From Pseudomonas paeninsulae (lineage in GTDB: Bacteria; Pseudomonadota; Gammaproteobacteria; Pseudomonadales; Pseudomonadaceae), in assembly GCF_035621475.1 (NCBI RefSeq), contig NZ_CP141799.1, positions 1,352,501 to 1,416,500 of the forward strand: DNA of 64,000 bases, read 5' to 3'. The translations under genes were made by a program, and so were the position numbers. Shown here in pieces: positions 1 to 64,000 of the stretch (positions within the stretch are counted from its first letter, which is position 1; every line of letters begins with the position of its first letter). The notes below the pieces were generated by a model. The model was not told the origin of the DNA. It made no database searches and saw only the letters and a program-made list of their open reading frames with translations.

Positions 1-1
1 C

Positions 2-265
2 GGCCGCGACTGCGCGCCGCTGGGCATCCGGGTCAATGCCGTGTGCCCGCACGAGATCAACACGCCGATGATTCGCAGCGGCTTCGAACGCCGCGGCCTG
101 GACCCGGATAAAGCCGTCGAGGAACTGAACAAGAGCGTGCCCCTGGGACGCATCGCCGAGCCGGAAGACATCGCCGACGTGATCGCCTTTCTGGCCTCGA
201 ACGAGGCGCGTTATATCGCCGGTGAAGCTTTAGAAGTGACCGGCGCCAAGCCGGTTTCGGGCTAA
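2..265 (+). CDS. Short-chain dehydrogenase/reductase, C-terminal part (cut by window start)
   Basis: The reading frame is open from the first bases of the window and ends with TAA at 263-265. About 87 residues are visible. They show the C-terminal half of a classical SDR: the 'GIRVNAVCPHEINTPM' segment that follows the catalytic Tyr/Lys helix, then 'PLGRIAEPEDIADVIAFLAS' and 'YIAGEALEVTGA', the typical end of the Rossmann fold. The NAD(P)-binding glycine motif and the catalytic Ser-Tyr-Lys lie upstream of the window. The final residues differ from the common 'VDGG' ending. It is followed after 10 bp by a second SDR on the same strand, so the two are probably co-transcribed. The substrate cannot be inferred. 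Confidence 0.85.
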   Translation, partial: GRDCAPLGIRVNAVCPHEINTPMIRSGFERRGLDPDKAVEELNKSVPLGRIAEPEDIADVIAFLASNEARYIAGEALEVTGAKPVSG

Positions 266-275
266 GGAGATGAAT

Positions 276-1034
276 ATGTTGCTCAAGGGAAAAAACGCCC
301 TGGTCACCGGCGGTGGTCGCGGCATCGGCCGCGGCATTACCGAAAAACTGCTGGCCGCTGGCGCGCGGGTGCTGGTGGCCCAGCGTCAGGCGCTGGACGC
401 GGAGCTGGCGAGTAACCCGGAGGTGTTCTTCGTCGAAGCGGATCTGGCCGAGTCCGGCGCCCCGCGCTTGATCGCCCAGGCCGCGGCCGAACTGCTCGGC
501 GGCATCGACGTGCTGGTGAATAACGCCGGCTTCATGGCCGAGCAGCCGATCGAGGCCATGAGCGAGCAGGACTGGGACCGGATGATGGTGGTCAATCTGC
601 GCGCGCCGGTGTTCCTGGTCCGTGAACTGCTGGCGCAGATGCGCCAGCGCGGTGGTGGCAGCATCATTAACATCGGTTCGATCGAAGGCCTCGGCGCCAA
701 CCCGCAGCATGCCGCTTACTGCGCCTCCAAGGCGGGCGTGCATGGCCTGACCCGGGCGCTGGCGGTGGACCTGGGCCGCGACGGGGTGCGCTGCAATGCC
801 ATCGCGCCAGGCTGGATCGATTCGGACCTGAGCAATGCCTACATCAACGCCCAGGTCGATCCGGTTGGCGCGCGCCAGGGCTTGCTGGCCATGCACCCGG
901 TCGGGCGCACCGGCACCCCGCAGGACGTAGGCGGCGCGGTGGTGTTTCTCGCCTCGGACGAGGCGGCCTTCGTCACCGGCCAGGTGCTGGTAGTCGATGG
1001 CGGGCGCACCGCCAAGTTGCCCCTGCCGTTCTGA
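276..1034 (+). CDS. SDR family oxidoreductase
   Basis: A complete classical SDR of about 252 residues. The N-terminus has the cofactor motif TGGGRGIGRG, followed by NNAG, a serine in 'IINIGSIEG', and the catalytic 'YCASKAG' (YxxxK). The C-terminus is 'VTGQVLVVDGG'. I place the start at the ATG at 276, because AAGGAG at 264-269 lies 6 bp before it; the ATG at 270 directly abuts the ribosome site. It is an NAD(P)-dependent dehydrogenase acting in the cytoplasm on an unknown alcohol or ketone. It follows another SDR gene by 10 bp, which suggests an operon of catabolic or biosynthetic dehydrogenases that starts upstream of the window. Confidence 0.92.
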   Translation: MLLKGKNALVTGGGRGIGRGITEKLLAAGARVLVAQRQALDAELASNPEVFFVEADLAESGAPRLIAQAAAELLGGIDVLVNNAGFMAEQPIEAMSEQDWDRMMVVNLRAPVFLVRELLAQMRQRGGGSIINIGSIEGLGANPQHAAYCASKAGVHGLTRALAVDLGRDGVRCNAIAPGWIDSDLSNAYINAQVDPVGARQGLLAMHPVGRTGTPQDVGGAVVFLASDEAAFVTGQVLVVDGGRTAKLPLPF

Positions 1035-1205
1035 GTCGCTGAGCGTGGCACGGTGGTCACGCGCCTCCAAGTGTCGGAAATAGGCACCTGGGGCGCGTTC
1101 GCTTGTAATAAAGTGCAGCGGATAAACTGGATGTCGAGCGGCTGCCCGCCGACCGGCGCCGCCCCCGGCTCCAGCCCAGCAGATTTCAGCCCTTGAAGGC
1201 CTGGC

Positions 1206-1927
<722 letters not shown>

Positions 1928-1931
<4 letters not shown>

Positions 1932-2716
1932 AGCGCGCGGCGCTGGCGCTGCTGCTGGGCCTGCTGGCGCCGGTGGCCCAGGCGCGCGAACTGTTGGCCT
2001 GCGGTCACCCGTTCTATCCGCCGGTGTCCTGGCACTCCCAGGGCGCATTGGTGGGGCTGGCGCCGCAGGTGGTGCGCCAGCTGTTCGCCGAGTTGGGTCA
2101 TGAGGTGCGCCTGCTGGCACTGGGCAACTGGAAGCGCTGCTTGCTGGAGGCCCAGCAGGGACGGGTGGACATAGTCGTCGCCGCTTATCGCACCCATGAG
2201 CGTGAAGCCTGGATGGGTTTTACCAAGGAGGCGCTGGTGGCCGACCCGATCGTGCTGTTCACCCTACGCGACAAATCGGTGCGTTTTGACAGCTGGGACG
2301 ATCTGCGCGGACTCACCGTCGGCTTGCTGCTGGGCGACAGTTTCGGTGACCGCTTCGACCGTTTCGCCGAGCAGCACTTGAACATCGAATGGGTGTCCAG
2401 TGGCGAGCAGAACTTCATCAAGCTGGCCCAGGGGCGTATCGACTTCATGCCGGTTGGCCTCTACAGCTGGACCCTGCAGAACCGCCGTTTCGGCTACGAC
2501 CAGGTCATCGTGCAACAGCCCGGCCAGCTGGTCACCGAACACTACCGGATAGGCGTGCGCCGCGATCCGGCGTTGCTCGCCCTGCTGCCGCGACTCGACC
2601 AACGCCTGCGCGAACTGAGCGAGGATGGCACCCTGAAACGCCTGGATGAGCACTACAGTGCTCGCTATCTCGCCGAACCCCATCGCATGACCAATCTCTA
2701 TGATTCAGCACCCTAA
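1928..2716 (+). CDS. Periplasmic solute-binding protein (SBP_bac_3 type) of a phosphorelay operon
   Basis: A GTG start at 1928 overlaps the stop of the upstream response regulator. It gives a 262-residue protein with a clear signal peptide (MKRAALALLLGLLAPVAQA). Longer upstream extensions in this frame lie inside the regulator gene and are rejected. The mature part begins 'RELLACGHPFYPPVSW' and has the lobe pattern of amino-acid-type binding proteins (family 3), including 'GLTVGLLLGDSFGDRF' and 'RIGVRRDPAL'. It is not next to ABC permease genes. It sits between a response regulator and a hybrid sensor kinase and overlaps the latter by 17 bp. I infer that it presents a ligand to the kinase's periplasmic sensor rather than feeding a transporter. 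Confidence 0.82.
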
Positions 2717-5024
2717 AAAAACCTGGCGCAAGCTGCTCACCTACCGCCAGGAGCACCCGCTGGGCTATCGCATGATGCTCTACGTGCTGGTCTGCAGCCT
2801 GCTCTTCGTGGTGCTGTCCACCAGCATCCAGGCCGCCATCGAGTATCGCCGCGAGATGCGCGTGATCGAGCAGCGCATCGAGTTGATCCGCAATGTCTAC
2901 CTGGCCAGCCTGGCGAAGAGCATCTGGGATGTCGACCGCGAGCAGCTGCGCCTGCAGATGCGTGGCATCCTGGATTTTCCCGACATCAGTTCCTTGACCC
3001 TGGAGGATGCCGACACCGGTGAACGGCTGCTGCTGGCTGCTGGGGAGCGCACGGCGGCGCGGACCGCAGAGCATCGCTTCGCCTTGCGCCATGAGACGCC
3101 TCTGGGGCCGCGTAACCTCGGCCAGCTGGTGGTGCATACCGATCTTGGCGCGGTGTATGCCCGCCTGGCTTGGAGTGCCTTGACCCTGTTTCTCGGTCAG
3201 GCGCTGACCATCTTCTTGAGTGTGCTGGTGGTCATGGCGATTTTTCAGCGCATGGTCACTCGGCACCTGGAAAGCATGGCCCGTTACGCACGCAACCTGG
3301 GCGTCGGTTCGCGTGATACGCCGTTGCAGCTGGAACGCCAGCCGAGCCCACGCAGCGACGAGCTGGATGCGCTGGTCGAATCGCTCAACGACCTGCGTCT
3401 GGGGATCAATCAGGACATCGAGCGCCGTGAGCGCGCCCACGAGCAATTGCTCTTCAGTCGCGAACAGTTGCGGCGCATGGTCGACAAACGCACGCGCAGC
3501 CTGCGCCAGGCCAAGGAGGTGGCAGAGGCCGCCAGCCAGGCTCGTTCGCAGTTCCTCGCCGGGATCAGCCACGAGATCCGTACGCCGATGAGCGGGATTC
3601 TCGGCATGACTCAACTGCTCTACCACACGCCGCAGTCCGAACAGGCACGTGGCTACCTGGATGCCCTGCGCCAGTCCGGCGAAGGCCTGTTGGCCATCCT
3701 CGATGGGGTGCTCGATTACGCCAAGTTGGAGGAGGGCGGCTATGTGCCGGAAGAGCAGGTGTTCTGCCTGCCTCAACTGCTCGAGGAACAGGCCCTGTTG
3801 GCCGAGGCGCAGTTGCAGGGCAAGGCGCTGCGGGTCAGTTGCCAGATCGAGCCGCAACTGCCTCGCTACTACCGGGGCGCAGCCGGCTGCCTGCGTCAGG
3901 TACTGGCCAACCTGCTGAGCAACGCGGTGAAGTTCACCGAGCGCGGCGCCATCGAGTTAAGGGTCGGCGGCGTGGACAAGGCCGGCAGCCGCTTGCGCTT
4001 CGCGGTGCGCGACACGGGTATCGGCATCAGCGCCGAGCAGCAGCAGCGGATTTTTGAGCGCTTCACCCAGGCCGATGAAAGCATCACCCGACGCTTCGGT
4101 GGCACCGGCTTGGGCCTGGCCATCAGCCAGAAGATGGTCGCGGCCATGGGCGGACGGATCGGTGTCGACAGTCGCGAGGGCGCAGGTAGCACCTTCTGGC
4201 TCGAGGTGGAGCTGCAGGTGGCCCAGCCGCCCGCGACGCAGGCCGAGGCCACAGCCACACTCTCGCCCGCGCTCAGCCTGAGTCTGTTGCTGGTGGAGGA
4301 CACGCCGATTAACCAGCAGGTCATCTGTGGGCTGCTCGAGCACGCCGGGCACCTGGTGCACCTGGCGGAGGATGGTCGGCAAGCCCTGGCGGTGTGCCGG
4401 CAGCAGGCCTTCGATGCGATCCTCATGGACATGCACCTGCCGGGCATGAGCGGTGTCGAGGTGACCCGCGCCATTCGCTCGAGCGCCGACAGCCTGAATG
4501 CCGACACGCCGATCATTGCCCTGACCGCCAGCGTCGGCGTGGAGGATATCCAGGGTTATCTGGCGGCGGGTATAGCTGCGGTGCAGGCCAAGCCGCTGCA
4601 GCCAGCGGCGTTGCAGCAGGTGCTGAGGCAACTCTGTCAGCCGCCCGACAGCGGCATAGCGGCGCAGCCGCAGGCGGATGAGCAGGCGGGGGTCGACCTG
4701 CACCTGCTGACCATCCATCGCCAGGTATTCGGCCAGGCGCGTTTGCGCAGCTTGTTCGAGCAGTTCCAGGAGCAGGCCGACGGGCTGCTGGTGCAGGTCG
4801 ACGATGCCCTGCAACTGGACGATCTGTATGAGGTTGGCGAGTTGGCCCACAAGCTGGCGGGCAGCTGCAGTACGCTCGGCCTGCTTGAGGTCGCGCGGCT
4901 GGCCACGGCGTTAGAAACCTGCAGCCGAGAGGCTGATGGCGCCCGCTGCCTGGCGTTATTCACGGCGCTCAAGGCAGCGCTGCCGAGCAATCTGAGCCGG
5001 GCGCGACAGGTCGGCGAGGTGTGA
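2700..5024 (+). CDS. Hybrid sensor histidine kinase (HisKA-HATPase-REC-Hpt)
   Basis: A 774-residue membrane kinase with a full phosphorelay. Two N-terminal transmembrane segments (about 25-45 and 155-185) flank a short periplasmic sensor, followed by a HAMP-like linker and coiled coil. The HisKA box '[13 protein letters not shown]' has phospho-His at residue 291. Next come HATPase_c with the N box '[13 protein letters not shown]' and G boxes 'DTGIGIS' and '[10 protein letters not shown]', a receiver domain with phospho-Asp 577 ('[11 protein letters not shown]'), and an Hpt domain with His 717 ('[10 protein letters not shown]'). The layout matches TorS/ArcB-type tripartite kinases. Together with the two overlapping upstream genes it forms a binding protein, kinase and regulator signalling unit. 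The signal is unknown. Confidence 0.93.
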
Positions 5025-5026
5025 GT

Positions 5027-5238
5027 GGGGGCGATGATTCGTAGGGTGGGTTAGGCGCATGACTGCAGGCTATTTGCTGGTGCGTAGTCGGTTGCGCCGT
5101 AACCCACCAGAGGAGGCAAGCCGACAACCGCTTGGTGGGTTACGCGGCGCGCAATTTCCGCAGTTGATTTTCAGCCTCTGCTCAGCGCCACTAACCTGCG
5201 CGGCCCGACCCACCCTACAAAAGCTGCGTGCAACACGT
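5027..5238. repeat. Dispersed palindromic element, copy 1 (about 212 bp)
   Basis: The intergenic element starts with 'gtagggtgggttaggcgc' and ends with its approximate inverse 'cccaccctac'. It has an internal inverted core with 'cgtaacccacc' and 'ggtgggttacg'. A second copy lies at 44852-45049. The cores read in the same direction in both copies. The outer 20-bp ends are exchanged: 5027-5046 reappears inverted at 45030-45049, and 5219-5238 reappears inverted at 44852-44871. I see no coding capacity. Confidence 0.8.
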
Positions 5239-5260
5239 AACGGGGACATAGCCAAAGCAA

Positions 5261-5290
5261 AGGGCCGGTCGTCGAGTGACGGCCGGCCCT
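5261..5290 (-). terminator. Probable terminator of the nhaC-type gene
   Basis: A GC-rich hairpin with 13-bp arms (agggccggtcgtc / gacggccggccct, one mismatch) and a GAGT loop lies about 34 bp beyond the antiporter stop. On the minus strand it is followed by a modestly T-rich 'ttgctttgg'. It fits an intrinsic terminator with a weak U tract. Confidence 0.6.
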
Positions 5291-5323
5291 GGGTTGCAGC
5301 GCTCTATCAGTAGTGCGTCGGCC

Positions 5324-6826
5324 TCAGTCGGCGACAGGCGCTGCGCGGTAGCCTGGTTCGGGCTGGTCGAAGGTCTGGATCGCCTCGCCCTGCGCCTTCC
5401 AGTTCGCGCGCTCCTGCTCGGTGGCTTTGGGCGAGAACCAGCCGAGGTAGGCATAGGCGATGCCGATCACCGGTGACAACCAGCAGGCGAAAGCCAGCGG
5501 GATATACAGCAGGTTCTCGAAGTTGCCATCGCCCACGGCCAGACCCAGTGAGGAGATCACGATGGCACCGCCGGCGTTCCATGGCACCAGCGGGGAGATC
5601 AGGGTGCCGCCTTCCTCGACTGCGCGCGACAGGTTGAGGGTCGAGTAACCCTTGCCACGGTAGGCCGGAGCAAACATGCGGCCGGGCAGGGCGATGGACA
5701 GGTAGGGGTCGCCGGCGACCAAGTTGGTAGCAATCGAGGTGCCAATGGCGGCGGTTTGCATGCTGCCGAAGCTGCGCGTCCTTTTCAGGATCGCCTCGAC
5801 AATCACCTCGAGGCAACGGGTGCGCTCAAGGGCGCCGCCCAAGGCCAGGGCGATCATCACCAGGGTGATGACCCAGGCCATCGACTGGATGCCGCCGCGG
5901 TTAAGCAGGCTGTCGATGTCCTTGATCCCGCTGTTGAGACTGTAACCGCTCTGCATGTAAGTGAACACGTCATGCAGGTTGGCGCCCTGGTAAGCCATGG
6001 CCAGGATACCGCCGGCGATGGCGCCGGCAAACAGCGAGGGCAGGGCCGGCATTTTCTTCAGCGCCAGGCCAATGACCAGCAGCGGGGGAAGCAACAGCAC
6101 CCAGGACAGCTCGAAGTTCTGCGCGAGGCCATTGGTGATCAGGTCGATCTTGCTGGAGTCGAGTTCATTGCCGCCGATGAGGTTGAAGCCCACCAGTAGA
6201 TAGATGACCAGGGCAATCAGCATGGCCGGGATGGTGGTCGGCAACATGTTGCGGATATGGTCGAACAGATTGACCCCGGTGACGGCCGGGGCCAGGTTGG
6301 TGGTGTCGGACAGCGGCGAGATCTTGTCGCCGAAGAACGCCCCGGACACCACGGCGCCAGCGGTCCAGTACATCGGGACGTCGAACCCCGCACCTATGCC
6401 CATCAGCGCCAGGCCGATGGTGCCGACCGTGCCCCAGGAGGTGCCAAGCGACACCGAGACCACGGCGCACATCAGCATGGCGACGGCGAGAAACACCTCG
6501 GGTGACAGCAGCTTGAGGCCGCCATAGATCATCAGGGGTACGGTGCCGCTGGCGATCCAGGTACCGATGATCATGCCAACCACGATGAGGATGCCGATCG
6601 ATTGCAAGCCGATGGACACGACGTGCAGCGAGCCTTTCTCGATGTCCTTCCAGCGATAACCCTGACCCCAGCCGATCAGCGCGGTAATCGCCAGGCCGAT
6701 GGCCAGGGGTACGTGGGGGGTGAAGTCGCCGTAATAGAACAGCTGGATCGCCAGTATGCCGAGCGTGAGGACGATCGGGATCAGGGCGAGGACGAGCGAG
6801 GGGCGAGCGTTGTTATTGGTGTGCAC
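5324..6826 (-). CDS. NhaC-family Na+/H+ antiporter
   Basis: A 500-residue polytopic inner-membrane protein with about 10-12 hydrophobic segments. The GTG start at 6826 is supported by GGAGGAAG upstream on the minus strand. It has NhaC-superfamily features: 'GTSWGTVGTIGLALMGIG', 'FFGDKISPLSDTTNLAP' in the middle, and 'TLISPLVPWNAGGA' near the C-terminus. Family members exchange protons for Na+, and some paralogues exchange organic acids or amino-acid-derived substrates. It is divergent from a GlxA-type AraC regulator across a 0.34-kb intergenic region, so that regulator is a candidate controller. I cannot tell from the sequence whether the substrate is Na+ or an organic solute. Confidence 0.88.
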   Translation of the reverse strand: MHTNNNARPSLVLALIPIVLTLGILAIQLFYYGDFTPHVPLAIGLAITALIGWGQGYRWKDIEKGSLHVVSIGLQSIGILIVVGMIIGTWIASGTVPLMIYGGLKLLSPEVFLAVAMLMCAVVSVSLGTSWGTVGTIGLALMGIGAGFDVPMYWTAGAVVSGAFFGDKISPLSDTTNLAPAVTGVNLFDHIRNMLPTTIPAMLIALVIYLLVGFNLIGGNELDSSKIDLITNGLAQNFELSWVLLLPPLLVIGLALKKMPALPSLFAGAIAGGILAMAYQGANLHDVFTYMQSGYSLNSGIKDIDSLLNRGGIQSMAWVITLVMIALALGGALERTRCLEVIVEAILKRTRSFGSMQTAAIGTSIATNLVAGDPYLSIALPGRMFAPAYRGKGYSTLNLSRAVEEGGTLISPLVPWNAGGAIVISSLGLAVGDGNFENLLYIPLAFACWLSPVIGIAYAYLGWFSPKATEQERANWKAQGEAIQTFDQPEPGYRAAPVAD

Positions 6827-6938
6827 GAGCTTCCTCCAGGGAGTGATCGTCTGGCTGAGCCGGCGATCATTTTGTAGTTCTTGGAGGACTCAACCTAGCA
6901 AGCCGATGTGAACTGCTTTACGGGTTGCTGTATCAGGT

Positions 6939-6956
6939 TGTAATCAGTGCATTACA
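6939..6956. promoter_or_regulatory. Palindrome between nhaC-type gene and AraC regulator
   Basis: A perfect inverted repeat TGTAAT-cagtgc-ATTACA lies in the divergent intergenic region 6827-7163, about 113 bp before the antiporter start and 208 bp before the regulator start. It is a candidate operator. AraC proteins usually bind direct repeats, so another protein may use it. Confidence 0.35.
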
Positions 6957-7163
6957 TGCCATTTACATCTGTATTTTTCGCGGCTCGGTGCAAGTGTCGG
7001 GATATGCTGAGCGTCTTCGTTTTAATGGCTAAGGCCAGGAAGTGCTTAGTGTCATAGTGGCAGTAGTTAGGCGGACGAATGTTGTTCCGTAGGCCTATTC
7101 AAATAAATAACATGGTCTGAGTTACCTTCTTCAGTAAATGCTTTCGTGCCAGTGAGTTGCAAC

Positions 7164-8201
7164 ATGAGATCCTCTTTCGAGAGTTTGTTAAAAAATAAGA
7201 ATATGGCGCACTTCGCCAAGGGCCAGGGCAGCGAGCCGGCGTTGCCGCTGCGGCGCGTTGCCTTCGTGCTGCTGGATAATTTTTCGATGATGGCCTTCAC
7301 CGGGGCGGTGGACGCCCTGGTCACCGCCAACTTGATGAGCCCGGCGCCGCTCTATGAAGTGCTGGTGGTCGGTGGCGCAAGCGCGGTGGTGGTCAGCGAT
7401 CTGGGCATCGTCATTTCGGCAGACTGCTGCCTGGCCGATATGGCAGAGAAACAGCAGGACATCCTGGTCGTCTGCGGCGGCTTTCGCGTGCGCCTGCAGG
7501 TGGATCCGCTGCTCAGGACCAAGCTCAGATCGGCCGACGCCGCTGGCGCCATGCTCGGCGGCTTGTGGAACGGCGCTTATTTTCTTGCCGAGGCGGGGCT
7601 GCTGGATGGCTACGACTGTGCTTTCCATCCCGATGGTCGGGCGATGATCGCCGAGCTGTTTCCCAAGGTGAGATTGTCGAACCATGCCTATGTGCTGGAT
7701 CGCGAGCGGATCAGTTGTGCCGGTGCCAATAGCTCGCTGGGCATGATGCTGGAAGTGGTGCGGCGCGGCAGTGGCTTCAACCTGGTAAGTGCCATCGAGG
7801 AAGTGTTGAGCTGCGACACCATGCAGGAAGTCCTGGATGTGTCGGTGGTGGCCGTCGATTACGACCCGACCTTGCCACAGGCATTGAAGTCGGCGCTGGA
7901 GCTGATGCACAACAACATCGACGAGCCGCTGACGGTGGATGAGATTGCCACCTGCGTAGACATTTCCAGGCGCCAGCTCGAGCGTCTGTTCTGTCGTCAC
8001 GTCAACGCGACGCCCTCGCGCTACTACCTGGAGCTGCGCCTGACCCGCGCCCGCCAGCTGCTGCAACAGACCAACAAGTCCCTCACCGATATCGCCGTCG
8101 CCAGCGGCTTTGTCAGCATCTCGCATTTCCGTCGTTGTTTTAGCGAGTTCTTCGAGATTTCGCCGGGCCGTTTTCGGGCGGCCTCGCACAGTCGGCGTTG
8201 A
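7164..8201 (+). CDS. GlxA-family transcriptional regulator (DJ-1/PfpI-like domain + AraC HTH)
   Basis: A regulator of about 345 residues. The N-terminal two thirds is a DJ-1/PfpI (class I glutamine amidotransferase-like) fold: 'VAFVLLDNFSMMAFTGAVDAL', 'DILVVCGGF' and 'GGLWNGAYFLAEAGLLDG'. The C-terminal about 100 residues are an AraC DNA-binding domain with two HTH units ('TVDEIATCVDISRRQLERLF' and 'SLTDIAVASGFVSISHFRRCF'). The start is uncertain: GTG 7146, ATG 7164 and ATG 7203 are all in frame, and none has a strong ribosome site. The protein resembles regulators of carnitine, choline or arginine catabolism in pseudomonads. It is divergent from the NhaC-type antiporter and probably regulates it. 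Confidence 0.88.
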   Translation: MRSSFESLLKNKNMAHFAKGQGSEPALPLRRVAFVLLDNFSMMAFTGAVDALVTANLMSPAPLYEVLVVGGASAVVVSDLGIVISADCCLADMAEKQQDILVVCGGFRVRLQVDPLLRTKLRSADAAGAMLGGLWNGAYFLAEAGLLDGYDCAFHPDGRAMIAELFPKVRLSNHAYVLDRERISCAGANSSLGMMLEVVRRGSGFNLVSAIEEVLSCDTMQEVLDVSVVAVDYDPTLPQALKSALELMHNNIDEPLTVDEIATCVDISRRQLERLFCRHVNATPSRYYLELRLTRARQLLQQTNKSLTDIAVASGFVSISHFRRCFSEFFEISPGRFRAASHSRR

Positions 8202-8237
8202 GCGCAGCCATCAAGCCCGAGCTGCCTCGAACCGCGC

Positions 8238-8624
8238 TCACGCCAGGGTCAGCGGGTAGCGGGACGGCTCGGGCGTTGTGGGCGCGCTCTGGCTGCCGGC
8301 GCTGAAAGCGTCGGCGAGCAGCATTAGGGTCAAGCGATCGACTTTCTTCGGTTCGGCGTTGAGTCTGAGACCCAGCTCGAGCTGGCGTTGCGCGATGAAG
8401 TCCTGGGCACTGCTGTCTTGCTCGATAGCAGCGGGCGCTATTGCTGCGCTCGCCTGCGGTTCGCCTGCCGCCTCGGCGGTAACCAACGGCTGCTGGCCCG
8501 AGATCACCCGACTCAACAGGATCTGGAAATCCAGATAGGCGCGAATGTCTGCCGGGCTGTTGCCGCTCGGGTTGCTGCTATAGGCCGGCAGTGCGGTGCT
8601 GGGAGTGGAAACGCCATTAACCAT
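8238..8624 (-). CDS. Small hypothetical protein
   Basis: The frame can start at 8675 (145 residues) or at the internal ATG at 8624 (128 residues, 'MVNGVSTPSTALPAYSSN'). I chose the shorter form because the extra residues look like random translation, but neither start has a good ribosome site. The protein is low in complexity, rich in Ala, Ser and Pro, without a signal peptide or transmembrane segment. A helical segment 'DIRAYLDFQILLSRVISGQQP' lies near the N-terminus and 'VDRLTLMLLADAFSAG' near the C-terminus. I do not recognise a family. It is convergent with the AraC regulator and lies just before the IS-interrupted rsmJ remnant. Confidence 0.5.
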   Translation of the reverse strand: MVNGVSTPSTALPAYSSNPSGNSPADIRAYLDFQILLSRVISGQQPLVTAEAAGEPQASAAIAPAAIEQDSSAQDFIAQRQLELGLRLNAEPKKVDRLTLMLLADAFSAGSQSAPTTPEPSRYPLTLA

Positions 8625-8783
8625 AAGGAGCTCGGTGCGGCCGCTAGGGGCCAAGTCGGGCAACATGCCGCGCACCTGGTTATCGGCCGCTTAGCGGCCA
8701 GGTTGAACATTTCTCGAGGATATTTGCCGATGAGCAACCCACGGCCTAGCAGCCTGTCGGACTTGAGTTCATGAACGGGGATA

Positions 8784-8819
8784 TCAATAGTGAGGCGAAG
8801 CGATTCGCCCCACTATTGA
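8784..8819 (-). terminator. Hairpin downstream of the IS transposase
   Basis: The inverted repeat has arms tcaatagtg(a)ggcgaa and ttcgcc(c)cactattga around a GCGA loop, about 60 bp beyond the transposase stop. It has no long T run on the minus strand. It may stop transcription from the transposase or shield the element from outside read-through. Confidence 0.5.
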
Positions 8820-8877
8820 GGTATTTTCAGGCTTTTTTGCCCCGAATTTCCTGAGAACGAGCGGGTTTAGTTCATTT

Positions 8878-10251
8878 CTACCCACACTGGACGGATTTGT
8901 GGCGCAAAACGGCCATGCGTTTCAAATTCCAGGCCAGACATACCAGGCGCCATTCGCCGCTCACCTTGTCCTTGCCTCGCAGCAGAAACTGGCGAAAACC
9001 CATGACCGACTTGATGATGCCGAACACCGGTTCCACCGTCTGTTTGCGCAGCGCATAGAGGCGGCGCCCCGGCTGGCTCTTGAGTTTGTGCGCCATGCGT
9101 TGTTGCACTGTGGCATCAGCGTCGAGCGCTGCCAGCTCCTCGAAGCGCGCCTTCCAGTGCGGGTGATGATCTTCGCGTGCCACCGCCAGGTAGGGCTCGA
9201 TTCCCGCCGCCTCGCAGGCGGCGATGTTGCTTTCGCTGTTGTAGCCACAGTCCCCGAGCACCACGTTCACCTGACCCAATGACTCCGGTAGCGCCTTGAG
9301 CTCGGCCAGCATGGGGACGACTTGTTGCTTGTCGTTGCCCGCCTGAGTGAGGCCTGGCGCCACCACCAACAGGGTGTCGGTATCCACTGCGGCCTGGGCG
9401 TTGTAGCACTGTTCGAAGCCGCCGCCAGCCACCCGCATGATGCGCGAGTCTTCGTCGGTGAGGTTGATTTGGTCGTGCTCAGCCGGCCCTTCCACCGGGG
9501 CTTTGGGCGGCTTGCCGCCCGGCTTTTTGCCGGTTTCTGCTGCGCGTGCCGCGCGCTTGGCGAGCTTCTCCTTATAGGCGCTCTGTTCCTGCTCAAACCG
9601 CACGCGGGCACGCGCCTCGATCGTGGCCTTCGCCGCGTCCATGGCGAGCAAGCGATCTTGCCGGCGTTTGATCTCGTCCGGCAGATCGATGCCGACGGGG
9701 AGCTCTGCCTGGTCGGCCCGTTCAGCCAGCGCCAGGAGCTCCTGCACTTCGGCCTTGAGCTGGCGTTCGAGTGTCTGGATATGGCCATAGGACAGTGCAC
9801 TGTGGCGTGAGGCGTTGGCATGCAGCTTGGTGCCGTCGAGGCTGATGGTGCCGAGCTTGAGCAGCTTCATCTCGCCCGCCAGCTCCAGCACCTGAAGGAA
9901 GATGCCGACCAACTCGTCGAGGAAGCGGCGGCGGAAGCTGGCCAGGGTGTCGTGATCGGGGTGACTGCCTGAGGCCAGGTAGCGAAAGGCGAGCGAGTCG
10001 TAAGTGGCGCGTTCGATCATACGGCTGGAAAAGGTGCCGGTGGCATAGCCATAGACCAGCAGACTAAGCAGCACCTCGGGGTGATAGGCGGCGCTGCCGC
10101 GTCCGCCATAACGCCGGGTGAGCGCACTCAAGTCGAGCCGTTCGATGGCTTCGAGAATGAAACGGGCCAGGTGGGCTTCTGGCAGCCAGTCATCCATCGA
10201 TGGCGGGAGCAGGTAGTCAGTCTTGCGGTCGATCGGACGAAAGCGGCTCAT
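8878..10251 (-). CDS. IS1182-family transposase (DDE)
   Basis: A 457-residue transposase. The N-terminal region ('FRPIDRKTDYLLPPSMDDWLP', 'YGYATGTFSSRMIERA') is the DUF772-type domain found in IS1182/IS5-related transposases. The catalytic domain has candidate DDE residues in 'SLDGTKLHAN' (about 137), 'LGDCGYNSES' (about 332) and 'VEPVFGIIKS' (about 405). A lysine/alanine-rich coiled-coil insert lies around 165-260. The frame is intact and full length, so the element may be active. It is flanked by perfect terminal repeats. Confidence 0.95.
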   Translation of the reverse strand: MSRFRPIDRKTDYLLPPSMDDWLPEAHLARFILEAIERLDLSALTRRYGGRGSAAYHPEVLLSLLVYGYATGTFSSRMIERATYDSLAFRYLASGSHPDHDTLASFRRRFLDELVGIFLQVLELAGEMKLLKLGTISLDGTKLHANASRHSALSYGHIQTLERQLKAEVQELLALAERADQAELPVGIDLPDEIKRRQDRLLAMDAAKATIEARARVRFEQEQSAYKEKLAKRAARAAETGKKPGGKPPKAPVEGPAEHDQINLTDEDSRIMRVAGGGFEQCYNAQAAVDTDTLLVVAPGLTQAGNDKQQVVPMLAELKALPESLGQVNVVLGDCGYNSESNIAACEAAGIEPYLAVAREDHHPHWKARFEELAALDADATVQQRMAHKLKSQPGRRLYALRKQTVEPVFGIIKSVMGFRQFLLRGKDKVSGEWRLVCLAWNLKRMAVLRHKSVQCG

Positions 10252-10539
10252 GCGGAGGCATCGGCTGGGCGGTGTCGGGATTATCCTGGAATCCAGTGAT
10301 TAAGTCCGACAGGCTGCTAGTGCCACAATGGGTCGGGAAGCCCTGGCCCCGCATCTGGCCGAACACGCTGCTGCATGGGGTTGCCATCAGCTGGCGGCGC
10401 GCTATTTGCCATGCGTGCAGGCGTCGCTGGCTTTCGTCGAGGGCGCGGCTGAGTAGCTTGGCCGACCTTGAGGCTGTTGCGGCGCAGGGCGTCTGGTCTA
10501 AGGTGCACGCAGGTCGAAATCGAAATAGGAGCGATCGAT

Positions 10540-11370
10540 ATGTCTACTCAGGTTGAGCGTGGCGAGGCTTTCCGCACCCTGCACCAGCGCGACGGGTTGT
10601 TCGTGCTGCCCAATCCCTGGGATGCCGGCTCGGCGAAGATGCTCGCGGCCCTGGGGTTCGAGGCGTTGGCGACGACCAGTGCCGGCTTGGCCTTTTCTCT
10701 GGGCCGCTGCGATGCAGAAGGCGCGATCAGTCGCGAGGAGGCCCTGGCTAACGCCGGTGCTATCGTCGAGGCGACGCCGCTGCCGGTGGCCGCCGATCTG
10801 GAGAACGGTTACGGCGATGACCCGCAGCACTGCGCCGAAACCATCGCCCTGGCGGCGCAGATCGGCCTGGTTGGCGGCTCCATCGAAGATGCCACGGGTG
10901 ATGCGCAGTCGCCGATCTATCCCTTCGAACTGGCGGTCGAGCGGATCCAGGCGGCGGTCGCGGCAACCCGGCGCCTGCCGTTCACCTTCACCCTGGCGGC
11001 GCGGGCGGAAAATTACCTGCATGGCCGACTCGATCTGGACGACACCATCCGCCGCCTGGTGGCTTACGCCGAGGCGGGCGCCGATGTGCTCTATGCGCCG
11101 GGCCTGACGACCCGCGAGGAAATTCTGACGCTGGTCACGGCCGTGGCACCGCGCCCGGTCAACGTATTGGTGGGCTCGCCCAGCCTGCGGTTGTCGCTGG
11201 ATGAGCTGGCCGAACTGGGGGTGAAACGCGTCAGTCTCGGCTCCGGTCTGGCGCGCGTCGCCTATGGCGCCTTCTTCCAGGCGGCGCAGGAATTGGCCGC
11301 TCACGGCAGCCTGGTGGCGACCGGCCAGGGCATGCCGTTCGCGCGCATCAACAATCTGTTCAAGGGCTGA
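10540..11370 (+). CDS. Isocitrate lyase/PEP mutase superfamily protein
   Basis: A 276-residue TIM-barrel protein. I start it at the ATG at 10540, preceded by AGGAG; a longer frame from 10468 has no ribosome site. Family landmarks are 'FVLPNPWDAGSAKMLAALGF', 'TTSAGLAFSLG', 'VAADLENGYGDDP' (Mg2+ binding) and 'GSIEDATGD'. The KKCGH catalytic motif of true isocitrate lyases is absent, which places it in the PEP mutase, oxaloacetate decarboxylase or 2-methylisocitrate lyase-like branch. These enzymes cleave or form C-C or P-C bonds at 2-oxo acids. The substrate is unknown. The next gene begins 4 bp after its stop. Confidence 0.87.
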   Translation: MSTQVERGEAFRTLHQRDGLFVLPNPWDAGSAKMLAALGFEALATTSAGLAFSLGRCDAEGAISREEALANAGAIVEATPLPVAADLENGYGDDPQHCAETIALAAQIGLVGGSIEDATGDAQSPIYPFELAVERIQAAVAATRRLPFTFTLAARAENYLHGRLDLDDTIRRLVAYAEAGADVLYAPGLTTREEILTLVTAVAPRPVNVLVGSPSLRLSLDELAELGVKRVSLGSGLARVAYGAFFQAAQELAAHGSLVATGQGMPFARINNLFKG

Positions 11371-11374
11371 GGGT

Positions 11375-12064
11375 TTGCGTCGAGTTCTGCTACTGCTGGT
11401 GGTGTTGGGTTTGCTTGGCGTGCCGCTGGCGGTCTATCGACAGTGGCTCGATGTGCCGCCGCGCTGGAATCCCTGGGCGCCACTGGATATCAGGGTCACG
11501 CCGAACCTGCTGACCCCCTTCAAGCTCTGGCGCCTGGAGGCTGATCCTGTGCTCTGTCAGCAGGCCCTGGCCACGTCGCCGCTGCGTTACACGGCGCTGG
11601 CCGATAGCAGCCCGGCGGCGGACTGCCCGCTGCAGAATACCCTGCGGGTGCAGGCGTCCGCGGTGCGGTTTAGCAGCAGCTTTATTGCTACCTGCCCGCT
11701 GGCGGCGGCTTTTACCCTGTTCGAGCGGCATGCCTTGCAGCCTGCGGCCCAGGAGGTGTTCGGCCAGCCGGTGGTGCAAGTCGAGCATGTCGGCAGCTTC
11801 GCCTGCCGTAACATCGCGGGTAGCCAGCGCCGCAGCCAGCATGCCTCGGCCAATGCCCTGGATATCGTCGGTTTCCGCTTGCGCGACGGCCGGCGCATCA
11901 GCGTTCTGCGTGACTGGCCGAAAGACAGCGCCGAAGCGGGCTTCCTGCACCTGGTGCATAAAGGCGCTTGCGCCAGCTTCAATGTCACGCTCGGACCGGC
12001 GTACAACGTCGCCCATCGCGATCATTTTCATGTCGATATGGGGTTGCTGCGCATGTGCCGCTAG
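11375..12064 (+). CDS. Extensin-like C-terminal domain protein, membrane anchored
   Basis: About 229 residues from a proposed TTG at 11375, placed just after GAGG at the end of the upstream gene. Longer upstream versions overlap the preceding gene and carry no domain. A hydrophobic N-terminus (LRRVLLLLVVLGLLGVPLAVY) is an anchor or signal. The C-terminal two thirds is the extensin_C domain, with conserved cysteines, 'SFACRNIAGSQRRSQHASANALDIVGF', 'DFH'-type 'HRDHFHVDMG' and a W/D pattern related to the LAS peptidase fold (His-Asp-His zinc-like residues). It probably acts in the periplasm on cell wall or another polymer. The role is not established. Confidence 0.8.
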   Translation: MRRVLLLLVVLGLLGVPLAVYRQWLDVPPRWNPWAPLDIRVTPNLLTPFKLWRLEADPVLCQQALATSPLRYTALADSSPAADCPLQNTLRVQASAVRFSSSFIATCPLAAAFTLFERHALQPAAQEVFGQPVVQVEHVGSFACRNIAGSQRRSQHASANALDIVGFRLRDGRRISVLRDWPKDSAEAGFLHLVHKGACASFNVTLGPAYNVAHRDHFHVDMGLLRMCR

Positions 12065-12199
12065 TGCGTCCAGCCGCTAAATCAGCGCAAACATGACGAA
12101 CTTGGTCCGCCCGGAAAGGGCCGGCTCTGGCAGAATGCCGCGTTATTGATGATCGACCGCATACAGATCGAATTGAGTATTTTTTGAGCACATTTCCCA

Positions 12200-12991
12200 A
12201 TGAATGACGAACGACCTGGCGCCACAATTCGTATGGAAGCCCTGGCCCCGCATCTGGCCGAGACTGCGGCGGGGTGGGCCGAGCGCCTGGGCTTGCCGCA
12301 AAGCGGCGAGGCCGAGTTTGCCATGCAACTGGGCGAGCAGGGCTTGCAGCTGGTCGAACTGGGGCCGCAGGCGCCAGGGCCGGTGCGGGTGGATTTCGTC
12401 GAGGGCGCAGTGGCGCATCGCCGGCTGTTCGGCGGTGGCACCGGGCAGATGATCGCCAAGGCGGTGGGCGTGCAGCCGGGCGTGCGGCCCCGCGTGCTGG
12501 ATGCCACCGCCGGGCTGGGTCGCGATGCTTTCGTGCTGGCCAGCCTGGGCTGCAACCTGACCTTGATCGAGCGGCAGCCGTTGATTGCTGCGTTGCTGGA
12601 GGATGGCCTGGCCCGCGCCGCGGTCGATCGGGATGTGGGGCCGATAGTGGCGCAGATGCGCCTGTTGACCGGCAACGCGATCGAGTTGATCAGCGAGTGG
12701 CAGAGCGAGCCGCCGCAGGTGATTTACCTCGACCCGATGTTCCCCCATCGCGACAAGAGTGCGCTGGTTAAGAAGGAAATGCGCCTGTTCCGCCCCTTCG
12801 TCGGCGACGACCTGGATGCCCCGGCCCTGCTGGCTGCAGCCTTGGCCCTGGCCAGCCACCGGGTGGTGGTCAAGCGCCCGCGCAAGGCGCCGGTCATCGA
12901 CGGGTGCAAACCGACTTATGCACTGGAAGGCAAAACCAGCCGCTACGACATCTATGCGCTGAAGAAGCTGCAGGCTACGAACTGTCCGTAG
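12200..12991 (+). CDS. rsmJ: 16S rRNA (guanine-N2-)-methyltransferase RsmJ
   Basis: A 263-residue protein, close to E. coli RsmJ (YhiQ) in length. RsmJ methylates G1516 of 16S rRNA using S-adenosylmethionine. Landmarks are '[17 protein letters not shown]', the SAM-binding '[20 protein letters not shown]', 'NAIELI', the catalytic-type '[22 protein letters not shown]' and the C-terminal 'PSRYDIY'-like '[12 protein letters not shown]'. The start is the ATG at 12200. A degraded partial copy of its 5' end lies about 2-3.5 kb upstream, split by an IS element. No obvious partner gene is present. The downstream region carries a palindromic repeat facing the convergent mexL-like gene. Confidence 0.93.
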
Positions 12992-13142
12992 GATGGTGTT
13001 GAGCGCAGCGATACCCATCACGACCAATGCCGGCCCAGCGCCAAGGCGAGGGGCAATCGCCGGAGAGGGCCATAGCCGGCCTGCGCGCTGATCGCCGATG
13101 GGTATCGCTGCGCTCAAACCTACGCGGCCCGCCGCATCCTAC
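12988..13142. repeat. Intergenic palindromic element of the 'gtaggatgg' family
   Basis: The arm 'gagcgcagcgatacccat' after 12998 is repeated inverted near 13096-13117 ('atgggtatcgctgcgctc'). The outer ends are gtaggatg and catcctac. It fills the convergent space between rsmJ and the mexL-like gene. It belongs to the same family as the repeat at 20162-20244 and may form a bidirectional terminator or a RAYT/REP-like hairpin. Confidence 0.7.
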
Positions 13143-13205
13143 AAAAGCCTCCGGGCGGCGCATTGGTGGTGCCCTGCGTTGCCCGGGTGCAATCCGGCAA
13201 GGTGC

Positions 13206-13844
13206 TTAGTTCGGCCGATAGGCGCGCACGAACATGTCTACCGCGCCCCGCACATGCTGCTCGGCAGTTTCGTCTTGTTGCGGGCTGGCGCAACCAATCA
13301 GCAGGCGGAAGTTGGCGCCGCCCTTGATCAGGCAGAAGAACTGATCGGCGGCGCGGGGCGCATCGACGATGCGCAACTGACCGGCCTGATCGGCCTTACT
13401 CAGCAGGCGCTGCATCTCGTTGAGCAGGCGTTGCGGGCCGGCTTCGTAGAACATCTGCGACAGCTTGGGGTTCTGGCCGGCCAGGGCCACCATCAGTCGG
13501 TGCATCTCCACCGACTCGCGGCTATTGATCAGCGTGTGGAAGCCGCGGCCGATATTCAGCAGCACGGTATCGATGGGCGTGCCTTGCGTCAGGTCGAAGA
13601 ACAGTTCGGGTAGCTGCTCCTCGCACTTGGCCTTCACCGCAGCGGAGAACAGGGTCTCCTTATCGGTGAAGTGGCTGTACACCGTCAGTTTGGACACCCC
13701 GGCTTCGGCGGCGATGGCGTCCATGCTGCTGCCGTCGTAGCCATTGCGCATGAATAGGCTTTTCGCCGCTTCCAGGATGGCCTGGCGCTTGAGGAGGTCT
13801 TTTGGGCGGCCTGGGCCGCTGGGCGGTAACAACTTGTTTGGCAT
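13206..13844 (-). CDS. mexL: TetR-family repressor, MexL-like
   Basis: A 212-residue TetR regulator. The N-terminal HTH ('AAEAGVSKLTVYSHFTDKETLF') is typical, with a helical ligand-binding C-terminal domain. It is divergent from an RND efflux pair, separated by 91 bp. In P. aeruginosa, MexL (212 residues) represses the divergent mexJK operon. The matching length, position and partner sizes support this name, but the assignment rests on context and remembered family features, not an alignment. It would repress the efflux operon and itself from the shared intergenic region. Confidence 0.75.
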   Translation of the reverse strand: MPNKLLPPSGPGRPKDLLKRQAILEAAKSLFMRNGYDGSSMDAIAAEAGVSKLTVYSHFTDKETLFSAAVKAKCEEQLPELFFDLTQGTPIDTVLLNIGRGFHTLINSRESVEMHRLMVALAGQNPKLSQMFYEAGPQRLLNEMQRLLSKADQAGQLRIVDAPRAADQFFCLIKGGANFRLLIGCASPQQDETAEQHVRGAVDMFVRAYRPN

Positions 13845-13857
13845 TGGCTGCTTTTAA

Positions 13858-13900
13858 TACTGGACTGGTGAGTTTGCTATTTCTACTATACCCGCCAGTA
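13858..13900. promoter_or_regulatory. Divergent promoter/operator region of mexL-mexJK
   Basis: The 91-bp divergent region contains inverted arms TACTGG (13858-13863) and CCAGTA (13895-13900) in an AT-rich stretch. This is where a TetR repressor would be expected to bind. No exact consensus is claimed. Confidence 0.35.
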
Positions 13901-13935
13901 CAAATATTCCAAACCTTCGCGAAAGGTCATCCATC

Positions 13936-15027
13936 ATGTTTCGCCATGCCTTGATTGTCAGTCTCATCGTTCTGCTTGCTGCCTGTGGTCAGGGGGAGCC
14001 GGTCGAACAGTCTATCCGCCCTGCCATGGTGGTGCAGCCGCAACCGGCTACCGAAATGATGGATGCCTATGCCGGAGCGGTGCGTGCGCGCCTGGAGCCT
14101 GAGCTGGCCTTCCGCATCGGCGGCAAGGTCGCCAAGCGCTTGGTCGAGGTGGGTGACCATGTGCGCAAGGATCAGTCGCTGGCCGAGCTGGATCCGCAGG
14201 ATGTGCGCTTGCAGCTCGAAGCCATGCGCGCGCAAGTCTCCGCGGCCGAGGCCAATCTGCAACTGGTGCGCGCCGAGCGCGACCGTTACAAGACCCTGCA
14301 GGGGCGTAACCTGGTTAGTCGCTCGCAATATGACAACGCTGAAAACCTCTACCGCTCGGGCGTGGCTCGCCTCAAGCAGATCAAGGCCGAGTTCGATGTG
14401 GCCAGCAATCAGGCCGGTTACGCAGTATTGCGCGCCTCGCAGGATGGCGTGATTGCCCGGCGCATGGTCGAGGTCGGTCAGGTGGTGGCGGCGGGGCAGT
14501 CCGTGTTCACTTTGGCCGCCGATGGCGAGCGTGAGGTCTCGATCAACCTGCCCGAACAAGCCTACGAGCGTTTCAAGGTCGACCAGCCAGTGGCGGTCGA
14601 ACTCTGGTCGCAGCCGGATCAGCGCTTCCCCGGGCGGATTCGCGAGATATCCCCGGCAGCCGACGCGCAGTCGCGCACCTTTGCCGCACGCGTGGCCTTC
14701 AGCGCAGGCAAGGTGCCGGCCGAGCTGGGCCAAAGTGCCCGGGTGTTTATCGCCCATAACGGCGAAGTGCCGCTGTCGGTGCCGCTGTCGGCGCTGACCG
14801 CCGAGAAAGGCCAGCCCTACGTCTGGCTGGTCGACCCCAAGGACTCCACGCTCAAGCGCACGTATGTGCGCATCGGCGCTTATGCCGAGAACAGTGTGCC
14901 GGTGCTGGAAGGCCTGCAGGCGCAAGACTGGGTGGTCGCCGCCGGGGTGCAGGTGCTGCGAGAAGGCCAGCAGGTGCGTCCGGTCGACCGCGATAATCGC
15001 ACGGTCAAGCTGGCAGCCAAGGAGTAG
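13936..15027 (+). CDS. mexJ: RND efflux periplasmic adaptor (membrane fusion protein), MexJ-like
   Basis: A 363-residue lipoprotein. The N-terminus 'MFRHALIVSLIVLLAACGQGE' has a lipobox (LAAC). It has the usual adaptor order: a barrel-sandwich hybrid half 'RIGGKVAKRLVEVGDHVRKDQ', an alpha-hairpin (about 85-150), the second half 'YAVLRASQDGVIARRMVEVGQVV', a beta-barrel and a membrane-proximal domain. It links the inner-membrane pump to an outer-membrane channel. The pump gene follows after 5 bp. As in P. aeruginosa mexJK, no outer-membrane channel gene is in the operon, so a separately encoded OprM/OpmH-type channel would be needed. Confidence 0.8.
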   Translation: MFRHALIVSLIVLLAACGQGEPVEQSIRPAMVVQPQPATEMMDAYAGAVRARLEPELAFRIGGKVAKRLVEVGDHVRKDQSLAELDPQDVRLQLEAMRAQVSAAEANLQLVRAERDRYKTLQGRNLVSRSQYDNAENLYRSGVARLKQIKAEFDVASNQAGYAVLRASQDGVIARRMVEVGQVVAAGQSVFTLAADGEREVSINLPEQAYERFKVDQPVAVELWSQPDQRFPGRIREISPAADAQSRTFAARVAFSAGKVPAELGQSARVFIAHNGEVPLSVPLSALTAEKGQPYVWLVDPKDSTLKRTYVRIGAYAENSVPVLEGLQAQDWVVAAGVQVLREGQQVRPVDRDNRTVKLAAKE

Positions 15028-15032
15028 CCTCG

Positions 15033-18000
15033 ATGGATTTCAACCTGTCCGCCTGGGCGCTGCGCAATCGTCAGATCGTGCTCTACATCATGTTGTTGCT
15101 GGCGGTGGTCGGCGGTATTTCCTATACCAAGCTGGGCCAGAGCGAGGACCCGCCGTTCACCTTCAAGGCCATGGTGGTGCGCACCAACTGGCCGGGGGCC
15201 AGCGCCGAGGAAGTCGCCAACCAAGTCACCGAGCGCATCGAAAAAAAGCTGATGGAGACCGGCGAGTACGAGCGGATCGTGTCCTTCTCGCGACCTGGCG
15301 AATCCCAGGTGACCTTCATCGCGCGCGACTCGATGCATTCCGAAGAGATTCCCGACCTCTGGTACCAGGTGCGCAAGAAGGTCGGCGATATTCGCCACAC
15401 CTTGCCCCCGGGTATTCAGGGGCCGTTCTACAACGACGAGTTCGGCACCACCTTCGGCAATATCTATGCACTGACCGGCACAGGTTTCGACTACGCGGTG
15501 CTCAAGGACTATGCCGACCGCGTGCAGCTGCAGCTGCAGCGGGTCAAGGATGTTGGCAAGGTCGATCTGCTCGGTCTGCAGGACGAGAAGATCTGGATCG
15601 AGTTGTCCAACACCAAGCTGGCCACCCTCGGCCTGCCGCTGAGCGTGGTGCAACAGGCGCTGGAAGAGCAGAACGCGGTGGCGGCGGCCGGCTTCTTCGA
15701 AACCGTCTCTGACCGCGTGCAGCTGCGGGTGACCGGGCGCTTCGAGTCGGTCGAGGACATCCGCAACTTCCCGATCCGGGTGGCCGAGCGGACCTTCCGC
15801 ATCGGCGATGTAGCCGAGGTCAAACGCGGCTTCAACGACCCACCGGCGCCGCGCATGCGCTTCATGGGTGAAGACGCCATCGGCCTGGCCGTATCGATGA
15901 AGGCCGGCGGCGACATCCTGGTGCTGGGCAAGGCCCTGGAAATCGACTTCGCCCGCCTGCAGGAAACCCTGCCGGCCGGCATGCAACTGCGCAAGGTCTC
16001 GGATCAACCGGCGGCGGTGAAGACCGGCGTCGGCGAGTTCATTCGCGTACTCACCGAGGCGGTGATCATTGTCCTGCTGGTGAGCTTTTTCTCCCTCGGC
16101 CTGCGCACCGGCCTGGTGGTGGCGCTGTCGATTCCGCTGGTGCTGGCGATGACCTTCGCCGCCATGTACTACCTGGGGATCGGCCTGCACAAGATCTCCC
16201 TCGGCGCGCTGGTGTTGGCGTTGGGGCTGATGGTCGACGACGCGATCATTGCCGTGGAAATGATGGCGATCAAGATGGAGCAGGGCTACGACCGCATCAA
16301 GGCGGCCAGCTATGCCTGGACCAGCACCGCCTTTCCGATGCTCACCGGGACCCTGATCACCGCCGCCGGCTTTCTGCCGATCGCCATCGCGCAGTCCGGC
16401 ACCGGCGAATACACCCGTTCGATCTTCCAGGTGGTGACCATCGCCTTGCTGGTGTCATGGATCGCCGCCGTGGTCTTCGTGCCCTACCTGGGCGCCAAGC
16501 TGCTGCCGGACCTGGCCAAGTTGCATGCGGCCAAGCATGGCAGCAGCGCCGAGGGGCATGATCCCTACGCGACACCGTTCTATCAGCGCGTGCGGCGTAC
16601 CGTGCAATGGTGCGTGCGGCGGCGCAAGACGGTGATCCTGCTGACCCTTGCGCTGTTCGTCGCCTCGATAGTGCTGTTCCGTTTCGTGCCACAGCAGTTC
16701 TTTCCCGCTTCCGGGCGTCTGGAGCTGATGGTCGACCTCAAACTGGGCGAAGGCGCCTCCTTGAACGCCACTGCAGAGCAGGTCAAGCATCTCGAGCAAC
16801 TGCTCGATGGCCACGAGGGCATCGACAATTATGTCGCCTATGTCGGCACTGGCTCGCCGCGCTTCTACCTGCCGCTCGACCAGCAACTGCCGGCTGCCAG
16901 TTTTGCCCAGTTCGTGGTGCTGGCGAAAAGCATCGAGGAGCGCGAAAAAATCCGCAGCTGGCTGATCGCCACCCTGAATGACGAATTCCCAGCCCTGCGT
17001 ACGCGCGTTTCGCGCCTGGAGAACGGCCCGCCGGTTGGCTACCCGGTGCAGCTGCGCGTCTCCGGCGAGCATATCGACGAGGTTCGCGCGCTGGCCCGCG
17101 AGGTGGCGGACAAGGTGCGCGACAACCCGCATGTGGCCAACGTGCACCTGGACTGGCAAGAGCCGAGCAAGGTGGTGCGCCTGAATATCGACCAGGAGCG
17201 CGCGCGTGCCCTGGGCATCAGCACCGCCGATCTGTCGCGCTTTCTGCGCAGCTCGCTGACCGGCTCGTCGGTGAGTCAGTACCGCGAAGGCAACGAACTG
17301 ATCGAAATTCTGCTGCGCGGCACTCTGAGCGAGCGCCAGCAACTCGGTCTATTGCCGAGCCTGGCGATACCCACCGACAGCGGCACCAGCGTGCCCTTGG
17401 CGCAGATCGCCATCCTCGAATACGGTTTCGAGGAAGGGGTGATCTGGCACCGCAATCGCTTGCCGACCGTCACCGTACGCGCCGACATCTACGGCAAAGA
17501 GCAACCGGCCAGTCTGGTCAAACAGATCCTGCCGACCCTGGAGCCGATCCGCGCGGCGCTGCCCGATGGCTACCTGCTGGACGTCGGCGGTACGGTCGAG
17601 GACTCGGCGCGCGGGCAGCAGTCGGTGAATGCCGGGGTGCCGCTATTTATCGTGGTGGTGCTGACCCTGCTGATGCTGCAGCTGAAAAGCTTCTCGCGCT
17701 CGGCGATGGTGTTCCTCACCGCGCCGCTGGGCCTGATCGGCGTGACCCTGTTCCTGCTGATTTTCCGCCAGCCGTTCGGCTTCGTTGCCATGCTTGGCAC
17801 CATCGCCCTGTCCGGCATGATCATGCGTAACTCGGTGATCCTGGTCGATCAGATCGAGCAGGACAGAAGCGCCGGCATGGACAGTTGGAACGCCATTATC
17901 GAAGCCACGGTGCGGCGCTTCCGGCCCATCGTGCTGACCGCCCTGGCGGCGGTGCTGGCGATGATCCCGCTGTCGCGCAGCGTGTTCTTCGGGCCGATGG

Positions 18001-18113
18001 CGGTGGCCATCATGGGCGGCCTGGTCGTCGCCACGGCGCTGACCCTGCTGTTCCTGCCGGCACTCTACGCCGCCTGGTTCCGGGTCAAGCAAGAGCCTGA
18101 TCCGGCGATTTAA
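15033..18113 (+). CDS. mexK: RND efflux pump inner-membrane transporter, MexK-like
   Basis: A 1026-residue RND transporter with the duplicated 12-TM topology: large periplasmic loops after TM1 and TM7, and hydrophobic clusters at about 335-535 and 850-1015. Landmarks are 'YTKLGQSEDPPFTFKAM', 'NWPGASAEEV', and TM4 'GALVLALGLMVDDAIIAVEMM' with the proton-relay Asp pair. It starts 5 bp after the adaptor gene, behind AAGGAG. Family members export hydrophobic compounds using the proton gradient; MexJK of P. aeruginosa handles triclosan, erythromycin and tetracycline. The length (MexK is about 1025) and a TetR partner support the assignment. A strong terminator follows. Confidence 0.82.
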   Translation: MDFNLSAWALRNRQIVLYIMLLLAVVGGISYTKLGQSEDPPFTFKAMVVRTNWPGASAEEVANQVTERIEKKLMETGEYERIVSFSRPGESQVTFIARDSMHSEEIPDLWYQVRKKVGDIRHTLPPGIQGPFYNDEFGTTFGNIYALTGTGFDYAVLKDYADRVQLQLQRVKDVGKVDLLGLQDEKIWIELSNTKLATLGLPLSVVQQALEEQNAVAAAGFFETVSDRVQLRVTGRFESVEDIRNFPIRVAERTFRIGDVAEVKRGFNDPPAPRMRFMGEDAIGLAVSMKAGGDILVLGKALEIDFARLQETLPAGMQLRKVSDQPAAVKTGVGEFIRVLTEAVIIVLLVSFFSLGLRTGLVVALSIPLVLAMTFAAMYYLGIGLHKISLGALVLALGLMVDDAIIAVEMMAIKMEQGYDRIKAASYAWTSTAFPMLTGTLITAAGFLPIAIAQSGTGEYTRSIFQVVTIALLVSWIAAVVFVPYLGAKLLPDLAKLHAAKHGSSAEGHDPYATPFYQRVRRTVQWCVRRRKTVILLTLALFVASIVLFRFVPQQFFPASGRLELMVDLKLGEGASLNATAEQVKHLEQLLDGHEGIDNYVAYVGTGSPRFYLPLDQQLPAASFAQFVVLAKSIEEREKIRSWLIATLNDEFPALRTRVSRLENGPPVGYPVQLRVSGEHIDEVRALAREVADKVRDNPHVANVHLDWQEPSKVVRLNIDQERARALGISTADLSRFLRSSLTGSSVSQYREGNELIEILLRGTLSERQQLGLLPSLAIPTDSGTSVPLAQIAILEYGFEEGVIWHRNRLPTVTVRADIYGKEQPASLVKQILPTLEPIRAALPDGYLLDVGGTVEDSARGQQSVNAGVPLFIVVVLTLLMLQLKSFSRSAMVFLTAPLGLIGVTLFLLIFRQPFGFVAMLGTIALSGMIMRNSVILVDQIEQDRSAGMDSWNAIIEATVRRFRPIVLTALAAVLAMIPLSRSVFFGPMAVAIMGGLVVATALTLLFLPALYAAWFRVKQEPDPAI

Positions 18114-18131
18114 CTCGCCCGCTACCCGAAC

Positions 18132-18168
18132 AACGCCGTTCACTTGGCTCAAGTGAACGGCGTTTTTT
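18132..18168 (+). terminator. Rho-independent terminator after the RND operon
   Basis: A perfect 15-bp stem (aacgccgttcacttg / caagtgaacggcgtt) with a GCT loop, followed by a T run, lies 18 bp beyond the mexK-like stop. This is a textbook intrinsic terminator. Confidence 0.92.
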
Positions 18169-18584
18169 GTCGCGCCTATGTGGGTCTGCAGGCCCTGCGA
18201 GATTGTCGGGTGGATGACGCTTAATCCATCCGCCATTAGCGATGCTGGCTGAAAACGGCGTCGTCGAGCCTACCCAGTTTTGGTCGCCGGATAAGCTGCC
18301 GAACGCGGTGCGATCCGCAACGCATCTGTGGATTGCACTGGCGCTCAGCCCGGCTACAAATCCCGCTGTTGGTCCCGTTTTGCGCGGCGCCGAACCGATT
18401 TTGGCGGGCGCTGTCCGCCCACAGGCCGGGCTCAAGCTGTTACCGTTGTGGCAGGCAGTTGCCGGCAGGCGTGGTTTTTTGCGCGTGAATCCGTTGCGTT
18501 GCAGGCCTGATTCCTGCGCTGGTTTGTCTTCTGCTGCTCATTGCATGGGTTGCACTAAATTCCATGAATTCAGGGAGACCTCGC
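18169..18584. other. Gap without a supported gene, upstream of the GH13 gene
   Basis: About 415 bp. A degenerate copy of the Pseudomonas intergenic hairpin ('gtggatgacgcttaatccatcc') lies at about 18210-18231. An open frame here has no ribosome site and no recognisable protein. The promoter of the GH13_18 gene should lie in this stretch, but I could not identify convincing -35/-10 boxes. Confidence 0.5.
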
Positions 18585-20027
18585 ATGTCATTGAAAAATA
18601 CCGTCCACTTGATCGCCTATCCCAACCGCATCGGTTCGGACCTGGCTGACCTGGCCAATTTCGTCGAACACAAGCTCGGTCGCGCGGTGGGTGGGGTGCA
18701 TGTTCTGCCGCCCTTTCCGTCGAATGCCGACAGTGGCTTCTCGCCGCTGACGCACAAGCGCATCGACCCGGCTCTCGGCGATTGGGCAGACATCGAGCGC
18801 CTGACCGCGCACTACGATGTCTGTCTGGATCTGGTACTCAATCACCTGGCCGATGACTCGCCGGAGTTCCAGGACTACCTGCAAAAGGGCGATGACTCGG
18901 AGTGGGCCGAGATGTTCGTCGATGTCGACAGCCTGGGCGAGATCGGCCCGGACGATCTGGCGAAGATCCACATCCGCAAGGAAAAGGAACCGTTCCGCGA
19001 AATCACCTTTGCCGACGGCAGCAGCGGGCGGGTCTGGTGCACCTTCACCGAGCGTCAGATCGACCTCAACTACGACTCGCCGGTGACCTACCAGATGATG
19101 GCCGACACCATCGCCTTTCTCGCCGAGCGCGGGGTGAAACTGTTGCGTCTGGATGCCTTCGGCTACACCACCAAGAAGATCGGCACCAGCTGCTTTCTGG
19201 TCGAGCCGCAGGTGTGGCAAATCCTCGACTGGTTCAAGAACACGGCGGCGACCCGCGGCATAGAGATACTGCCCGAGGTGCACGACCACCCGAGTTGGCA
19301 GTACGCCATCTCGGCGCGCGGCATGTGGTCCTATGCCTTCGCGCTGCCGCCCCTGCTGCTGTATACGCTGCTCGACGGCAACAGCCAGTACCTCAAGTCC
19401 TGGCTGCGCATGTGTCCGCACAACCAGATCACCGTGCTCGATACCCACGATGGCATCTGCATTCCGGATGTGGAGGAAATCCTTCCGCGTGAGCATATCG
19501 AAGCACTGATCCAGAACGTCTCGGAACGCAGCGCCGACCCCATTCTGCGCCGCTCGGCCGCCAACGTGCACAGCGTCGGCGCGATCTACCAGCTCACCTG
19601 CACCTTCTTCGATGCCCTGCAGGGCAACGAAGACGCCTACATCGCCGCCCGCGCGATCCAGTTCTTTACCCCCGGCATTCCGCAGGTCTACTACGTCGGC
19701 CTGCTGGCCGGCCACAACGACACCGAGCTGTTGGAAGAAACGGGCGAGGCGCGGGAAATCAACCGCCACTACTATTCGTTGGACGAGGCCGAGCAGGCCC
19801 TGCAAGCCCCAGTGGTGCAGCGTCTGCTCAGCCTGATGGAGCTGCGTTCGACCCACCCGGCCTTCGCCGGCGAGTTCGAACTGCATCAGTCGAACATGTC
19901 GAGCGTCTCCATGGGCTGGCGCGCCGGTGAGCATTGGTGCCACCTGTTCGTCGACCTGAATTTCCGCACCGCCACGATCACCTGCAGTGGCCCGGAGGGG
20001 GAAGAGGAAACGTCCTGCAGGTGTTGA
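18585..20027 (+). CDS. GH13_18 phosphorylase (sucrose or glucosylglycerol phosphorylase-like)
   Basis: A 480-residue enzyme starting at the ATG at 18585 behind GGGAG. The fold is a GH13 barrel with the nucleophile Asp190 ('LLRLDAFGY') and acid/base Glu231 followed by His233 ('ILPEVHDH'). These sit almost exactly where Bifidobacterium sucrose phosphorylase has D192 and E232. 'VLDTHDGI' carries the third carboxylate, and 'GIPQVYYVGLLAGHNDTELL' is the subfamily-18 loop. Such enzymes transfer glucosyl from sucrose, sucrose-6F-phosphate, glucosylglycerol or glucosylglycerate to phosphate. Which one cannot be settled by eye. A glucosylglycerol-phosphate phosphatase homologue at 51967 makes glucosylglycerol worth considering. 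Confidence 0.85.
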   Translation: MSLKNTVHLIAYPNRIGSDLADLANFVEHKLGRAVGGVHVLPPFPSNADSGFSPLTHKRIDPALGDWADIERLTAHYDVCLDLVLNHLADDSPEFQDYLQKGDDSEWAEMFVDVDSLGEIGPDDLAKIHIRKEKEPFREITFADGSSGRVWCTFTERQIDLNYDSPVTYQMMADTIAFLAERGVKLLRLDAFGYTTKKIGTSCFLVEPQVWQILDWFKNTAATRGIEILPEVHDHPSWQYAISARGMWSYAFALPPLLLYTLLDGNSQYLKSWLRMCPHNQITVLDTHDGICIPDVEEILPREHIEALIQNVSERSADPILRRSAANVHSVGAIYQLTCTFFDALQGNEDAYIAARAIQFFTPGIPQVYYVGLLAGHNDTELLEETGEAREINRHYYSLDEAEQALQAPVVQRLLSLMELRSTHPAFAGEFELHQSNMSSVSMGWRAGEHWCHLFVDLNFRTATITCSGPEGEEETSCRC

Positions 20028-20080
20028 GCCGGTAGTCGTGGGGTGCAGGATTGAAGCGTTTCCGCAGCAGTCGGGTTTGG

Positions 20081-20340
20081 CTGCGCTGCGTTTCCATGCG
20101 GCCAGCTGATGTTGGCATTGGCCGTCGCCGGGGTGATTGCGGGCGAATGACAAACCACCGGGTAGGATGGGTTGAGCAGAGCGATACCCATGCGGTTGTT
20201 GGTCAGCCTGCTTGATGGGTATCGCTGCGCTCAACCCATCCTACGAACCAGCCTGCGGCTGTGACTGCGCTGCGATTCCACGCGGCCACCAGATGGGGCT
20301 TTGGGCGCCGTCTGGGTCATTGCGGGCGAATGACAAACCG
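20081..20340. repeat. Imperfect direct repeats flanking an 83-bp palindrome
   Basis: Two related segments, 20081-20158 and 20264-20340, share 'ctgcgctgcg..ttcca.gcggcca' and 'attgcgggcgaatgacaaacc'. Between them is the inverted repeat 20162-20244. The rest of the 329-bp gap between the GH13 and DUF4197 genes holds no gene. Confidence 0.7.
20162..20244. repeat. Inverted-repeat element ('gtaggatgggttgagc' family)
   Basis: Arms of about 30 bp: 'gtaggatgggttgagcagag' and onward from 20162, with its inverse ending at 20244, two mismatches, around a roughly 23-bp centre. It lies between two convergent genes and could terminate transcription from both sides. It is the same family as the element at 12988-13142. 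Confidence 0.8.
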
Positions 20341-20356
20341 CCAAACCAGCACCGAA

Positions 20357-21034
20357 CTACAACGCCCCAAACACCTTCTTCGCCAAACTGGTCGCCGCCC
20401 CGGCCGGGTTCTGGCGAATGCTGGCTTCCTGCTTGGCGATCATTTCGAACAGGCCGTCCAGCGCCTGTTCGGTGACGTAGTTTTCGATAGAGGCGCTCTT
20501 CGCGTCGACCACGCCGAAGCTCGCGGCCTGGCCGGCGAAGGCGTTGTACTGCTGGGCCAGGCCAACCTGGTCGGTGGCCTGCTTGACGATCGGCAGGAAG
20601 CGCGCGCGGATCTGCTCGCGGCTGCTCTTGTTCAGGTACTGGGTGGCCGAGTCCTGCGGGCCAGCGAGGATGCCCTTGGCATCCTGTACGGTCATCTTCT
20701 GCACGGCACTCACCAGCAAGGCCTGGGCCTGCGGTACGGCGGCTTCGGCAGCCTGGTTCATGCTGGCTTCCAGCTGGGTCACCTGGGCGCCCATGCCCAT
20801 CATCTTCATGGTTTTCGCCGCCTTGCCGAGGTTGCCCGGCAGCTCGATGCGTACCTGCGGGTTATTGCTGAAACCGCCCGGGGCGCCCAGTTGCTTGACC
20901 GCCACCTGCGCGCCCTGGATCAAGGCGTCCTTCAGCCCACCGCTGGCGTCCTGCTGGGACAGGTCGGCGAGCGACAGGGCAAAAGCGCTGGCAGACAGGG
21001 CCAGGCCGGCAACGAGTGCAGAGATGCGAAACAT
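20357..21034 (-). CDS. DUF4197 family exported protein
   Basis: 225 residues with a signal peptide (MFRISALVAGLALSASAFA). The mature protein matches the DUF4197 pattern: 'LADLSQQDASGGLKDALIQGAQVAVKQLG', 'VRIELPGNLGKAAK', 'MNQAAEAAVPQAQALL' and 'NYVTEQALDGLFEMIAKQEASIRQNP'. AAGGA precedes the ATG on the minus strand. Members are periplasmic or surface proteins of unknown function, common in gammaproteobacteria. It is monocistronic here. Confidence 0.88.
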   Translation of the reverse strand: MFRISALVAGLALSASAFALSLADLSQQDASGGLKDALIQGAQVAVKQLGAPGGFSNNPQVRIELPGNLGKAAKTMKMMGMGAQVTQLEASMNQAAEAAVPQAQALLVSAVQKMTVQDAKGILAGPQDSATQYLNKSSREQIRARFLPIVKQATDQVGLAQQYNAFAGQAASFGVVDAKSASIENYVTEQALDGLFEMIAKQEASIRQNPAGAATSLAKKVFGAL

Positions 21035-21110
21035 GGGGCGATCCTTCTTGCGCTGAGGTATCTAGCGAGGGTAGCGGAGCGGGGCGCTGGTGCAAACCCT
21101 GGGACTATCT

Positions 21111-22061
21111 TTATGCCCGCCCGGCGTCGGCGGCGACGCATTCACGCAGCCAGTCGATGAAGACCTGCAGCCGGCTCGGCATGGGCTCATGGGCTGGGTG
21201 CACCAGCTGGTACTGACAGCGACTGGTCAGCGCGAAGCCGCCGAATGGCAGGATGAGTTCGCCTCGTTCAAGCCGCTGCTGCACCAGCTGATAGCGGCCG
21301 ATGGCGATCCCCGCGTGATTGATCGCCGCCAGCACGCAGAGGTCGGAACGGTCGAAGGTGAGACTGCGCTGGGGCAGCGTGGCCTCAATCCCGAAGTGCC
21401 TGGCCCACAGTTGCCACTCGGCATCATAGGCGGCGTTGTCCCAGGCCAGGGAGTCATGCAGCAGGGTGCACTGTTGCAGGTTGTCCGGGTTATCCAGCAA
21501 GCCATGGCGCTGGGCATACTCGGGGCTGCACACCGGGGCGATCTGTTCGTCCATCAGTTGGCTGGCGATCAGGCCGGGAAACGTATCGCTGGTGAAATAC
21601 AGCGCCAAATCGATGTTCTGGGTGCGGAAGTCGACCGTGTCGTTGCCCACCCGGATATCCAGGGCAACCGAGGGGTAACGGGCGGTAAAGTCGGCCAGCC
21701 TCGGCACCAGCCAGCATTCGGCGAGCGAGGGGCGGACATAGATCGCCAGCGGCCCGGCGATTTCGGAACCTGGGGCCTGCTGCAAGGCTTCGAGCAACTC
21801 GCCCACGGCACCTTGCAGGATGTTGAAGATGCGCTCGCCATCCGCGGTTAGGCGAATCTGCCGGGTCAGGCGCTGAAACAGTTTCAAGCCCAGCCCGCGT
21901 TCCAGGCGGCCGATACGATGGCTGACGGCGCTCGGCGTCAGGCATAGCTCGTCTGCCGCGCGGGCAAAGCTCAGATGGCGCGCCGCCGCAAGGAAGGTAT
22001 GCAGGTTGGCGAACTGGCTACTGTTGAGCCCGGCGCCAAGCCGAGGGGGAAGATTGAGCAT
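21111..22061 (-). CDS. dsdC: LysR-type regulator, DsdC-like
   Basis: A 316-residue LysR regulator. The N-terminal HTH 'FLAAARHLSFARAADELCLTPSAVSHRIGRLERGLGLKLF' closely resembles the E. coli DsdC segment (AARHxSFxxAAEELxLxPSAVSHRI). The effector-binding domain covers about 105-300. It lies immediately downstream of the dsdA-like gene on the same strand, 96 bp away. DsdC activates dsdA in response to D-serine. The 13-bp motif tgagcggttgtga occurs 17 bp before its start and again upstream of the ridA-like gene, which may be its binding site. GcvA/AmpR-type regulators share this HTH, so the name rests partly on the neighbourhood. Confidence 0.78.
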   Translation of the reverse strand: MLNLPPRLGAGLNSSQFANLHTFLAAARHLSFARAADELCLTPSAVSHRIGRLERGLGLKLFQRLTRQIRLTADGERIFNILQGAVGELLEALQQAPGSEIAGPLAIYVRPSLAECWLVPRLADFTARYPSVALDIRVGNDTVDFRTQNIDLALYFTSDTFPGLIASQLMDEQIAPVCSPEYAQRHGLLDNPDNLQQCTLLHDSLAWDNAAYDAEWQLWARHFGIEATLPQRSLTFDRSDLCVLAAINHAGIAIGRYQLVQQRLERGELILPFGGFALTSRCQYQLVHPAHEPMPSRLQVFIDWLRECVAADAGRA

Positions 22062-22077
22062 GAGGTCATTCTAGCAA

Positions 22078-22090
22078 TGAGCGGTTGTGA
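22078..22090 (-). promoter_or_regulatory. Shared 13-bp motif upstream of the dsdC-like gene
   Basis: The sequence tgagcggttgtga is identical to 24299-24311 upstream of the ridA-like gene. In both places it is followed on the plus strand by an A-rich run. It is a candidate regulator site for the D-serine locus. Confidence 0.45.
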
Positions 22091-22157
22091 AAAAACGCTC
22101 GCGTACTGCGACCGAGCGCTGGCGAGCCGGTCAGGGCAGCCAGCGCATACGCCGGGT

Positions 22158-23516
22158 TCAGGCCTGTTCCGCTTGCAACAGGTGCCGGCCCTTGGCCAGA
22201 TAGTCGGCCATTTCCGCCGCGGGCACCATGCTGCCGCCGGTGGCCCAGACCAGATGAGTCGCCTGGGCCATCCGCGCCGGGGTCAGGTGCATGCGCGCGC
22301 GATAGCCTTGCTCCTCGCTGAGCACGCGGGCCATGCCCGGTACGCCGGCCAGCGCCGAGGGTTCGAGGCGCAGGCCTTCGCTGCTTTCCAGCAGCGCCAG
22401 CAGGCGATACAACTCTTCATCGCTGACCGTGTAATAGCCGTCGATCGAACGCTGCATGGCGCGGCCGACGAAGCCGGACGGGCGGCCGACCGCCAGGCCA
22501 TCGGCGGCGGTGAGGTTGTCGATGCCGAAGTCCTGCACCGAGACCTCATCGTGGCGACCGGTATGCACTCCGATCAGCATGCAGGGTGAGTGAGTGGGCT
22601 CGGCAAACAGGCAATGCACCGCATCGCCAAACGCCAACTTGAGGCCGAAGGCCACTCCGCCTGGGCCACCGCCGACGCCACAGGGCAGGTAGACGAACAG
22701 CGGGTGCTCGGCATCGACGCTGATCGCCGCGGCGGCCAATTGTTGCTTCAGCCGTTCTGCGGCGACGGCATAGCCGAGAAACAGGCTGGTCGAATTTTCA
22801 TCATCGACGAAGTGGCAGCAGGGGTCGGCATCCGCCTGTTTGCGCCCCTCGGCCACCGCAACGCTGTAGTCGCAGGCGTACTCGACCACAGTCACGCCAT
22901 GGCCGCGCAGCTTGTCCTTCTTCCACTGCCGCGCATCGGCCGACATATGCACCGTCGCCTGGAAGCCTAGGCGGGCGCTGATGATGCCGATCGACAGGCC
23001 GAGATTGCCGGTCGAACCGACGGCAATCTTGTAGCGGCCGAAGAAGGCCCGGGCCGCATCGCTGTCGAGCAGGGCGTAATCGTCGGTTATTTGCAGCAAG
23101 CCTTCGGCCAGCGCCAGCTCCTCGGCATGCTTGAGCACCTCATAGATGCCGCCGCGCGCCTTGATCGATCCGGAGATGGGCAGATGGCTGTCCTGCTTGA
23201 GCCACAGCGCACCGCCCCCGTTGAGTCCATAGCGTTCGCCCAGCAGGGCCTGCAGGTGCGGCACCGCGCGGATACTCGACTCGATGATCCCGCCACTGCC
23301 TGCGGTCTCCGGGAATGCGCGGGCGATGTAGGGGGCGAAGCGCAACAGGCGCGCGCTGGCGTCGTCGACGTCTGTCTGGGTCAGCCCGACATCCTGCAAG
23401 GCCTCGGCCGCACAGGCGATTCGCGGATTGAACCAGCTGGTCTCCTGCAGCGCGATCAACTGGTTGAGCAGCGGGTATTCGTCGCACCAGGTGGTGAGGG
23501 GTTTGCCAAGCAGCAT
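22158..23516 (-). CDS. dsdA: D-serine dehydratase (D-serine ammonia-lyase)
   Basis: A 452-residue PLP enzyme that converts D-serine to pyruvate and ammonia. The PLP lysine is in '[16 protein letters not shown]' (about residue 119). The glycine-rich phosphate loop '[13 protein letters not shown]' and '[17 protein letters not shown]' are typical of fold-type II DsdA. The length matches E. coli DsdA (442) closely. It is followed by the DsdC-like regulator and preceded, 348 bp upstream, by a RidA gene. RidA-family enzymes hydrolyse the 2-aminoacrylate that this dehydratase releases, which explains the grouping. The enzyme would allow growth on, or detoxification of, D-serine. Confidence 0.93.
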
Positions 23517-23864
23517 GGGTAGGTTCCTTGAGTCGGTGTGCCCTAGCGGATGTTCTGCTGCGCCTGGAGCAGAGCAACAGGCCGCGTAACGCTGCTATTA
23601 GGCGGCGCAACACAGCTGCTGACAAAGGATGCTTGTGCAACGGATAGATGACGCAAGATCGTCTGTACCCCAGCAATAGCGCCCGGACCTGAGCGAACCA
23701 TGCGGTCCTGAATCGGCGGCTGCGCTCCATTCAGCTGCGCTCGGCGGGGGATTACTGCTGATTCATCCTGGCTGAATAAGCAGTAATCCGCCTTAGACAA
23801 CCGGCGCGCGGGATGACTGGCGATCAACGCCAAGGTCGATATCCGCGCAACGGCTCATCTGCAA
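23517..23864. other. Gap without a supported gene, between the ridA- and dsdA-like genes
   Basis: A 348-bp spacer. Its main feature is a long hairpin: 16-bp arms (gattactgctgattca / tgaataagcagtaatc, one mismatch) at 23750-23788, flanked by ggcgg and ccgcc that can extend the stem. It resembles the pseudomonad 'GGCGGATTA...TAATCCGCC' repeats. It could separate transcription of the two genes. Confidence 0.65.
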
Positions 23865-24218
23865 TCAACGGCTGACGGCAGCAATCACCGAGATTTCTAC
23901 CAGCAGTTCAGGGCTGGCCATCGAGGCTTCCACGCAGGCACGGGCAGGGGCGAAACCCGCTGGCACCCAGCTGTCCCAGACGCTGTTCATCTCGGCGAAC
24001 AGGCTCATGTCTTTGATGTAGATGGTGGCGGACAGCAGCTGTTCGCGATTGCTGCCGACCGATTCCAGCAAGGTATCGACCTTGGCCAGCATGGTCCGCG
24101 TTTGTTCCTGAATTCCGGCGCTGCGGTCTTCTGCGACCTGCCCGCATAGATAGGCGGTCTGGTTATGCACCACGACTCGGCTCATTCGTGCAGCTGTTTC
24201 GTATCGGGTTATGCTCAT
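23865..24218 (-). CDS. RidA family enamine/imine deaminase
   Basis: 117 residues from the ATG at 24218, which has AGGAG upstream; a 12-residue longer start at 24254 has no such site. The protein has the YjgF/YER057c/UK114 fold and the substrate-binding arginine in 'APARACVEA' (about residue 93). The expected 'LCGQVAED' and '[12 protein letters not shown]' strands are present. RidA proteins hydrolyse reactive enamines such as 2-aminoacrylate, made by serine and threonine dehydratases. Its position next to a D-serine dehydratase gene fits that function directly. Confidence 0.9.
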
Positions 24219-24298
24219 GACGGCTCCTGTGAGAGTTCGATTTTGGGATGACACGACGAGCTTAGCGGGGCAGGGCGTATAAACCTATGCTGAAGTTT

Positions 24299-24311
24299 TG
24301 AGCGGTTGTGA
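24299..24311 (-). promoter_or_regulatory. Shared 13-bp motif upstream of the ridA-like gene
   Basis: The same 13 bases as 22078-22090, about 81 bp before the ridA-like start. The position is reasonable for an activator site near -50 to -65. Confidence 0.45.
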
Positions 24312-24435
24312 CAAAATTCCCGCCTGCAAACGCCCCGCGTCGGTTTCGCGACGGCGCTCGATATTTTCACACCCCCTGAACGCGATCCGTCGCAGTCATT
24401 CAGCTCGGCCGCATAGCCGAAGAGAAGCTAACCGC

Positions 24436-25197
24436 ATGTCGCGAATACTTTCGATCCTGGCAGTGCTTGCCGCCTTGTACGTGGCGATCTGCGTCGCCTT
24501 GTTGGTGTTCCAGCGCAGCCTCATCTACTTCCCGCAACCGCTCTCCATCAGCCAGCCCGACACACTGCTCAGGCTGCCAGTGGACGATGGCGAGGTGCTG
24601 GTTTCAGTCAGGCCCCACGCCGGCCCGAATGCGCTGATCTACTTCGGTGGCAACGCCGAGGACGTTTCGCGGAATCTGGCCGAGTTTTCCCAGGCCTTTC
24701 CCGAACATGCGCTCTACTTGCTGCACTACCGCGGTTTTGCGGGCAGTGCCGGGTCGCCCTCCGAGGAGGCGATTCAGCGCGATGCCCTGGCCTTGTTCGA
24801 CCGGGTGCATGCCGCGCATCCGCAGACCGTGGTGATGGGGCGCAGCCTGGGCACGGGGGTCGCCATTCGTCTGGCCAGCCAACGCCCGGCCTCACGCCTG
24901 CTGTTGATCACGCCGTTCGACAGCCTGCAGACGATCGCCGCACGGCAGTTCCCCTTCCTGCCGATTAAGTGGCTGCTCAAGGACAAGTTCGAATCCTCGA
25001 CCTATGCCGCGCGCATCAAGGTGCCGACCCTGCTGATCGCGGCCGAACAGGACGAAATCATTCCACGTTCGAGTACCGAGGCGCTCTACCGGCATTTCGC
25101 GCCCGGCGTGGCCACGCTTAAGGTCATCCCGGACAAGGGCCACAACTCGATCTCCGAAAGCCCCGCGTACCTGCCTTTGCTGCGCTCCGCGATGTGA
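24436..25197 (+). CDS. Membrane-anchored alpha/beta hydrolase
   Basis: 253 residues from the ATG at 24436. An N-terminal hydrophobic helix (ILSILAVLAALYVAICVALLVF) anchors it, with the hydrolase domain probably periplasmic. The nucleophile elbow is 'VMGRSLGTGVAIRLAS' (GxSxG), the acid is likely Asp in 'AAEQDEIIPRSS', and the base is His in 'PDKGHNSISES'. The fold is that of the BAAT/ABHD12-13-like family ('FPQPLSISQPDTLLRLPVDDGE'). The substrate is unknown; an esterase or thioesterase role is plausible. It is convergent with polB, 37 bp away. Confidence 0.87.
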   Translation: MSRILSILAVLAALYVAICVALLVFQRSLIYFPQPLSISQPDTLLRLPVDDGEVLVSVRPHAGPNALIYFGGNAEDVSRNLAEFSQAFPEHALYLLHYRGFAGSAGSPSEEAIQRDALALFDRVHAAHPQTVVMGRSLGTGVAIRLASQRPASRLLLITPFDSLQTIAARQFPFLPIKWLLKDKFESSTYAARIKVPTLLIAAEQDEIIPRSSTEALYRHFAPGVATLKVIPDKGHNSISESPAYLPLLRSAM

Positions 25198-25234
25198 ACA
25201 GGCTCTAGCGCTGGGTTGGGGGGATTCGGCGTGC

Positions 25235-27625
25235 TCAGAACAGGCCGAGCTGGCCGCCGACCAGGCGGGAGAAGTCGTCGCCCACGAACGGCAGGATGGC
25301 GTCTGCCACCGGCTGGAGCTGGCGCGTGAGGTAATGTTCGTAGTCGATGGGCGTACGCCGGGTTTCCAGCGGTTCGGGGCCGGCGAGGGTGATCACGTAG
25401 CTGATCCAGCCGCCATTCTGGTACTGGCGCGGGCGGCCTTGCTGGTCGTTGTATTCGTCGGCCATGCGCGCCGCGCGCACATGCGGCGGCACATTGCGCT
25501 GGTAGTCGTCCAGTCTACGGCGCAGGCGCTTGCGGTAGATCAGATGCTCATCGAGCTGGCCGGCCAGGGTGCGGCGCACGTAGTCGCGCACATAGTCCTG
25601 GTAGGGCTGCCGGTTGAAGATCAGCAGATACAGCTCGCGCTGGAACTGCCGGGCCAGCGGCGACCAGTCGCTGCGCACGGTTTCCAGGCCCTTGAAGACC
25701 ATCTCGCTGCTGCCGTCCGCCGCCGTGACCAGCCCGGCGTAGCGCTTCTTGCTGCCCTCTTCGGCGCCGCGGATGGTCGGCATCAGGAAGCGGCTGTAAT
25801 GGGTCTCGAACTGCAGCTCCAGGGCGCTTTCCAGGTCGTATTCCTGGCGCAGGTGCGCGCGCCACCACTGGTTGACGCGCTGCACCAGGGCGCGGCCGAT
25901 CTGCGCCGCCTCCTCCTCGCCATGCGCGCGCCTGAGCCAGACGAAGGTCGAGTCGGTGTCGCCGTAGATCACCGCATGGCCTTCGGCCTCGATCAGCTCG
26001 CGGGTCCTGCGCATGATCTCGTGGCCGCGCAGGGTGATGGAGGAGGCCAGGCGCGGGTCGAAGAAGCGGCAGCCGCTGGAGCCGAGCACCCCGTAGAAGG
26101 CGTTCATGATGATCTTCAGCGCCTGCGACAGCGGCGCGTTGTGCTCGCGCTTGGCTGCCTCGCGGCCCTGCCAGACGCTTTCGACGATGGCCGGCAGGCA
26201 ATGCCGGGTGCGCGAGAAGCGCGCGCCGCGAAAGCCCGGCACCGACTCGCTGTCCTCGGGCTGGCGCATGCCCTCCACCAGCCCCAGCGGATCGATCAGA
26301 AAGGTGCGGATGATCGACGGGTACAGGCTCTTGTAGTCGAGCACCAGCACCGATTCGTACAGGCCGGGCTGCGAGTTCATCACGAAGCCGCCGGGGCTGG
26401 CTTCCGGTGGTCGCTCGCCAAGGTTCGGCGCGACGAAGCCCTGGCGGTGCATCAGCGGGATGTACAGGTGGCAGAAGGCCGCGACCGAGCCGCCGCTGCG
26501 GTCGGCAGGCAGGCCGGTGACGGTGGCGCGCTCGAGCAGGAAGGTGAGGATCTCGGTCTTGGCGAAGATCCGCGTGACTAGCTCGCAGTCCTTGAGGTTG
26601 TAGCGCGCCAGGGCCGGCTTGTCCTCGGCGAACATCCGGTCGATGGCGTCCATGCGCTGGTACGGCGTGGCGATGTCCTTGCCTTCGCCGAGCAGGGTTT
26701 GCGCGACGTTCTCCAGGCTGAACGAGGAGAAGCTCCAGGTCGCCGAGCGCAGCGCCTCGATGCCGTCGATGATCAGTCGCCCGGCGGCCTCGGCGAAGAA
26801 GTGATTGTTACGGCTGGCATGCTCGCGCCAGCCCATCGCATCGCCGCCGCGACCGAGCTGCAACGGCACCTGCAGGCGCTGGGCGTGCTCGTGCAACACA
26901 CGCAGGTCGAACTGCACCAGGTTCCAGCCGATGATCGCATCGGGATCATGGGCGGCCAGCCACTGGTTGAGCTTCTCCAGCAACTGCTGGCGGCTGGTGC
27001 AGTACTCCAAGGCGAAATCCAGCGGCGTGTCCGCGCCGTTGGCCGGCCCGAGCATATACACCTGGCGCTGGCCGCAACCCTCGAGGGCGATCGAATACAG
27101 GTCGCCCTGGGCATTGGTTTCGATGTCCAGGGACGCCAGCTTCAAGCGCGGGCGATAGTCCGGGGCGGGCTTCATCTGCGCATCGAGCAGCATGCCGCTG
27201 GCGTCCGGCGTGCCACCGAAGCACACCGGCGCGGTGATGAAGCGCTCCATCAGGTAGCGCTCCGGCGGGCGGATATCGGCCTCGTACACCTCGACCCCGG
27301 CCTTGCGCAGCAGCTTGTCGATATTCATCAACTGGCGATGCTGGCGGCAATACAGGCCGAGCACCGGCCGATGGTGGAAGTCGCACAGCTCCAGCGGGCG
27401 CAATTCGACGTCACGTTCCCCGCGCAGCAACGCCTCGGCCAACGCGCGTTGCTCGGCAGGAATAAACGCCACCGAGGGCTGACACGGCAGGCGGATATGC
27501 CGCGGCCCGGCGTCGGTTGCCAACCAGAACTCGACATGCGTACCGGCCGGCGTATCGCGCCAGTGTCGGGTCAGGACAAAACCCTGCTGTAGATCCACCG
27601 CTGCAACCTCAAGTCCTTGTTTCAC
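25235..27625 (-). CDS. polB: DNA polymerase II (family B)
   Basis: A 796-residue family-B polymerase, similar in length to E. coli Pol II (783). The proofreading exonuclease domain has '[14 protein letters not shown]' (Exo I) and '[14 protein letters not shown]' (Exo II). The polymerase domain has '[13 protein letters not shown]' (motif A, about residue 430) and '[13 protein letters not shown]' (motif C, about residue 553). The '[13 protein letters not shown]' motif B is also present. Pol II is a translesion and replication-restart polymerase, induced by the SOS response in E. coli. I did not find a convincing LexA box just upstream. The next 0.27 kb marks the edge of an accessory segment. 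Confidence 0.95.
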
Positions 27626-27863
27626 GCTGCGATTCTACGTGGCATGGGACGCGATTGCGCGGGCAGGGCAGCGGGGTGGGTTATCTGGGCGATTGTGAGT
27701 GTGGGCGTGGGTTGTTGTGGGGGGCAGTTGCCGGCCAGAAGGGGACATTTGAATAGACCTACAAGATAAAGCGCGGGTCAGACTTCACTCCTCTTCCAGC
27801 ATAGGTAACTGAAAATTATAGTTCTTTATGCGCGACATATTTCGTCGCACATGTACTCCATGC

Positions 27864-27887
27864 TTCCAGTCGAGAACATCACTGGAA
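27864..27887. promoter_or_regulatory. Inverted repeat before the WYL-associated gene set
   Basis: TTCCAGT-N10-ACTGGAA, a perfect 7-bp inverted repeat, ends 7 bp before the ATG of the first gene of the set. A second imperfect pair (tgcgcgac...gtcgcaca) lies at about 27828-27850. Either could be the operator of the WYL-domain regulator encoded third in the set. Confidence 0.45.
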
Positions 27888-27894
27888 ACACATC

Positions 27895-28281
27895 ATGGAT
27901 CGCCTGATCAAGGAAAATCTCGAAGCCCTTCTGCAAGACGCTTCGCATAGCAAACGTTTGGGCCGGCGCATCATCAATCTCGCCGGCTTTCTCTCCTCGG
28001 ACGAGCCGCCAATCAGCATCCGCGAGCAACTCAATCGTTTATCACGCTTGTTGATTCAACAGGATGCTTTTGACGCCCTGCTTGAGCCGGTTACGTTAAT
28101 GGCACGTGCTGGTTTGACCCACCTCATAGATGTGCATGCAATTCAGTCAATGATCAGCAGCCTGGAAGAGTCACGCAAAGCGATCAGCGAGACTGAGGAC
28201 ATCAACTACGCCGAGCTGATTGCTTGGCTGGTGAAGCAGGCGCGGGAGCGCAAGATCATTCGCTTGAAGACTATTGACTGA
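27895..28281 (+). CDS. Hypothetical protein, first gene of WYL-associated set
   Basis: A 128-residue, mostly helical, soluble protein without a signal peptide or membrane segment. It starts 'MDRLIKENLEALLQDASHSKRLGRR' and ends 'LVKQARERKIIRLKTID'. I do not recognise a family. Base composition is lower in GC than the flanking polB gene. The next gene starts 9 bp after its stop on the same strand, and both precede a WYL-domain regulator and a putative nuclease, so co-transcription is likely. It might act as a regulatory or scaffold subunit, but that is only a guess. Confidence 0.72.
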   Translation: MDRLIKENLEALLQDASHSKRLGRRIINLAGFLSSDEPPISIREQLNRLSRLLIQQDAFDALLEPVTLMARAGLTHLIDVHAIQSMISSLEESRKAISETEDINYAELIAWLVKQARERKIIRLKTID

Positions 28282-28290
28282 GGCGGCCTC

Positions 28291-28938
28291 ATGGACGAAT
28301 TAGAGATGCACCTGCCGGAAAGCTTACGTATGCAGGTTATGGACTTCAGTCTGCTGTACGAAACCATGCACACCAGCCTCGAAAGAGACGCCAATGCGCA
28401 AGCGAAGCTAGGGCAGAGTGATATCTGCTTTGTAGTTAATGCGCCACTGGACTACTTCGGATGGGGTACCCACGCTTCTGCACTGATCTATCTCGATCAG
28501 GAATCCTATTCGCGGGAGATGCCCGAGCATGGCTACCAACTGGTGTATACGCCAAGCCCTTGGGCGGACAACTTTCATGACTGGGCTCAGCACTCGATGC
28601 AGTACCTTCGAGAGTCGCTGTTCGGTACTGGAATGGTTTGCACCGATTTGGCTGATTTCCTACAGGTGCTCAAAGTTAGCCAAAGTCGTCGATTGCGCTA
28701 TGAGCTGATTAGTTACGATCACCCACCGCACGCACCCAATTCAAAGCTCGATAAAGTCAGGTACAAGACACTGTTCGCCATTCTATTCGGTGCGGTCGAT
28801 CTCTCCCTGAGTATGTATATCGAGCTGGAAGCCGCGATAGAGAAAGCCAACCCTAATCTCAGCTTATTGAAATCAGGCATGAAGATTTACTCCTGCGAGC
28901 CTCCTGTTGTGTTGCTTCTCGGGGAGCCTGATGACTGA
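28291..28938 (+). CDS. Hypothetical protein, second gene of WYL-associated set
   Basis: A 215-residue soluble protein starting behind GAGG. It has an internal 'CFVVNAPLDYFGWGTHASALIYLDQ' strand-rich region, an aromatic segment 'PWADNFHDWAQHSMQYLRESLFG', and a helical C-terminal part 'ILFGAVDLSLSMYIELEAAIEKANPNL'. I could not match it to a known domain. It overlaps no gene, follows the 128-residue gene by 9 bp, and is followed by the WYL regulator after 69 bp. Lower GC and freer codon use than the core genes suggest acquisition by transfer. Confidence 0.72.
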   Translation: MDELEMHLPESLRMQVMDFSLLYETMHTSLERDANAQAKLGQSDICFVVNAPLDYFGWGTHASALIYLDQESYSREMPEHGYQLVYTPSPWADNFHDWAQHSMQYLRESLFGTGMVCTDLADFLQVLKVSQSRRLRYELISYDHPPHAPNSKLDKVRYKTLFAILFGAVDLSLSMYIELEAAIEKANPNLSLLKSGMKIYSCEPPVVLLLGEPDD

Positions 28939-29007
28939 CAGATGTCATCTTTGCCGACCACAGTTGCCGCCCAACAGCAAAAGACGGCATCCTAGCCACC
29001 CCTCGAC

Positions 29008-30033
29008 ATGACAAGGATGCCCAGTTTGCCAGCCAACTCTACCCGCCGCACTCTGGCCCGTCAGTGGGAGCTGCTCAAGCTATTACCCAACCGCGCGCCG
29101 GGACTGACCGCACTCGAACTGCAGAGCCGCCTTCAATCTGCAGGGCATGATGCGAGTAAACGGACTGTAGAACGTGATTTGGTAGAGCTGTCACAGATAT
29201 TCCCGTTGCAGTGCAACGATAAGGGCACGCCATACGGCTGGTACTGGACACCAGGCAGCTCAGCAAGCATGCCAGGCATCAGCTTGGCTGAAGCGCTCAC
29301 ATTGCGTCTGGTGGAGGACAGCATCCGCCCCTTGCTCCCCGTATACATGACGAAAAGTCTGACACCACTATTCAGCCAAGCCCGGCAGAAAATAGACGCG
29401 CTAAACAATTCGAATGCTTCGGCTCGCTGGCCAGACAAGGTGGCCTGCGTTCACCCTGAGCTGAATTTGATAGCGCCGCAAGTCGATGAAGATCATGTAG
29501 AAACCGTTCAGCAAGCTCTGCTTTATGACAAACAACTGGAGTGTCGTTACTACGCCGCTCACAAGGATCAAACCCGCAACTTAATGCTTAACCCGCTGGC
29601 ATTAATCCAGCGCGGCCAGGTCACCTACCTGCTCGCAACAGCTGAACTATACGACGATGTTCGGCAGTTTGCTCTGCATCGCTTCGAGCAAGTCACACTG
29701 CTGACGTCCGTCAGTCGGAAGCCAAACGATTTCGACTTGCAGAACTATCTCTCAAACGGCGCGATGCAATTCGGCAGCACTGCCCAGATACAACTTGAGG
29801 CGTGGGTCAATGATGGCCTATTCCGTCTCCTTTCTGAGACGCCCATCGCAGCTGACATGACTCTGATCAAGGAGGACAACGGAGCGATTTTGACCGCAAC
29901 CCTGAATGACAGCTGGGAGTTGAAGTGGTGGATTCTGTCCCATGCTGGCTCAATCCAGATTCGCAAGCCCAAGCAATTGCTTGACGACATCACCCAGCGT
30001 TTGAAATCTGCTTTAGAGCTTCACGCCCATTAA
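29008..30033 (+). CDS. WYL-domain transcriptional regulator
   Basis: 341 residues. The N-terminal winged helix (about 8-75) contains 'LTALELQSRLQSAGHDASKRTVERDLVELSQIFPL'. A WYL-type Sm-like beta domain follows (about 160-235: 'LLYDKQLECRYYAAHKDQTRNLMLNPLALIQRGQVTYLLATAELYDDVRQFALHRF'), then a WCX C-terminal extension ending 'SLTHAGSIQIRKP'-like 'WWILSHAGSIQIRKPKQLLDDI'. WYL proteins of this size, such as BrxR and CapW, are repressors that often control phage-defence loci and respond to nucleic acid ligands. Its place among unknown genes and a putative nuclease suggests a similar role here, which is inference. Confidence 0.9.
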   Translation: MTRMPSLPANSTRRTLARQWELLKLLPNRAPGLTALELQSRLQSAGHDASKRTVERDLVELSQIFPLQCNDKGTPYGWYWTPGSSASMPGISLAEALTLRLVEDSIRPLLPVYMTKSLTPLFSQARQKIDALNNSNASARWPDKVACVHPELNLIAPQVDEDHVETVQQALLYDKQLECRYYAAHKDQTRNLMLNPLALIQRGQVTYLLATAELYDDVRQFALHRFEQVTLLTSVSRKPNDFDLQNYLSNGAMQFGSTAQIQLEAWVNDGLFRLLSETPIAADMTLIKEDNGAILTATLNDSWELKWWILSHAGSIQIRKPKQLLDDITQRLKSALELHAH

Positions 30034-30068
30034 CTTTCCGACATGTTCTGCACCTCAAGGCTCATAAA

Positions 30069-30722
30069 ATGTCCTTTGTCCCGTCTTTTTTTGATTATCT
30101 GGCAACACATCTGCAACAAGACGAGCGCCGGCAAATGCTGTCCTCGCTGGTCGTCACCGCTGCGCCGGAGCACTGGCTGAGCCTGGAGTCGGCAGCATTG
30201 CTGGACACCAATCGCGCCCTTTTCGGGTTGGCAGAACCCCTGGACTATCGCCTCAATGTGCCCCGCTGGTTGATTGCTGCAGAAAGAAAAAAAGTGGACA
30301 TGTGGATAGAAGACCAACGGCAACAGGAGCCGCCAATTTCCATCGAATTCAAAGTAATCCATAACAATAAGAATACTTACCAGAAGGTCTGGGAAATTCG
30401 CCGTGACTTAGCGAAAGTGATTCCTGATGTATCCTGCAATGACAGCGTGAAGAGGTGGGGAGTAGTGATGTTGGTGTTCTCACAATTTTATGACGACCAG
30501 TCCGGCAACTACTCTTATAAGCGGGATTTCGAGAGTCCCCATGACCTGCTGAAAGCCTTCGCTGCGGGACTGGAAGATGATGCCCCCTGGTACGAAGGGG
30601 CACCAAATCTGGAAATGGTATTGGAGCCTGTCCAGCTGTGTGATCTGTCCAATGCGAACTACATTGATCCCGCCAAGAGCCCGTCAGCTGTGTACCTGGC
30701 CTTGGTTCGGCGAAAAGACTGA
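30069..30722 (+). CDS. Putative PD-(D/E)XK-type nuclease, fourth gene of the set
   Basis: A 217-residue protein starting 35 bp after the WYL gene. The region 'LIAAERKKVDMWIED' followed by 'PPISIEFKVI' gives Asp77 and Glu93-x-Lys95 on successive strands. That is the D-(X)n-ExK signature of PD-(D/E)XK phosphodiesterases such as restriction enzymes. A helix with 'KVWEIRRDLAKV' follows, as expected for the fold. No other domain is visible. A nuclease next to a WYL regulator is consistent with a defence function, but I cannot exclude a non-catalytic homologue or chance resemblance of a short motif. It ends 263 bp before the next gene. Confidence 0.6.
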   Translation: MSFVPSFFDYLATHLQQDERRQMLSSLVVTAAPEHWLSLESAALLDTNRALFGLAEPLDYRLNVPRWLIAAERKKVDMWIEDQRQQEPPISIEFKVIHNNKNTYQKVWEIRRDLAKVIPDVSCNDSVKRWGVVMLVFSQFYDDQSGNYSYKRDFESPHDLLKAFAAGLEDDAPWYEGAPNLEMVLEPVQLCDLSNANYIDPAKSPSAVYLALVRRKD

Positions 30723-30984
30723 ACAATCGGGGACAAACCCGATATTGATACTAAGCGTCTACCTATATTGGGTCGATTGTGGTCATTCGTGACAGGCAGC
30801 TAACGACCCAAAGCGGTCTGTGGTGACAGGCAGATATCGGTGTGAAGGTCGTCCTTACATACCTTTACCGGACCTTTACCTTAGCCTGAGGTTTACACCC
30901 CTGAAACTGTGATTTGATAACACCATCGCACCCGGCATCGACAACGTTTTGGCCGGTCATTCACAAGTACAGGACCACCATCAG

Positions 30985-31359
30985 ATGAAAAAGACACTTT
31001 CAGTGATCTGCGCCGCGCTGATGTTCAGCGCTCCCTTGGCCAGCTTTGCTCAACCCGGAACGCCGCAGGACCACCAGCATCAGAGTAATCAACAGAAGTA
31101 CAATGGGCCGGACAAAAAACAGAGCTATCGTGACCCGGGCTTCCGTCCACAGCCCGGCATGCCGGTGCCTCATTCCCAGTGGAAACGTGGCCACGTCGTC
31201 GCTAAAACTTATCGCGCCGATCGTTACTGGGTGACGGACTGGCGGTCGCGCCACTTGCCTGCTCCACCGAAGAACCATCGTTGGTTGCGCATCAACGGCG
31301 ATTATGTGCTGGTTGTCGTCGGCACTGGCGTGATCATTAACATTCTCACCGGCTACTGA
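30985..31359 (+). CDS. RcnB-family periplasmic protein
   Basis: 124 residues starting at the ATG at 30985, where a signal peptide begins (MKKTLSVICAALMFSAPLASFA). The mature part is rich in His, Gln, Pro and Lys. It ends with the RcnB-type domain: 'YRADRYWVTDWRSRHLPAPPKNHRWLRINGDYVLVVVGTGVI', in which W, P and Y spacing matches RcnB, followed by a hydrophobic tail. E. coli RcnB is a periplasmic protein needed for nickel/cobalt homeostasis. Many Pseudomonas homologues are uncharacterised and have no metal link. No efflux gene is nearby except an MFS transporter. An intrinsic terminator follows. Confidence 0.82.
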   Translation: MKKTLSVICAALMFSAPLASFAQPGTPQDHQHQSNQQKYNGPDKKQSYRDPGFRPQPGMPVPHSQWKRGHVVAKTYRADRYWVTDWRSRHLPAPPKNHRWLRINGDYVLVVVGTGVIINILTGY

Positions 31360-31370
31360 CTGTCATAAGA

Positions 31371-31392
31371 AAGCCCGCTGATGCGGGTTTTC
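31371..31392 (+). terminator. Intrinsic terminator after the RcnB-like gene
   Basis: The hairpin aagcccgc-tgat-gcgggttt is followed by TTC, 12 bp beyond the stop codon. It has a short 8-bp stem and a short T run. Confidence 0.75.
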
Positions 31393-31490
31393 AACAGAAT
31401 GCATGGGCATCTAAAAATACAGAGGGATAGCGGCGTGTGACTAGCGGCGATTCAAACCCACCGCGACCTCATCAAACAAGGTTCATGCTC

Positions 31491-32672
31491 ATGTTTGAAA
31501 AGCCCAGCCCCCTCCCAGCTTCTCTCTCGTCACGCGGACGCTTCACCCTGCTGGCCGTGGCCTGCCTGATCATCATGGTGGGCACGGTAGTAGCGCCCGG
31601 TTTGGCCATCATTTCTTCTGCTCTGGGCGTGAGTAGCCACGCCAGCTGGCTGGTCACCCTCCCAGCACTGGGTGTGATTCTTTTTGCGCCGCTGGCTGGG
31701 AGATTGATAGACCGTGTTGGTGCCTATACAGCGCTGCAAATTGGTCTAGCCAGCTACGGTCTACTGGGCATAGCTGGCGCCATGCTGGCAGGCCCGGCAC
31801 TGGTGTTTGCCGACCGCGTATTATTGGGAGGCGCTACAGCTGTGGTGATGGTCTCTGGCACCAGCCTTATCTCGCATTGGTATCAGGGGCATGAGCGTCT
31901 GAAGATGCTCGCCCAGCAAGGCATGGCTATCGAGCTAGGTGGTGTGTTGTTCCTAATGGCCGCCGGCATTCTGGCCGGGATCGGCTGGTACTGGCCCTTT
32001 GCGATCTACCTGCTGGCTTGGGTCATGCTGTTGATGTTGCGCGCATGGGTACCCCGTCGCACCCCCTCAGATGAACAAGCTGGCATAGCGGCAGATACAT
32101 CCTCTGATTCTGGCACTGGCATGGGATGGGTCTACTTGGCAGCCGCAGCAGCGATGATGTTGTTCTTCACGCCCATTGTGTTGCTACCACTAGAGTTATC
32201 CGGCATGGGCTTGGGCGAGATGCAAATCGGCCTCTTTCTTGCTGCCATCTCATTGGTAGCGGTAGTAGCGGCCATGCTATTGCCTCGGATTGCCAGACAG
32301 ATCGGCGAAAACATCACCCTGACGCTGGCCTTTGCAAGCATCACGGTCAGTTTGATCCTGTTCGGACTCGCCGAGGACATGCAGCTAATGAGTCTCGGCG
32401 CCCTTTTTTCCGGTATAGGGTTCGGCTTCTCGATTCCGCTGGTCAACCACATGACAGTGGAGCGCACACCCACCGCACGCCGCGGCCGCAATTTTGCCTA
32501 CCTGTCGATGGCTATTTTCTCGGGCCAGTTTCTGACCTCACTGTTGGAGTTCATGCCGGGGCAAGCCGCTCTGGTCTTCACAGTAATGGCGGTTGCAGGG
32601 AGCGTCGCCACGTTGATCTACCTGCTAGTTTGGTGGAATGGACGGGGTGTACAGAAGGCGCAGCAAGCTTGA
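31491..32672 (+). CDS. MFS transporter
   Basis: About 393 residues with 12 predicted membrane segments in two halves. I prefer the ATG at 31491 because AAGG lies 9 bp before it; the ATG at 31485 and a GTG at 31437 are in frame. The loop after TM2 reads 'GRLIDRVGAYTALQIG', a version of the MFS motif A (G-x-x-x-D-R-x-G). The family is that of CynX/YcaD-like or drug transporters ('RFTLLAVACLIIMVGTVVAPGLAIIS'). The substrate is unknown. It follows the terminator of the RcnB-like gene, so it probably has its own promoter. Confidence 0.87.
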   Translation: MFEKPSPLPASLSSRGRFTLLAVACLIIMVGTVVAPGLAIISSALGVSSHASWLVTLPALGVILFAPLAGRLIDRVGAYTALQIGLASYGLLGIAGAMLAGPALVFADRVLLGGATAVVMVSGTSLISHWYQGHERLKMLAQQGMAIELGGVLFLMAAGILAGIGWYWPFAIYLLAWVMLLMLRAWVPRRTPSDEQAGIAADTSSDSGTGMGWVYLAAAAAMMLFFTPIVLLPLELSGMGLGEMQIGLFLAAISLVAVVAAMLLPRIARQIGENITLTLAFASITVSLILFGLAEDMQLMSLGALFSGIGFGFSIPLVNHMTVERTPTARRGRNFAYLSMAIFSGQFLTSLLEFMPGQAALVFTVMAVAGSVATLIYLLVWWNGRGVQKAQQA

Positions 32673-32874
32673 ATACGCTCGTAAGGAAGCGACGACTATG
32701 AGTCGCACCGGACTTCTTAGGTTCTAACGACGTTTATTTAACGGGAAAGATTTCAGTCTTCCACCAAGGTCAGTTTTGGCTCTGAATCTGCTTGTAGTGA
32801 ATGGCTGCTTAACCTATCCCGAATGGATGATGGCTATAGTCCCTTGGCACCTTTCGAAATGCGAGGAACACGAC

Positions 32875-33919
32875 ATGGCACACCTCAACGGCTATGGCCG
32901 GGCATCGGTCCTCATTGCAGGCATGCTGGCCTGTGGAACGGAGCCACTGGCGCAAACTTCGCCACCGACCATTCCTGAAATTTCCGCTTTCTTCGAGGGT
33001 GCCAGACTGATTGGCGAGCCGAAAATCGTCGACTGCACACTGTCAGGGGGCAGCGTGACGAGCTGTTATCCGATCACGGTCAAAGCAGACCCGAAAAGCT
33101 ATACGCCCGGCCCCTGGTGCCCCGGCAATATCGCGGACGGCGCCAAAGCTGGCGGCATCTGGATGCACGATGGGGAGGTCTACGATGTGGACGCAGCCTT
33201 CATCTCAAACCTTGCGCAATTCTGTGGCGACACTGCATGGCAATTGTTCGACCCCGAGACGGGTAACGTCCGTTTCACTGGATCATTGGAGGCTTGCGAA
33301 GCGGCTGCGCGCCCCTATGTTGATCCGACCTATCAGAATTACTGCGTACAGTGTCTGCCGGAATACATGCAGAAAGATGCGACCATGACCTACGTGATCC
33401 CTTTGCAACCCCAAGCCTCCGGCCGGCCGCAACCGACAAATTCTTACGGGTCCGGCGTAGCCTAAAATAGCATGCGCCGGGTCGGCCCCGCACCGCTCGA
33501 TGCGATCCTCAGCGCACATACCATAGCGCCCTTCGATGACTGCGGCGGTCATGTGAACACGCATGTCGGGTACCACTATCATGCCGTCACGGACTGCCTG
33601 CCGCGTGCGCCGACCACCCACAGAGATTTGCAGGGTGCGTCTGCGGTTGCGCATGGCACACAGATCGGCATTGCAATGGATGGCTATCAAATTTTCTCGC
33701 ATTTCATGGTATCGGGACGCCGTCCCTAAGGCTTTGGACAGTTGCAACGGGCATAGCGGTGAAAATCTTCCCTACCATTATCACGCAGGAGCCGCTGGCT
33801 CGAACGCTATCCTAGGTTGTCTTGCCGCTCAGGCAGGCTGCATATTCGAAAATGGAAGCGCGGTCTGTGACGCTTCGGCAAGGCCACCCCGGCCATTACC
33901 ACCAGGTCGTCAGGGCTAG
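32875..33919 (+). pseudogene. YHYH-domain protein gene with a stop and a frameshift
   Basis: The start at the ATG at 32875 has a good GAGGAA site and a lipoprotein or signal-like N-terminus. The frame runs to an in-frame TAA at 33463-33465. Directly after it, in the same frame, the characteristic domain begins: 'PAPLDAILSAHTIAPFDDCGGHVNTHVGYHYHAVTDCL', then 'HGTQIGIAMDGYQIF'. That frame ends at 33729, and the domain continues in another frame as 'LDSCNGHSGENLPYHYHAG...AILGCLAAQAG' to 33919. One nonsense and at least one frameshift therefore break a single YHYH-domain (PF14240-type) gene. Function of the family is unknown. Alternatively these could be sequencing errors, since the remaining domain is well conserved. 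Confidence 0.72.
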
Positions 33920-34312
33920 GTACTCCCGGAAGCGCAGCCTCTGTGGTCGCAAACTTTTTTGCACGTCCATAATGGCTCGAAAAATTGGTGGAGGGCGGCA
34001 GGATGCGGCGAATCTTTCGCGATCCAATTGATCGCCGCCAGAGGTTCACGCTCATCCAATAACTATTCTGCGCGTGAAAGTGGTTTCAAACTGGACATCT
34101 TTGTTCTGTGTCCGTTTGGAAAAAGGGACTGACAAATGGGACCGCTTTATATATAGGACAACCGTCCGCTTTTGGCCGAAAGAGGACACTCTGCGACAGC
34201 TGCTGTAGCCATCTGCTGCTGATGATTAAGGGCCCGAGACCAATAACAACTGGGGGCAGATCGCCATTTCCTAAATCGTGGTCTATCCCCGATTATTTAA
34301 ATAAATTCTCTT
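33920..34312. other. Gap without a supported gene
   Basis: About 390 bp, AT-richer than the surroundings. It contains the small palindrome gcgatc-caatt-gatcgc near 34018-34034 and fragments such as 'gggactgacaaatgggaccg' that resemble dispersed pseudomonad intergenic text. I see no gene, RNA or clear terminator. Confidence 0.5.
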
Positions 34313-34810
34313 TTAAGCTCGGGCGCTTGGTGTGCCGCGAGTGTTCTTCTTCTGCAGGATCATCGACGCTTCGTTATAGGCATTCTGGAAGGCGTCGCCG
34401 CCGATCCAATCCACTGCCGTGTCTTCGTCTTCATCATGGAAGATCCCGCGATAGGTGATCAGCAGGCCCATCATGAAATCGGTGGCCGCGTCTTCCGCTT
34501 CCTCAGCGACCACCAGCTCCAACACCGGGTATTGCAGGAACACCACGCACATCGCTAGCAGGCTGATGCCTTCGCCGACTCTCATCGCCTGGAACAGGTC
34601 GTCGAAGTGCGCCGGGTCGAACCCGTTCTCTTCGATGTCTTTGAAGTCGAAGGTGCTCAGGTCGATTTCGACATCATCGAACGGCTCGTTGATCAGCGGA
34701 TTGGCCAGCACCGGATGTATGACATTGGCTTTGGACTTACCCGAACGGTTCTGTTTAGCCTTGGCTTTGGCCCGCTGGGCGCGTTTTTGCTGTTTATCTG
34801 GGGAGGCCAT
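34313..34810 (-). CDS. Hypothetical acidic protein
   Basis: 165 residues from the ATG at 34810, which has AAGGA upstream on the minus strand; longer starts (34840, 34846, 34912) lack one. The N-terminus is a basic stretch 'KQQKRAQRAKAKAKQNRSGKSKA'. The remainder is acidic and helical ('EIDLSTFDFKDIEENGFDPAHFDDLFQAMRVGEG', 'VVAEEAEDAATDFMMGLL'). There is no signal peptide. It looks like a conserved pseudomonad protein of unknown function; the basic tail might bind nucleic acid. It lies just beyond the nir-region duplication. Confidence 0.75.
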   Translation of the reverse strand: MASPDKQQKRAQRAKAKAKQNRSGKSKANVIHPVLANPLINEPFDDVEIDLSTFDFKDIEENGFDPAHFDDLFQAMRVGEGISLLAMCVVFLQYPVLELVVAEEAEDAATDFMMGLLITYRGIFHDEDEDTAVDWIGGDAFQNAYNEASMILQKKNTRGTPSARA

Positions 34811-35003
34811 GGAGGCGAGTTCCTTGTGCGGTGCAGCCATATTCATGGCCCGGGATAATCGGGCGCATATTGTATTCAGTCTTGGCTGGGTTCGGGCCAG
34901 GGGAACGGCCAAAAGGGGACATATTTATTTTCCCTGCTCTAAACGTCCACTTTCGGCCAAGTGAGTCTCCCCTGGTTTCCTCGGAACAGCTGGCGAGCTG
35001 TTT

Positions 35004-36001
35004 TTGGCCGTTTCTAGCCACACAGCACCTCAAACATCGCGAAACAGGTCATGGGCATCGAGCAGCCGGTAGGCGATCTCCGGGTGTTTCTCCAGGCCGC
35101 GGCGGATGGCGGTTGGCAGTGACTGGCGGGTTTTGCGGCAGAGCCCCGGTAGTTGCTCGATATCAATGGCGATGCCGCGCATGCTGCGTACTTCGTTGAA
35201 GCCCGGGGCGACGGCCAGGCGGATGCCGAGTTGCTCGTACATGCGCTGTTGCAGCTTTTCCAGGTCGTTCAGGCTCTCAATGTTTTCCAGGCGCTCGAGC
35301 AGGCGTTTTTCCTCCTGGCGGGTCAGGCGCAGGATGCGCAGGTCGCTGCCGGTTGTTGCCAGCAACTGTTCGCGCCCGCAGTCGCAGGCGCCGGGTGGGC
35401 AGGGTGGGCGGATCTGGGGAGAGGGCGTCATGGGCTCCAAGCATAGCGAGCCGAGCTCGATTTTGCCCATCTGCTTTGTGACGACAGATCTGCGGGCCGG
35501 CCAGCCAACCTGCGGCCCGTAGGGTGTACTCGCCGCAGGCAGTGCACCGATGATTCTGTGGCGCGGCATAAAAGCTGGCGGGTTGTAGCTACGCTCCGAA
35601 GCCGCCCTACCTCCGAACGGAACGCCGCCCGAACCGCCCTACGATCTGAGCTGCACGCTGCTGCGAACGTCTGGAGGCGGTCTTGCGATGGTGCTTGATA
35701 TTTTCACGCCGTCTGCCAGGCGAAAGTGCTGTTTGTACAGCGGCGAGGCGATCACCAGGTCGCCCTTGAGCTGGCCGACGATGCCGCGGCCGATGACGTT
35801 GGCGCCCGATTGCGGGTCGCGGTTGTCGATGGCGTAGAGCTTTTCACCGGCGGCGGTGTGCGGCAGGTGTAACAGGGCGACCTGGACGCCGTCGTGCCAG
35901 GCGACCACGACGGAGTTGGCGACCAGATCCTCACGGCTGCACAGTGCGCGCCAGGCGGCGGGGCTTTGAGCGGCTTTACGGAAATCGGCAGATAGAACAT
36001 T
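35004..36001. repeat. Segmental duplication, copy B (nirD fragment plus accessory gene)
   Basis: This block is a high-identity duplicate of 37265-38142. Shared ends are 'agccacaca.cacctcaaacatcgcg' on the left and the 5' part of nirD on the right. Copy B keeps the full accessory gene but has lost the 3' end of nirD. The loss maps to a 9-bp direct repeat, gccgtctgc, present once here (35708-35716) and twice in copy A (37660-37668 and 37849-37857). That implies a 189-bp deletion between the repeats. Confidence 0.85.
35030..35431 (-). CDS. Hypothetical protein, full-length duplicate of the gene downstream of nirD
   Basis: 133 residues from the ATG at 35431; a longer frame to 35569 is open but its extra part looks non-coding. 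The N-terminus has a Cys cluster 'CPPGACDCGRE'. The middle is a helical 'RLTRQEEKRLLERLENIESLNDLEKLQQRMYEQLGIRL', and the C-terminus is 'LEKHPEIAYRLLDAHDLFRDV'. I do not recognise the family. A shortened copy lies at 37293-37538, next to intact nirD, so this gene was originally downstream of nirBD. Whether the copy here is expressed is unclear, since it is now behind a broken nirD. Confidence 0.65.
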   Translation of the reverse strand: MTPSPQIRPPCPPGACDCGREQLLATTGSDLRILRLTRQEEKRLLERLENIESLNDLEKLQQRMYEQLGIRLAVAPGFNEVRSMRGIAIDIEQLPGLCRKTRQSLPTAIRRGLEKHPEIAYRLLDAHDLFRDV

Positions 36002-36016
36002 TGTGCTTGCATTCAA
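35639..36016 (-). pseudogene. Truncated second copy of nirD
   Basis: Residues 8-102 match the intact NirD at 37762-38154 almost exactly ('SPAAWRALCSREDLVANS', 'ANVIGRGIVGQLKGDLVIASPLYKQHFRLADG'). After 'LADG' the protein changes to an unrelated tail, 'VKISSTIARPPPDVRSSVQLRS', because of a deletion at a short direct repeat. The last about 28 residues of NirD are missing. There is no nirB in front of it. The N-terminal few residues also differ. It is best treated as a non-functional duplicate. Confidence 0.82.
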
Positions 36017-36081
36017 CCCAGCGTGCTTGCGATTCCATCGCCGCCTGCCCAGATTATCTGGAACTGACCGACTCAGATTGG
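36003..36081. repeat. Imperfect direct repeat left of the ycgJ-like gene
   Basis: A segment beginning 'gtgcttgcattc' and ending 'gaccgactcagatt' resembles 36598-36676 ('gtgcttgcattc ... gacgggactcagat'). The two flank the YcgJ-like gene. Similarity is partial, with small indels in the middle. Confidence 0.45.
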
Positions 36082-36159
36082 CAGTCCGGGCGATATTCCT
36101 CGACGGGGCTGTAACTGATCAAACATGGTTTAGAAATTGAAGGTGCGTCACCGAGAGAA

Positions 36160-36519
36160 TCATTGGCCGAACAGTAGCTCGGTGTATTTTCTGGACACGG
36201 CCCCGCTGCGCTCGCCGTTGGCGCCGTAGTAGCGATCTTCGCGGCACAGTCGCTCTTTCACGTCGCAGAAAATACGGTTGGCGAAGGTGAACTCGGTCAG
36301 GTCGAAATCGCCCTGTGAAAACAGCTTGGTCGCGGCCTTCTTGCTGAGATACTTTTCGGTGAGCTTTCGAGAAACCCCCTTGTCGTTGACACACAAATAG
36401 CGGTCGCAGAGCACGCCGGGCTCGGGTGACCGAAGTGGGGCACGCTGCCCGGCATGGGTGGGGATCGCGGATACGGCAAGCAGAAGAGTCAGAAAAAACG
36501 AAAAGCACGGTTTGTTCAT
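36160..36519 (-). CDS. YcgJ/Fels-1-prophage-protein-like exported protein
   Basis: 119 residues from the ATG at 36519, where a signal peptide starts (MNKPCFSFFLTLLLAVSAIPTHA). The mature part has four cysteines in 'CDRYLCVNDKGVSRKLTEKYLS' and 'FTFANRIFCDVKERLCREDRYYG', and ends 'ERSGAVSRKYTELLFGQ'. This closely recalls the enterobacterial YcgJ family (also named Fels-1 prophage-like). The function is unknown; the pattern suggests two disulfides in the periplasm. It lies between the two nir duplication copies and between imperfect direct repeats, so it may have been inserted there. Confidence 0.7.
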   Translation of the reverse strand: MNKPCFSFFLTLLLAVSAIPTHAGQRAPLRSPEPGVLCDRYLCVNDKGVSRKLTEKYLSKKAATKLFSQGDFDLTEFTFANRIFCDVKERLCREDRYYGANGERSGAVSRKYTELLFGQ

Positions 36520-36597
36520 AGTCTTCACTTTAGTGACAGGTTTGCGGAGCATCCGCTGGATGAGGTTGACTGTAGCGACTTGCATTTGCAACCGGCC

Positions 36598-36676
36598 GTG
36601 CTTGCATTCGACGGCGCCGACTTGCATGTCATCTTCGGCTGCTCACATTATCGGCAACTGACGGGACTCAGATCGC
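36598..36676. repeat. Imperfect direct repeat right of the ycgJ-like gene
   Basis: Counterpart of 36003-36081, in the same orientation and of about the same length (79 bp). Confidence 0.45.
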
Positions 36677-36704
36677 ACCTCGCCCGCCAGCATCCTCCCG
36701 CCCT

Positions 36705-37088
36705 TCAACCCGGTTGTCTGGTCCTTCGATAAACGCGCATCAGCGCCTTCATAACAAATCCTGCGAGCGCGGCACAGAAAGCGAACGTAACGATCGCACC
36801 GGCAAACCCGAACTCGGGTGGTATTTCCCCGACAACGCGGCCCGCTTCGTCAAAATGCTCGGGCGGGAAGACGGCAAAATAGATCAGGCCAGCTACGCCT
36901 GTCCACATCAGAACGCTACAGGCAACCCAGTACATCCGGGCCCAGCGGTGGTTCCTAGGGGAAAACGCCTGCCATGTCGCAGCAGTGAGGCACGCCAGAA
37001 AAAAGCTCAGAACTACGCCAATAGTCAGCAGCTCGAGTGATGTCCAGGCGTTCGGATTGACTGCATCGATCATCGGTACTATTGCCAT
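36705..37088 (-). CDS. Hypothetical membrane protein (3 TM)
   Basis: 127 residues from the ATG at 37088, preceded by a GGA-type site. The frame can be extended to 37286, but that would start inside duplicated sequence. Three hydrophobic segments are visible: 'LLTIGVVLSFFLACLTAATW', 'MYWVACSVLMWTGVAGLIYFAVF' and 'FGFAGAIVTFAFCAALAGFVM', with a basic C-terminal tail. No family is recognised. It sits between the two copies of the nirD segmental duplication. Confidence 0.6.
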   Translation of the reverse strand: MAIVPMIDAVNPNAWTSLELLTIGVVLSFFLACLTAATWQAFSPRNHRWARMYWVACSVLMWTGVAGLIYFAVFPPEHFDEAGRVVGEIPPEFGFAGAIVTFAFCAALAGFVMKALMRVYRRTRQPG

Positions 37089-37264
37089 TCTGGATCCGTC
37101 CAATAAACGATGGTTTGTTGGACGCTGACCGGCTGGGACCGGGATATCGCGGGGAGCCACATAAAAGGAATCCAGTATCAGCTTCCATCTTTCAATGCCC
37201 GACCATACAGGGTTTTCATCGGACTGAATCGTCCCTACTTTCGTGGTCACATCGAATGACTGCC

Positions 37265-38142
37265 TTTGGCCGGTTTCCAGCCACACAACACCTCAAACAT
37301 CGCGAAACAGGTCATGGGCATCGAGCAGCCGGTAGGCGATCTCCGGGTGTTTCTCCAGGCCGCGGCGGATGCCGAGTTGCTCGTGCATGCGCTGTTGCAG
37401 CTTTCCCCGGTCGTTCAGGCTCTCAATGTTTTCCAGGCGCTCGAGCAGGCGTTTTTCCTCCTGGCAGGTCAGGCGCAGGATGCGCAGGCCAGCCACCCAG
37501 CGGTTCGTAGGGTGTACTCGCCGCAGGCAGTGCACCATTGGTTGCTCGGCGCGGCATAGACGCTGGCGGGTTGTCGCTGCGCTCCGAAGCCGTACCTCCG
37601 AACGGACCGCCCTACCGCCGAGCTGGAGGCGATCTCGTGATGGCGCTGGATATGTTCACGCCGTCTGCGGGCTTGTCGCGGTTGGCTTTTGTGCTGTTGT
37701 CCGGCGGTTGGATAGGTGCGCCAGCCGGCTCAAGGGGCGAGCCGACTGCAGCCTGAGGGGCTCAAGCAAGCAGGCCGATTTCCACCGCATCGCCGTTCAG
37801 GCGAACCGGCCAGACGCGCAGGCTTTGCTCGGGGTATTCCAGGCAGCTGCCGTCTGCCAGGCGAAAGTGCTGTTTGTACAGCGGCGAGGCGATCACCAGG
37901 TCGCCCTTGAGCTGGCCGACGATGCCGCGGCCGATGACGTTGGCGCCCGATTGCGGGTCGCGGTTGTCGATCGCGTAGAGCTTTTCACCCTCGGCGGTGT
38001 GCGGCAGGTGGAACAGGGCGACCTGGGCGCCGTCGTGCCAGGCGACCACGCCGGAGTTGGCGACCAGATCCTCACGGCTGCACAGCGCGCGCCACGCGGC
38101 GGGGCTTGGCGCGGCTTGGCGGAATTCGGCACGTACGACATT
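37265..38142. repeat. Segmental duplication, copy A (nirD plus shortened accessory gene)
   Basis: Partner of 35004-36001. Copy A keeps nirD intact next to nirB but has lost two pieces of the accessory gene. One is 117 bp between ggcggatg repeats, seen as 35101-35108 and 35218-35225 in copy B. The other removes the N-terminal coding region near 'ggccagcca'. Confidence 0.85.
37293..37538 (-). pseudogene. Shortened copy of the nirD-downstream gene
   Basis: An 81-residue frame that matches the full-length copy at 35030-35431 in 'LRILRLT-QEEKRLLERLENIESLND' and 'RRGLEKHPEIAYRLLDAHDLFRDV'. It lacks the N-terminal Cys-containing part and 39 internal codons. The internal deletion is in frame and maps exactly to an 8-bp direct repeat. 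It follows intact nirD on the same strand. The start codon falls in former intergenic sequence, so the product is probably not functional. Confidence 0.75.
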
Positions 38143-38154
38143 CGATTGGCGCAT
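37762..38154 (-). CDS. nirD: Nitrite reductase (NADH) small subunit
   Basis: 130 residues, the usual NirD size. NirD has a Rieske-like fold but normally lacks the cluster-binding Cys/His pairs, and the C/H pattern here is likewise missing. Landmarks are 'WRALCSREDLVANSGVVAWHDG', 'LYAIDNRDPQSGANVIGRGIVGQLKGDLVIASPLYKQHF' and 'LEYPEQSLRVWPVRLNGDAVEI'. Its ATG overlaps the nirB stop (TGATG), so translation is coupled. Together with NirB it reduces nitrite to ammonium with NADH in the cytoplasm for nitrogen assimilation. A truncated duplicate lies 2 kb downstream. Confidence 0.95.
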   Translation of the reverse strand: MRQSNVVRAEFRQAAPSPAAWRALCSREDLVANSGVVAWHDGAQVALFHLPHTAEGEKLYAIDNRDPQSGANVIGRGIVGQLKGDLVIASPLYKQHFRLADGSCLEYPEQSLRVWPVRLNGDAVEIGLLA

Positions 38155-40712
38155 CAGAGCAGCTCCTCGGTAACGGGGATCAGGTGGAGTTCAGAGGCAT
38201 GCACCGGGCGGCGCTGGCCACGTTCTTTGACGAAGTGGATGTCCGGGTCGCCGCGTTCGTCGTTGACGAAGGTGCGGAAGCGCTTGAGCTTCTCCGGATC
38301 TTTCAGGGCGTTGGCCCACTCGCATTCATAGCGGTCGATGACCAGTTGCATCTGCGCTTCCAGCTCGGCGCCGAGGCCCAGGCTGTCGTCGATGATCACC
38401 TCCTTGAGGAAGTCCAGGCCGCCGTCCAGGCTCTCGCGCCAGACCGAGGTGCGTTGCAGCCTGTCGGCGGTGCGGATGTAGAACATCAGGAAGCGGTCGA
38501 TGGTGCGGATCAGGCTGGCGTCGTCGAGGTCGGTGGCGAACAGCTCGGCATGCCGTGGGCGCATGCCGCCGTTGCCGGCCACGTAGAGGTTCCAGCCGTT
38601 CTCGGTGGCGATCACGCCGATGTCCTTGCTCTGCGCCTCGGCGCATTCGCGGGTGCAGCCGGAGACGCCGAACTTGATCTTGTGCGGCGAGCGCAGGCCC
38701 TTGTAGCGGTCTTCCAGGCGCAGGGCCATGCCGACGCTGTCCTGCACGCCGTAGCGGCACCAGGTGCTGCCGACGCAGGATTTCACCGTGCGCAGCGACT
38801 TGCCGTAGGCGTGGCCGGTCTCGAAGCCGGCTGCGATCAGCTCGCCCCAGATATCGGGCAACTGGTGCAACTGGGCGCCGAACAGATCGATGCGCTGGCC
38901 GCCGGTGATCTTGGTGTAGAGGTCGTATTTCTTCGCCACGGCGCCGAGGGCAATCAGCTTGTCCGGGGTGATCTCGCCGCCAGCGATGCGCGGCACCACC
39001 GAGTAGGTGCCGTTCTTCTGCATGTTGGCCATGAAGGTGTCGTTGGTGTCCTGCAGCGGCAGCAACGACGAGTCGGTGATCGGCTGGTTCCAGCACGAGG
39101 CGAGGATCGAGCCCACCGCCGGCTTGCAGATGTCGCAGCCGGTATGGCCGCGGCCGTGCTTGGCCAGCAGCTCCTCGAAACTGATGACGCCCTCGACCCG
39201 GACGATGGCGTAAAGCTCCTGGCGGGTGTGGCCGAAGTGCTCGCAGATGCTCTTGTCGACGGCGACGCCACGGGCGGTCAGCTCGTTGTCGAACACCAGT
39301 TTGAGCAGCGCGCTGCAACCGCCGCAGCCAGTGGCCGCCTTGGTCTGCGCCTTGAGTTCGCCGAGGTCGGTGACGCCGGCCTCGACCTTGCAGCACACCG
39401 CGCCCTTGCTGACGTTGTGGCAGGAGCAGATGGTCGCGCTGTCCGGCAAGGCGTCGGGCCCCAGGGTCGGCGCACCCTCGGACTGCGGCAGGATCAGGCC
39501 GGACGGATCTTTCGGCAGGGCGATGCCGTTCTGCGCGTATTGCAGCAGGGTGTCGTAGTAGCTGTTGTCGCCGACCAGCACCGCGCCGAGCACCTGCTTG
39601 CCATCGGCGGAAACCACCAGACGCCGGTAGCTGGCGCTGGCCTCGTCGATAAAGCGGTAGCTCTTGGCGCCGGGCGTGGCGGCGTGGGCATCGCCGATCG
39701 AGCCGACGTCGACGCCGAGCAGCTTGAGCTTGGTCGACATGTCGGCGCCGGTGAAGGGCTGGTAGTCGCCGCCCGCCAACTGGCTGGCCACGTTGCGCGC
39801 CATGCTGTAGCCCGGCGCGACCAGGCCGAAGATGCTGCCGTTCCAGGAGGCGCATTCGCCGATGGCGAAGATGTCCGGGTCGTTGCTGCGGCACTCGTTG
39901 TCGACCACCAGGCCGCCGCGCGCTGCGATCTCCAGCCCGGCGCTACGGCCGAGGGCGTCTTGCGGGCGGATGCCGGCGGAGAACACGATCAGGTCGGCTT
40001 CGAGGAATTCACCGTCATTGAAGTTCATCCGGTAGGCGTATTCCTCGCCGGGGACGATCTCCTGGGTGGCGCGCGACAGGTGCACGCCGACGCCAAGGGC
40101 CTCGATGCGCGCCTTGAGCGCGGCGCCGCCTTCGGCGTCCAATTGCACCGGCATCAGGCGTGGCGCGAATTCGACTACGTGGGCTTCCAGACCCAGGGAT
40201 TTCAGGGCGTTGGCCGCTTCCAGGCCGAGCAGGCCGCCGCCGACCACCACGCCACGGCGGGCATTGGTGGCTGCCGCGCGGATCGCGTCGAGGTCGTCCA
40301 GCGTCCGATAGACCAGGCGCGAGTTGCCTTCGGCGCCGGGAATCGGCGGCACGAAGGGGTAGGAACCGGTGGCCAGCACCACGCGGTCGTAGGCCTGGCG
40401 TCCGGTACTGGTCAGCACTTGCTTGCGCTCGCGGTCGATTGCCAGCACCGGCACGCCGAGGTGCAATTGCACGCCGTGCTGGGCATACAGATTGGGCTCG
40501 CCGAGGGCCAGGGACTCGGCATCGCGACCGCCGAAATACTCGGAAAGGTGCACACGGTCGTAGGCGCGCTGGCGCTCTTCACCGAACACATGCACGTCAT
40601 ACCGGGCGAGGGCGCCCTGTTCGATCAGTTGCTCGACGCAATGATGACCGACCATGCCGTTGCCGATGACGATCAAGGTTTCGCGCTTGATCGGAGTGAC
40701 GAGAGAGTTCAT
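38154..40712 (-). CDS. nirB: Nitrite reductase (NADH) large subunit
   Basis: An 852-residue multidomain enzyme. The N-terminus (about 1-330) is an FAD/NAD(P)-binding oxidoreductase ('LIVIGNGMVGHHCVEQL', 'GVVVGGGLLGLEAANAL'). A BFD-like [2Fe-2S] region follows around 425-465 ('TICSCHNVSKGAVCC', 'GCGGCSALLK'), then the sulfite/nitrite reductase half with siroheme/[4Fe-4S] ligands 'CVGSTWC' (about 645) and 'CTREC' (about 685). It reduces nitrite to ammonium with six electrons from NADH. GAGGA precedes the ATG. The upstream leader carries regulatory hairpins and a terminator, and a sigma-54 promoter lies about 230 bp upstream. Confidence 0.97.
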   Translation of the reverse strand: MNSLVTPIKRETLIVIGNGMVGHHCVEQLIEQGALARYDVHVFGEERQRAYDRVHLSEYFGGRDAESLALGEPNLYAQHGVQLHLGVPVLAIDRERKQVLTSTGRQAYDRVVLATGSYPFVPPIPGAEGNSRLVYRTLDDLDAIRAAATNARRGVVVGGGLLGLEAANALKSLGLEAHVVEFAPRLMPVQLDAEGGAALKARIEALGVGVHLSRATQEIVPGEEYAYRMNFNDGEFLEADLIVFSAGIRPQDALGRSAGLEIAARGGLVVDNECRSNDPDIFAIGECASWNGSIFGLVAPGYSMARNVASQLAGGDYQPFTGADMSTKLKLLGVDVGSIGDAHAATPGAKSYRFIDEASASYRRLVVSADGKQVLGAVLVGDNSYYDTLLQYAQNGIALPKDPSGLILPQSEGAPTLGPDALPDSATICSCHNVSKGAVCCKVEAGVTDLGELKAQTKAATGCGGCSALLKLVFDNELTARGVAVDKSICEHFGHTRQELYAIVRVEGVISFEELLAKHGRGHTGCDICKPAVGSILASCWNQPITDSSLLPLQDTNDTFMANMQKNGTYSVVPRIAGGEITPDKLIALGAVAKKYDLYTKITGGQRIDLFGAQLHQLPDIWGELIAAGFETGHAYGKSLRTVKSCVGSTWCRYGVQDSVGMALRLEDRYKGLRSPHKIKFGVSGCTRECAEAQSKDIGVIATENGWNLYVAGNGGMRPRHAELFATDLDDASLIRTIDRFLMFYIRTADRLQRTSVWRESLDGGLDFLKEVIIDDSLGLGAELEAQMQLVIDRYECEWANALKDPEKLKRFRTFVNDERGDPDIHFVKERGQRRPVHASELHLIPVTEELL

Positions 40713-40754
40713 AGCCGTTCCTCAGTCAGAGCCGTTGCCAGGGGCACGGCCAGC

Positions 40755-40793
40755 AAAAAAAAACGCCTGGAGCTGTCTGCCAGCTCCAGGCGT
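40755..40793 (-). terminator. Leader terminator (attenuator) upstream of nirB
   Basis: A perfect 13-bp stem (acgcctggagctg / cagctccaggcgt) with a 5-nt loop, followed on the minus strand by nine T. It lies between the nirB promoter and the nirB start, so it must be bypassed for expression. This is typical of an attenuator rather than a gene-end terminator. Confidence 0.9.
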
Positions 40794-40832
40794 CTTTGCC
40801 TGGTATTCATGGGGTGTGTGGGGTGAAGTGCC

Positions 40833-40895
40833 CGGACCGCGCTGTCCGTTTCACCCATCCTGTGCCTGTGTAGGCCGATGGTCGGCGGTGACCAT
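40833..40895 (-). promoter_or_regulatory. Putative NasT/ANTAR-responsive tandem hairpin in the nirB leader
   Basis: Two hairpins with six-base loops on the minus strand. The first is atggtc-ACCGCC-gaccat (40895-40878) and the second cggac-AGCGCG-gtccg (40848-40833). Both loops have A at position 1 and G at position 4, the signature of RNA sites bound by ANTAR-domain antiterminators such as NasR, NasT and EutV. The second is enclosed by a gggtgaa/ttcaccc stem. The terminator follows 40 nt later. Confidence 0.75.
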
Positions 40896-40940
40896 GTGGG
40901 ATGTCCTGCCGGAGGTTTTGGCAGGGGTTGCTAGAGCATT

Positions 40941-40956
40941 AGCAGGTTTCGTGCCG
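40941..40956 (-). promoter_or_regulatory. Sigma-54 promoter of nirBD
   Basis: On the minus strand the sequence is CGGCACGAAACCTGCT. The GG and GC dinucleotides have the -24/-12 spacing of RpoN promoters (TGGCACG-N4-TTGCA), with one mismatch near each box. The predicted start near 40930 would place both leader hairpins and the terminator in the transcript. It implies NtrC control. Confidence 0.7.
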
Positions 40957-41674
40957 ACATCCGGCCTGGGTCGTAGAAGCCGGCAACGCGTAACTGGCGG
41001 ATTGGCAAAGCAGAGACAGCGCGGGCCTTGGCGGGCGATGGCGAGGTGATCCCGCTGGCGTCCTTCAGCTTCCTCGTGGTCATCGCCCAGGCGCAGGGCG
41101 GTGAACCATAAGAGTGCGAGCGGGCGGGTAGATCCCTTTTTTGGGGCGTTTCAGGCGGGCGGTCTGGCGGTTCGGTCGCGCATGGCCGGGTCTGACCGGG
41201 TCTGACCGGGCCTCGCACGATGCTCCAGGCGGCTGCACAGGCTGCATTTACCGGGGGGATGACCCCTTACCAAATAGGCGATCATGGTGTATTTGCAATT
41301 ACTGGAGGTCGCTTGTTGGTCGGATCGATCTCGGTGCACGTTTTTACACAGGCTGGACCCGGACCAGCCGGTCGCGATAGGCAACAATCGGCCAGAAGCA
41401 GACTTCAGCAACGATCAATGTCGTGGTCTGTTCCTTATTGTCCAAGTGTGTGAGCTGGCACGCACCACGTTGGAAACCGATCCACTGAAGGCTGTGGCCG
41501 GCGGCATATACCGACGACTCGATCTCACTGGGCTAGGACGATGCACCTGGCAGCCGAGGTCGGCTGCCAGGTGCATGAGATGTATGGCACCAGCAAGATC
41601 GAGGGCGTCGACGAGGTTTTCGAGTCCGGCGCCTCGGTTGTCTTCACTCCAGGCCGAAAACCGCATACACCCTA
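40957..41674. other. Long non-coding stretch between nirB promoter and a diguanylate cyclase gene
   Basis: About 720 bp. It contains a short tandem repeat ('gggtctgacc' twice at about 41188-41208) and a strong palindrome at 41541-41576. Weak open frames exist on both strands around 41415-41678, but none has a ribosome site or a recognisable product. NtrC sites for nirB would be expected here; I found no convincing TGCACC-N5-GGTGCA pair. Confidence 0.5.
41541..41576. repeat. Near-perfect 36-bp palindrome
   Basis: Arms atgcacctggcagccga and tcggctgccaggtgcat are exact inverses over 17 bp around a central GG. No T run follows on either strand. It begins about 100 bp beyond the diguanylate cyclase stop. 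It may be a protein-binding site, a cruciform or a replication/repair-prone palindrome. Confidence 0.85.
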
Positions 41675-42727
41675 CTAGGGCTGCGCCACTTCTACTCTGT
41701 TACGTCCAGCTGACTTGCCCTCGTAGAGCGCGTGATCGGCCCGCGCAATAGCGTTGCTGAGTAACTCTTCAGTACGGTACTGCGCGATGCCGATGGACAG
41801 AGTCACGCTGATTTTATTGCAGCCACTGTCAATGACCAACGCCTGGATCGCCTTGCGTATGCGCTCTGCGCTTGCAGCAGCCTGATCAAGATCGGTTTCC
41901 GGCAATACCGCAAGAAATTCTTCGCCGCCCCAGCGGCCGATAAAATCCTGTTCACGCATTGTTCTTTTGAGTGAGTTGCTCACAGCATCGAGCACCCGGT
42001 CACCAATATCGTGTCCGTACTGATCATTGATCTGTTTGAAGTGATCTATATCCATCAACATTAAGATGAGGTTACTGGGAAGCCTATGGTGTCGCGCCAG
42101 CTCTTTCTCGGTCAGCGCAATCATGTGCCGGCGATTGAACAGGCCGGTCAACGAGTCTGTCGTTGCCATCCGCTCCAGACTATTGTGCGCGCGGGTTACC
42201 GTGATCACATAGAACAGCGCAAGATAGCTGAACATGCTGAACACCACAGTCAAGTTGAAAACATGCACACCCAACAGGGCATTTGAGGAAATGGGTTGCA
42301 GAGGTTCGATGTACCACATGAGTACATCCAGCCCAACATAGTAGGCCCACAGGCACGCGGCGAGGATCCAGGCGTTGCGGGCGCGCATGGTAACGAACAG
42401 GGCCGGAATGAACATTAGCAAAAAGTAGTGAAAGCCACTTTCCCAGCCAACCAATATTGTGCCAAGCCCTGCATGCACAAGCACTTCTGTGCGGATCAGC
42501 AGGATCGCGATCCGATTACGTCGCTGTTTGAGTGCGCGATAGGCGCAGACATACATGGCCACGCTGATCACGTTAACCCAGGCCAGAATGGGTGAGCCAA
42601 GAATGAGAAAAATAAAGAAAAAGGCGACATCCACGCCGCCAGCCAACTGGCAGCAACGCATGGAAAGCTGCCAAAATTCGGGGCGCGCGTCGCGCTTTTG
42701 CGTTTTTTCTGAGTGCCGTCCTAGCAT
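41675..42727 (-). CDS. Membrane diguanylate cyclase (GGDEF)
   Basis: 350 residues. Six or so hydrophobic segments fill residues 25-180 (a 6-7-TM sensor of the MASE/7TM type), followed by a C-terminal GGDEF domain (about 185-345). The signature is GGEEF ('IGRWGGEEFLAVLP'), which is active in known cyclases. An RxxD inhibitory site (REQD) lies five residues before it, so product feedback is expected. It would make cyclic di-GMP from two GTP at the inner membrane. It has no genetic partner here. The signal sensed by the membrane part is unknown. Confidence 0.92.
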   Translation of the reverse strand: MLGRHSEKTQKRDARPEFWQLSMRCCQLAGGVDVAFFFIFLILGSPILAWVNVISVAMYVCAYRALKQRRNRIAILLIRTEVLVHAGLGTILVGWESGFHYFLLMFIPALFVTMRARNAWILAACLWAYYVGLDVLMWYIEPLQPISSNALLGVHVFNLTVVFSMFSYLALFYVITVTRAHNSLERMATTDSLTGLFNRRHMIALTEKELARHHRLPSNLILMLMDIDHFKQINDQYGHDIGDRVLDAVSNSLKRTMREQDFIGRWGGEEFLAVLPETDLDQAAASAERIRKAIQALVIDSGCNKISVTLSIGIAQYRTEELLSNAIARADHALYEGKSAGRNRVEVAQP

Positions 42728-42932
42728 CGAACCTGTTACCTCAAGTTCCGGTTATGAGCCCCGGGTTTTTATTTAGGTTACTGCCCGATAACCAGCAGCT
42801 AAGGTGAATCTGAAGTGTAGTTTGAGTCGTCCCGGGATTTCTAGGTAATACCGAGCGTGAGCTATGTGTCGGCAGCAGTCATTCATGACGGGTCATCTAG
42901 ACGCGGCTACGCTCCTCAACCCATCCACGGAT

Positions 42933-44738
42933 TTAGGCTTGCGGCGGAGCCTCGCTGGAGTCGGCGTCGAACAGGGTCTCCAGTTCCGTGCGCGCCTCGC
43001 GGGCGGTTTGCAGCACTGCGGCCTTGTCGTTGTAGACCCGGTGCTGGGCCTCCAGCACTTCCTCGTCGTGGCGTTGGAAGCGCTTGATCCGCTGGTTCGC
43101 CTGCGCCTCGTCGAGGCCCAGGCCGAGCAGCACCTGGCGACTCATCTCCAGGCTCGAATGGAAGGTCTCGCGGATCGGCAGGGCGCCGGCATCCAGCAGG
43201 TGATGCACGTGCTGGCGGTTGCGCGCGCGGGCGATGACCTTCAGGTGCGGGTAGAGGCGGCGCACCAGTTCGGTGGTCTTCAGGCTGATCTCCGGGTCGT
43301 CGGTGGCGACGATGAAATATTCCGCCTGCTCGGTCTTGGCCGCGTGGAGAATCTCCGGGCGCAGCGGGTCGCCGTAGAAGATCGGCATACGGCCCAGGCT
43401 GCGCGACAGCTCAATGGTGTCGACCTCGGTGTCCAGGGCGATAAAGGGCACCCGCTGCGCGCGCAGCACCCGTGCGACCATCTGGCCCATGCGGCCCATG
43501 CCGGCGATCACCACGCGCGGCGCATCGCTGTCGATCTCGCGGTACTCCGCCGGCACTTCGCGCGGCTGCTCCTTGACCTTGCACAGGCGCGCCACCAGCA
43601 GCACCAATAGCGGCGTGACGGCCATCGACAGGGTGATGACCAGCACCAGCAGGCTATGCAGGCGCGGCTCGAACAGGCCCTGCTCGCGGGCCATCTGGAA
43701 CACCACAAAGGCGAACTCGCCGCCGGCTGCCAGGACCACGCCCAGGCGTAGCGCACTGTGCGCGCCGAGCCCGCCGGGCAGGCGGCCGAGCAGCACCAGC
43801 AGCGGCAGCTTGAGCAAAATCAGCAGGGCGGTGAGCCCGAGCACCAGCACCGGCTGGGCGAACAGCAGGCGGATGTCCGCAGTCATGCCGACGCTGATGA
43901 AGAACAAGCCGAGCAGCAGGCCCTTGAACGGCTCGATCTGCGATTCCAGCTCGTGGCGGTATTCCGAGTCGGCCAGCAGCAGGCCGGCGAGGAAGGCGCC
44001 GAGGGCCATGGAGATGCCCGCCAGCTCCATCAGCCAGGCGGTGCCGATTACCACCAGCAGCGCGGTGGCGGTGGACACCTCGCGCAGGCCGGTCTTGGCG
44101 ACGATGCGAAACACCGGGCGCAGCAGGTAGCGCCCGCCGATGACCACCAGGCCGATGCTGCCCAGTACCTTGAACAACTGGCCGAGGTCGCTGCCGGCGT
44201 CGGGCGCCGTCCCAGTGCTACTGAGCAACGGCACCAGGGCGATCAGCGGGATGGCGGCGATGTCCTGGAACAGCAAAATGGCGAAGGCAAGGCGACCGTG
44301 GGGACTGGTCAGCTCCTTGCGTTCGGCGAGCAGTTGCAGGCCGAAGGCAGTCGACGACAGCGCCAGGCCGAGGCCGAGCACCAGTGCGGTCTTCAGCGGC
44401 TGGGCGAAGCCGAACATGGCCACCGCGCCGATCACCAGGCCGGTCAGCAGCACCTGGGCCATGCCGACGCCGAATACCGACTTGCGCATCACCCACAGGC
44501 GCCGGGGCGACAATTCCAGGCCGATGATGAACAACAGCAGCACTACCCCCAGCTCGGAGATATGGCTGACGCTTTGCGGGTCGTCCACCAGGCGCAGGGC
44601 CGCCGGGCCGATCAGCACCCCGGCCAGCAGGTAGCCGAGTACCGCGCCCAGTTGCAGGCGTTTGGCCAGGGGCACGATCAATACTGCGGCGAGGAGGAAT
44701 ACCACGGCGGTCTGTAGCAGGCTGCCTGGTTCGGCCAT
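42933..44738 (-). CDS. Kef-type monovalent cation:proton antiporter (CPA2 + TrkA-N)
   Basis: 601 residues, the size of E. coli KefB. The ATG at 44738 has AAGGAGT upstream; a start at 44813 has none. The N-terminal about 380 residues form a 12-13-TM CPA2 exchanger ('AVLGYLLAGVLIGPAALRLVDD', 'LALSSTAFGLQLLAERKE', 'FQDIAAIPLIALVPLL'). The C-terminal half is a TrkA-N/RCK domain with 'VIAGMGRMGQMVARVL' (about residue 410). Such proteins exchange K+ for H+. In KefB/KefC the RCK domain senses glutathione adducts to protect against electrophiles. No KefG/KefF-like ancillary gene is adjacent, so I do not assign kefB or kefC. Confidence 0.9.
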   Translation of the reverse strand: MAEPGSLLQTAVVFLLAAVLIVPLAKRLQLGAVLGYLLAGVLIGPAALRLVDDPQSVSHISELGVVLLLFIIGLELSPRRLWVMRKSVFGVGMAQVLLTGLVIGAVAMFGFAQPLKTALVLGLGLALSSTAFGLQLLAERKELTSPHGRLAFAILLFQDIAAIPLIALVPLLSSTGTAPDAGSDLGQLFKVLGSIGLVVIGGRYLLRPVFRIVAKTGLREVSTATALLVVIGTAWLMELAGISMALGAFLAGLLLADSEYRHELESQIEPFKGLLLGLFFISVGMTADIRLLFAQPVLVLGLTALLILLKLPLLVLLGRLPGGLGAHSALRLGVVLAAGGEFAFVVFQMAREQGLFEPRLHSLLVLVITLSMAVTPLLVLLVARLCKVKEQPREVPAEYREIDSDAPRVVIAGMGRMGQMVARVLRAQRVPFIALDTEVDTIELSRSLGRMPIFYGDPLRPEILHAAKTEQAEYFIVATDDPEISLKTTELVRRLYPHLKVIARARNRQHVHHLLDAGALPIRETFHSSLEMSRQVLLGLGLDEAQANQRIKRFQRHDEEVLEAQHRVYNDKAAVLQTAREARTELETLFDADSSEAPPQA

Positions 44739-44851
44739 GGTGACTCCTTGACTGGCGATGGGCTGGGCGGCGTAGGGTAGCGTTTGCAGCATAGGGTTGG
44801 CGCCCCCAGGCATGGCCGGGGGCGCGGGTTATTCAATGGCTATGCCTGATT

Positions 44852-45049
44852 ACGTGTTGCACGCAGCTTTTCTAGGGTCGGTTAGGCGCATGACCACGGG
44901 CTCTCTGCTGATGCGTAGTCAGTTGCGCCGTAACCCACCAGATGGGGCTGGCCGATCACCGCTTGGTGGGTTACGCGGCGCACAACTTCCGCCGTTACTT
45001 TGCCAACCCGCCTCTGCGCCACTAACTCGCCCTACGAATCATCGCCCCC
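44852..45049. repeat. Dispersed palindromic element, copy 2 (about 198 bp)
   Basis: The same core as 5027-5238 ('ttaggcgcatgac', 'gtagtc.gttgcgccgtaacccacc', 'cgcttggtgggttacgcggcgc'), but its outer 20-bp ends are exchanged and inverted relative to copy 1. It fills most of the gap between the Kef-type and pirin genes. The rest of 44739-45134 holds no gene. Confidence 0.8.
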
Positions 45050-45134
45050 GCCCAGCACCTTGCCGGCCTGCACGTTTCATGGGACATAGCCTATTGAATG
45101 GCGGGTCGGCGCCCGCACCGGCCGCCGCGTCGGT

Positions 45135-46079
45135 TCAGTCGCTCGACCATGGCAGGCTGGGCGCTACCAATGGCGCGCCGTCGTAGCCCTCGACCCGGCC
45201 GAAACGCGGGTGCCCCGCTTGCCAGTCGTGCTGGGCTTGGCTGATCTCGGCCTGGCTATGGCCGACGAAGTTCCACCACAGCAGAATCTCCTCGGCGAAC
45301 GGCTCGCCGCCCAGTAGCAGCGCCTGGCTACCCGGCGCCAACTGCACGGAAAGCTGGTCGCGGCCGCGGCCGAGATAGGCCAGTTGGTTGACGGCGAAGC
45401 GCTCCGCCTGGATCTGCACCTCGCCCTGCAGCGGCAGAATGCCGTACTCGAACGCCGGATCGAGGCGCAGCTCGAGCGTGGCGCCCGGCGCGCTGTGCAG
45501 GTCGATGCCGAGCAGCGGCGAGTAAATCCGGGTCGGCGCCGTGTGGCCGTCGTAGTGCCCGGCGAGCAAGGTGAGGCGGCAGCCGTGCTGGTCCCAGCAG
45601 GGCAGCTCGGGATGGTGCTCGAACGCCGGCGCGCGCTGGCTCTCGGCGCGGGGCAGGGCGATCCACAGCTGCGCGGCATGCAGGCGCCGTTCGGTGGGCA
45701 AGGACTCTTCGCTATGGCTGATGCCGCGCCCGGCGGTCATCAGATTGACCTGGCCCGGGCGAACCGTCTGCACATGACCCAGGCTGTCGCGGTGCAGCAC
45801 TTCGCCTTCGATCATCCAGGTGAAGGTCTGCAGGCCGATGTGTGGGTGCGGGCCGACCCGCAGACCGGCGTCGGTGGTGAAGGTGGCGGGGCCGGCATGG
45901 TCGAGGAAGCACCAGGCGCCGATCATTCGCCGTTGCGCTGAAGGCAGCAGGCGGCTAACGGAAATGCCGCCACCAATCTCGGCGCTACGCGAGGTCACGC
46001 GCTGGATGCTGCGCTGGCCATTTTCTAACGGGCAATCGCTGGATGACGACAGCTGGCATTGGTTATCGTGGGTACTCAT
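45135..46079 (-). CDS. Pirin family protein
   Basis: 314 residues from the ATG at 46079 behind GGGGA. Two cupin barrels are present. The first holds the metal ligands in 'VGPHPHIGLQTFTWMIEGEVLHRDS' (His-x-His plus His, and Glu). 'INLMTAGRGISHSEES' is a pirin hallmark. Pirins are iron-binding cupins; some have quercetinase activity or act as redox-responsive regulators. It is the last gene in a minus-strand stress-like cluster with OsmC, two YcaC-type hydrolases and another pirin. A truncated reductase gene directly precedes it. Confidence 0.9.
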   Translation of the reverse strand: MSTHDNQCQLSSSSDCPLENGQRSIQRVTSRSAEIGGGISVSRLLPSAQRRMIGAWCFLDHAGPATFTTDAGLRVGPHPHIGLQTFTWMIEGEVLHRDSLGHVQTVRPGQVNLMTAGRGISHSEESLPTERRLHAAQLWIALPRAESQRAPAFEHHPELPCWDQHGCRLTLLAGHYDGHTAPTRIYSPLLGIDLHSAPGATLELRLDPAFEYGILPLQGEVQIQAERFAVNQLAYLGRGRDQLSVQLAPGSQALLLGGEPFAEEILLWWNFVGHSQAEISQAQHDWQAGHPRFGRVEGYDGAPLVAPSLPWSSD

Positions 46080-46083
46080 GACG

Positions 46084-46194
46084 TTATCCCCGCTGTGTGT
46101 TGAACCTGACCGCCTCGCGCAGGGCGGCCGTGTTGTAGAAGCCACTGGGCAGGCTGCCGGAGATGCCCAGCACCTTGATTTCTGAATTTGTCAC
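46084..46194 (-). pseudogene. N-terminal stub of an NADPH-dependent FMN reductase
   Basis: A GTG at 46194 with AGGAG upstream opens a 36-codon frame: 'MTNSEIKVLGISGSLPSGFY' then 'NTAALREAV', ending in TAA at 46084. 'KVLGISGSLRxGSxNxxALRxA' is the flavin-phosphate-binding start of NAD(P)H-dependent FMN reductases (ChrR/ArsH/YieF type), which are normally about 180-190 residues. The rest is gone, and the pirin start lies 4 bp beyond the stop. It looks like an internal deletion that fused the first 30 codons to the pirin leader. The start is 11 bp after the OsmC stop, so it was part of the operon. Confidence 0.75.
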
Positions 46195-46205
46195 GTCGGT
46201 GCTCC

Positions 46206-46613
46206 TCAGTCGACCAGCTGGCTGTCGATCAGGATCTCGCCGCTCAGCAGCTTATGGATGGGGCAAACATTGGCAATTTCCAGCAGGCGCTGGCGTTGTG
46301 CATCGCTCAGCTCGCCCGACAGGTGGATGTTTCGACCGATGCGGGTCTGCGGATGCTGCGCACTGGGCGCCTGCAGCAGGCTCAGTTGCACATCGATGGC
46401 CTGCAGCGGTATGCCCTTGCGTTGCGCGTACATGGCAACGGTGATCGAGGTGCAGGCACCCAGGGCCGATAGCAGCAGCTGATGGGGCGAAGGCCCGGTG
46501 TCGCCACCGCCGAGTGCCTGCGGCTCGTCACCCAGCCATTGGTGTACGCCAGCGCTGAGTTTGACCTGATAGGCCTGCCCGTCGAGGGAGGCCGTGACTG
46601 ACGCTGCGCTCAT
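46206..46613 (-). CDS. OsmC/Ohr family peroxiredoxin-like protein
   Basis: 135 residues with the two reactive cysteines of the OsmC fold: 'SALGACTSITVAMYAQRKG' (about 53) and 'LLEIANVCPIHKLLSG' (about 114). OsmC proteins reduce organic hydroperoxides through these thiols in the cytoplasm. The cluster context (pirins, isochorismatase-like hydrolases, a former FMN reductase) suggests a response to reactive aldehydes, quinones or oxidants. The gene is 98 bp beyond a hairpin that follows the upstream YcaC-like gene. Confidence 0.9.
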   Translation of the reverse strand: MSAASVTASLDGQAYQVKLSAGVHQWLGDEPQALGGGDTGPSPHQLLLSALGACTSITVAMYAQRKGIPLQAIDVQLSLLQAPSAQHPQTRIGRNIHLSGELSDAQRQRLLEIANVCPIHKLLSGEILIDSQLVD

Positions 46614-46676
46614 TGCAAACTCCTATTCTGCTGGACTGCCAAGGCTGTTAAGAACAGCTGTAAGTGGCGCAAAGAT

Positions 46677-46701
46677 CAAGGGCTGCGCAGCGCAGCCCTT
46701 G
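46677..46701 (-). terminator. Hairpin after the YcaC-like gene
   Basis: A perfect 11-bp stem (caagggctgcg / cgcagcccttg) with a CAG loop, 10 bp beyond the stop. On the minus strand it is followed by 'atctttg', a weak U tract. It may reduce rather than abolish read-through into the OsmC gene. Confidence 0.65.
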
Positions 46702-46710
46702 TCGGCGCGC

Positions 46711-47337
46711 TTACTTGCCCGCGGTCAGTGTGCTGTAGCTGTTGATCAGGTTGCGGTAGTCGGGGATGTGGTTGGAGAACAGCGTGCCCAGCCCCTCGAT
46801 GTCGTTGCGCCAGTCGCGGTGCAGCTCGCAGGCCAGACCGAACCAGGTCATCAGCTGCGCGCCGGAGGCGGACATACGGTCCCAGGCCGAATGGCGGGTG
46901 ATTTCATTGAAGGTACCGGAGGCATCGGTGACCACGAACACCTCGAAGCCGGCCTCGATCGCCGACAGCGCCGGGAAGGCCACGCAGACCTCGGTGACCA
47001 CCCCGGCGATGATCAGCTGCTTGCGGCCGGTGGCCTTTACCGCCTTGACGAAGTCTTCGTTGTCCCAGGCATTGATCTGGCCGGGGCGGGCGATATAGGG
47101 CGCGTCCGGGAACTGCGCCTTGAGCTCCGGCACCAGCGGGCCGTTGGGGCCGTTCTCGAAGCTGGTGGTGAGAATGGTCGGCAGTTCGAAGTACTTGGCC
47201 AGATCGGCCAGGGCCAATACGTTGTTCTTGAACTTGTCCGGGTCGATGTCGCGCACCAGCGACAGCAGGCCGGTCTGGTGGTCGACCAGCAGGACCGCGG
47301 CCTGGTTCTTGTCGAGACGTTTGTAGGTGGTAGTCAT
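46711..47337 (-). CDS. YcaC-like isochorismatase-superfamily hydrolase
   Basis: 208 residues, the same length as E. coli YcaC. The fold is cysteine hydrolase-like: 'AAVLLVDHQTGLLSLV' carries the catalytic Asp, and 'IIAGVVTEVCVAFPALSAI' the nucleophilic Cys. 'GQINAWDNEDFVKAVKATGRK' is the YcaC signature. The natural substrate of YcaC is unknown. A paralogue lies immediately upstream (47396-48082) and shares 'INAWD..DFV.AV.ATG.K.LIIAG'. Both are in a cluster divergent from a LysR regulator. Confidence 0.9.
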   Translation of the reverse strand: MTTTYKRLDKNQAAVLLVDHQTGLLSLVRDIDPDKFKNNVLALADLAKYFELPTILTTSFENGPNGPLVPELKAQFPDAPYIARPGQINAWDNEDFVKAVKATGRKQLIIAGVVTEVCVAFPALSAIEAGFEVFVVTDASGTFNEITRHSAWDRMSASGAQLMTWFGLACELHRDWRNDIEGLGTLFSNHIPDYRNLINSYSTLTAGK

Positions 47338-47395
47338 TTTGCTTCTCCTTGTTTCTGCTGATGACCCTGCGCCAATCAGTGCAGGGCTTGGGGGA

Positions 47396-48082
47396 TTAGC
47401 GCTGCGAATCCAGGACTTCCTGATTGCTCACCACGGCTTGTGCCTTGAGGTAGCTTTCGATCAGCAACTGGTAATGCGGGAAAATATGGCTGTAAGCTTC
47501 GGCCCACTGCGCGGCATCAGGACGGTTCCAGGTTTGCTGGATCTCCGAACAAACCGCCGCGGTGTCCATGGGCACCACGCCGGCCTGGACCACCCGGGCC
47601 AGGGTGACTTCCTGGGCCATCTTCGAGTAAGTGCCCGAGGCGTCGATCACCGCGAACACCTTGTAGCCGGCCGCCACCGCGCTAATGCTCGGGAAAGCCA
47701 TGCACACGCTGGTGATGGTGCCGGCGATGATCAGAGTCTTCTTGCCGGTGGCTTCCACGGCCGCCACAAAGTCCGGGCTGTCCCAGGCATTGATTTCGCC
47801 CTTGCGCGCCACGTACTGGGCGTGCGGCGCGGCCTCGTGGATCTCGGGAATCAGCGGGCCATTGGGTCCCTGGGGCACCGAGGCAGTGGTGATCACCGGG
47901 ATCTTCGCCAGGCTGGCAATCTTCGCCAGGGTGATGGCGTTGGCGCGCAGCTCGGTCATCGGCATGTCTTTGACTGTCTGAAACAGGCCGCTTTGGTGGT
48001 CGATCAGCAGCATCACCGTGTCGCTGGGGTCGATCGTCGGTTTCTGGCCGTTGAAGTTGGCAATATTTGCGAAGGAATGCAT
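47396..48082 (-). CDS. Isochorismatase-superfamily hydrolase (YcaC paralogue)
   Basis: 228 residues. The catalytic Asp is in '[19 protein letters not shown]', and the Cys in '[20 protein letters not shown]'. It differs from the downstream paralogue by a longer N-terminus and an extended C-terminal tail '[18 protein letters not shown]'. The two probably arose by duplication and may have different substrates, or form a hetero-oligomer. It is 58 bp upstream of its paralogue and 132 bp downstream of a pirin gene on the same strand. Confidence 0.9.
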
Positions 48083-48214
48083 GCGCGGATCCTCTTGAAA
48101 GGTTGAGAGGCCCGGGCCGTTTCGACGGTCCGGGTCTGGGTGACGAGTTAGGCCACGGGTCCTGGGTGAGCCGGTCTATTGAGACTAGGCAGTGAGACCG
48201 GCGGCGGATGACCG

Positions 48215-49081
48215 TTAGGCCGGTAGTTGGCCGAACGAGCCGCTCTGCAAGTCCTTAACCGCCTGGGCAATTTCGGCCTGGCTGTTCATCACGAAGGGGC
48301 CGTAACCGACCACCGGCTCATCGATCGGCTCGCCACTGAGCAGCAGCACCAGCGCCTGGTTGTTGGCTTCCAGCAACAGCTCGTCGCCGGCGCGGTCGAG
48401 CAGCACCATCTGCGCCTCCCTGACCAGCTGGCTGCCATTCACCAGCACGCTGCCGCGCAATACGATCAGCGCCGTGCTGCGCCCCTCGGCGACTGGCAAG
48501 GCCAGCGGCTTATCGGCATTCAGGCGGATATCCCAAACGTCCATGGCGGTGAAGGTGTGTGCCGGCCCCTGTTGCCCGGCAAACTCGCCGGCAATCAGGC
48601 GCAGGGAACCGGCACCGCCGTCGAGCGGCACTACCGGAATGTCCTGATCGAGAAGGGTCTGGTAGCCCGGCGCGGCCAGCTTGTCGCGGGCCGGCAAGTT
48701 GACCCACAGCTGCACCATCTCCAAGGTGCCGCCCTGCTCGGTGAACGCGGCGGAGTGGAATTCTTCATGCAAAATTCCTGAGGCGGCGGTCATCCACTGC
48801 ACGTCGCCGGGGCCGATCAGGCCGCCGCTGCCAGTCGAGTCACGGTGCTCCAGTTCGCCCTGGTAGACGATGGTCACGGTTTCGAAACCGCGGTGCGGAT
48901 GCTGGCCGACACCGCGCGGCTGCTGCGTCGGGGCGAACTCATGCGGACCGGCATAGTCGAGCAGCAGAAACGGGCTGATGTGCTGGCCCAGGCTGTCATA
49001 GGAAAACAGCGAGCGAACCGGAAAACCGTCACCGACCCAGTGCTGCTTAGGGCTGCTGTAAAGGCCAAGAATCTTTTTCAT
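48215..49081 (-). CDS. Pirin family protein (YhhW/YhaK-type)
   Basis: 288 residues from the ATG at 49081, with a strong GAGGAGG upstream. Metal ligands are in 'VGQHPHRGFETVTIVYQGELEHRDS', and 'VQWMTAASGILHEEFHS' is the second pirin motif. The second cupin half contains 'AMDVWDIRLNADKPLALPVAEG'. Bicupin pirins such as E. coli YhhW show quercetin 2,3-dioxygenase activity in vitro. It is the first gene of the minus-strand cluster and is divergent from a LysR regulator across 98 bp, so it is the most likely direct target. Confidence 0.9.
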   Translation of the reverse strand: MKKILGLYSSPKQHWVGDGFPVRSLFSYDSLGQHISPFLLLDYAGPHEFAPTQQPRGVGQHPHRGFETVTIVYQGELEHRDSTGSGGLIGPGDVQWMTAASGILHEEFHSAAFTEQGGTLEMVQLWVNLPARDKLAAPGYQTLLDQDIPVVPLDGGAGSLRLIAGEFAGQQGPAHTFTAMDVWDIRLNADKPLALPVAEGRSTALIVLRGSVLVNGSQLVREAQMVLLDRAGDELLLEANNQALVLLLSGEPIDEPVVGYGPFVMNSQAEIAQAVKDLQSGSFGQLPA

Positions 49082-49136
49082 GAGATGCCTCCTCTGTGTA
49101 TGCACAACAGCTTAGGAGTGCAACAGCTATCCCGGT

Positions 49137-49155
49137 AGACTGAGTAAATCAGTCT
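49137..49155. promoter_or_regulatory. Operator-like palindrome between pirin and LysR genes
   Basis: AGACTGA-gtaaa-TCAGTCT is a perfect 7-bp inverted repeat in the divergent region, about 25 bp before the LysR start. LysR proteins typically bind such interrupted dyads, so this is a candidate binding site. Confidence 0.6.
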
Positions 49156-49179
49156 CAGCGTTCTATAAGGAGAACACTG

Positions 49180-50073
49180 GTGGACGACCTCAACGACCTC
49201 TACTACTTCGCCCAAGTCGTCGAACACGGTGGTTTTGCGGCGGCAGGCAGGGCGCTGCATACACCCAAGTCCAAACTCAGTCGGCGCATTGCCCTGCTCG
49301 AGGAGCGCTTGGGTGTGCGCCTGCTGCAGCGCACGACGCGGCACTTCTCGGTTACCGAGATCGGTCAGGAGTATTACCGGCACTGCCTGGCCATGCTGAT
49401 CGAGGCGCAAGCCGCGCGGGAGGTGATCGAACGCACGCGCTCGGAACCCCAGGGCATCGTACGCATGAGCTGTCCCACCACCTTGCTGCAGTACCGGATT
49501 GGCGACCTGATCGGCCGCTTCATGGTCCTCAATCCCAAAGTCCAGGTGCATCTGGATGCCACCAACAGGCACGTCGACGTGATCGGCGAAGGCCTCGACC
49601 TGGCCCTGCGCGTGCGTTTCCCTCCACTGGAAAACAGCGATCTGGTGATGCGCGTGCTGGCAGACAGCCCGCAACGACTGGTCGCCAGCCCCGAGTTGCT
49701 CAAGGGCCGCGCCTTGCCCTTGCTGCCCGCGGACCTGAGTGGCCTGCCCAGCCTGGACTGGCGGCAACCGGGCGAACATCTGTGGCGACTGGAGGGCCCC
49801 AATGGGGCCATGGCCGAGGTCCGGCACCAACCGCGCTTGATCAGCGACGACATGACGACCCTGCTGCAGGCCGCGCTACGCGGCGTTGGCCTGGTGCAGT
49901 TGCCGTGCATGGTGGTCGAGCAGGAACTGGCGCAAGGTCGGCTGCTCGACATCATGCCGCAGTGGGCACCGCGCTGCGGCGTGGTGCATGCGCTGTTCCC
50001 CTCGCGCCGCGGCTTGCTGCCCTCGGTGCGCAGCCTGATCGATTTTTTGGCCGAGCAGATGCCCTTGTCCTAA
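49180..50073 (+). CDS. LysR-family transcriptional regulator
   Basis: 297 residues with a GTG start behind AAGGAG. The N-terminal winged helix is '[49 protein letters not shown]', with an effector-binding domain from about 90. The HTH is of the DsdC/CrgA-like 'PKSKLSRR' type seen in regulators of pirin and quinone-response genes. It is divergent from the pirin/YcaC/OsmC cluster. I infer that it controls that cluster through the palindrome between them; the inducer is unknown. Confidence 0.92.
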
Positions 50074-50179
50074 GCCCGCTCGCGGGTGCTTGGCTAAGGT
50101 GCAAACCAGGCGGCACTTGCCTCACCCCACCCCAAGTTACTTACACTCTGCCTTTCTCTCTTCCAGGCAAGGCCATCCC

Positions 50180-51103
<924 letters not shown>

Positions 51104-51170
51104 GCCGCGTAATGAGCAACGCCGCATGGCCGAGCGCAATAGCGGATGAACAACCTGATGAGGCGCGTGT

Positions 51171-51932
51171 ATGAATTTTTATGCCATCAAGGCTATTTAC
51201 CTGTTCGAGCTGGCGCGCACCTGGCGCACCCTGTTGCAGAGCATCGCCACCCCGGTGATCAGCACCTCGCTGTACTTCGTGGTGTTCGGTTCGGCCATCG
51301 GCAGCAGCATGACCGAGGTGCACGGGGTCAGCTACGGCGCCTTCATCGTGCCGGGGCTAATCATGCTGGCACTGCTCACCGAGAGCATCTCCAATGCCTC
51401 CTTCGGCATCTACATGCCCAAGTATTCCGGCAGCATCTACGAGCTGCTCTCGGCACCGGTGTCCTACCTGGAAATTCTGCTCGGCTATGTCGGCGCGGCG
51501 GCGACCAAGTCGATCGTGCTGGGGCTGGTGATTCTGGTCACGGCGCGGCTGTTCGTCGATTTCGAGATTTTTCATCCGGTGTGGATGCTGGCCTTGCTGG
51601 TGCTGACCGCGCTGACCTTCAGCCTGTTCGGTTTCATCATCGGCGTCTGGGCCGACGGCTGGGAGAAATTGCAGATAGTCCCGGCGCTGATCGTCACGCC
51701 GCTGACCTTCCTCGGTGGCAGTTTCTACTCGATCAGCATGTTGCCGCCCACGTGGCAGACCATCACCCTGTTCAACCCGGTGGTGTACCTGATCAGCGCC
51801 TTCCGCTGGAGCTTCTACGGCGTCTCCGACGTCAACGTGGTGCTCAGCCTGGGCATGATCTTCGCCTTCCTGCTGCTGTGCGTGCTCACCGTTGGCTGGA
51901 TCTTCAAGACCGGTTACCGGCTGAAGAGTTGA
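51171..51932 (+). CDS. ABC-2 type permease (YadH-like)
   Basis: 253 residues with six membrane segments typical of ABC-2 permeases ('[31 protein letters not shown]', '[47 protein letters not shown]', '[33 protein letters not shown]'). E. coli YadH has 256 residues. The gene follows the ATPase by 67 bp. The two products would form a 2+2 exporter. It is convergent with the glucosylglycerol-phosphate phosphatase homologue, 34 bp away. Confidence 0.92.
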
Positions 51933-51966
51933 GCGGCAAACTCAGGGTTGGCCACTTCAAGGACAT

Positions 51967-53259
51967 TCACTGGGCAGCCCGGCTACGCCCCGCGTAGCGC
52001 TCGGCCAGGGTGCAGAAAAACGTGACATATTGGCCATGGCCAGCACAGAACACCACATCCAGAGCGAGTGGGTCGGCGGGGTCGCTGATGCCCTCGGCTG
52101 CCGCCCAGGGTTCCAGGCTCGGCTCGCTCGCCCTGCGCTGCAGGTGCGCCGCATCCAGGCCCGGGCGATCGACCTCGCCGCCGCTGCTGTCGATATAGAC
52201 CACGCAGTTGTCGCTGTCGAAGGCCTTGCCCAGCTCTTGCACCAGGGTCAGGAAGCCGCGGTCGCTGCCGCCGCGCAGTTGCTCGGTCTGGCCATCCAGC
52301 GTGCGAGTGGCCGAGGTGACCGTGTCGCCCACGCCGACGATGTGCGGCATCTGGGCCGGGTCGAAGCGCTCGCGCGCCAGTTGCAACAGCGCGTCGCGCT
52401 CGCGCGGGGCCTGGCGGGCGTTGAAGTCGGCGCCCAGCGGGTAGTGCCCGGTGTGTTGGTGATAGTAGTGATTGAGAATCACCAGTACGCCGACTTCCTT
52501 GATCGCCCCCTTGAGCATGAACTGGAAATCGGTGGTGCCGGCGTTGTCGCCGGTACTGTATTTGACCCGTTCCAGGCCCTGGGCGTCGCTGCCGAGATTG
52601 GGTGCGTAGTGGACGAAGAAGGACTCCTGCAGTTGGCAGGCGGCGGCCTGTTGCAGCAGGTGCGCCATGAAGCCTTCGACTGCGTGCTGCAGCTGCTGGT
52701 AGAGCGCCGGTTGGTCGCTGAAATGCTGGTAGAGGCTGTTGATGTTGAGGGTTGGTGAGGCGAGGTTGTCCAGTACGCTGGCGCTAACCAGGGCGGCGAT
52801 CTCGGATGCGGTGAGCGAATAGGGCGGTGCGGCCAGCAGTTCGCCGAGGAAGCGCTCGGCCTTGCCCGGTAGCGTCTGCAGAAAGGCCAGTTCCGCCTCG
52901 CTTACGCCAGGGTGGGAAACCTCGCCGTGGCGATCCTGCAGTTGTACGCCGCCGGCCGCTAGCCCGGGTAGGTAGAGACCTTGCTCGCGGGCCTGGGCGG
53001 GGGCTGCGAGGGCGTTGTCGACGATGCCGTTCACCCCGCGCCTGCCGATGTGTTCGCCGTTGGTCAGGACGAAGAAGTGCCCCGCCAGCTGACGGGCTGC
53101 CTGCACATAACGCCGTTCGATGGTCCGGGTCAGCGGGTCGCGCACCAGGCCCATGCAGACGCCGTCCAGGTCCTGAATGATCAGCAGCTTATCGGTGGCG
53201 ACGAGGGCGTCGAGCAGGCGCTCATGATCGAGTGAAAACGTTGGGCTGTGTTTAATCAT
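51967..53259 (-). CDS. Glucosylglycerol 3-phosphatase (StpA/GgpP-like)
   Basis: 430 residues, close to cyanobacterial StpA (about 420). It begins 'FSLDHERLLDALVATDKLLIIQDLDGVCMGLVRDPLTR', with HAD-type DxD (about 28-30). It continues 'FFVLTNGEHIGRRGVNGIVD', 'LYLPGLAAGGVQLQDRHGEVSHPGVSEAEL', 'FFVHYAPNLGSDAQGLE', 'GTTDFQFMLKGAIKEVGVLVILNHYYHQHTGHYPLG' and 'VGVGDTVTS', all remembered hallmarks of StpA. The enzyme removes phosphate from glucosylglycerol phosphate in making the osmolyte glucosylglycerol. A stand-alone form in a pseudomonad is noteworthy, since fused GgpPS proteins are known there. No synthase is visible in the window. Confidence 0.85.
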   Translation of the reverse strand: MIKHSPTFSLDHERLLDALVATDKLLIIQDLDGVCMGLVRDPLTRTIERRYVQAARQLAGHFFVLTNGEHIGRRGVNGIVDNALAAPAQAREQGLYLPGLAAGGVQLQDRHGEVSHPGVSEAELAFLQTLPGKAERFLGELLAAPPYSLTASEIAALVSASVLDNLASPTLNINSLYQHFSDQPALYQQLQHAVEGFMAHLLQQAAACQLQESFFVHYAPNLGSDAQGLERVKYSTGDNAGTTDFQFMLKGAIKEVGVLVILNHYYHQHTGHYPLGADFNARQAPRERDALLQLARERFDPAQMPHIVGVGDTVTSATRTLDGQTEQLRGGSDRGFLTLVQELGKAFDSDNCVVYIDSSGGEVDRPGLDAAHLQRRASEPSLEPWAAAEGISDPADPLALDVVFCAGHGQYVTFFCTLAERYAGRSRAAQ

Positions 53260-53347
53260 TCCGCCATCTTACCCGCACTGCCGGGGTCGACCAAACCTGC
53301 CGCCCGGAGGCGTCGGGCACTTGCCTGGCTCCGCGGCTGGCCAGCGC

Positions 53348-53836
53348 TCAGCGACTCAGGCCAAGGCGTACATGCCACTGGGCGATGGATTCTTCGGGGT
53401 AACCGTCGAATTGTTGATCGCCGGGCCGCACATTGACTTCGACCCAGGAGGCTTTCGAGTCGAGCAGCAGGTGGGTGTGTTCCGGCGGCACCGGCAGCGG
53501 CGTGTCGATAGCCGAGACGAAGGGGTGAATCAGCTCCGGCCACTCTGGGCTGAAGAGCCACAGGGCGCTGCCGCACAGTCGGCAGAAATGCCGCTCGGCA
53601 CTGCTGGTATGGGCGCGGCGCTCGCCTTCGCGCTTGATCTTGGCGCGATAGATGGCGACCTGCTTGCGCCCGGTGACTATCAGGCTGTGTGCCGCGCCGC
53701 TGAGGTTGATCGAGTAACCGCCGCCGCCCTGGGTTTTGCGGCAAATCGAGCAGTAGCAACGCTGGTAGGGATAAGGGTGGGCACTGCTCAGGCTGAACAC
53801 CACCGCGCCGCAATGGCAGGAACCTTGGAGTTGCAT
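53348..53836 (-). CDS. GFA family (CENP-V/GFA domain) zinc protein
   Basis: 162 residues. The zinc-binding cysteines of the Mss4-like GFA fold are visible: 'GSCHCGAVVF', 'RCYCSICRKTQGG' and 'HFCRLCGSALW'. The family is named after glutathione-dependent formaldehyde-activating enzyme, but most members are of unknown activity. It is on the same strand as the StpA-like gene and 88 bp upstream of it. The MITE lies about 120 bp upstream of its start. Confidence 0.9.
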   Translation of the reverse strand: MQLQGSCHCGAVVFSLSSAHPYPYQRCYCSICRKTQGGGGYSINLSGAAHSLIVTGRKQVAIYRAKIKREGERRAHTSSAERHFCRLCGSALWLFSPEWPELIHPFVSAIDTPLPVPPEHTHLLLDSKASWVEVNVRPGDQQFDGYPEESIAQWHVRLGLSR

Positions 53837-53958
53837 GGCGAACCTCCAGACGAGATGACTGCGTTGGCAAGATCGGCAATTACAGCCTAGACAATCTTTG
53901 CCTGGCGTGGCGCGAGTCCGTTGGTCGGGTTGAGTGGCGGCGCAAGTCGCAAGTCGGG

Positions 53959-54127
53959 CTAGCAGCCTGTCGGACTTGACCGTCTGTAGCGAGGGGAAGT
54001 CCGGGTTAACACAGTTTTTGCGCGCTTTTGAGGCGAATAGTGGCTCTATTCAACGAAATGGCGCGTAAAAAATGATCAGGTCCGGCTTTTTCGCAGTAGG
54101 ACAGTGTTAAGCCCGACAGGCCGCTAG
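53959..54127. mobile_element. MITE related to the IS1182-type element
   Basis: A 169-bp segment (including terminal CTAGs) begins with the same 19 bases as the IS at 8746 (ctagcagcctgtcggactt). It ends with the inverse of ctagcggcctgtcgggctt, two mismatches. CTAG at both ends again gives the duplicated target. The inside has no gene but contains a palindrome GAATAG-tggct-CTATTC (54035-54051). It could be moved in trans by the transposase encoded at 8878-10251. Confidence 0.85.
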
Positions 54128-54285
54128 ATAACGTTCTGTGTATCCACTTCTTTATGGCGACGTGTCACTATCTACTTTGATTTGCGATGTATCGGCGAGA
54201 TTCGCCGTCCTCGCAGCACTTTGTCGCGAATGTCCTGCAAAGTCCTGCTCAACAATGACACTCATAATTGCAATAGGGCTCTAGC
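54128..54285. other. Non-coding stretch between MITE and a small gene
   Basis: About 160 bp, AT-richer at its end. I see no RNA gene. Together with the MITE and the preceding spacer it makes the 449-bp gap 53837-54285. Confidence 0.5.
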
Positions 54286-54558
54286 TTGACCGAAACCAAC
54301 CTCTCCGAAGGCGAGATGCGCCGCGCCCTCGGCCTCGACCCAGCTCTACCGAAACAACCACAATCACAGTCAAAGCCCGCGTCCAGTTACACGCTCGTCG
54401 AACTGAGCGTGCGCAAGAACGGTGGCCCGACTTTCCGCTTCGAGCATCGTTCGAGTTCGATCAGCACGCTGACCGCTCAGCTCGAGGCCGAAAAATCCGC
54501 ACGCGCCAAGGGCTACGAGGTGTGGGTGCTGCTGGATATCCGGCAGATTTCAGAATAG
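54286..54558 (+). CDS. Small hypothetical protein
   Basis: 90 residues from a TTG at 54286; no ATG or GTG is available in this frame and the ribosome site is weak. The protein starts 'TETNLSEGEMRRALGLDPALP' and ends 'KSARAKGYEVWVLLDIRQISE'. A beta-type segment 'TLVELSVRKNGGPTFRFEHRSSS' lies in the middle. It looks like a conserved pseudomonad small protein, but I do not recognise a family. Codon use is normal for the genome, which supports coding. Confidence 0.6.
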   Translation: MTETNLSEGEMRRALGLDPALPKQPQSQSKPASSYTLVELSVRKNGGPTFRFEHRSSSISTLTAQLEAEKSARAKGYEVWVLLDIRQISE

Positions 54559-54999
54559 CGGGTAGTCGATGTCCTGCTGAATCAATCCTGTTGGTTCGGG
54601 TTCGATCGGCATCGACCCGCAGGGCAGCCATAACGACGGACTTTCTCCTGCGCTCGCCGCGCTGCCCGATTCTGGTTCGCTCTTTGCCTGTAGCGACCCG
54701 CTTTAACCGCCAAACGTCGGCGGTGCCGTGTTTATCATATTGTGGATAAAGCCCAAGACCCCACAGCTTGGCTGCGCTGCGCCGGCGCGGTCCGATCTAC
54801 AGCCGTAATTTTTCAACGGATATGACGTTCGTTCACGATTTTCTCAACGCCTTTGGCGACACTGTGGCGCAGTCAATGAGTGCGCGGGGACGCTTTGCTG
54901 CTGGCGTTAACAGAGGTGATGGCATAGTGCCTTCACGCTCGCGTATCCCCTGGCTTGCACCTGCTTTGCGCCGCATCACCAATCGCTCGAGGATTTTCC
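54559..54999. other. Gap without a supported gene, upstream of the GGDEF-EAL gene
   Basis: About 440 bp. It should contain the promoter of the c-di-GMP gene. I see no convincing sigma-54 or other boxes, no hairpin of note, and only weak open frames. Confidence 0.5.
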
Positions 55000-57588
55000 A
55001 TGTCGCCAACAGCAGAACTGTCCCGTCAACCGGCCATCGGCGTCGCCAATTCGAGTGCCACCCGCCGGGCGTTGCTGCTTCTCTCAGCCTTGCTGTTGGT
55101 GCTGTTCGTCGTGGCCAGTGCGGCGTTGGTGCAGATTGCGCTGCAGCAGAATACTCGAGCGCTCGAACAAGGCCGGTTCTATGTGGAAAAGGCCACCCAG
55201 GCCCGGCAGAAGTCGATGCTGACGATTATCAGCGACTACGCCTTTTGGGGGGATGCTTACCAAAATCTGCATACCGCAGTCGATCTTGAGTGGGCCTATA
55301 CGCGACAGAACATGGGGCCCAGCCTGTTTGATGATTTCGCCTTTGAGGGTCTGTTTGTCGTCGCTGCCGACGGTACTACCTCTTATGCGGTGGTCGACGG
55401 TCAGCGTGTGGCAACCTCGGTGGGGCAATGGCTCCAGCAAGACATAGCCGGCCTGCTCGCACAGGCACGTGAGCAGGCCGGGGATGCAGAACCGGTCGTG
55501 GGCTTTGTGCAAATAGCCGGTCAGCCGGCGCTGGTTGCTGCTGCGGGCTTTACCCCCGGAGGCGATCCGCAGGTAGTCGAAGTGCCGGGACCGACATCCG
55601 TTTTGCTCTTCGTCGATCGACTCGGGCCGGACAAGCTGCAGGCGCTTGGAGCGGATTTCGGTATCGACAGGTTGCAGGTGGCCAGCGCTGCAGCCGATGC
55701 GCCAGGCGCGTCCTCGTTGCCCCTGGCCACCCTCAACGACGAGCAGCTGCTGTTGCGTTGGCAGCCGGCCCGGCCTGGTGATCAGTTGCTTTACCTGATT
55801 CTGCCGCTGCTGGCCTTGGCCGGGAGCATTTTTGCGCTGGTCACCTGGTTGACCCTGCGCCGGGCCATGGCTTCCGCGCGCGAGATGGATGCCAGCTATG
55901 CTTCCCTGTACACCAGCAAACTGGCCCAGGCGGCCAGTGAGGCGCGCTTTCGCGATGTCGCCGAAGCCGCCTCGGACTGGATTTGGGAGGTCGATACCGC
56001 GCTGCGTCTGACCTACCTTTCCGCACGCTTTCAGGTGGTGACCGGGCATGCCGAGAGCGATTGGTTGGGGCGCCAGATCGATGAGTTCATCGAGTGTCCC
56101 GGTGGTCTATCCACCTGGCTGAGCAAGCGCAAGAGCAGGGCCTCCAATGGCACCCGGCAATGTCATTACCGCGCCCAGGATGGCCGTTTGCGCACCTGTC
56201 GACTCTCCATGCGAACCGTTGCCGATGCGCAGGTTACCGGCGGTTACCGCGGTACTGCCAGCGACATCACCGAAGAGGTCGAGGCGCGGGCGCGCATCGA
56301 ACACCTGTCGCTGCATGATGCGCTGACCGGCCTGCCGAACCGCAACCGCATGCAGGAGTTCCTCGACGGCAAACTCAAGGCGCTACCCACTGCGAAAAAT
56401 CCGCTGGTCATGCTCAGCCTCGACCTCGACCGCTTCAAGCCAGTCAACGACTCTTTCGGCCATGAGGTCGGCGACCGGGTGCTCAACGAGGTTTCCCGGC
56501 GCCTGCGCCTGTGCCTGCGCGAGGGCGATCTGGTTGCCCGCCTGGGGGGTGATGAGTTCATTCTGATTGTCAGTGGCATATCTGCTCAGGAGGAAGTGGA
56601 GCATCTGTGCGAGCGTTTGATCGCCAGCATCGAACGGCCATTCGAGATCGATAACCACAGTATTTTTATCGGCACCAGCATTGGCGTGGCCATGGCGCCC
56701 ACCGACGCGGCCCAGGCGGACGAGTTGCTCCGGTATGCGGATATCGCGCTGTACGAGGCCAAGGGGGCCGGGCGCAATACCTGGTGTTTTTATGCCAGCG
56801 ACATGAACGAGCGGGTCGTCGAGCGCCGTCAGCTCGAACACGATTTGCGCCAGGCCTTGCAGCACGACGAGCTGCGCCTGCTCCTGCAGCCCCGTTACAG
56901 CGTCAACAGCAAGCGCATGGTCGCGGCCGAGGCGCTGGTTCGCTGGCAGCACCCGCAACGCGGACTGTTGAGCCCCGATAGCTTTATTTCAATCGCCGAG
57001 ACCACCGGCTTGATCGTGCCCCTGAGTTCCTGGGTGTTGCATGCCGCCTGCATGGAAGCCATGAGCTGGAGCGAGGAACTGATCGTTTCGGTGAACCTCT
57101 CACCGGTTGAGTTCCAGCATGGGCAATTGGTGGCGCGGGTGACGGCCGCCCTTGCCGAAACCGGCCTGCCGCCGTCGAGATTGGAATTGGAGCTCACCGA
57201 GAGTGTCTTGCTCGAGGATGCCGAGGGCGCGCTGGTGATCATGCAGGCACTCAAGGACTTGGGCGTCAGGCTGTCCATGGATGACTTTGGCACCGGCTAT
57301 TCGTCCCTCGGCTATCTGCGCACATTCCCTTTCGATGGGTTGAAGATCGATCGCAGTTTCGTCTCCGACCTGGACGGTTGCGAGAACAGCCAGGCAATCA
57401 TCAAGGCGATCATCGGACTCGGCCGGGCGCTCTCCCTGACCGTGACGGCCGAGGGTGTGGAGTCGCAAGAACAACTCGATATTCTCCAGCGATACGACTG
57501 CGAGGAAGCCCAGGGCTATTTCCTCGATCGGCCGATGCAGCCGGCCCTGCTGCGCAGTGCCCTGGCGTGCCAGGAGCAAGGTGCATGA
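55000..57588 (+). CDS. CHASE4-PAS-GGDEF-EAL c-di-GMP protein
   Basis: 862 residues from the ATG at 55000, with GAGG upstream. TM1 (about 25-50) and TM2 (about 265-290) flank a periplasmic CHASE4-like sensor ('QKSMLTIISDYAFWGDAYQNL'). A PAS domain follows (about 320-440, 'FRDVAEAASDWIWEVDTALRLTYLS'). The GGDEF domain has an intact motif at about 516 ('VARLGGDEFILIVSG') with an RxxD site (REGD) five residues before it. The EAL domain has 'AAEALVRW' (about 644) and 'DDFGTGYSSLGYLR'. Both halves look catalytically competent, so it could make or degrade cyclic di-GMP depending on the signal. Confidence 0.93.
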   Translation: MSPTAELSRQPAIGVANSSATRRALLLLSALLLVLFVVASAALVQIALQQNTRALEQGRFYVEKATQARQKSMLTIISDYAFWGDAYQNLHTAVDLEWAYTRQNMGPSLFDDFAFEGLFVVAADGTTSYAVVDGQRVATSVGQWLQQDIAGLLAQAREQAGDAEPVVGFVQIAGQPALVAAAGFTPGGDPQVVEVPGPTSVLLFVDRLGPDKLQALGADFGIDRLQVASAAADAPGASSLPLATLNDEQLLLRWQPARPGDQLLYLILPLLALAGSIFALVTWLTLRRAMASAREMDASYASLYTSKLAQAASEARFRDVAEAASDWIWEVDTALRLTYLSARFQVVTGHAESDWLGRQIDEFIECPGGLSTWLSKRKSRASNGTRQCHYRAQDGRLRTCRLSMRTVADAQVTGGYRGTASDITEEVEARARIEHLSLHDALTGLPNRNRMQEFLDGKLKALPTAKNPLVMLSLDLDRFKPVNDSFGHEVGDRVLNEVSRRLRLCLREGDLVARLGGDEFILIVSGISAQEEVEHLCERLIASIERPFEIDNHSIFIGTSIGVAMAPTDAAQADELLRYADIALYEAKGAGRNTWCFYASDMNERVVERRQLEHDLRQALQHDELRLLLQPRYSVNSKRMVAAEALVRWQHPQRGLLSPDSFISIAETTGLIVPLSSWVLHAACMEAMSWSEELIVSVNLSPVEFQHGQLVARVTAALAETGLPPSRLELELTESVLLEDAEGALVIMQALKDLGVRLSMDDFGTGYSSLGYLRTFPFDGLKIDRSFVSDLDGCENSQAIIKAIIGLGRALSLTVTAEGVESQEQLDILQRYDCEEAQGYFLDRPMQPALLRSALACQEQGA

Positions 57589-57693
57589 ACTGGGGTGGCT
57601 GATCGTGAGGCTGCAACAAGCTTTATGCTGCTCAGCGATGGCCCCCGCGGCCGGTGCCGCACGACTCTGTAGGAGGGGCGGCCCGGCACCCGG

Positions 57694-60177
57694 TTAAACC
57701 GGCTCCGGCACATCCTCGCTGCTGTCCATGGCCACCTGACGGATCGACAGGCGAATCTCTGCCGGTAGCACGCGCTTGGCGGCGCCTTCGGCGAGTTCGT
57801 TGAGCAACGGGTGGTGGCTGAGTTTGCCGGCCGGGTCCTGGCGCAGCACGCTCTGGTCGAGCAGGGTCTGAATGAAGTGGCGGAACAGGCTCTTGTCGAA
57901 GAATTCCGGGGCGTTGAGGCCATGCAGGATCGACAGGCGCTGGGCCATCACGGTACACAGGTCTTCCAGTTCCTCGGCGCTGATCGCGTGCTGGCCGGCA
58001 TTGAGCAGCAGGGCGGTGGCCATGTAGAAACGCTGCAGGGTCTGGGCGATGGTGCGCGAGAGCAGGGTTAGCAGGACGAAATGCCGCGAGCTGGGAACCG
58101 GGCGTACATAGACGTCGGCCTCGAAGGTGAGCAGGCCCTGCTCGACGAAGGCGGCCAGCCATTGGTCGACCACGGCGTCCAACTCGTCCAGGTTCCAGCG
58201 CATGAACAACTCGGCTTGCAGGTAAGGGTAGAGCGCGCGGGTATAGCGCAGGATCTGTTCGCGGCTGATCCGCGCGCTGCTCTGGAAGAAGCTGGTCAGC
58301 AGCGCGGGTAGGGCGAAAATGTGCAGCACATTGTTGCGGTAGTAGGTCATCAGGACGGCGTTGTGCTCGTCTAGATAGAGGATCTTGCCCAGCGCATCGC
58401 GCTGTTCGGCCAACAGGCCCATGGCCTGCACGTACTCGATCAGCGCTTGGCCGTCGCCCTCCGGCAGGGTGCAGTGCGGCGAGTAGGGTACGCGGCGTAG
58501 CAGCGCCAGGTAGAGATCCAGCACCCGCGCCAAGGCGGGTTCGTCGAGGGCCAGCTTGCTGGTGGACAGCAGCGCCAGGGCCACCAGGTTGACCGGGTTG
58601 ATCGCCGCCGCTTCGTTGAGGTGTTGCGCCACGCGTTGGCCGAGCTTGCTGGTGGCCTCGTTCAGCCAGCTTGGCCGGTAATGCGGTGCGAGGTCCTGGC
58701 TGCGCCAGTCCGGTTGTTGCTGGTCGAGGAACTCGGCCAGCTTGATTGGCTCGCCGAAATTCACCCAGACCTGGCCGAAGCGCTGCTTGAGCGCGCCTAT
58801 GACCTTGAAGATATCGAAGATCGACTCCTTCTTCTTGCTCGCGCCGCGCAGCTCGCCCAGGTAGGTGCGGCCTTCCAGCACCCGTTCGTAGCCGACATAC
58901 ACCGGCACGAACACCACCGGCAGGCGGTGGCTGCGCAGGAAGCTACGCATCGTGATGGCGAGCATGCCGGTCTTCGGCTGGAGCATGCGGCCGGTGCGCG
59001 AGCGGCCGCCTTCGACGAAGTACTCGACCGGGAAGCCCTTGCTGAACAGGCTGTGCAGGTATTCGTTGAACACCGCGGTGTACAGCGGGTTGCCCTTGAA
59101 GGTGCGGCGCATAAAGAAGGCGCCGCCACGGCGTAGCAGGCCGCCGATGATCGGCATGTTGAGGTTGATCCCGGCGGCGATATGCGGCGGGGTCAAGCCG
59201 TTGCGAAACAGCAGGTAGGACAGCAGCAGGTAGTCGATATGGCTGCGGTGGCAGGGTACGTAGATTACCTCGTGACCCTGGGCGACCTCCTGTACGCCTT
59301 CGATGTGATTGACCTTGATGCCGTCGTAGATCTTGTTCCAGAACCAGCTGAGCAGCAGTTCGAGGAAGCGGATCACCGTGTAGGTGTAGTCCGAGGCGAT
59401 TTCGTTGCCGTAACGCAGGGCCTGGCTTTCGGCTTTTTCAAGGCTGATACCTTCACGCTCGGCTTCCTCGATGATCGCCTGGCGAACCTGCGGGCCGTGC
59501 ACCAGACCCTTGACCAGGTTGCGCCGGTGCGACACGTCCGGGCCGATGACCGCGGCCTTCTGGTTGCGAAAGTGTACGCGCAGGATGCGCTGAACCATGC
59601 GCAGGGTGCGCTCGTGGCCCTTGTCCTGCTCGACCAGCTCGCGCAGGTGAATCGGCGTGGAGAACTGTACGCGGGTCTTGCGCCCCAGAATCAGGATGCT
59701 CACCAACCGGCGCAGACGCCCGGTGACCGCCCAGCTGTCGGCGAACAGCAGCTTCCAGGCGCTGGTTTCCCGATCCGGCGACTGGCCCCAGAACACGCTG
59801 ACCGGGATGATCTGGGCATCGTCCACGGCATGCTGGCTAAGGGCGCTGATCAGGCGTTGCAGGGTCGGCGCAATGCCGCGCTTGTCCTGGCGGCCGAGCC
59901 AGTCCGGCTCCGGGGTCAAGTAGAAGAACGCCGCCGGCTCCAGCAGATCGCCCACCGCGACCGGCAATATCGGGCGCGGCAGGCCGGCCTTGCGACATTC
60001 CGTATCGACCACCGCCAGATCGCTCAAGGACGGCAGTTGCAGCACATAGAACACTGGCTTGCTGCGGTCGAGCTTGAGGGTGAAGGCCGACTGGTTGATG
60101 GTTTCCGAACGCACCCAGAGGTACAGCAGGCGGCGCAGGGTACCGAACACGAGGCGGCGAAACGGGGAGCGGGTCAT
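57694..60177 (-). CDS. plsB: Glycerol-3-phosphate 1-O-acyltransferase
   Basis: 827 residues from the ATG at 60177; a 10-residue longer start at 60207 is possible. E. coli PlsB has 807. It catalyses the first acylation of sn-glycerol 3-phosphate in phospholipid synthesis at the inner membrane. The acyltransferase motifs are present: block I '[13 protein letters not shown]' (HxxxxD, about 307), block II '[13 protein letters not shown]', block III '[21 protein letters not shown]' and block IV '[13 protein letters not shown]'. It is transcribed alone and is convergent with the GGDEF-EAL gene. Confidence 0.96.
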
Positions 60178-60597
60178 ACGGAGTCTGCTGACTGTGCAAA
60201 CGAGCAATTGCTCGGGGCGGCTAGTGTGCCGGATCGCTGGCGTGCCGGCAAAAGCTTGTCATGGGCCGGTTGGTTGAAGCGTTGGGCCGGGCGCGCAGGT
60301 CGGCGGAGGGGCGCGTGCCTGAAGCAAACCTGGGTTGAAGACGCCGCGTAAGCCAGCACGGTGTCAGCAGGCCCGCCGCCATGCTGGGTTACGCCGCGCT
60401 TGAAATGCGCTCTTGGCAGCCAGCGCCTGGGCGGCTAACCCATCCTGCGGAGCAATCTTGCGTCAAGGGCATGCCTTGCGGGTTCTTGGCTTGCACTGTC
60501 GGTGCTCGACTCCTTATAGTCCCGCCGGCATTTAAAGGCCGTTTCGCTGCTCTATACGGGCCGCGAGCAGGATCTGTTAGCGCACGGGTGAGGGACC
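60178..60597. other. Divergent gap between plsB and the Gld-like ABC operon
   Basis: About 420 bp. A degenerate copy of the palindromic repeat family lies at about 60349-60452 ('gtaagccagcacgg', 'gctgggttacgccgcgc', 'gctaacccatcctgcgg'). Promoters for both directions are expected, but I could not place them with confidence. The frame open across 60381-61046 is a shadow of the ABC gene. Confidence 0.55.
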
Positions 60598-61521
60598 ATG
60601 ATCGAGATAAGCAATCTAACCAAGCGTTTCGCACAGCACACGGTGGTGGACGACCTGTCCTTCAGCGTCGAGCGGGGGGAAGTGTTGGGCTTTCTCGGCC
60701 CGAACGGTGCCGGCAAGTCCACCACCATGAAGATGCTCACCGGTTTTCTTGCGCCAACGTCCGGTACGGCGAGCATTCTCGGCTTCGATATCCAGAGAGA
60801 TACCCTCAAGGCCCAGCGCCAGATCGGTTACTTGCCCGAAGGCGCGCCCTGTTATGGCGACATGACGGTGCGCGGTTTTCTCGACTTCATCGCCGAGGTG
60901 CGCGGCTTCAAGGGTGCGGCGAAGCGTCAGCGAGTGGCCAAGGCAGTGGCTCAGGTCGAGCTGGAAAATGTCCTCGAACAGTCCATCGAGACCCTGTCCA
61001 AGGGCTTCAAACGCCGGGTCGGCCTAGCCCAGGCGATCCTGCATGACCCCAAGGTACTGATCCTCGACGAGCCCACCGATGGCCTTGATCCGAACCAGAA
61101 GCACCAGGTACGCAAGCTGATCCAGAGCCTGGCCTACGACAAGATCGTGATCATCTCCACCCATATTCTTGAAGAGGTTTCAGCCGTGTGCACCCGTGCG
61201 GTGGTGATCGCCCACGGCAAGCTGCTCGCCGATGGCACGCCGCTGGAATTGGAAAGCCGCTCGCGCTATCACCAAGCGGTCACCCTGGTGGCCGAAGAGC
61301 CACTGGATCGGGTGGCGCTGGCGGCATTGCCGGGCGTGCTCGCGGTGGAAGAGAACGAGCGTGAGCACAGCCTCAGCGTGCTGGCCAAGCCGGGCGAAGT
61401 GATCTTCGCGCAGGTCAATGCGCTGATCGCTCAGCGCGGCTGGCGAGTTAAGGAGTTGAATGTCGAGCGCGGCCGGCTGGACGAAGTGTTCCGCCGTCTG
61501 ACCCGTGGAGAGGTGGTATGA
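60598..61521 (+). CDS. ABC transporter ATP-binding protein, GldA-like
   Basis: 307 residues. Walker A is GPNGAGKST, the signature is 'LSKGFKRRVGLAQAIL', Walker B 'VLILDEPTDGLDP', and the switch His is in 'IISTHILEEV'. The C-terminal extension ends 'WRVKELNVERGRLDEVFRRLTRG'. It overlaps the permease gene by ATGA, and a GldG-type protein follows. This gene order is known from gliding-motility ABC systems but is also widespread in non-gliding proteobacteria, including Pseudomonas. The transported substrate is unknown. Confidence 0.92.
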   Translation: MIEISNLTKRFAQHTVVDDLSFSVERGEVLGFLGPNGAGKSTTMKMLTGFLAPTSGTASILGFDIQRDTLKAQRQIGYLPEGAPCYGDMTVRGFLDFIAEVRGFKGAAKRQRVAKAVAQVELENVLEQSIETLSKGFKRRVGLAQAILHDPKVLILDEPTDGLDPNQKHQVRKLIQSLAYDKIVIISTHILEEVSAVCTRAVVIAHGKLLADGTPLELESRSRYHQAVTLVAEEPLDRVALAALPGVLAVEENEREHSLSVLAKPGEVIFAQVNALIAQRGWRVKELNVERGRLDEVFRRLTRGEVV

Positions 61522-62252
61522 GGCAGTTACCGGTGCTGTTCAAACGCGAGCTGGCGAGCTACTTCAGCACGCCGCTGGCCTATGTATTTATCGTGATCTT
61601 CCTGGTCCTGTCCGGGGTGTTCACCTTCTACCTGGGCGGTTTCTTCGCGAGTGGTCAGGCCAATCTGGCGCCGTTCTTCGGTTTCCATCCCTGGTTGTAC
61701 CTGTTTCTAGTGCCGGCCATCGCCATGCGTCTGTGGGCCGAGGAGCGCAAGTCCGGCACCATCGAGCTGCTGATGACCTTGCCGATCACCCGCTTCGAGG
61801 CGGTCACCGGCAAGTTCCTCGCCGCCTGGGCCTTCGCCGGCCTGGCGCTGCTGCTGACCTTCCCGATGATCATCACCGTCAACTACCTGGGCGAGCCGGA
61901 CAACGGCGCCATTGCCACCGGCTACATCGGCAGTTGGTTGCTGGCCGGCGCTTATCTGGCCATCGGCTCGTGCATGTCGGCGTTGGCGAAGAACCAGGTG
62001 ATCGCCTTTATCCTGGCAGTCAGCGTGTGCTTCCTGTTTATCGTCAGCGGCTTTCCCATGGTGCTCGACGGCTTCAGTGGCTGGGCACCGCAATGGCTGA
62101 TCGACGCGGTGGCGTCGCTGAGCTTCCTGACCCGTTTCGATGCCATCAGCAAGGGCGTGATCGACCTGCGTGACGTGCTGTATTTCCTCACCCTGATCGC
62201 GGCCTGGTTGGCCGCGACGGCGGTGGTCATCGACCTGAAGAAAGCCGATTGA
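61518..62252 (+). CDS. ABC-2 type permease, GldF-like
   Basis: 244 residues with six membrane segments: 'PLAYVFIVIFLVLSGVFTFYLGGFFASGQ', 'PWLYLFLVPAIAMRLWAEERKSGTIELLMTLPITRFEAVTGKFLAAWAFAGLALLLTFPMIITVNYLG', and a C-terminal 'LTLIAAWLAATAVVIDLKKAD'. 'EERKSGTIELLMTLPI' is the hallmark of this permease group. Its ATG overlaps the stop of the ATPase gene, and the GldG-like gene follows after 8 bp, so the three are translationally coupled. Confidence 0.92.
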   Translation: MRQLPVLFKRELASYFSTPLAYVFIVIFLVLSGVFTFYLGGFFASGQANLAPFFGFHPWLYLFLVPAIAMRLWAEERKSGTIELLMTLPITRFEAVTGKFLAAWAFAGLALLLTFPMIITVNYLGEPDNGAIATGYIGSWLLAGAYLAIGSCMSALAKNQVIAFILAVSVCFLFIVSGFPMVLDGFSGWAPQWLIDAVASLSFLTRFDAISKGVIDLRDVLYFLTLIAAWLAATAVVIDLKKAD

Positions 62253-62260
62253 GGGCGCCC

Positions 62261-64000
62261 ATGAAAAAGCTGATGGTTTCCGGCGCCGGGCTCGTGCTTA
62301 TCGCCCTGGCGTTTCTCGCATTCAACCTGTTCTCCAGCCTGAGCCTGACCGGTGCACGCCTGGATCTGACCGAGCAGAAGCTCTACACCATCTCCTCCGG
62401 TACCAAGCAGATACTTACCGAGCTGGATGAGCCGGTGGCGCTGAGCTTCTTCTACTCCGACACGGCCACCAAGGACCTGCCGGCGCTGCGCACCTACGCC
62501 AAGCGCGTCGAGGAAATGCTCCAGGCCTACCAACGTGAGGCGGGTGACAAGCTCAAACTGAACATCATCGACCCCGAGCCCTTCTCCGCGGAGGAGGACA
62601 AGGCCGCCGAGTTCGGCCTGCAGGCCATTCCTCTGCAGCAGGGCGGCGATTCGATCTACTTCGGCCTGGCCGGCAAGAACGCTGCGGGCGATGTGCAGGT
62701 GATCCCCTTCTTCGCCCTTGATCAGGAGGAGTTCCTCGAATACGAGCTCAGCCGTCTGCTGCAGAGCCTGGCCAAACCGGAGCGGCCGGTGGTCGGCGTT
62801 TTGTCCGGACTGCAGATCAATGGCGGCTTCGACATGGCGTCACGCCAGCCGACGCCGCCGTGGATGGTCATGGAAGAAATTCGCCAGCTGTTCCAGATCG
62901 AGAGCCTGAAGGCCGGCGTCGACCTGATCCCCGAGAATGTCTCGGTACTGCTGCTGGTGCACCCCAAGCAGTTGCCGCAACAGACCCTCTACGCCATCGA
63001 CCAGTTCGTCCTGCGCGGCGGCAAGCTGCTGACTTTCGTCGATCCGTTCAGTGAGGCCGATACCCAGGCTGAGATGCCCGGCGAGAGGGTCCTCGGCAAG
63101 TCCTCCGATCTCGAGCCGCTGTTCAAGGCCTGGGGCCTGCGCATGGTGCCGGATCAGGTGCTCGGCGATGGCTCCTACGCCATGTCGGTGAGCATGGGTC
63201 AGGATCGTCGGCCGGTGCGGCATGCCGCCTGGCTGAGCCTGCCCAAGGGCGCCCTGGATCAGGACGATATCAGCACCGCCGCGCTGGAGAACCTGACCGT
63301 GGCCGCCGCCGGTATGCTCGAGCCGCTGGAGGGGGCCAAGACCCGTTTCATCCCGCTGCTGCAGAGTTCGCAGTACGCCATGCCGTTCGACGCGAAGCGC
63401 TTCGCCATGCTGCAGAACCCGGAAGAACTGATTCGCGAACTGCAGCCGACCGGCGAACGCTACACCATCGCCGCGCGGATTGACGGCCCGGCGCAGTCGG
63501 CCTACCCGGACGGCATCGAAGGGCGCAAGGACGGGCTCAAGCAGGCGGACAACATCAACGTCATCGTGGTCGCCGATACCGATATGCTCACCGACCGCAT
63601 GTGGGTGCAGGTGCAGGACTTCTTCGGCCAGCGCATTCCGCAGCCGTGGGCGGACAACGCGGGTTTCGCGATTAATGCGTTGGATAACCTGGCCGGCTCC
63701 GAGGCGCTGATCAGCGTGCGTTCACGCGGACGTTTCACCCGTCCGTTCGAGGTGGTCGAGGCATTGCAGCGTGAGGCCGAGGTACGTTTTCGCGAGAAGG
63801 AGCAGGCCCTGCAGGCGCGGCTGGCGGACACCGAGCAGAAGCTCGCCGTCTTGCAGCAGCGCGACGACCCGAGCAAGGTGCCGGAGCTGACCCCGGAACA
63901 GCAGGCCACGGTGCGCCAGTTCCTTCAGGAGAAGCTGAAGATCCGCAAGGAACTGCGCGAGGTGCGTTACCAGCTGAACGCCGATATCGAGGCGCTGGGG
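62261..64000 (+). CDS. GldG-like ABC transporter auxiliary protein (cut by window end)
   Basis: Open from the ATG at 62261 to the end of the window, about 580 residues so far. It starts with a membrane anchor ('LMVSGAGLVLIALAFLAFNLFSSL'), then 'ARLDLTEQKLYTISSGTKQILTELDEPVALSFFYSDT', the start of the GldG/ABC_transp_aux domain. 'VLLLVHPKQLPQQTLYAIDQFVLRGGKLLTFVDPFSEAD' is the ThuA-like core. A long coiled coil from about 505 ('ALQREAEVRFREKEQALQARLADTEQKL') comes next. Family members end with a C-terminal membrane helix, which here lies beyond the window. It probably works with the upstream ATPase and permease. Confidence 0.92.
   Translation, partial: MKKLMVSGAGLVLIALAFLAFNLFSSLSLTGARLDLTEQKLYTISSGTKQILTELDEPVALSFFYSDTATKDLPALRTYAKRVEEMLQAYQREAGDKLKLNIIDPEPFSAEEDKAAEFGLQAIPLQQGGDSIYFGLAGKNAAGDVQVIPFFALDQEEFLEYELSRLLQSLAKPERPVVGVLSGLQINGGFDMASRQPTPPWMVMEEIRQLFQIESLKAGVDLIPENVSVLLLVHPKQLPQQTLYAIDQFVLRGGKLLTFVDPFSEADTQAEMPGERVLGKSSDLEPLFKAWGLRMVPDQVLGDGSYAMSVSMGQDRRPVRHAAWLSLPKGALDQDDISTAALENLTVAAAGMLEPLEGAKTRFIPLLQSSQYAMPFDAKRFAMLQNPEELIRELQPTGERYTIAARIDGPAQSAYPDGIEGRKDGLKQADNINVIVVADTDMLTDRMWVQVQDFFGQRIPQPWADNAGFAINALDNLAGSEALISVRSRGRFTRPFEVVEALQREAEVRFREKEQALQARLADTEQKLAVLQQRDDPSKVPELTPEQQATVRQFLQEKLKIRKELREVRYQLNADIEALG

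Follow-up and report, generated by a model that had tools for sequence, protein, structure and literature searches.

A three-hexaloop nirBD leader in Pseudomonas paeninsulae as a probable NasT-responsive transcription attenuator of the NalA type

The leader RNA of the nirBD operon in the window (the whole 64-kb stretch of DNA analysed here) is very probably an orthologue of NalA, acting as a transcription attenuator gated by nitrate or nitrite, and nirB is probably read only when nitrate or nitrite releases NasT. The proposal is based on the parts of the leader, the mutual exclusivity of its terminator and the hairpin P2, the covariation of its stems and its co-occurrence with NasT, as these appear from sequence and comparison with relatives. 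The NalA (nirBD) leader of P. aeruginosa and P. putida was reportedly the subject of work by Romeo et al. in 2012 and Nie et al. in 2024. According to a review (PMC12830290), nirBD expression requires NasT, and sigma-54 and NtrC together initiate the NalA leader; a further paper (PMC8092218) names RpoN, NtrC and NasT for P. aeruginosa nirBD. As control of the NalA leader by NasT and sigma-54 is already published, to the extent covered by these sources, the window would add a member to a known system, the corrected anatomy of this member being more elaborate.

Architecture of the leader and its promoter

On the minus strand, the -24/-12 site is followed by a 5' hairpin (P0), P1, Pm, P2, the terminator and nirB (Table 1). 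A sequence-only reading of this DNA had described the promoter, two hexaloop hairpins (P1 and the upper part of Pm) and a perfect 13-bp stem with nine T, all before nirB, and each of these elements is present and upstream of the gene. Its count of two hexaloops was incomplete, because it omits P2, which shares sequence with the terminator and shows the highest conservation of the three. The P2 3' strand (40791-40786) lies inside the terminator 5' arm, which starts within the P2 loop. Since P2 is thus built from the terminator's own 5' arm, the two structures are mutually exclusive, and because the terminator is far more stable than P2 (-27.2 versus -11.4 kcal/mol, each alone), termination is the likely default.

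Table 1. Positions of the genes and leader elements in the window
Feature	Position	Strand	Remarks
NtrC-like enhancer site CGCACTCTTATGGTTCA	41102..41118	minus	about 160 bp upstream of the promoter
Sigma-54 (-24/-12) promoter CGGCACGAAACCTGCT	40941..40956	minus	from sequence; GG-N10-GC spacing
P0, 5'-end hairpin	40905..40925	minus	CCTGCC-9 nt-GGCAGG; from the single-sequence fold alone
Outer helix	40856..40903	minus	CATCC (40903-40899) / GGATG (40860-40856); from fold and relatives
P1	40878..40895	minus	ATGGTC-ACCGCC-GACCAT, A1/G4 hexaloop; first hairpin of the sequence-only reading
Pm, compound middle hairpin	40821..40856	minus	lower stem GGGTGAA/TTCACCC, upper stem CGGAC/GTCCG; upper part cggac-AGCGCG-gtccg at 40848-40833, second hairpin of the sequence-only reading
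P2	40786..40803	minus	CCAGGC-AAAGAC-GCCTGG, A1/G4 hexaloop; absent from the sequence-only reading
Intrinsic terminator	40755..40793	minus	13-bp stem, arms 40793-40781 / 40775-40763; 5-nt loop; nine T at 40763-40755
nirB, assimilatory nitrite reductase large subunit	38154..40712	minus	852 aa
nirD, small subunit	37762..38154	minus	PF13806; TIGR02378 above cut-off

The linker between P1 and P2 is 74 nt, and 17 nt separate Pm from P2. In the predicted fold, the outer helix closes a junction that contains P1 and a small GCCT-AGGC hairpin. At least four pairs of this helix, in either of two registers, can be formed in 25 of 32 relatives, compared with 16.1 expected when the 3' sides are swapped among the sequences, and none of 1000 such swaps reached 25.

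Chance is a poor explanation for the hairpins. The leader holds three A1/G4 hexaloops closed by at least five Watson-Crick pairs; among 5000 dinucleotide shuffles, none gave three and a single one gave two. Both strands of the window together contain 14 such hairpins, and the 11 outside the leader are all solitary. The fold of the leader is also better than that of each of 200 shuffled sequences (z -4.87).

The start site assigned here, near 40930, follows from the position of the -24/-12 site and should be regarded as predicted. Nearly all listed relatives have a -24/-12-like site before their nirB leader; the -24 element in the window has a C where T is usual, which we count against the best explanation. 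NtrC binds sites of the consensus TGCACC-N5-GGTGCA, and CGCACTCTTATGGTTCA agrees with it in 9 of 12 letters, a weak match given that the window holds 58 sites scoring 9 or 10. When 13 relatives were scanned for matches of at least 10, a site like CGCACTCTTATGGTTCA was present in five (L122, L123, L124, L128 and L158), a different NtrC-like site in one (L151), and none in seven, including the nearest relative, L121. Another candidate at 41237-41221 (10/12) was dropped as main site because the five relatives have the like site at 41118 instead.

We infer NasT binding, the start site, the action of NtrC and the direction of the response as follows. Sigma-54 RNA polymerase, activated by NtrC under nitrogen limitation, would start near 40930, and by default the nascent RNA would form the 13-bp terminator and transcription would stop. 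Once nitrate or nitrite frees NasT from NasS, as published for other bacteria, free NasT would dock on P2 at the foot of the terminator and, at the same time, on one of the 5' hexaloop hairpins, P1 or possibly Pm. With P2 held closed, the 5' arm would be withdrawn from the terminator, and transcription would proceed into nirBD.

Judged by NirB, the closest named relative is Pseudomonas sp. CC6-YY-74 (98%). Two features of the surrounding region are recorded separately from the leader. A tandem duplication, in four matching pieces at a spacing of about 2.1 kb, covers 35002-36001 and 37265-38142 of the window; its second nirD copy (294 nt at 94%) has a divergent C-terminus and does not reach the NirD cut-offs, and the stretch read in the three nearest relatives has one nirD only. 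The gene next upstream of nirB, in the same orientation (41675-42727), encodes a GGDEF protein (diguanylate cyclase). The available part of a review citing a P. putida study (PMC12830290) reports that c-di-GMP weakens NasT-NalA binding. We reject this gene as a conserved nirB neighbour, as a frame with the GGDEF motif was found within 3 kb upstream of nirB in none of the 70 named loci with a full upstream flank.

Conservation of the leader and co-occurrence with ANTAR proteins

Searching 98 genomes of the genus (its own included) with NirB gave 58 leaders that were counted; left out were L055 at a contig end, which carries both P1 and P2, L106, the second and broken nirB copy of G094, and L107, whose genome is the same as that of L076. 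A pattern search located P2 in 58/58 and P1 in 56/58, the latter with A1 in 52 and G1 in four. Since both were found by sequence pattern, the loop letters are not independent evidence, but the outer pairs are: at the P1 pair five positions from the loop, 40 of 42 distinct sequences have a standard pair, where shuffles give 27.3. P2 loop position 5, an A or G, pairs with the terminator 3' arm in all 58 (A-T in 21, G-C in 29, G-T in eight). The P1-P2 linker in relatives ranges from 21 to 81 nt.

Compensatory changes were seen among 32 relatives in P1, in both Pm stems and in the terminator, where 99.7% of cells are paired and four of 11 pairs are changed on both sides; the covariation in relatives that the sequence-only reading had proposed as a check is therefore found for P1, Pm and the terminator. 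In P2, the five inner pairs form in 32/32 relatives and never vary, so that covariation is silent on this stem, and the sixth, outermost pair forms in 15/32. The P2 5' strand is conserved though it lies outside the terminator. In either count, no shuffle out of 500 attained the covariation score, and the stems fail in slid registers. The first count includes two measures, out of five, that some of the 500 shuffles matched, namely 'pairs changed on both sides' (12 shuffles) and 'further pair types' (21); in the second count, 'further pair types' was reached by 11.

A covariance model built from 32 named relatives, with the window and the three nearest named ones (L121-L123) left out, finds the leader of the window over all 142 positions with 124.4 bits (E 2.8e-33). 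Across the family, its matches at E <= 0.001 extend to 80 of 148 genomes and 12 of 19 genera and include weak or partial ones. Rfam searched over the window gave no match at the gathering threshold, and we regard weaker ones to mir-1206, Thr_leader, NsiR1 and P17 as due to chance or to resemblance to a terminator.

A search of this genome for ANTAR proteins gave NasT (G000:C1:2338930-2339505, E 2.7e-16) as its sole match. Directly upstream of nasT is nasS, named from its NMT1_2 domain, its length and its place beside nasT, so both genes for which the sequence-only reading had suggested searching are present. We compared leader parts with ANTAR proteins in 48 of 80 named loci, hand-picked to combine the odd leaders with a sample of the rest. 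Outside this set are L134 (contig end), L181 (poor-quality leader) and L197, which corresponds to G043, a genome with P1 and no NasT that would have been an exception. Within the set, 35 of the 37 NasT-encoding genomes have a strict P1, and none of the 11 others does. The two with an imperfect P1 despite NasT are L169 and L142, the latter with a 5-nt P1 loop (by eye) and an AGCGTG Pm. The attenuator is kept in 45/45 genomes with any ANTAR match and in 0/3 without; in those three (L146, L150 and L162), the terminator is absent and a -24/-12-like site, weak in L146, is kept. In the genus set, P1 is found in 54/54 genomes with NasT. The four NasT-less ones (G001, G018, G043 and G068) all encode NIT-ANTAR proteins of the NasR type; two lack P1, and G043 and G068 keep it. 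Fisher's exact test gives 3.5e-9 and 5.8e-5, and 0.0036 for the genus set, values that overstate independence because the genomes are related and the 48 were chosen to include odd leaders.

Eight genomes with an ANTAR protein and no NasT (L127, L136, L144, L149, L153, L175, L177 and L195) retain P2 and the terminator and lack a strict P1, which argues that P1 is not needed for every ANTAR protein. Judged by frame length only, their ANTAR proteins look like NasR. A search of these eight leaders for an A1/G4 5' hairpin gave TGGGC-ACCGTA-GCCCG in L127 and none common to the other seven.

Assignment of the hairpins to the switch

Because P2 shares a strand with the terminator, it, rather than the second hairpin of the sequence-only reading, represents the conserved ANTAR P2. 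The suggestion that this leader is an ANTAR target is supported, but the hairpin given that role does not overlap the terminator and is missing from 15 of the 56 P1-bearing genus leaders, in which P1 and P2 are only 21-28 nt apart and leave no room for Pm. In the available part of PMC3369931, the ANTAR rule places a P2 with an A1/G4 hexaloop at the 5' base of the terminator. Given this rule, and since P2 is in all 58 genus leaders and Pm is not, P1 and P2 are the likely ANTAR pair. The 74-nt P1-P2 linker is counted against this explanation, since it lies outside the 5-12 nt range of EutV.

Pm has properties of its own that must be accounted for. When 78 distinct long-linker leaders are compared, 71 carry G4 in the Pm loop and 55 carry A1; seven lack G4, and 18 have G4 without A1. 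In the genus, 18 of 41 long linkers fold with an A1/G4 hexaloop, compared with 1.4% of 2050 shuffles, and long linkers overall fold only slightly better than shuffled ones (mean z -1.0). RNAalifold on the 78 leaders recovered P1, the upper Pm stem and P2, and did not recover the lower Pm stem; in a test with shuffled flanks, this lower stem scored at least 6 in 65/78, against 29%. Both Pm stems show changes on both sides among 32 relatives. On this comparative evidence, Pm is a real covarying element that is absent from the short-linker class. It is possibly a second 5' docking site for NasT, and the middle region, once folded, may bridge P1 and P2 as a structured linker.

A further option is that long-linker leaders use Pm instead of P1 as the 5' partner of P2, with P1 as an accessory or second docking site. 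We regard this as a tentative and rather unlikely alternative. Pm is much closer to P2 in the window (17 versus 74 nt from P1), and all four of the 78 long-class leaders with a G1 P1 have an A1/G4 Pm, but short-linker leaders have P1 and lack Pm, and it is P1 whose presence tracks NasT in the tested relatives. Single cases such as L256-L258 (two of them alike), with P1 loop GCCGAT and Pm loop AACGAC or AACGGA, or L142 with its imperfect P1, would fit Pm as the partner, whereas the long leaders in which the Pm loop is without G4, or has G4 and no A1, would not.

Far less probable is a target composed of P1 and Pm, with the terminator blocked without an overlapping P2, which is the version given in the sequence-only reading. 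Both are A1/G4 hexaloops in the window, and Pm covaries with a largely conserved G4, but Pm does not touch the terminator, a terminator-fused hexaloop is found in 58/58 leaders, and the linker between the two hairpins is beyond the tested ANTAR range whether measured to the lower stem (21 nt) or to the upper one (29 nt); the leaders with short linkers are too short for Pm in any case. An ordinary terminator between two transcription units, without regulated antitermination, is extremely improbable despite the strong stem and nine T at the site, as the -24/-12 site and nirB flank it on the same strand, conservation extends to the P2 5' strand outside the terminator, and the terminator is absent in 3/3 relatives without a detected ANTAR protein.

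Comparison with known leaders and with RF03032

Compared with the published descriptions of NalA, the leader shares its place before nirBD, a sigma-54 promoter that may likewise depend on NtrC, an intrinsic terminator that NasT would relieve and a probable nitrate/nitrite signal via NasS. The window has a nirBD leader with a sigma-54 promoter and a terminator, and the genome encodes NasS-NasT. The species differs from those of the NalA work, and the present analysis locates three hexaloops and the overlap of P2 with the terminator and compares them across a family. The sequence-only reading had proposed joint control by sigma-54 and NasS-NasT, and this is supported: nasT is the sole ANTAR gene found, nasS is upstream of it, P1 tracks NasT, and the accessible parts of published nirBD work (PMC12830290, PMC8092218) agree.

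The EutV-controlled eut, NasR-controlled nasF and AmiR-controlled amiE leaders, as far as they are covered by our sources, likewise feature two A1/G4 hexaloops, a P2 at the terminator base and termination by default. Of these ANTAR-target features, the window shows the A1/G4 hexaloops, a P2 3' strand within the terminator and an encoded ANTAR protein; it differs in its 74-nt linker (21-81 nt in relatives) in place of 5-12 nt, its third hexaloop and its sigma-54 promoter. In EutV leaders, 5-12 nt separate the hairpins, and 3 or 14 nt impaired induction, according to the part of PMC3369931 available. As a linker of 5-12 nt is shown for EutV only, we take it as particular to that system and not as general to ANTAR targets. 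The accessible portion of PMC6759348 describes Bradyrhizobium leaders (nosR; putatively nirA and coxS) in which NasT freed by NasS also gives read-through, although the genes are others and the class differs from that of the window. The same source reports higher expression of narK-bjgb-flp in a nasT mutant despite a predicted hairpin of the NasT type.

The Rfam family RF03032 ('narK RNA') shows similarities to the nirB leader, which itself scores 15.6 bits against it, under the gathering score of 43.2. By eye, RF03032 consists of a sigma-54 promoter, a P1 and a terminator-overlapping P2 (GAC-A..G..-GTC in most), both with A1/G4 hexaloops, and precedes nitrate genes; its model has an apparent, untranscribed -24/-12 promoter at the 5' end and draws the second hexaloop unpaired. 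Compared with the nirB leader it is compact, with a linker of 8 nt in the narK leader of this genome. Matches at E <= 0.001 were obtained in 88 of 99 genomes of the genus, 84 of them over the cut-off, and in 13 of 274 genomes of the class, three of them over it. The 18 genus matches that were read stand before narK, nasS(T), nasA, an nrtA-like gene and a porin gene; one of them, the porin leader L042, has A instead of G at P2 loop position 4. Of the 13 class-level matches, two at contig ends were left out of the reading, and the others precede narK, nrtA- or nasS-like genes, nasA, a nirB-type gene (L239) and porin-like genes (L242; L245 uncertain). Names for these downstream genes come from visual inspection of the first residues; a Pfam check covered only nasS, nasT, the porin and the PilJ-type gene of this genome. 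Among the open-licence papers searched, we found none that names RF03032 and none that links it to ANTAR proteins. RF03032 appears to combine a sigma-54 promoter with a NasT target of the kind described here, placed upstream of several nitrate genes.

Within this genome, RF03032 matches the narK leader (70.6 bits) and a porin leader (34.5 bits). The latter region (L033 2582-4948; G000:C1 about 3744581) has a sigma-54/NasT-type leader, an Alginate_exp-type porin and then a protein with two PilJ (PF13675) stretches, and is a candidate nitrate-uptake operon. The nasST genes (L034 5367-5270, minus strand) have a -24/-12 site, a P2 (GAC-AATGGT-GTC) and a terminator, with a P1 that by eye appears damaged; autoregulation of nasST is possible on this basis. 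The RF03032 leader of L045 (G086) is probably a decaying remnant: the nasA-like frame behind it spans only 336 aa, and that genome gave no ANTAR match.

Taken together, the Pseudomonadaceae nirBD leaders can be described as a tripartite ANTAR target in which two interchangeable 5' hexaloops, P1 in its junction and Pm on its covarying stem, compete or cooperate for one terminator-fused P2. RF03032 would then be a compact form of the same NasT/NasR switch with the sigma-54 promoter counted in, and narK, nasST, nasA, the nrtA-like gene, nirBD and the gene of an outer-membrane porin with a possible role in nitrate passage would form a single NasT regulon. For this joint reading, we consider the arguments evenly balanced. 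Its less expected elements are the three-hexaloop layout and the resemblance of RF03032 to a NasT target.

Correcting which hairpins form the NasT switch allows loop mutants to be placed correctly. The natural knock-outs, in which genomes without an ANTAR protein have no attenuator and, in the tested set, genomes without NasT have no P1, support the model without experiment. In addition, a function is offered for RF03032, and further NasT targets are predicted, including the porin gene and nasST.
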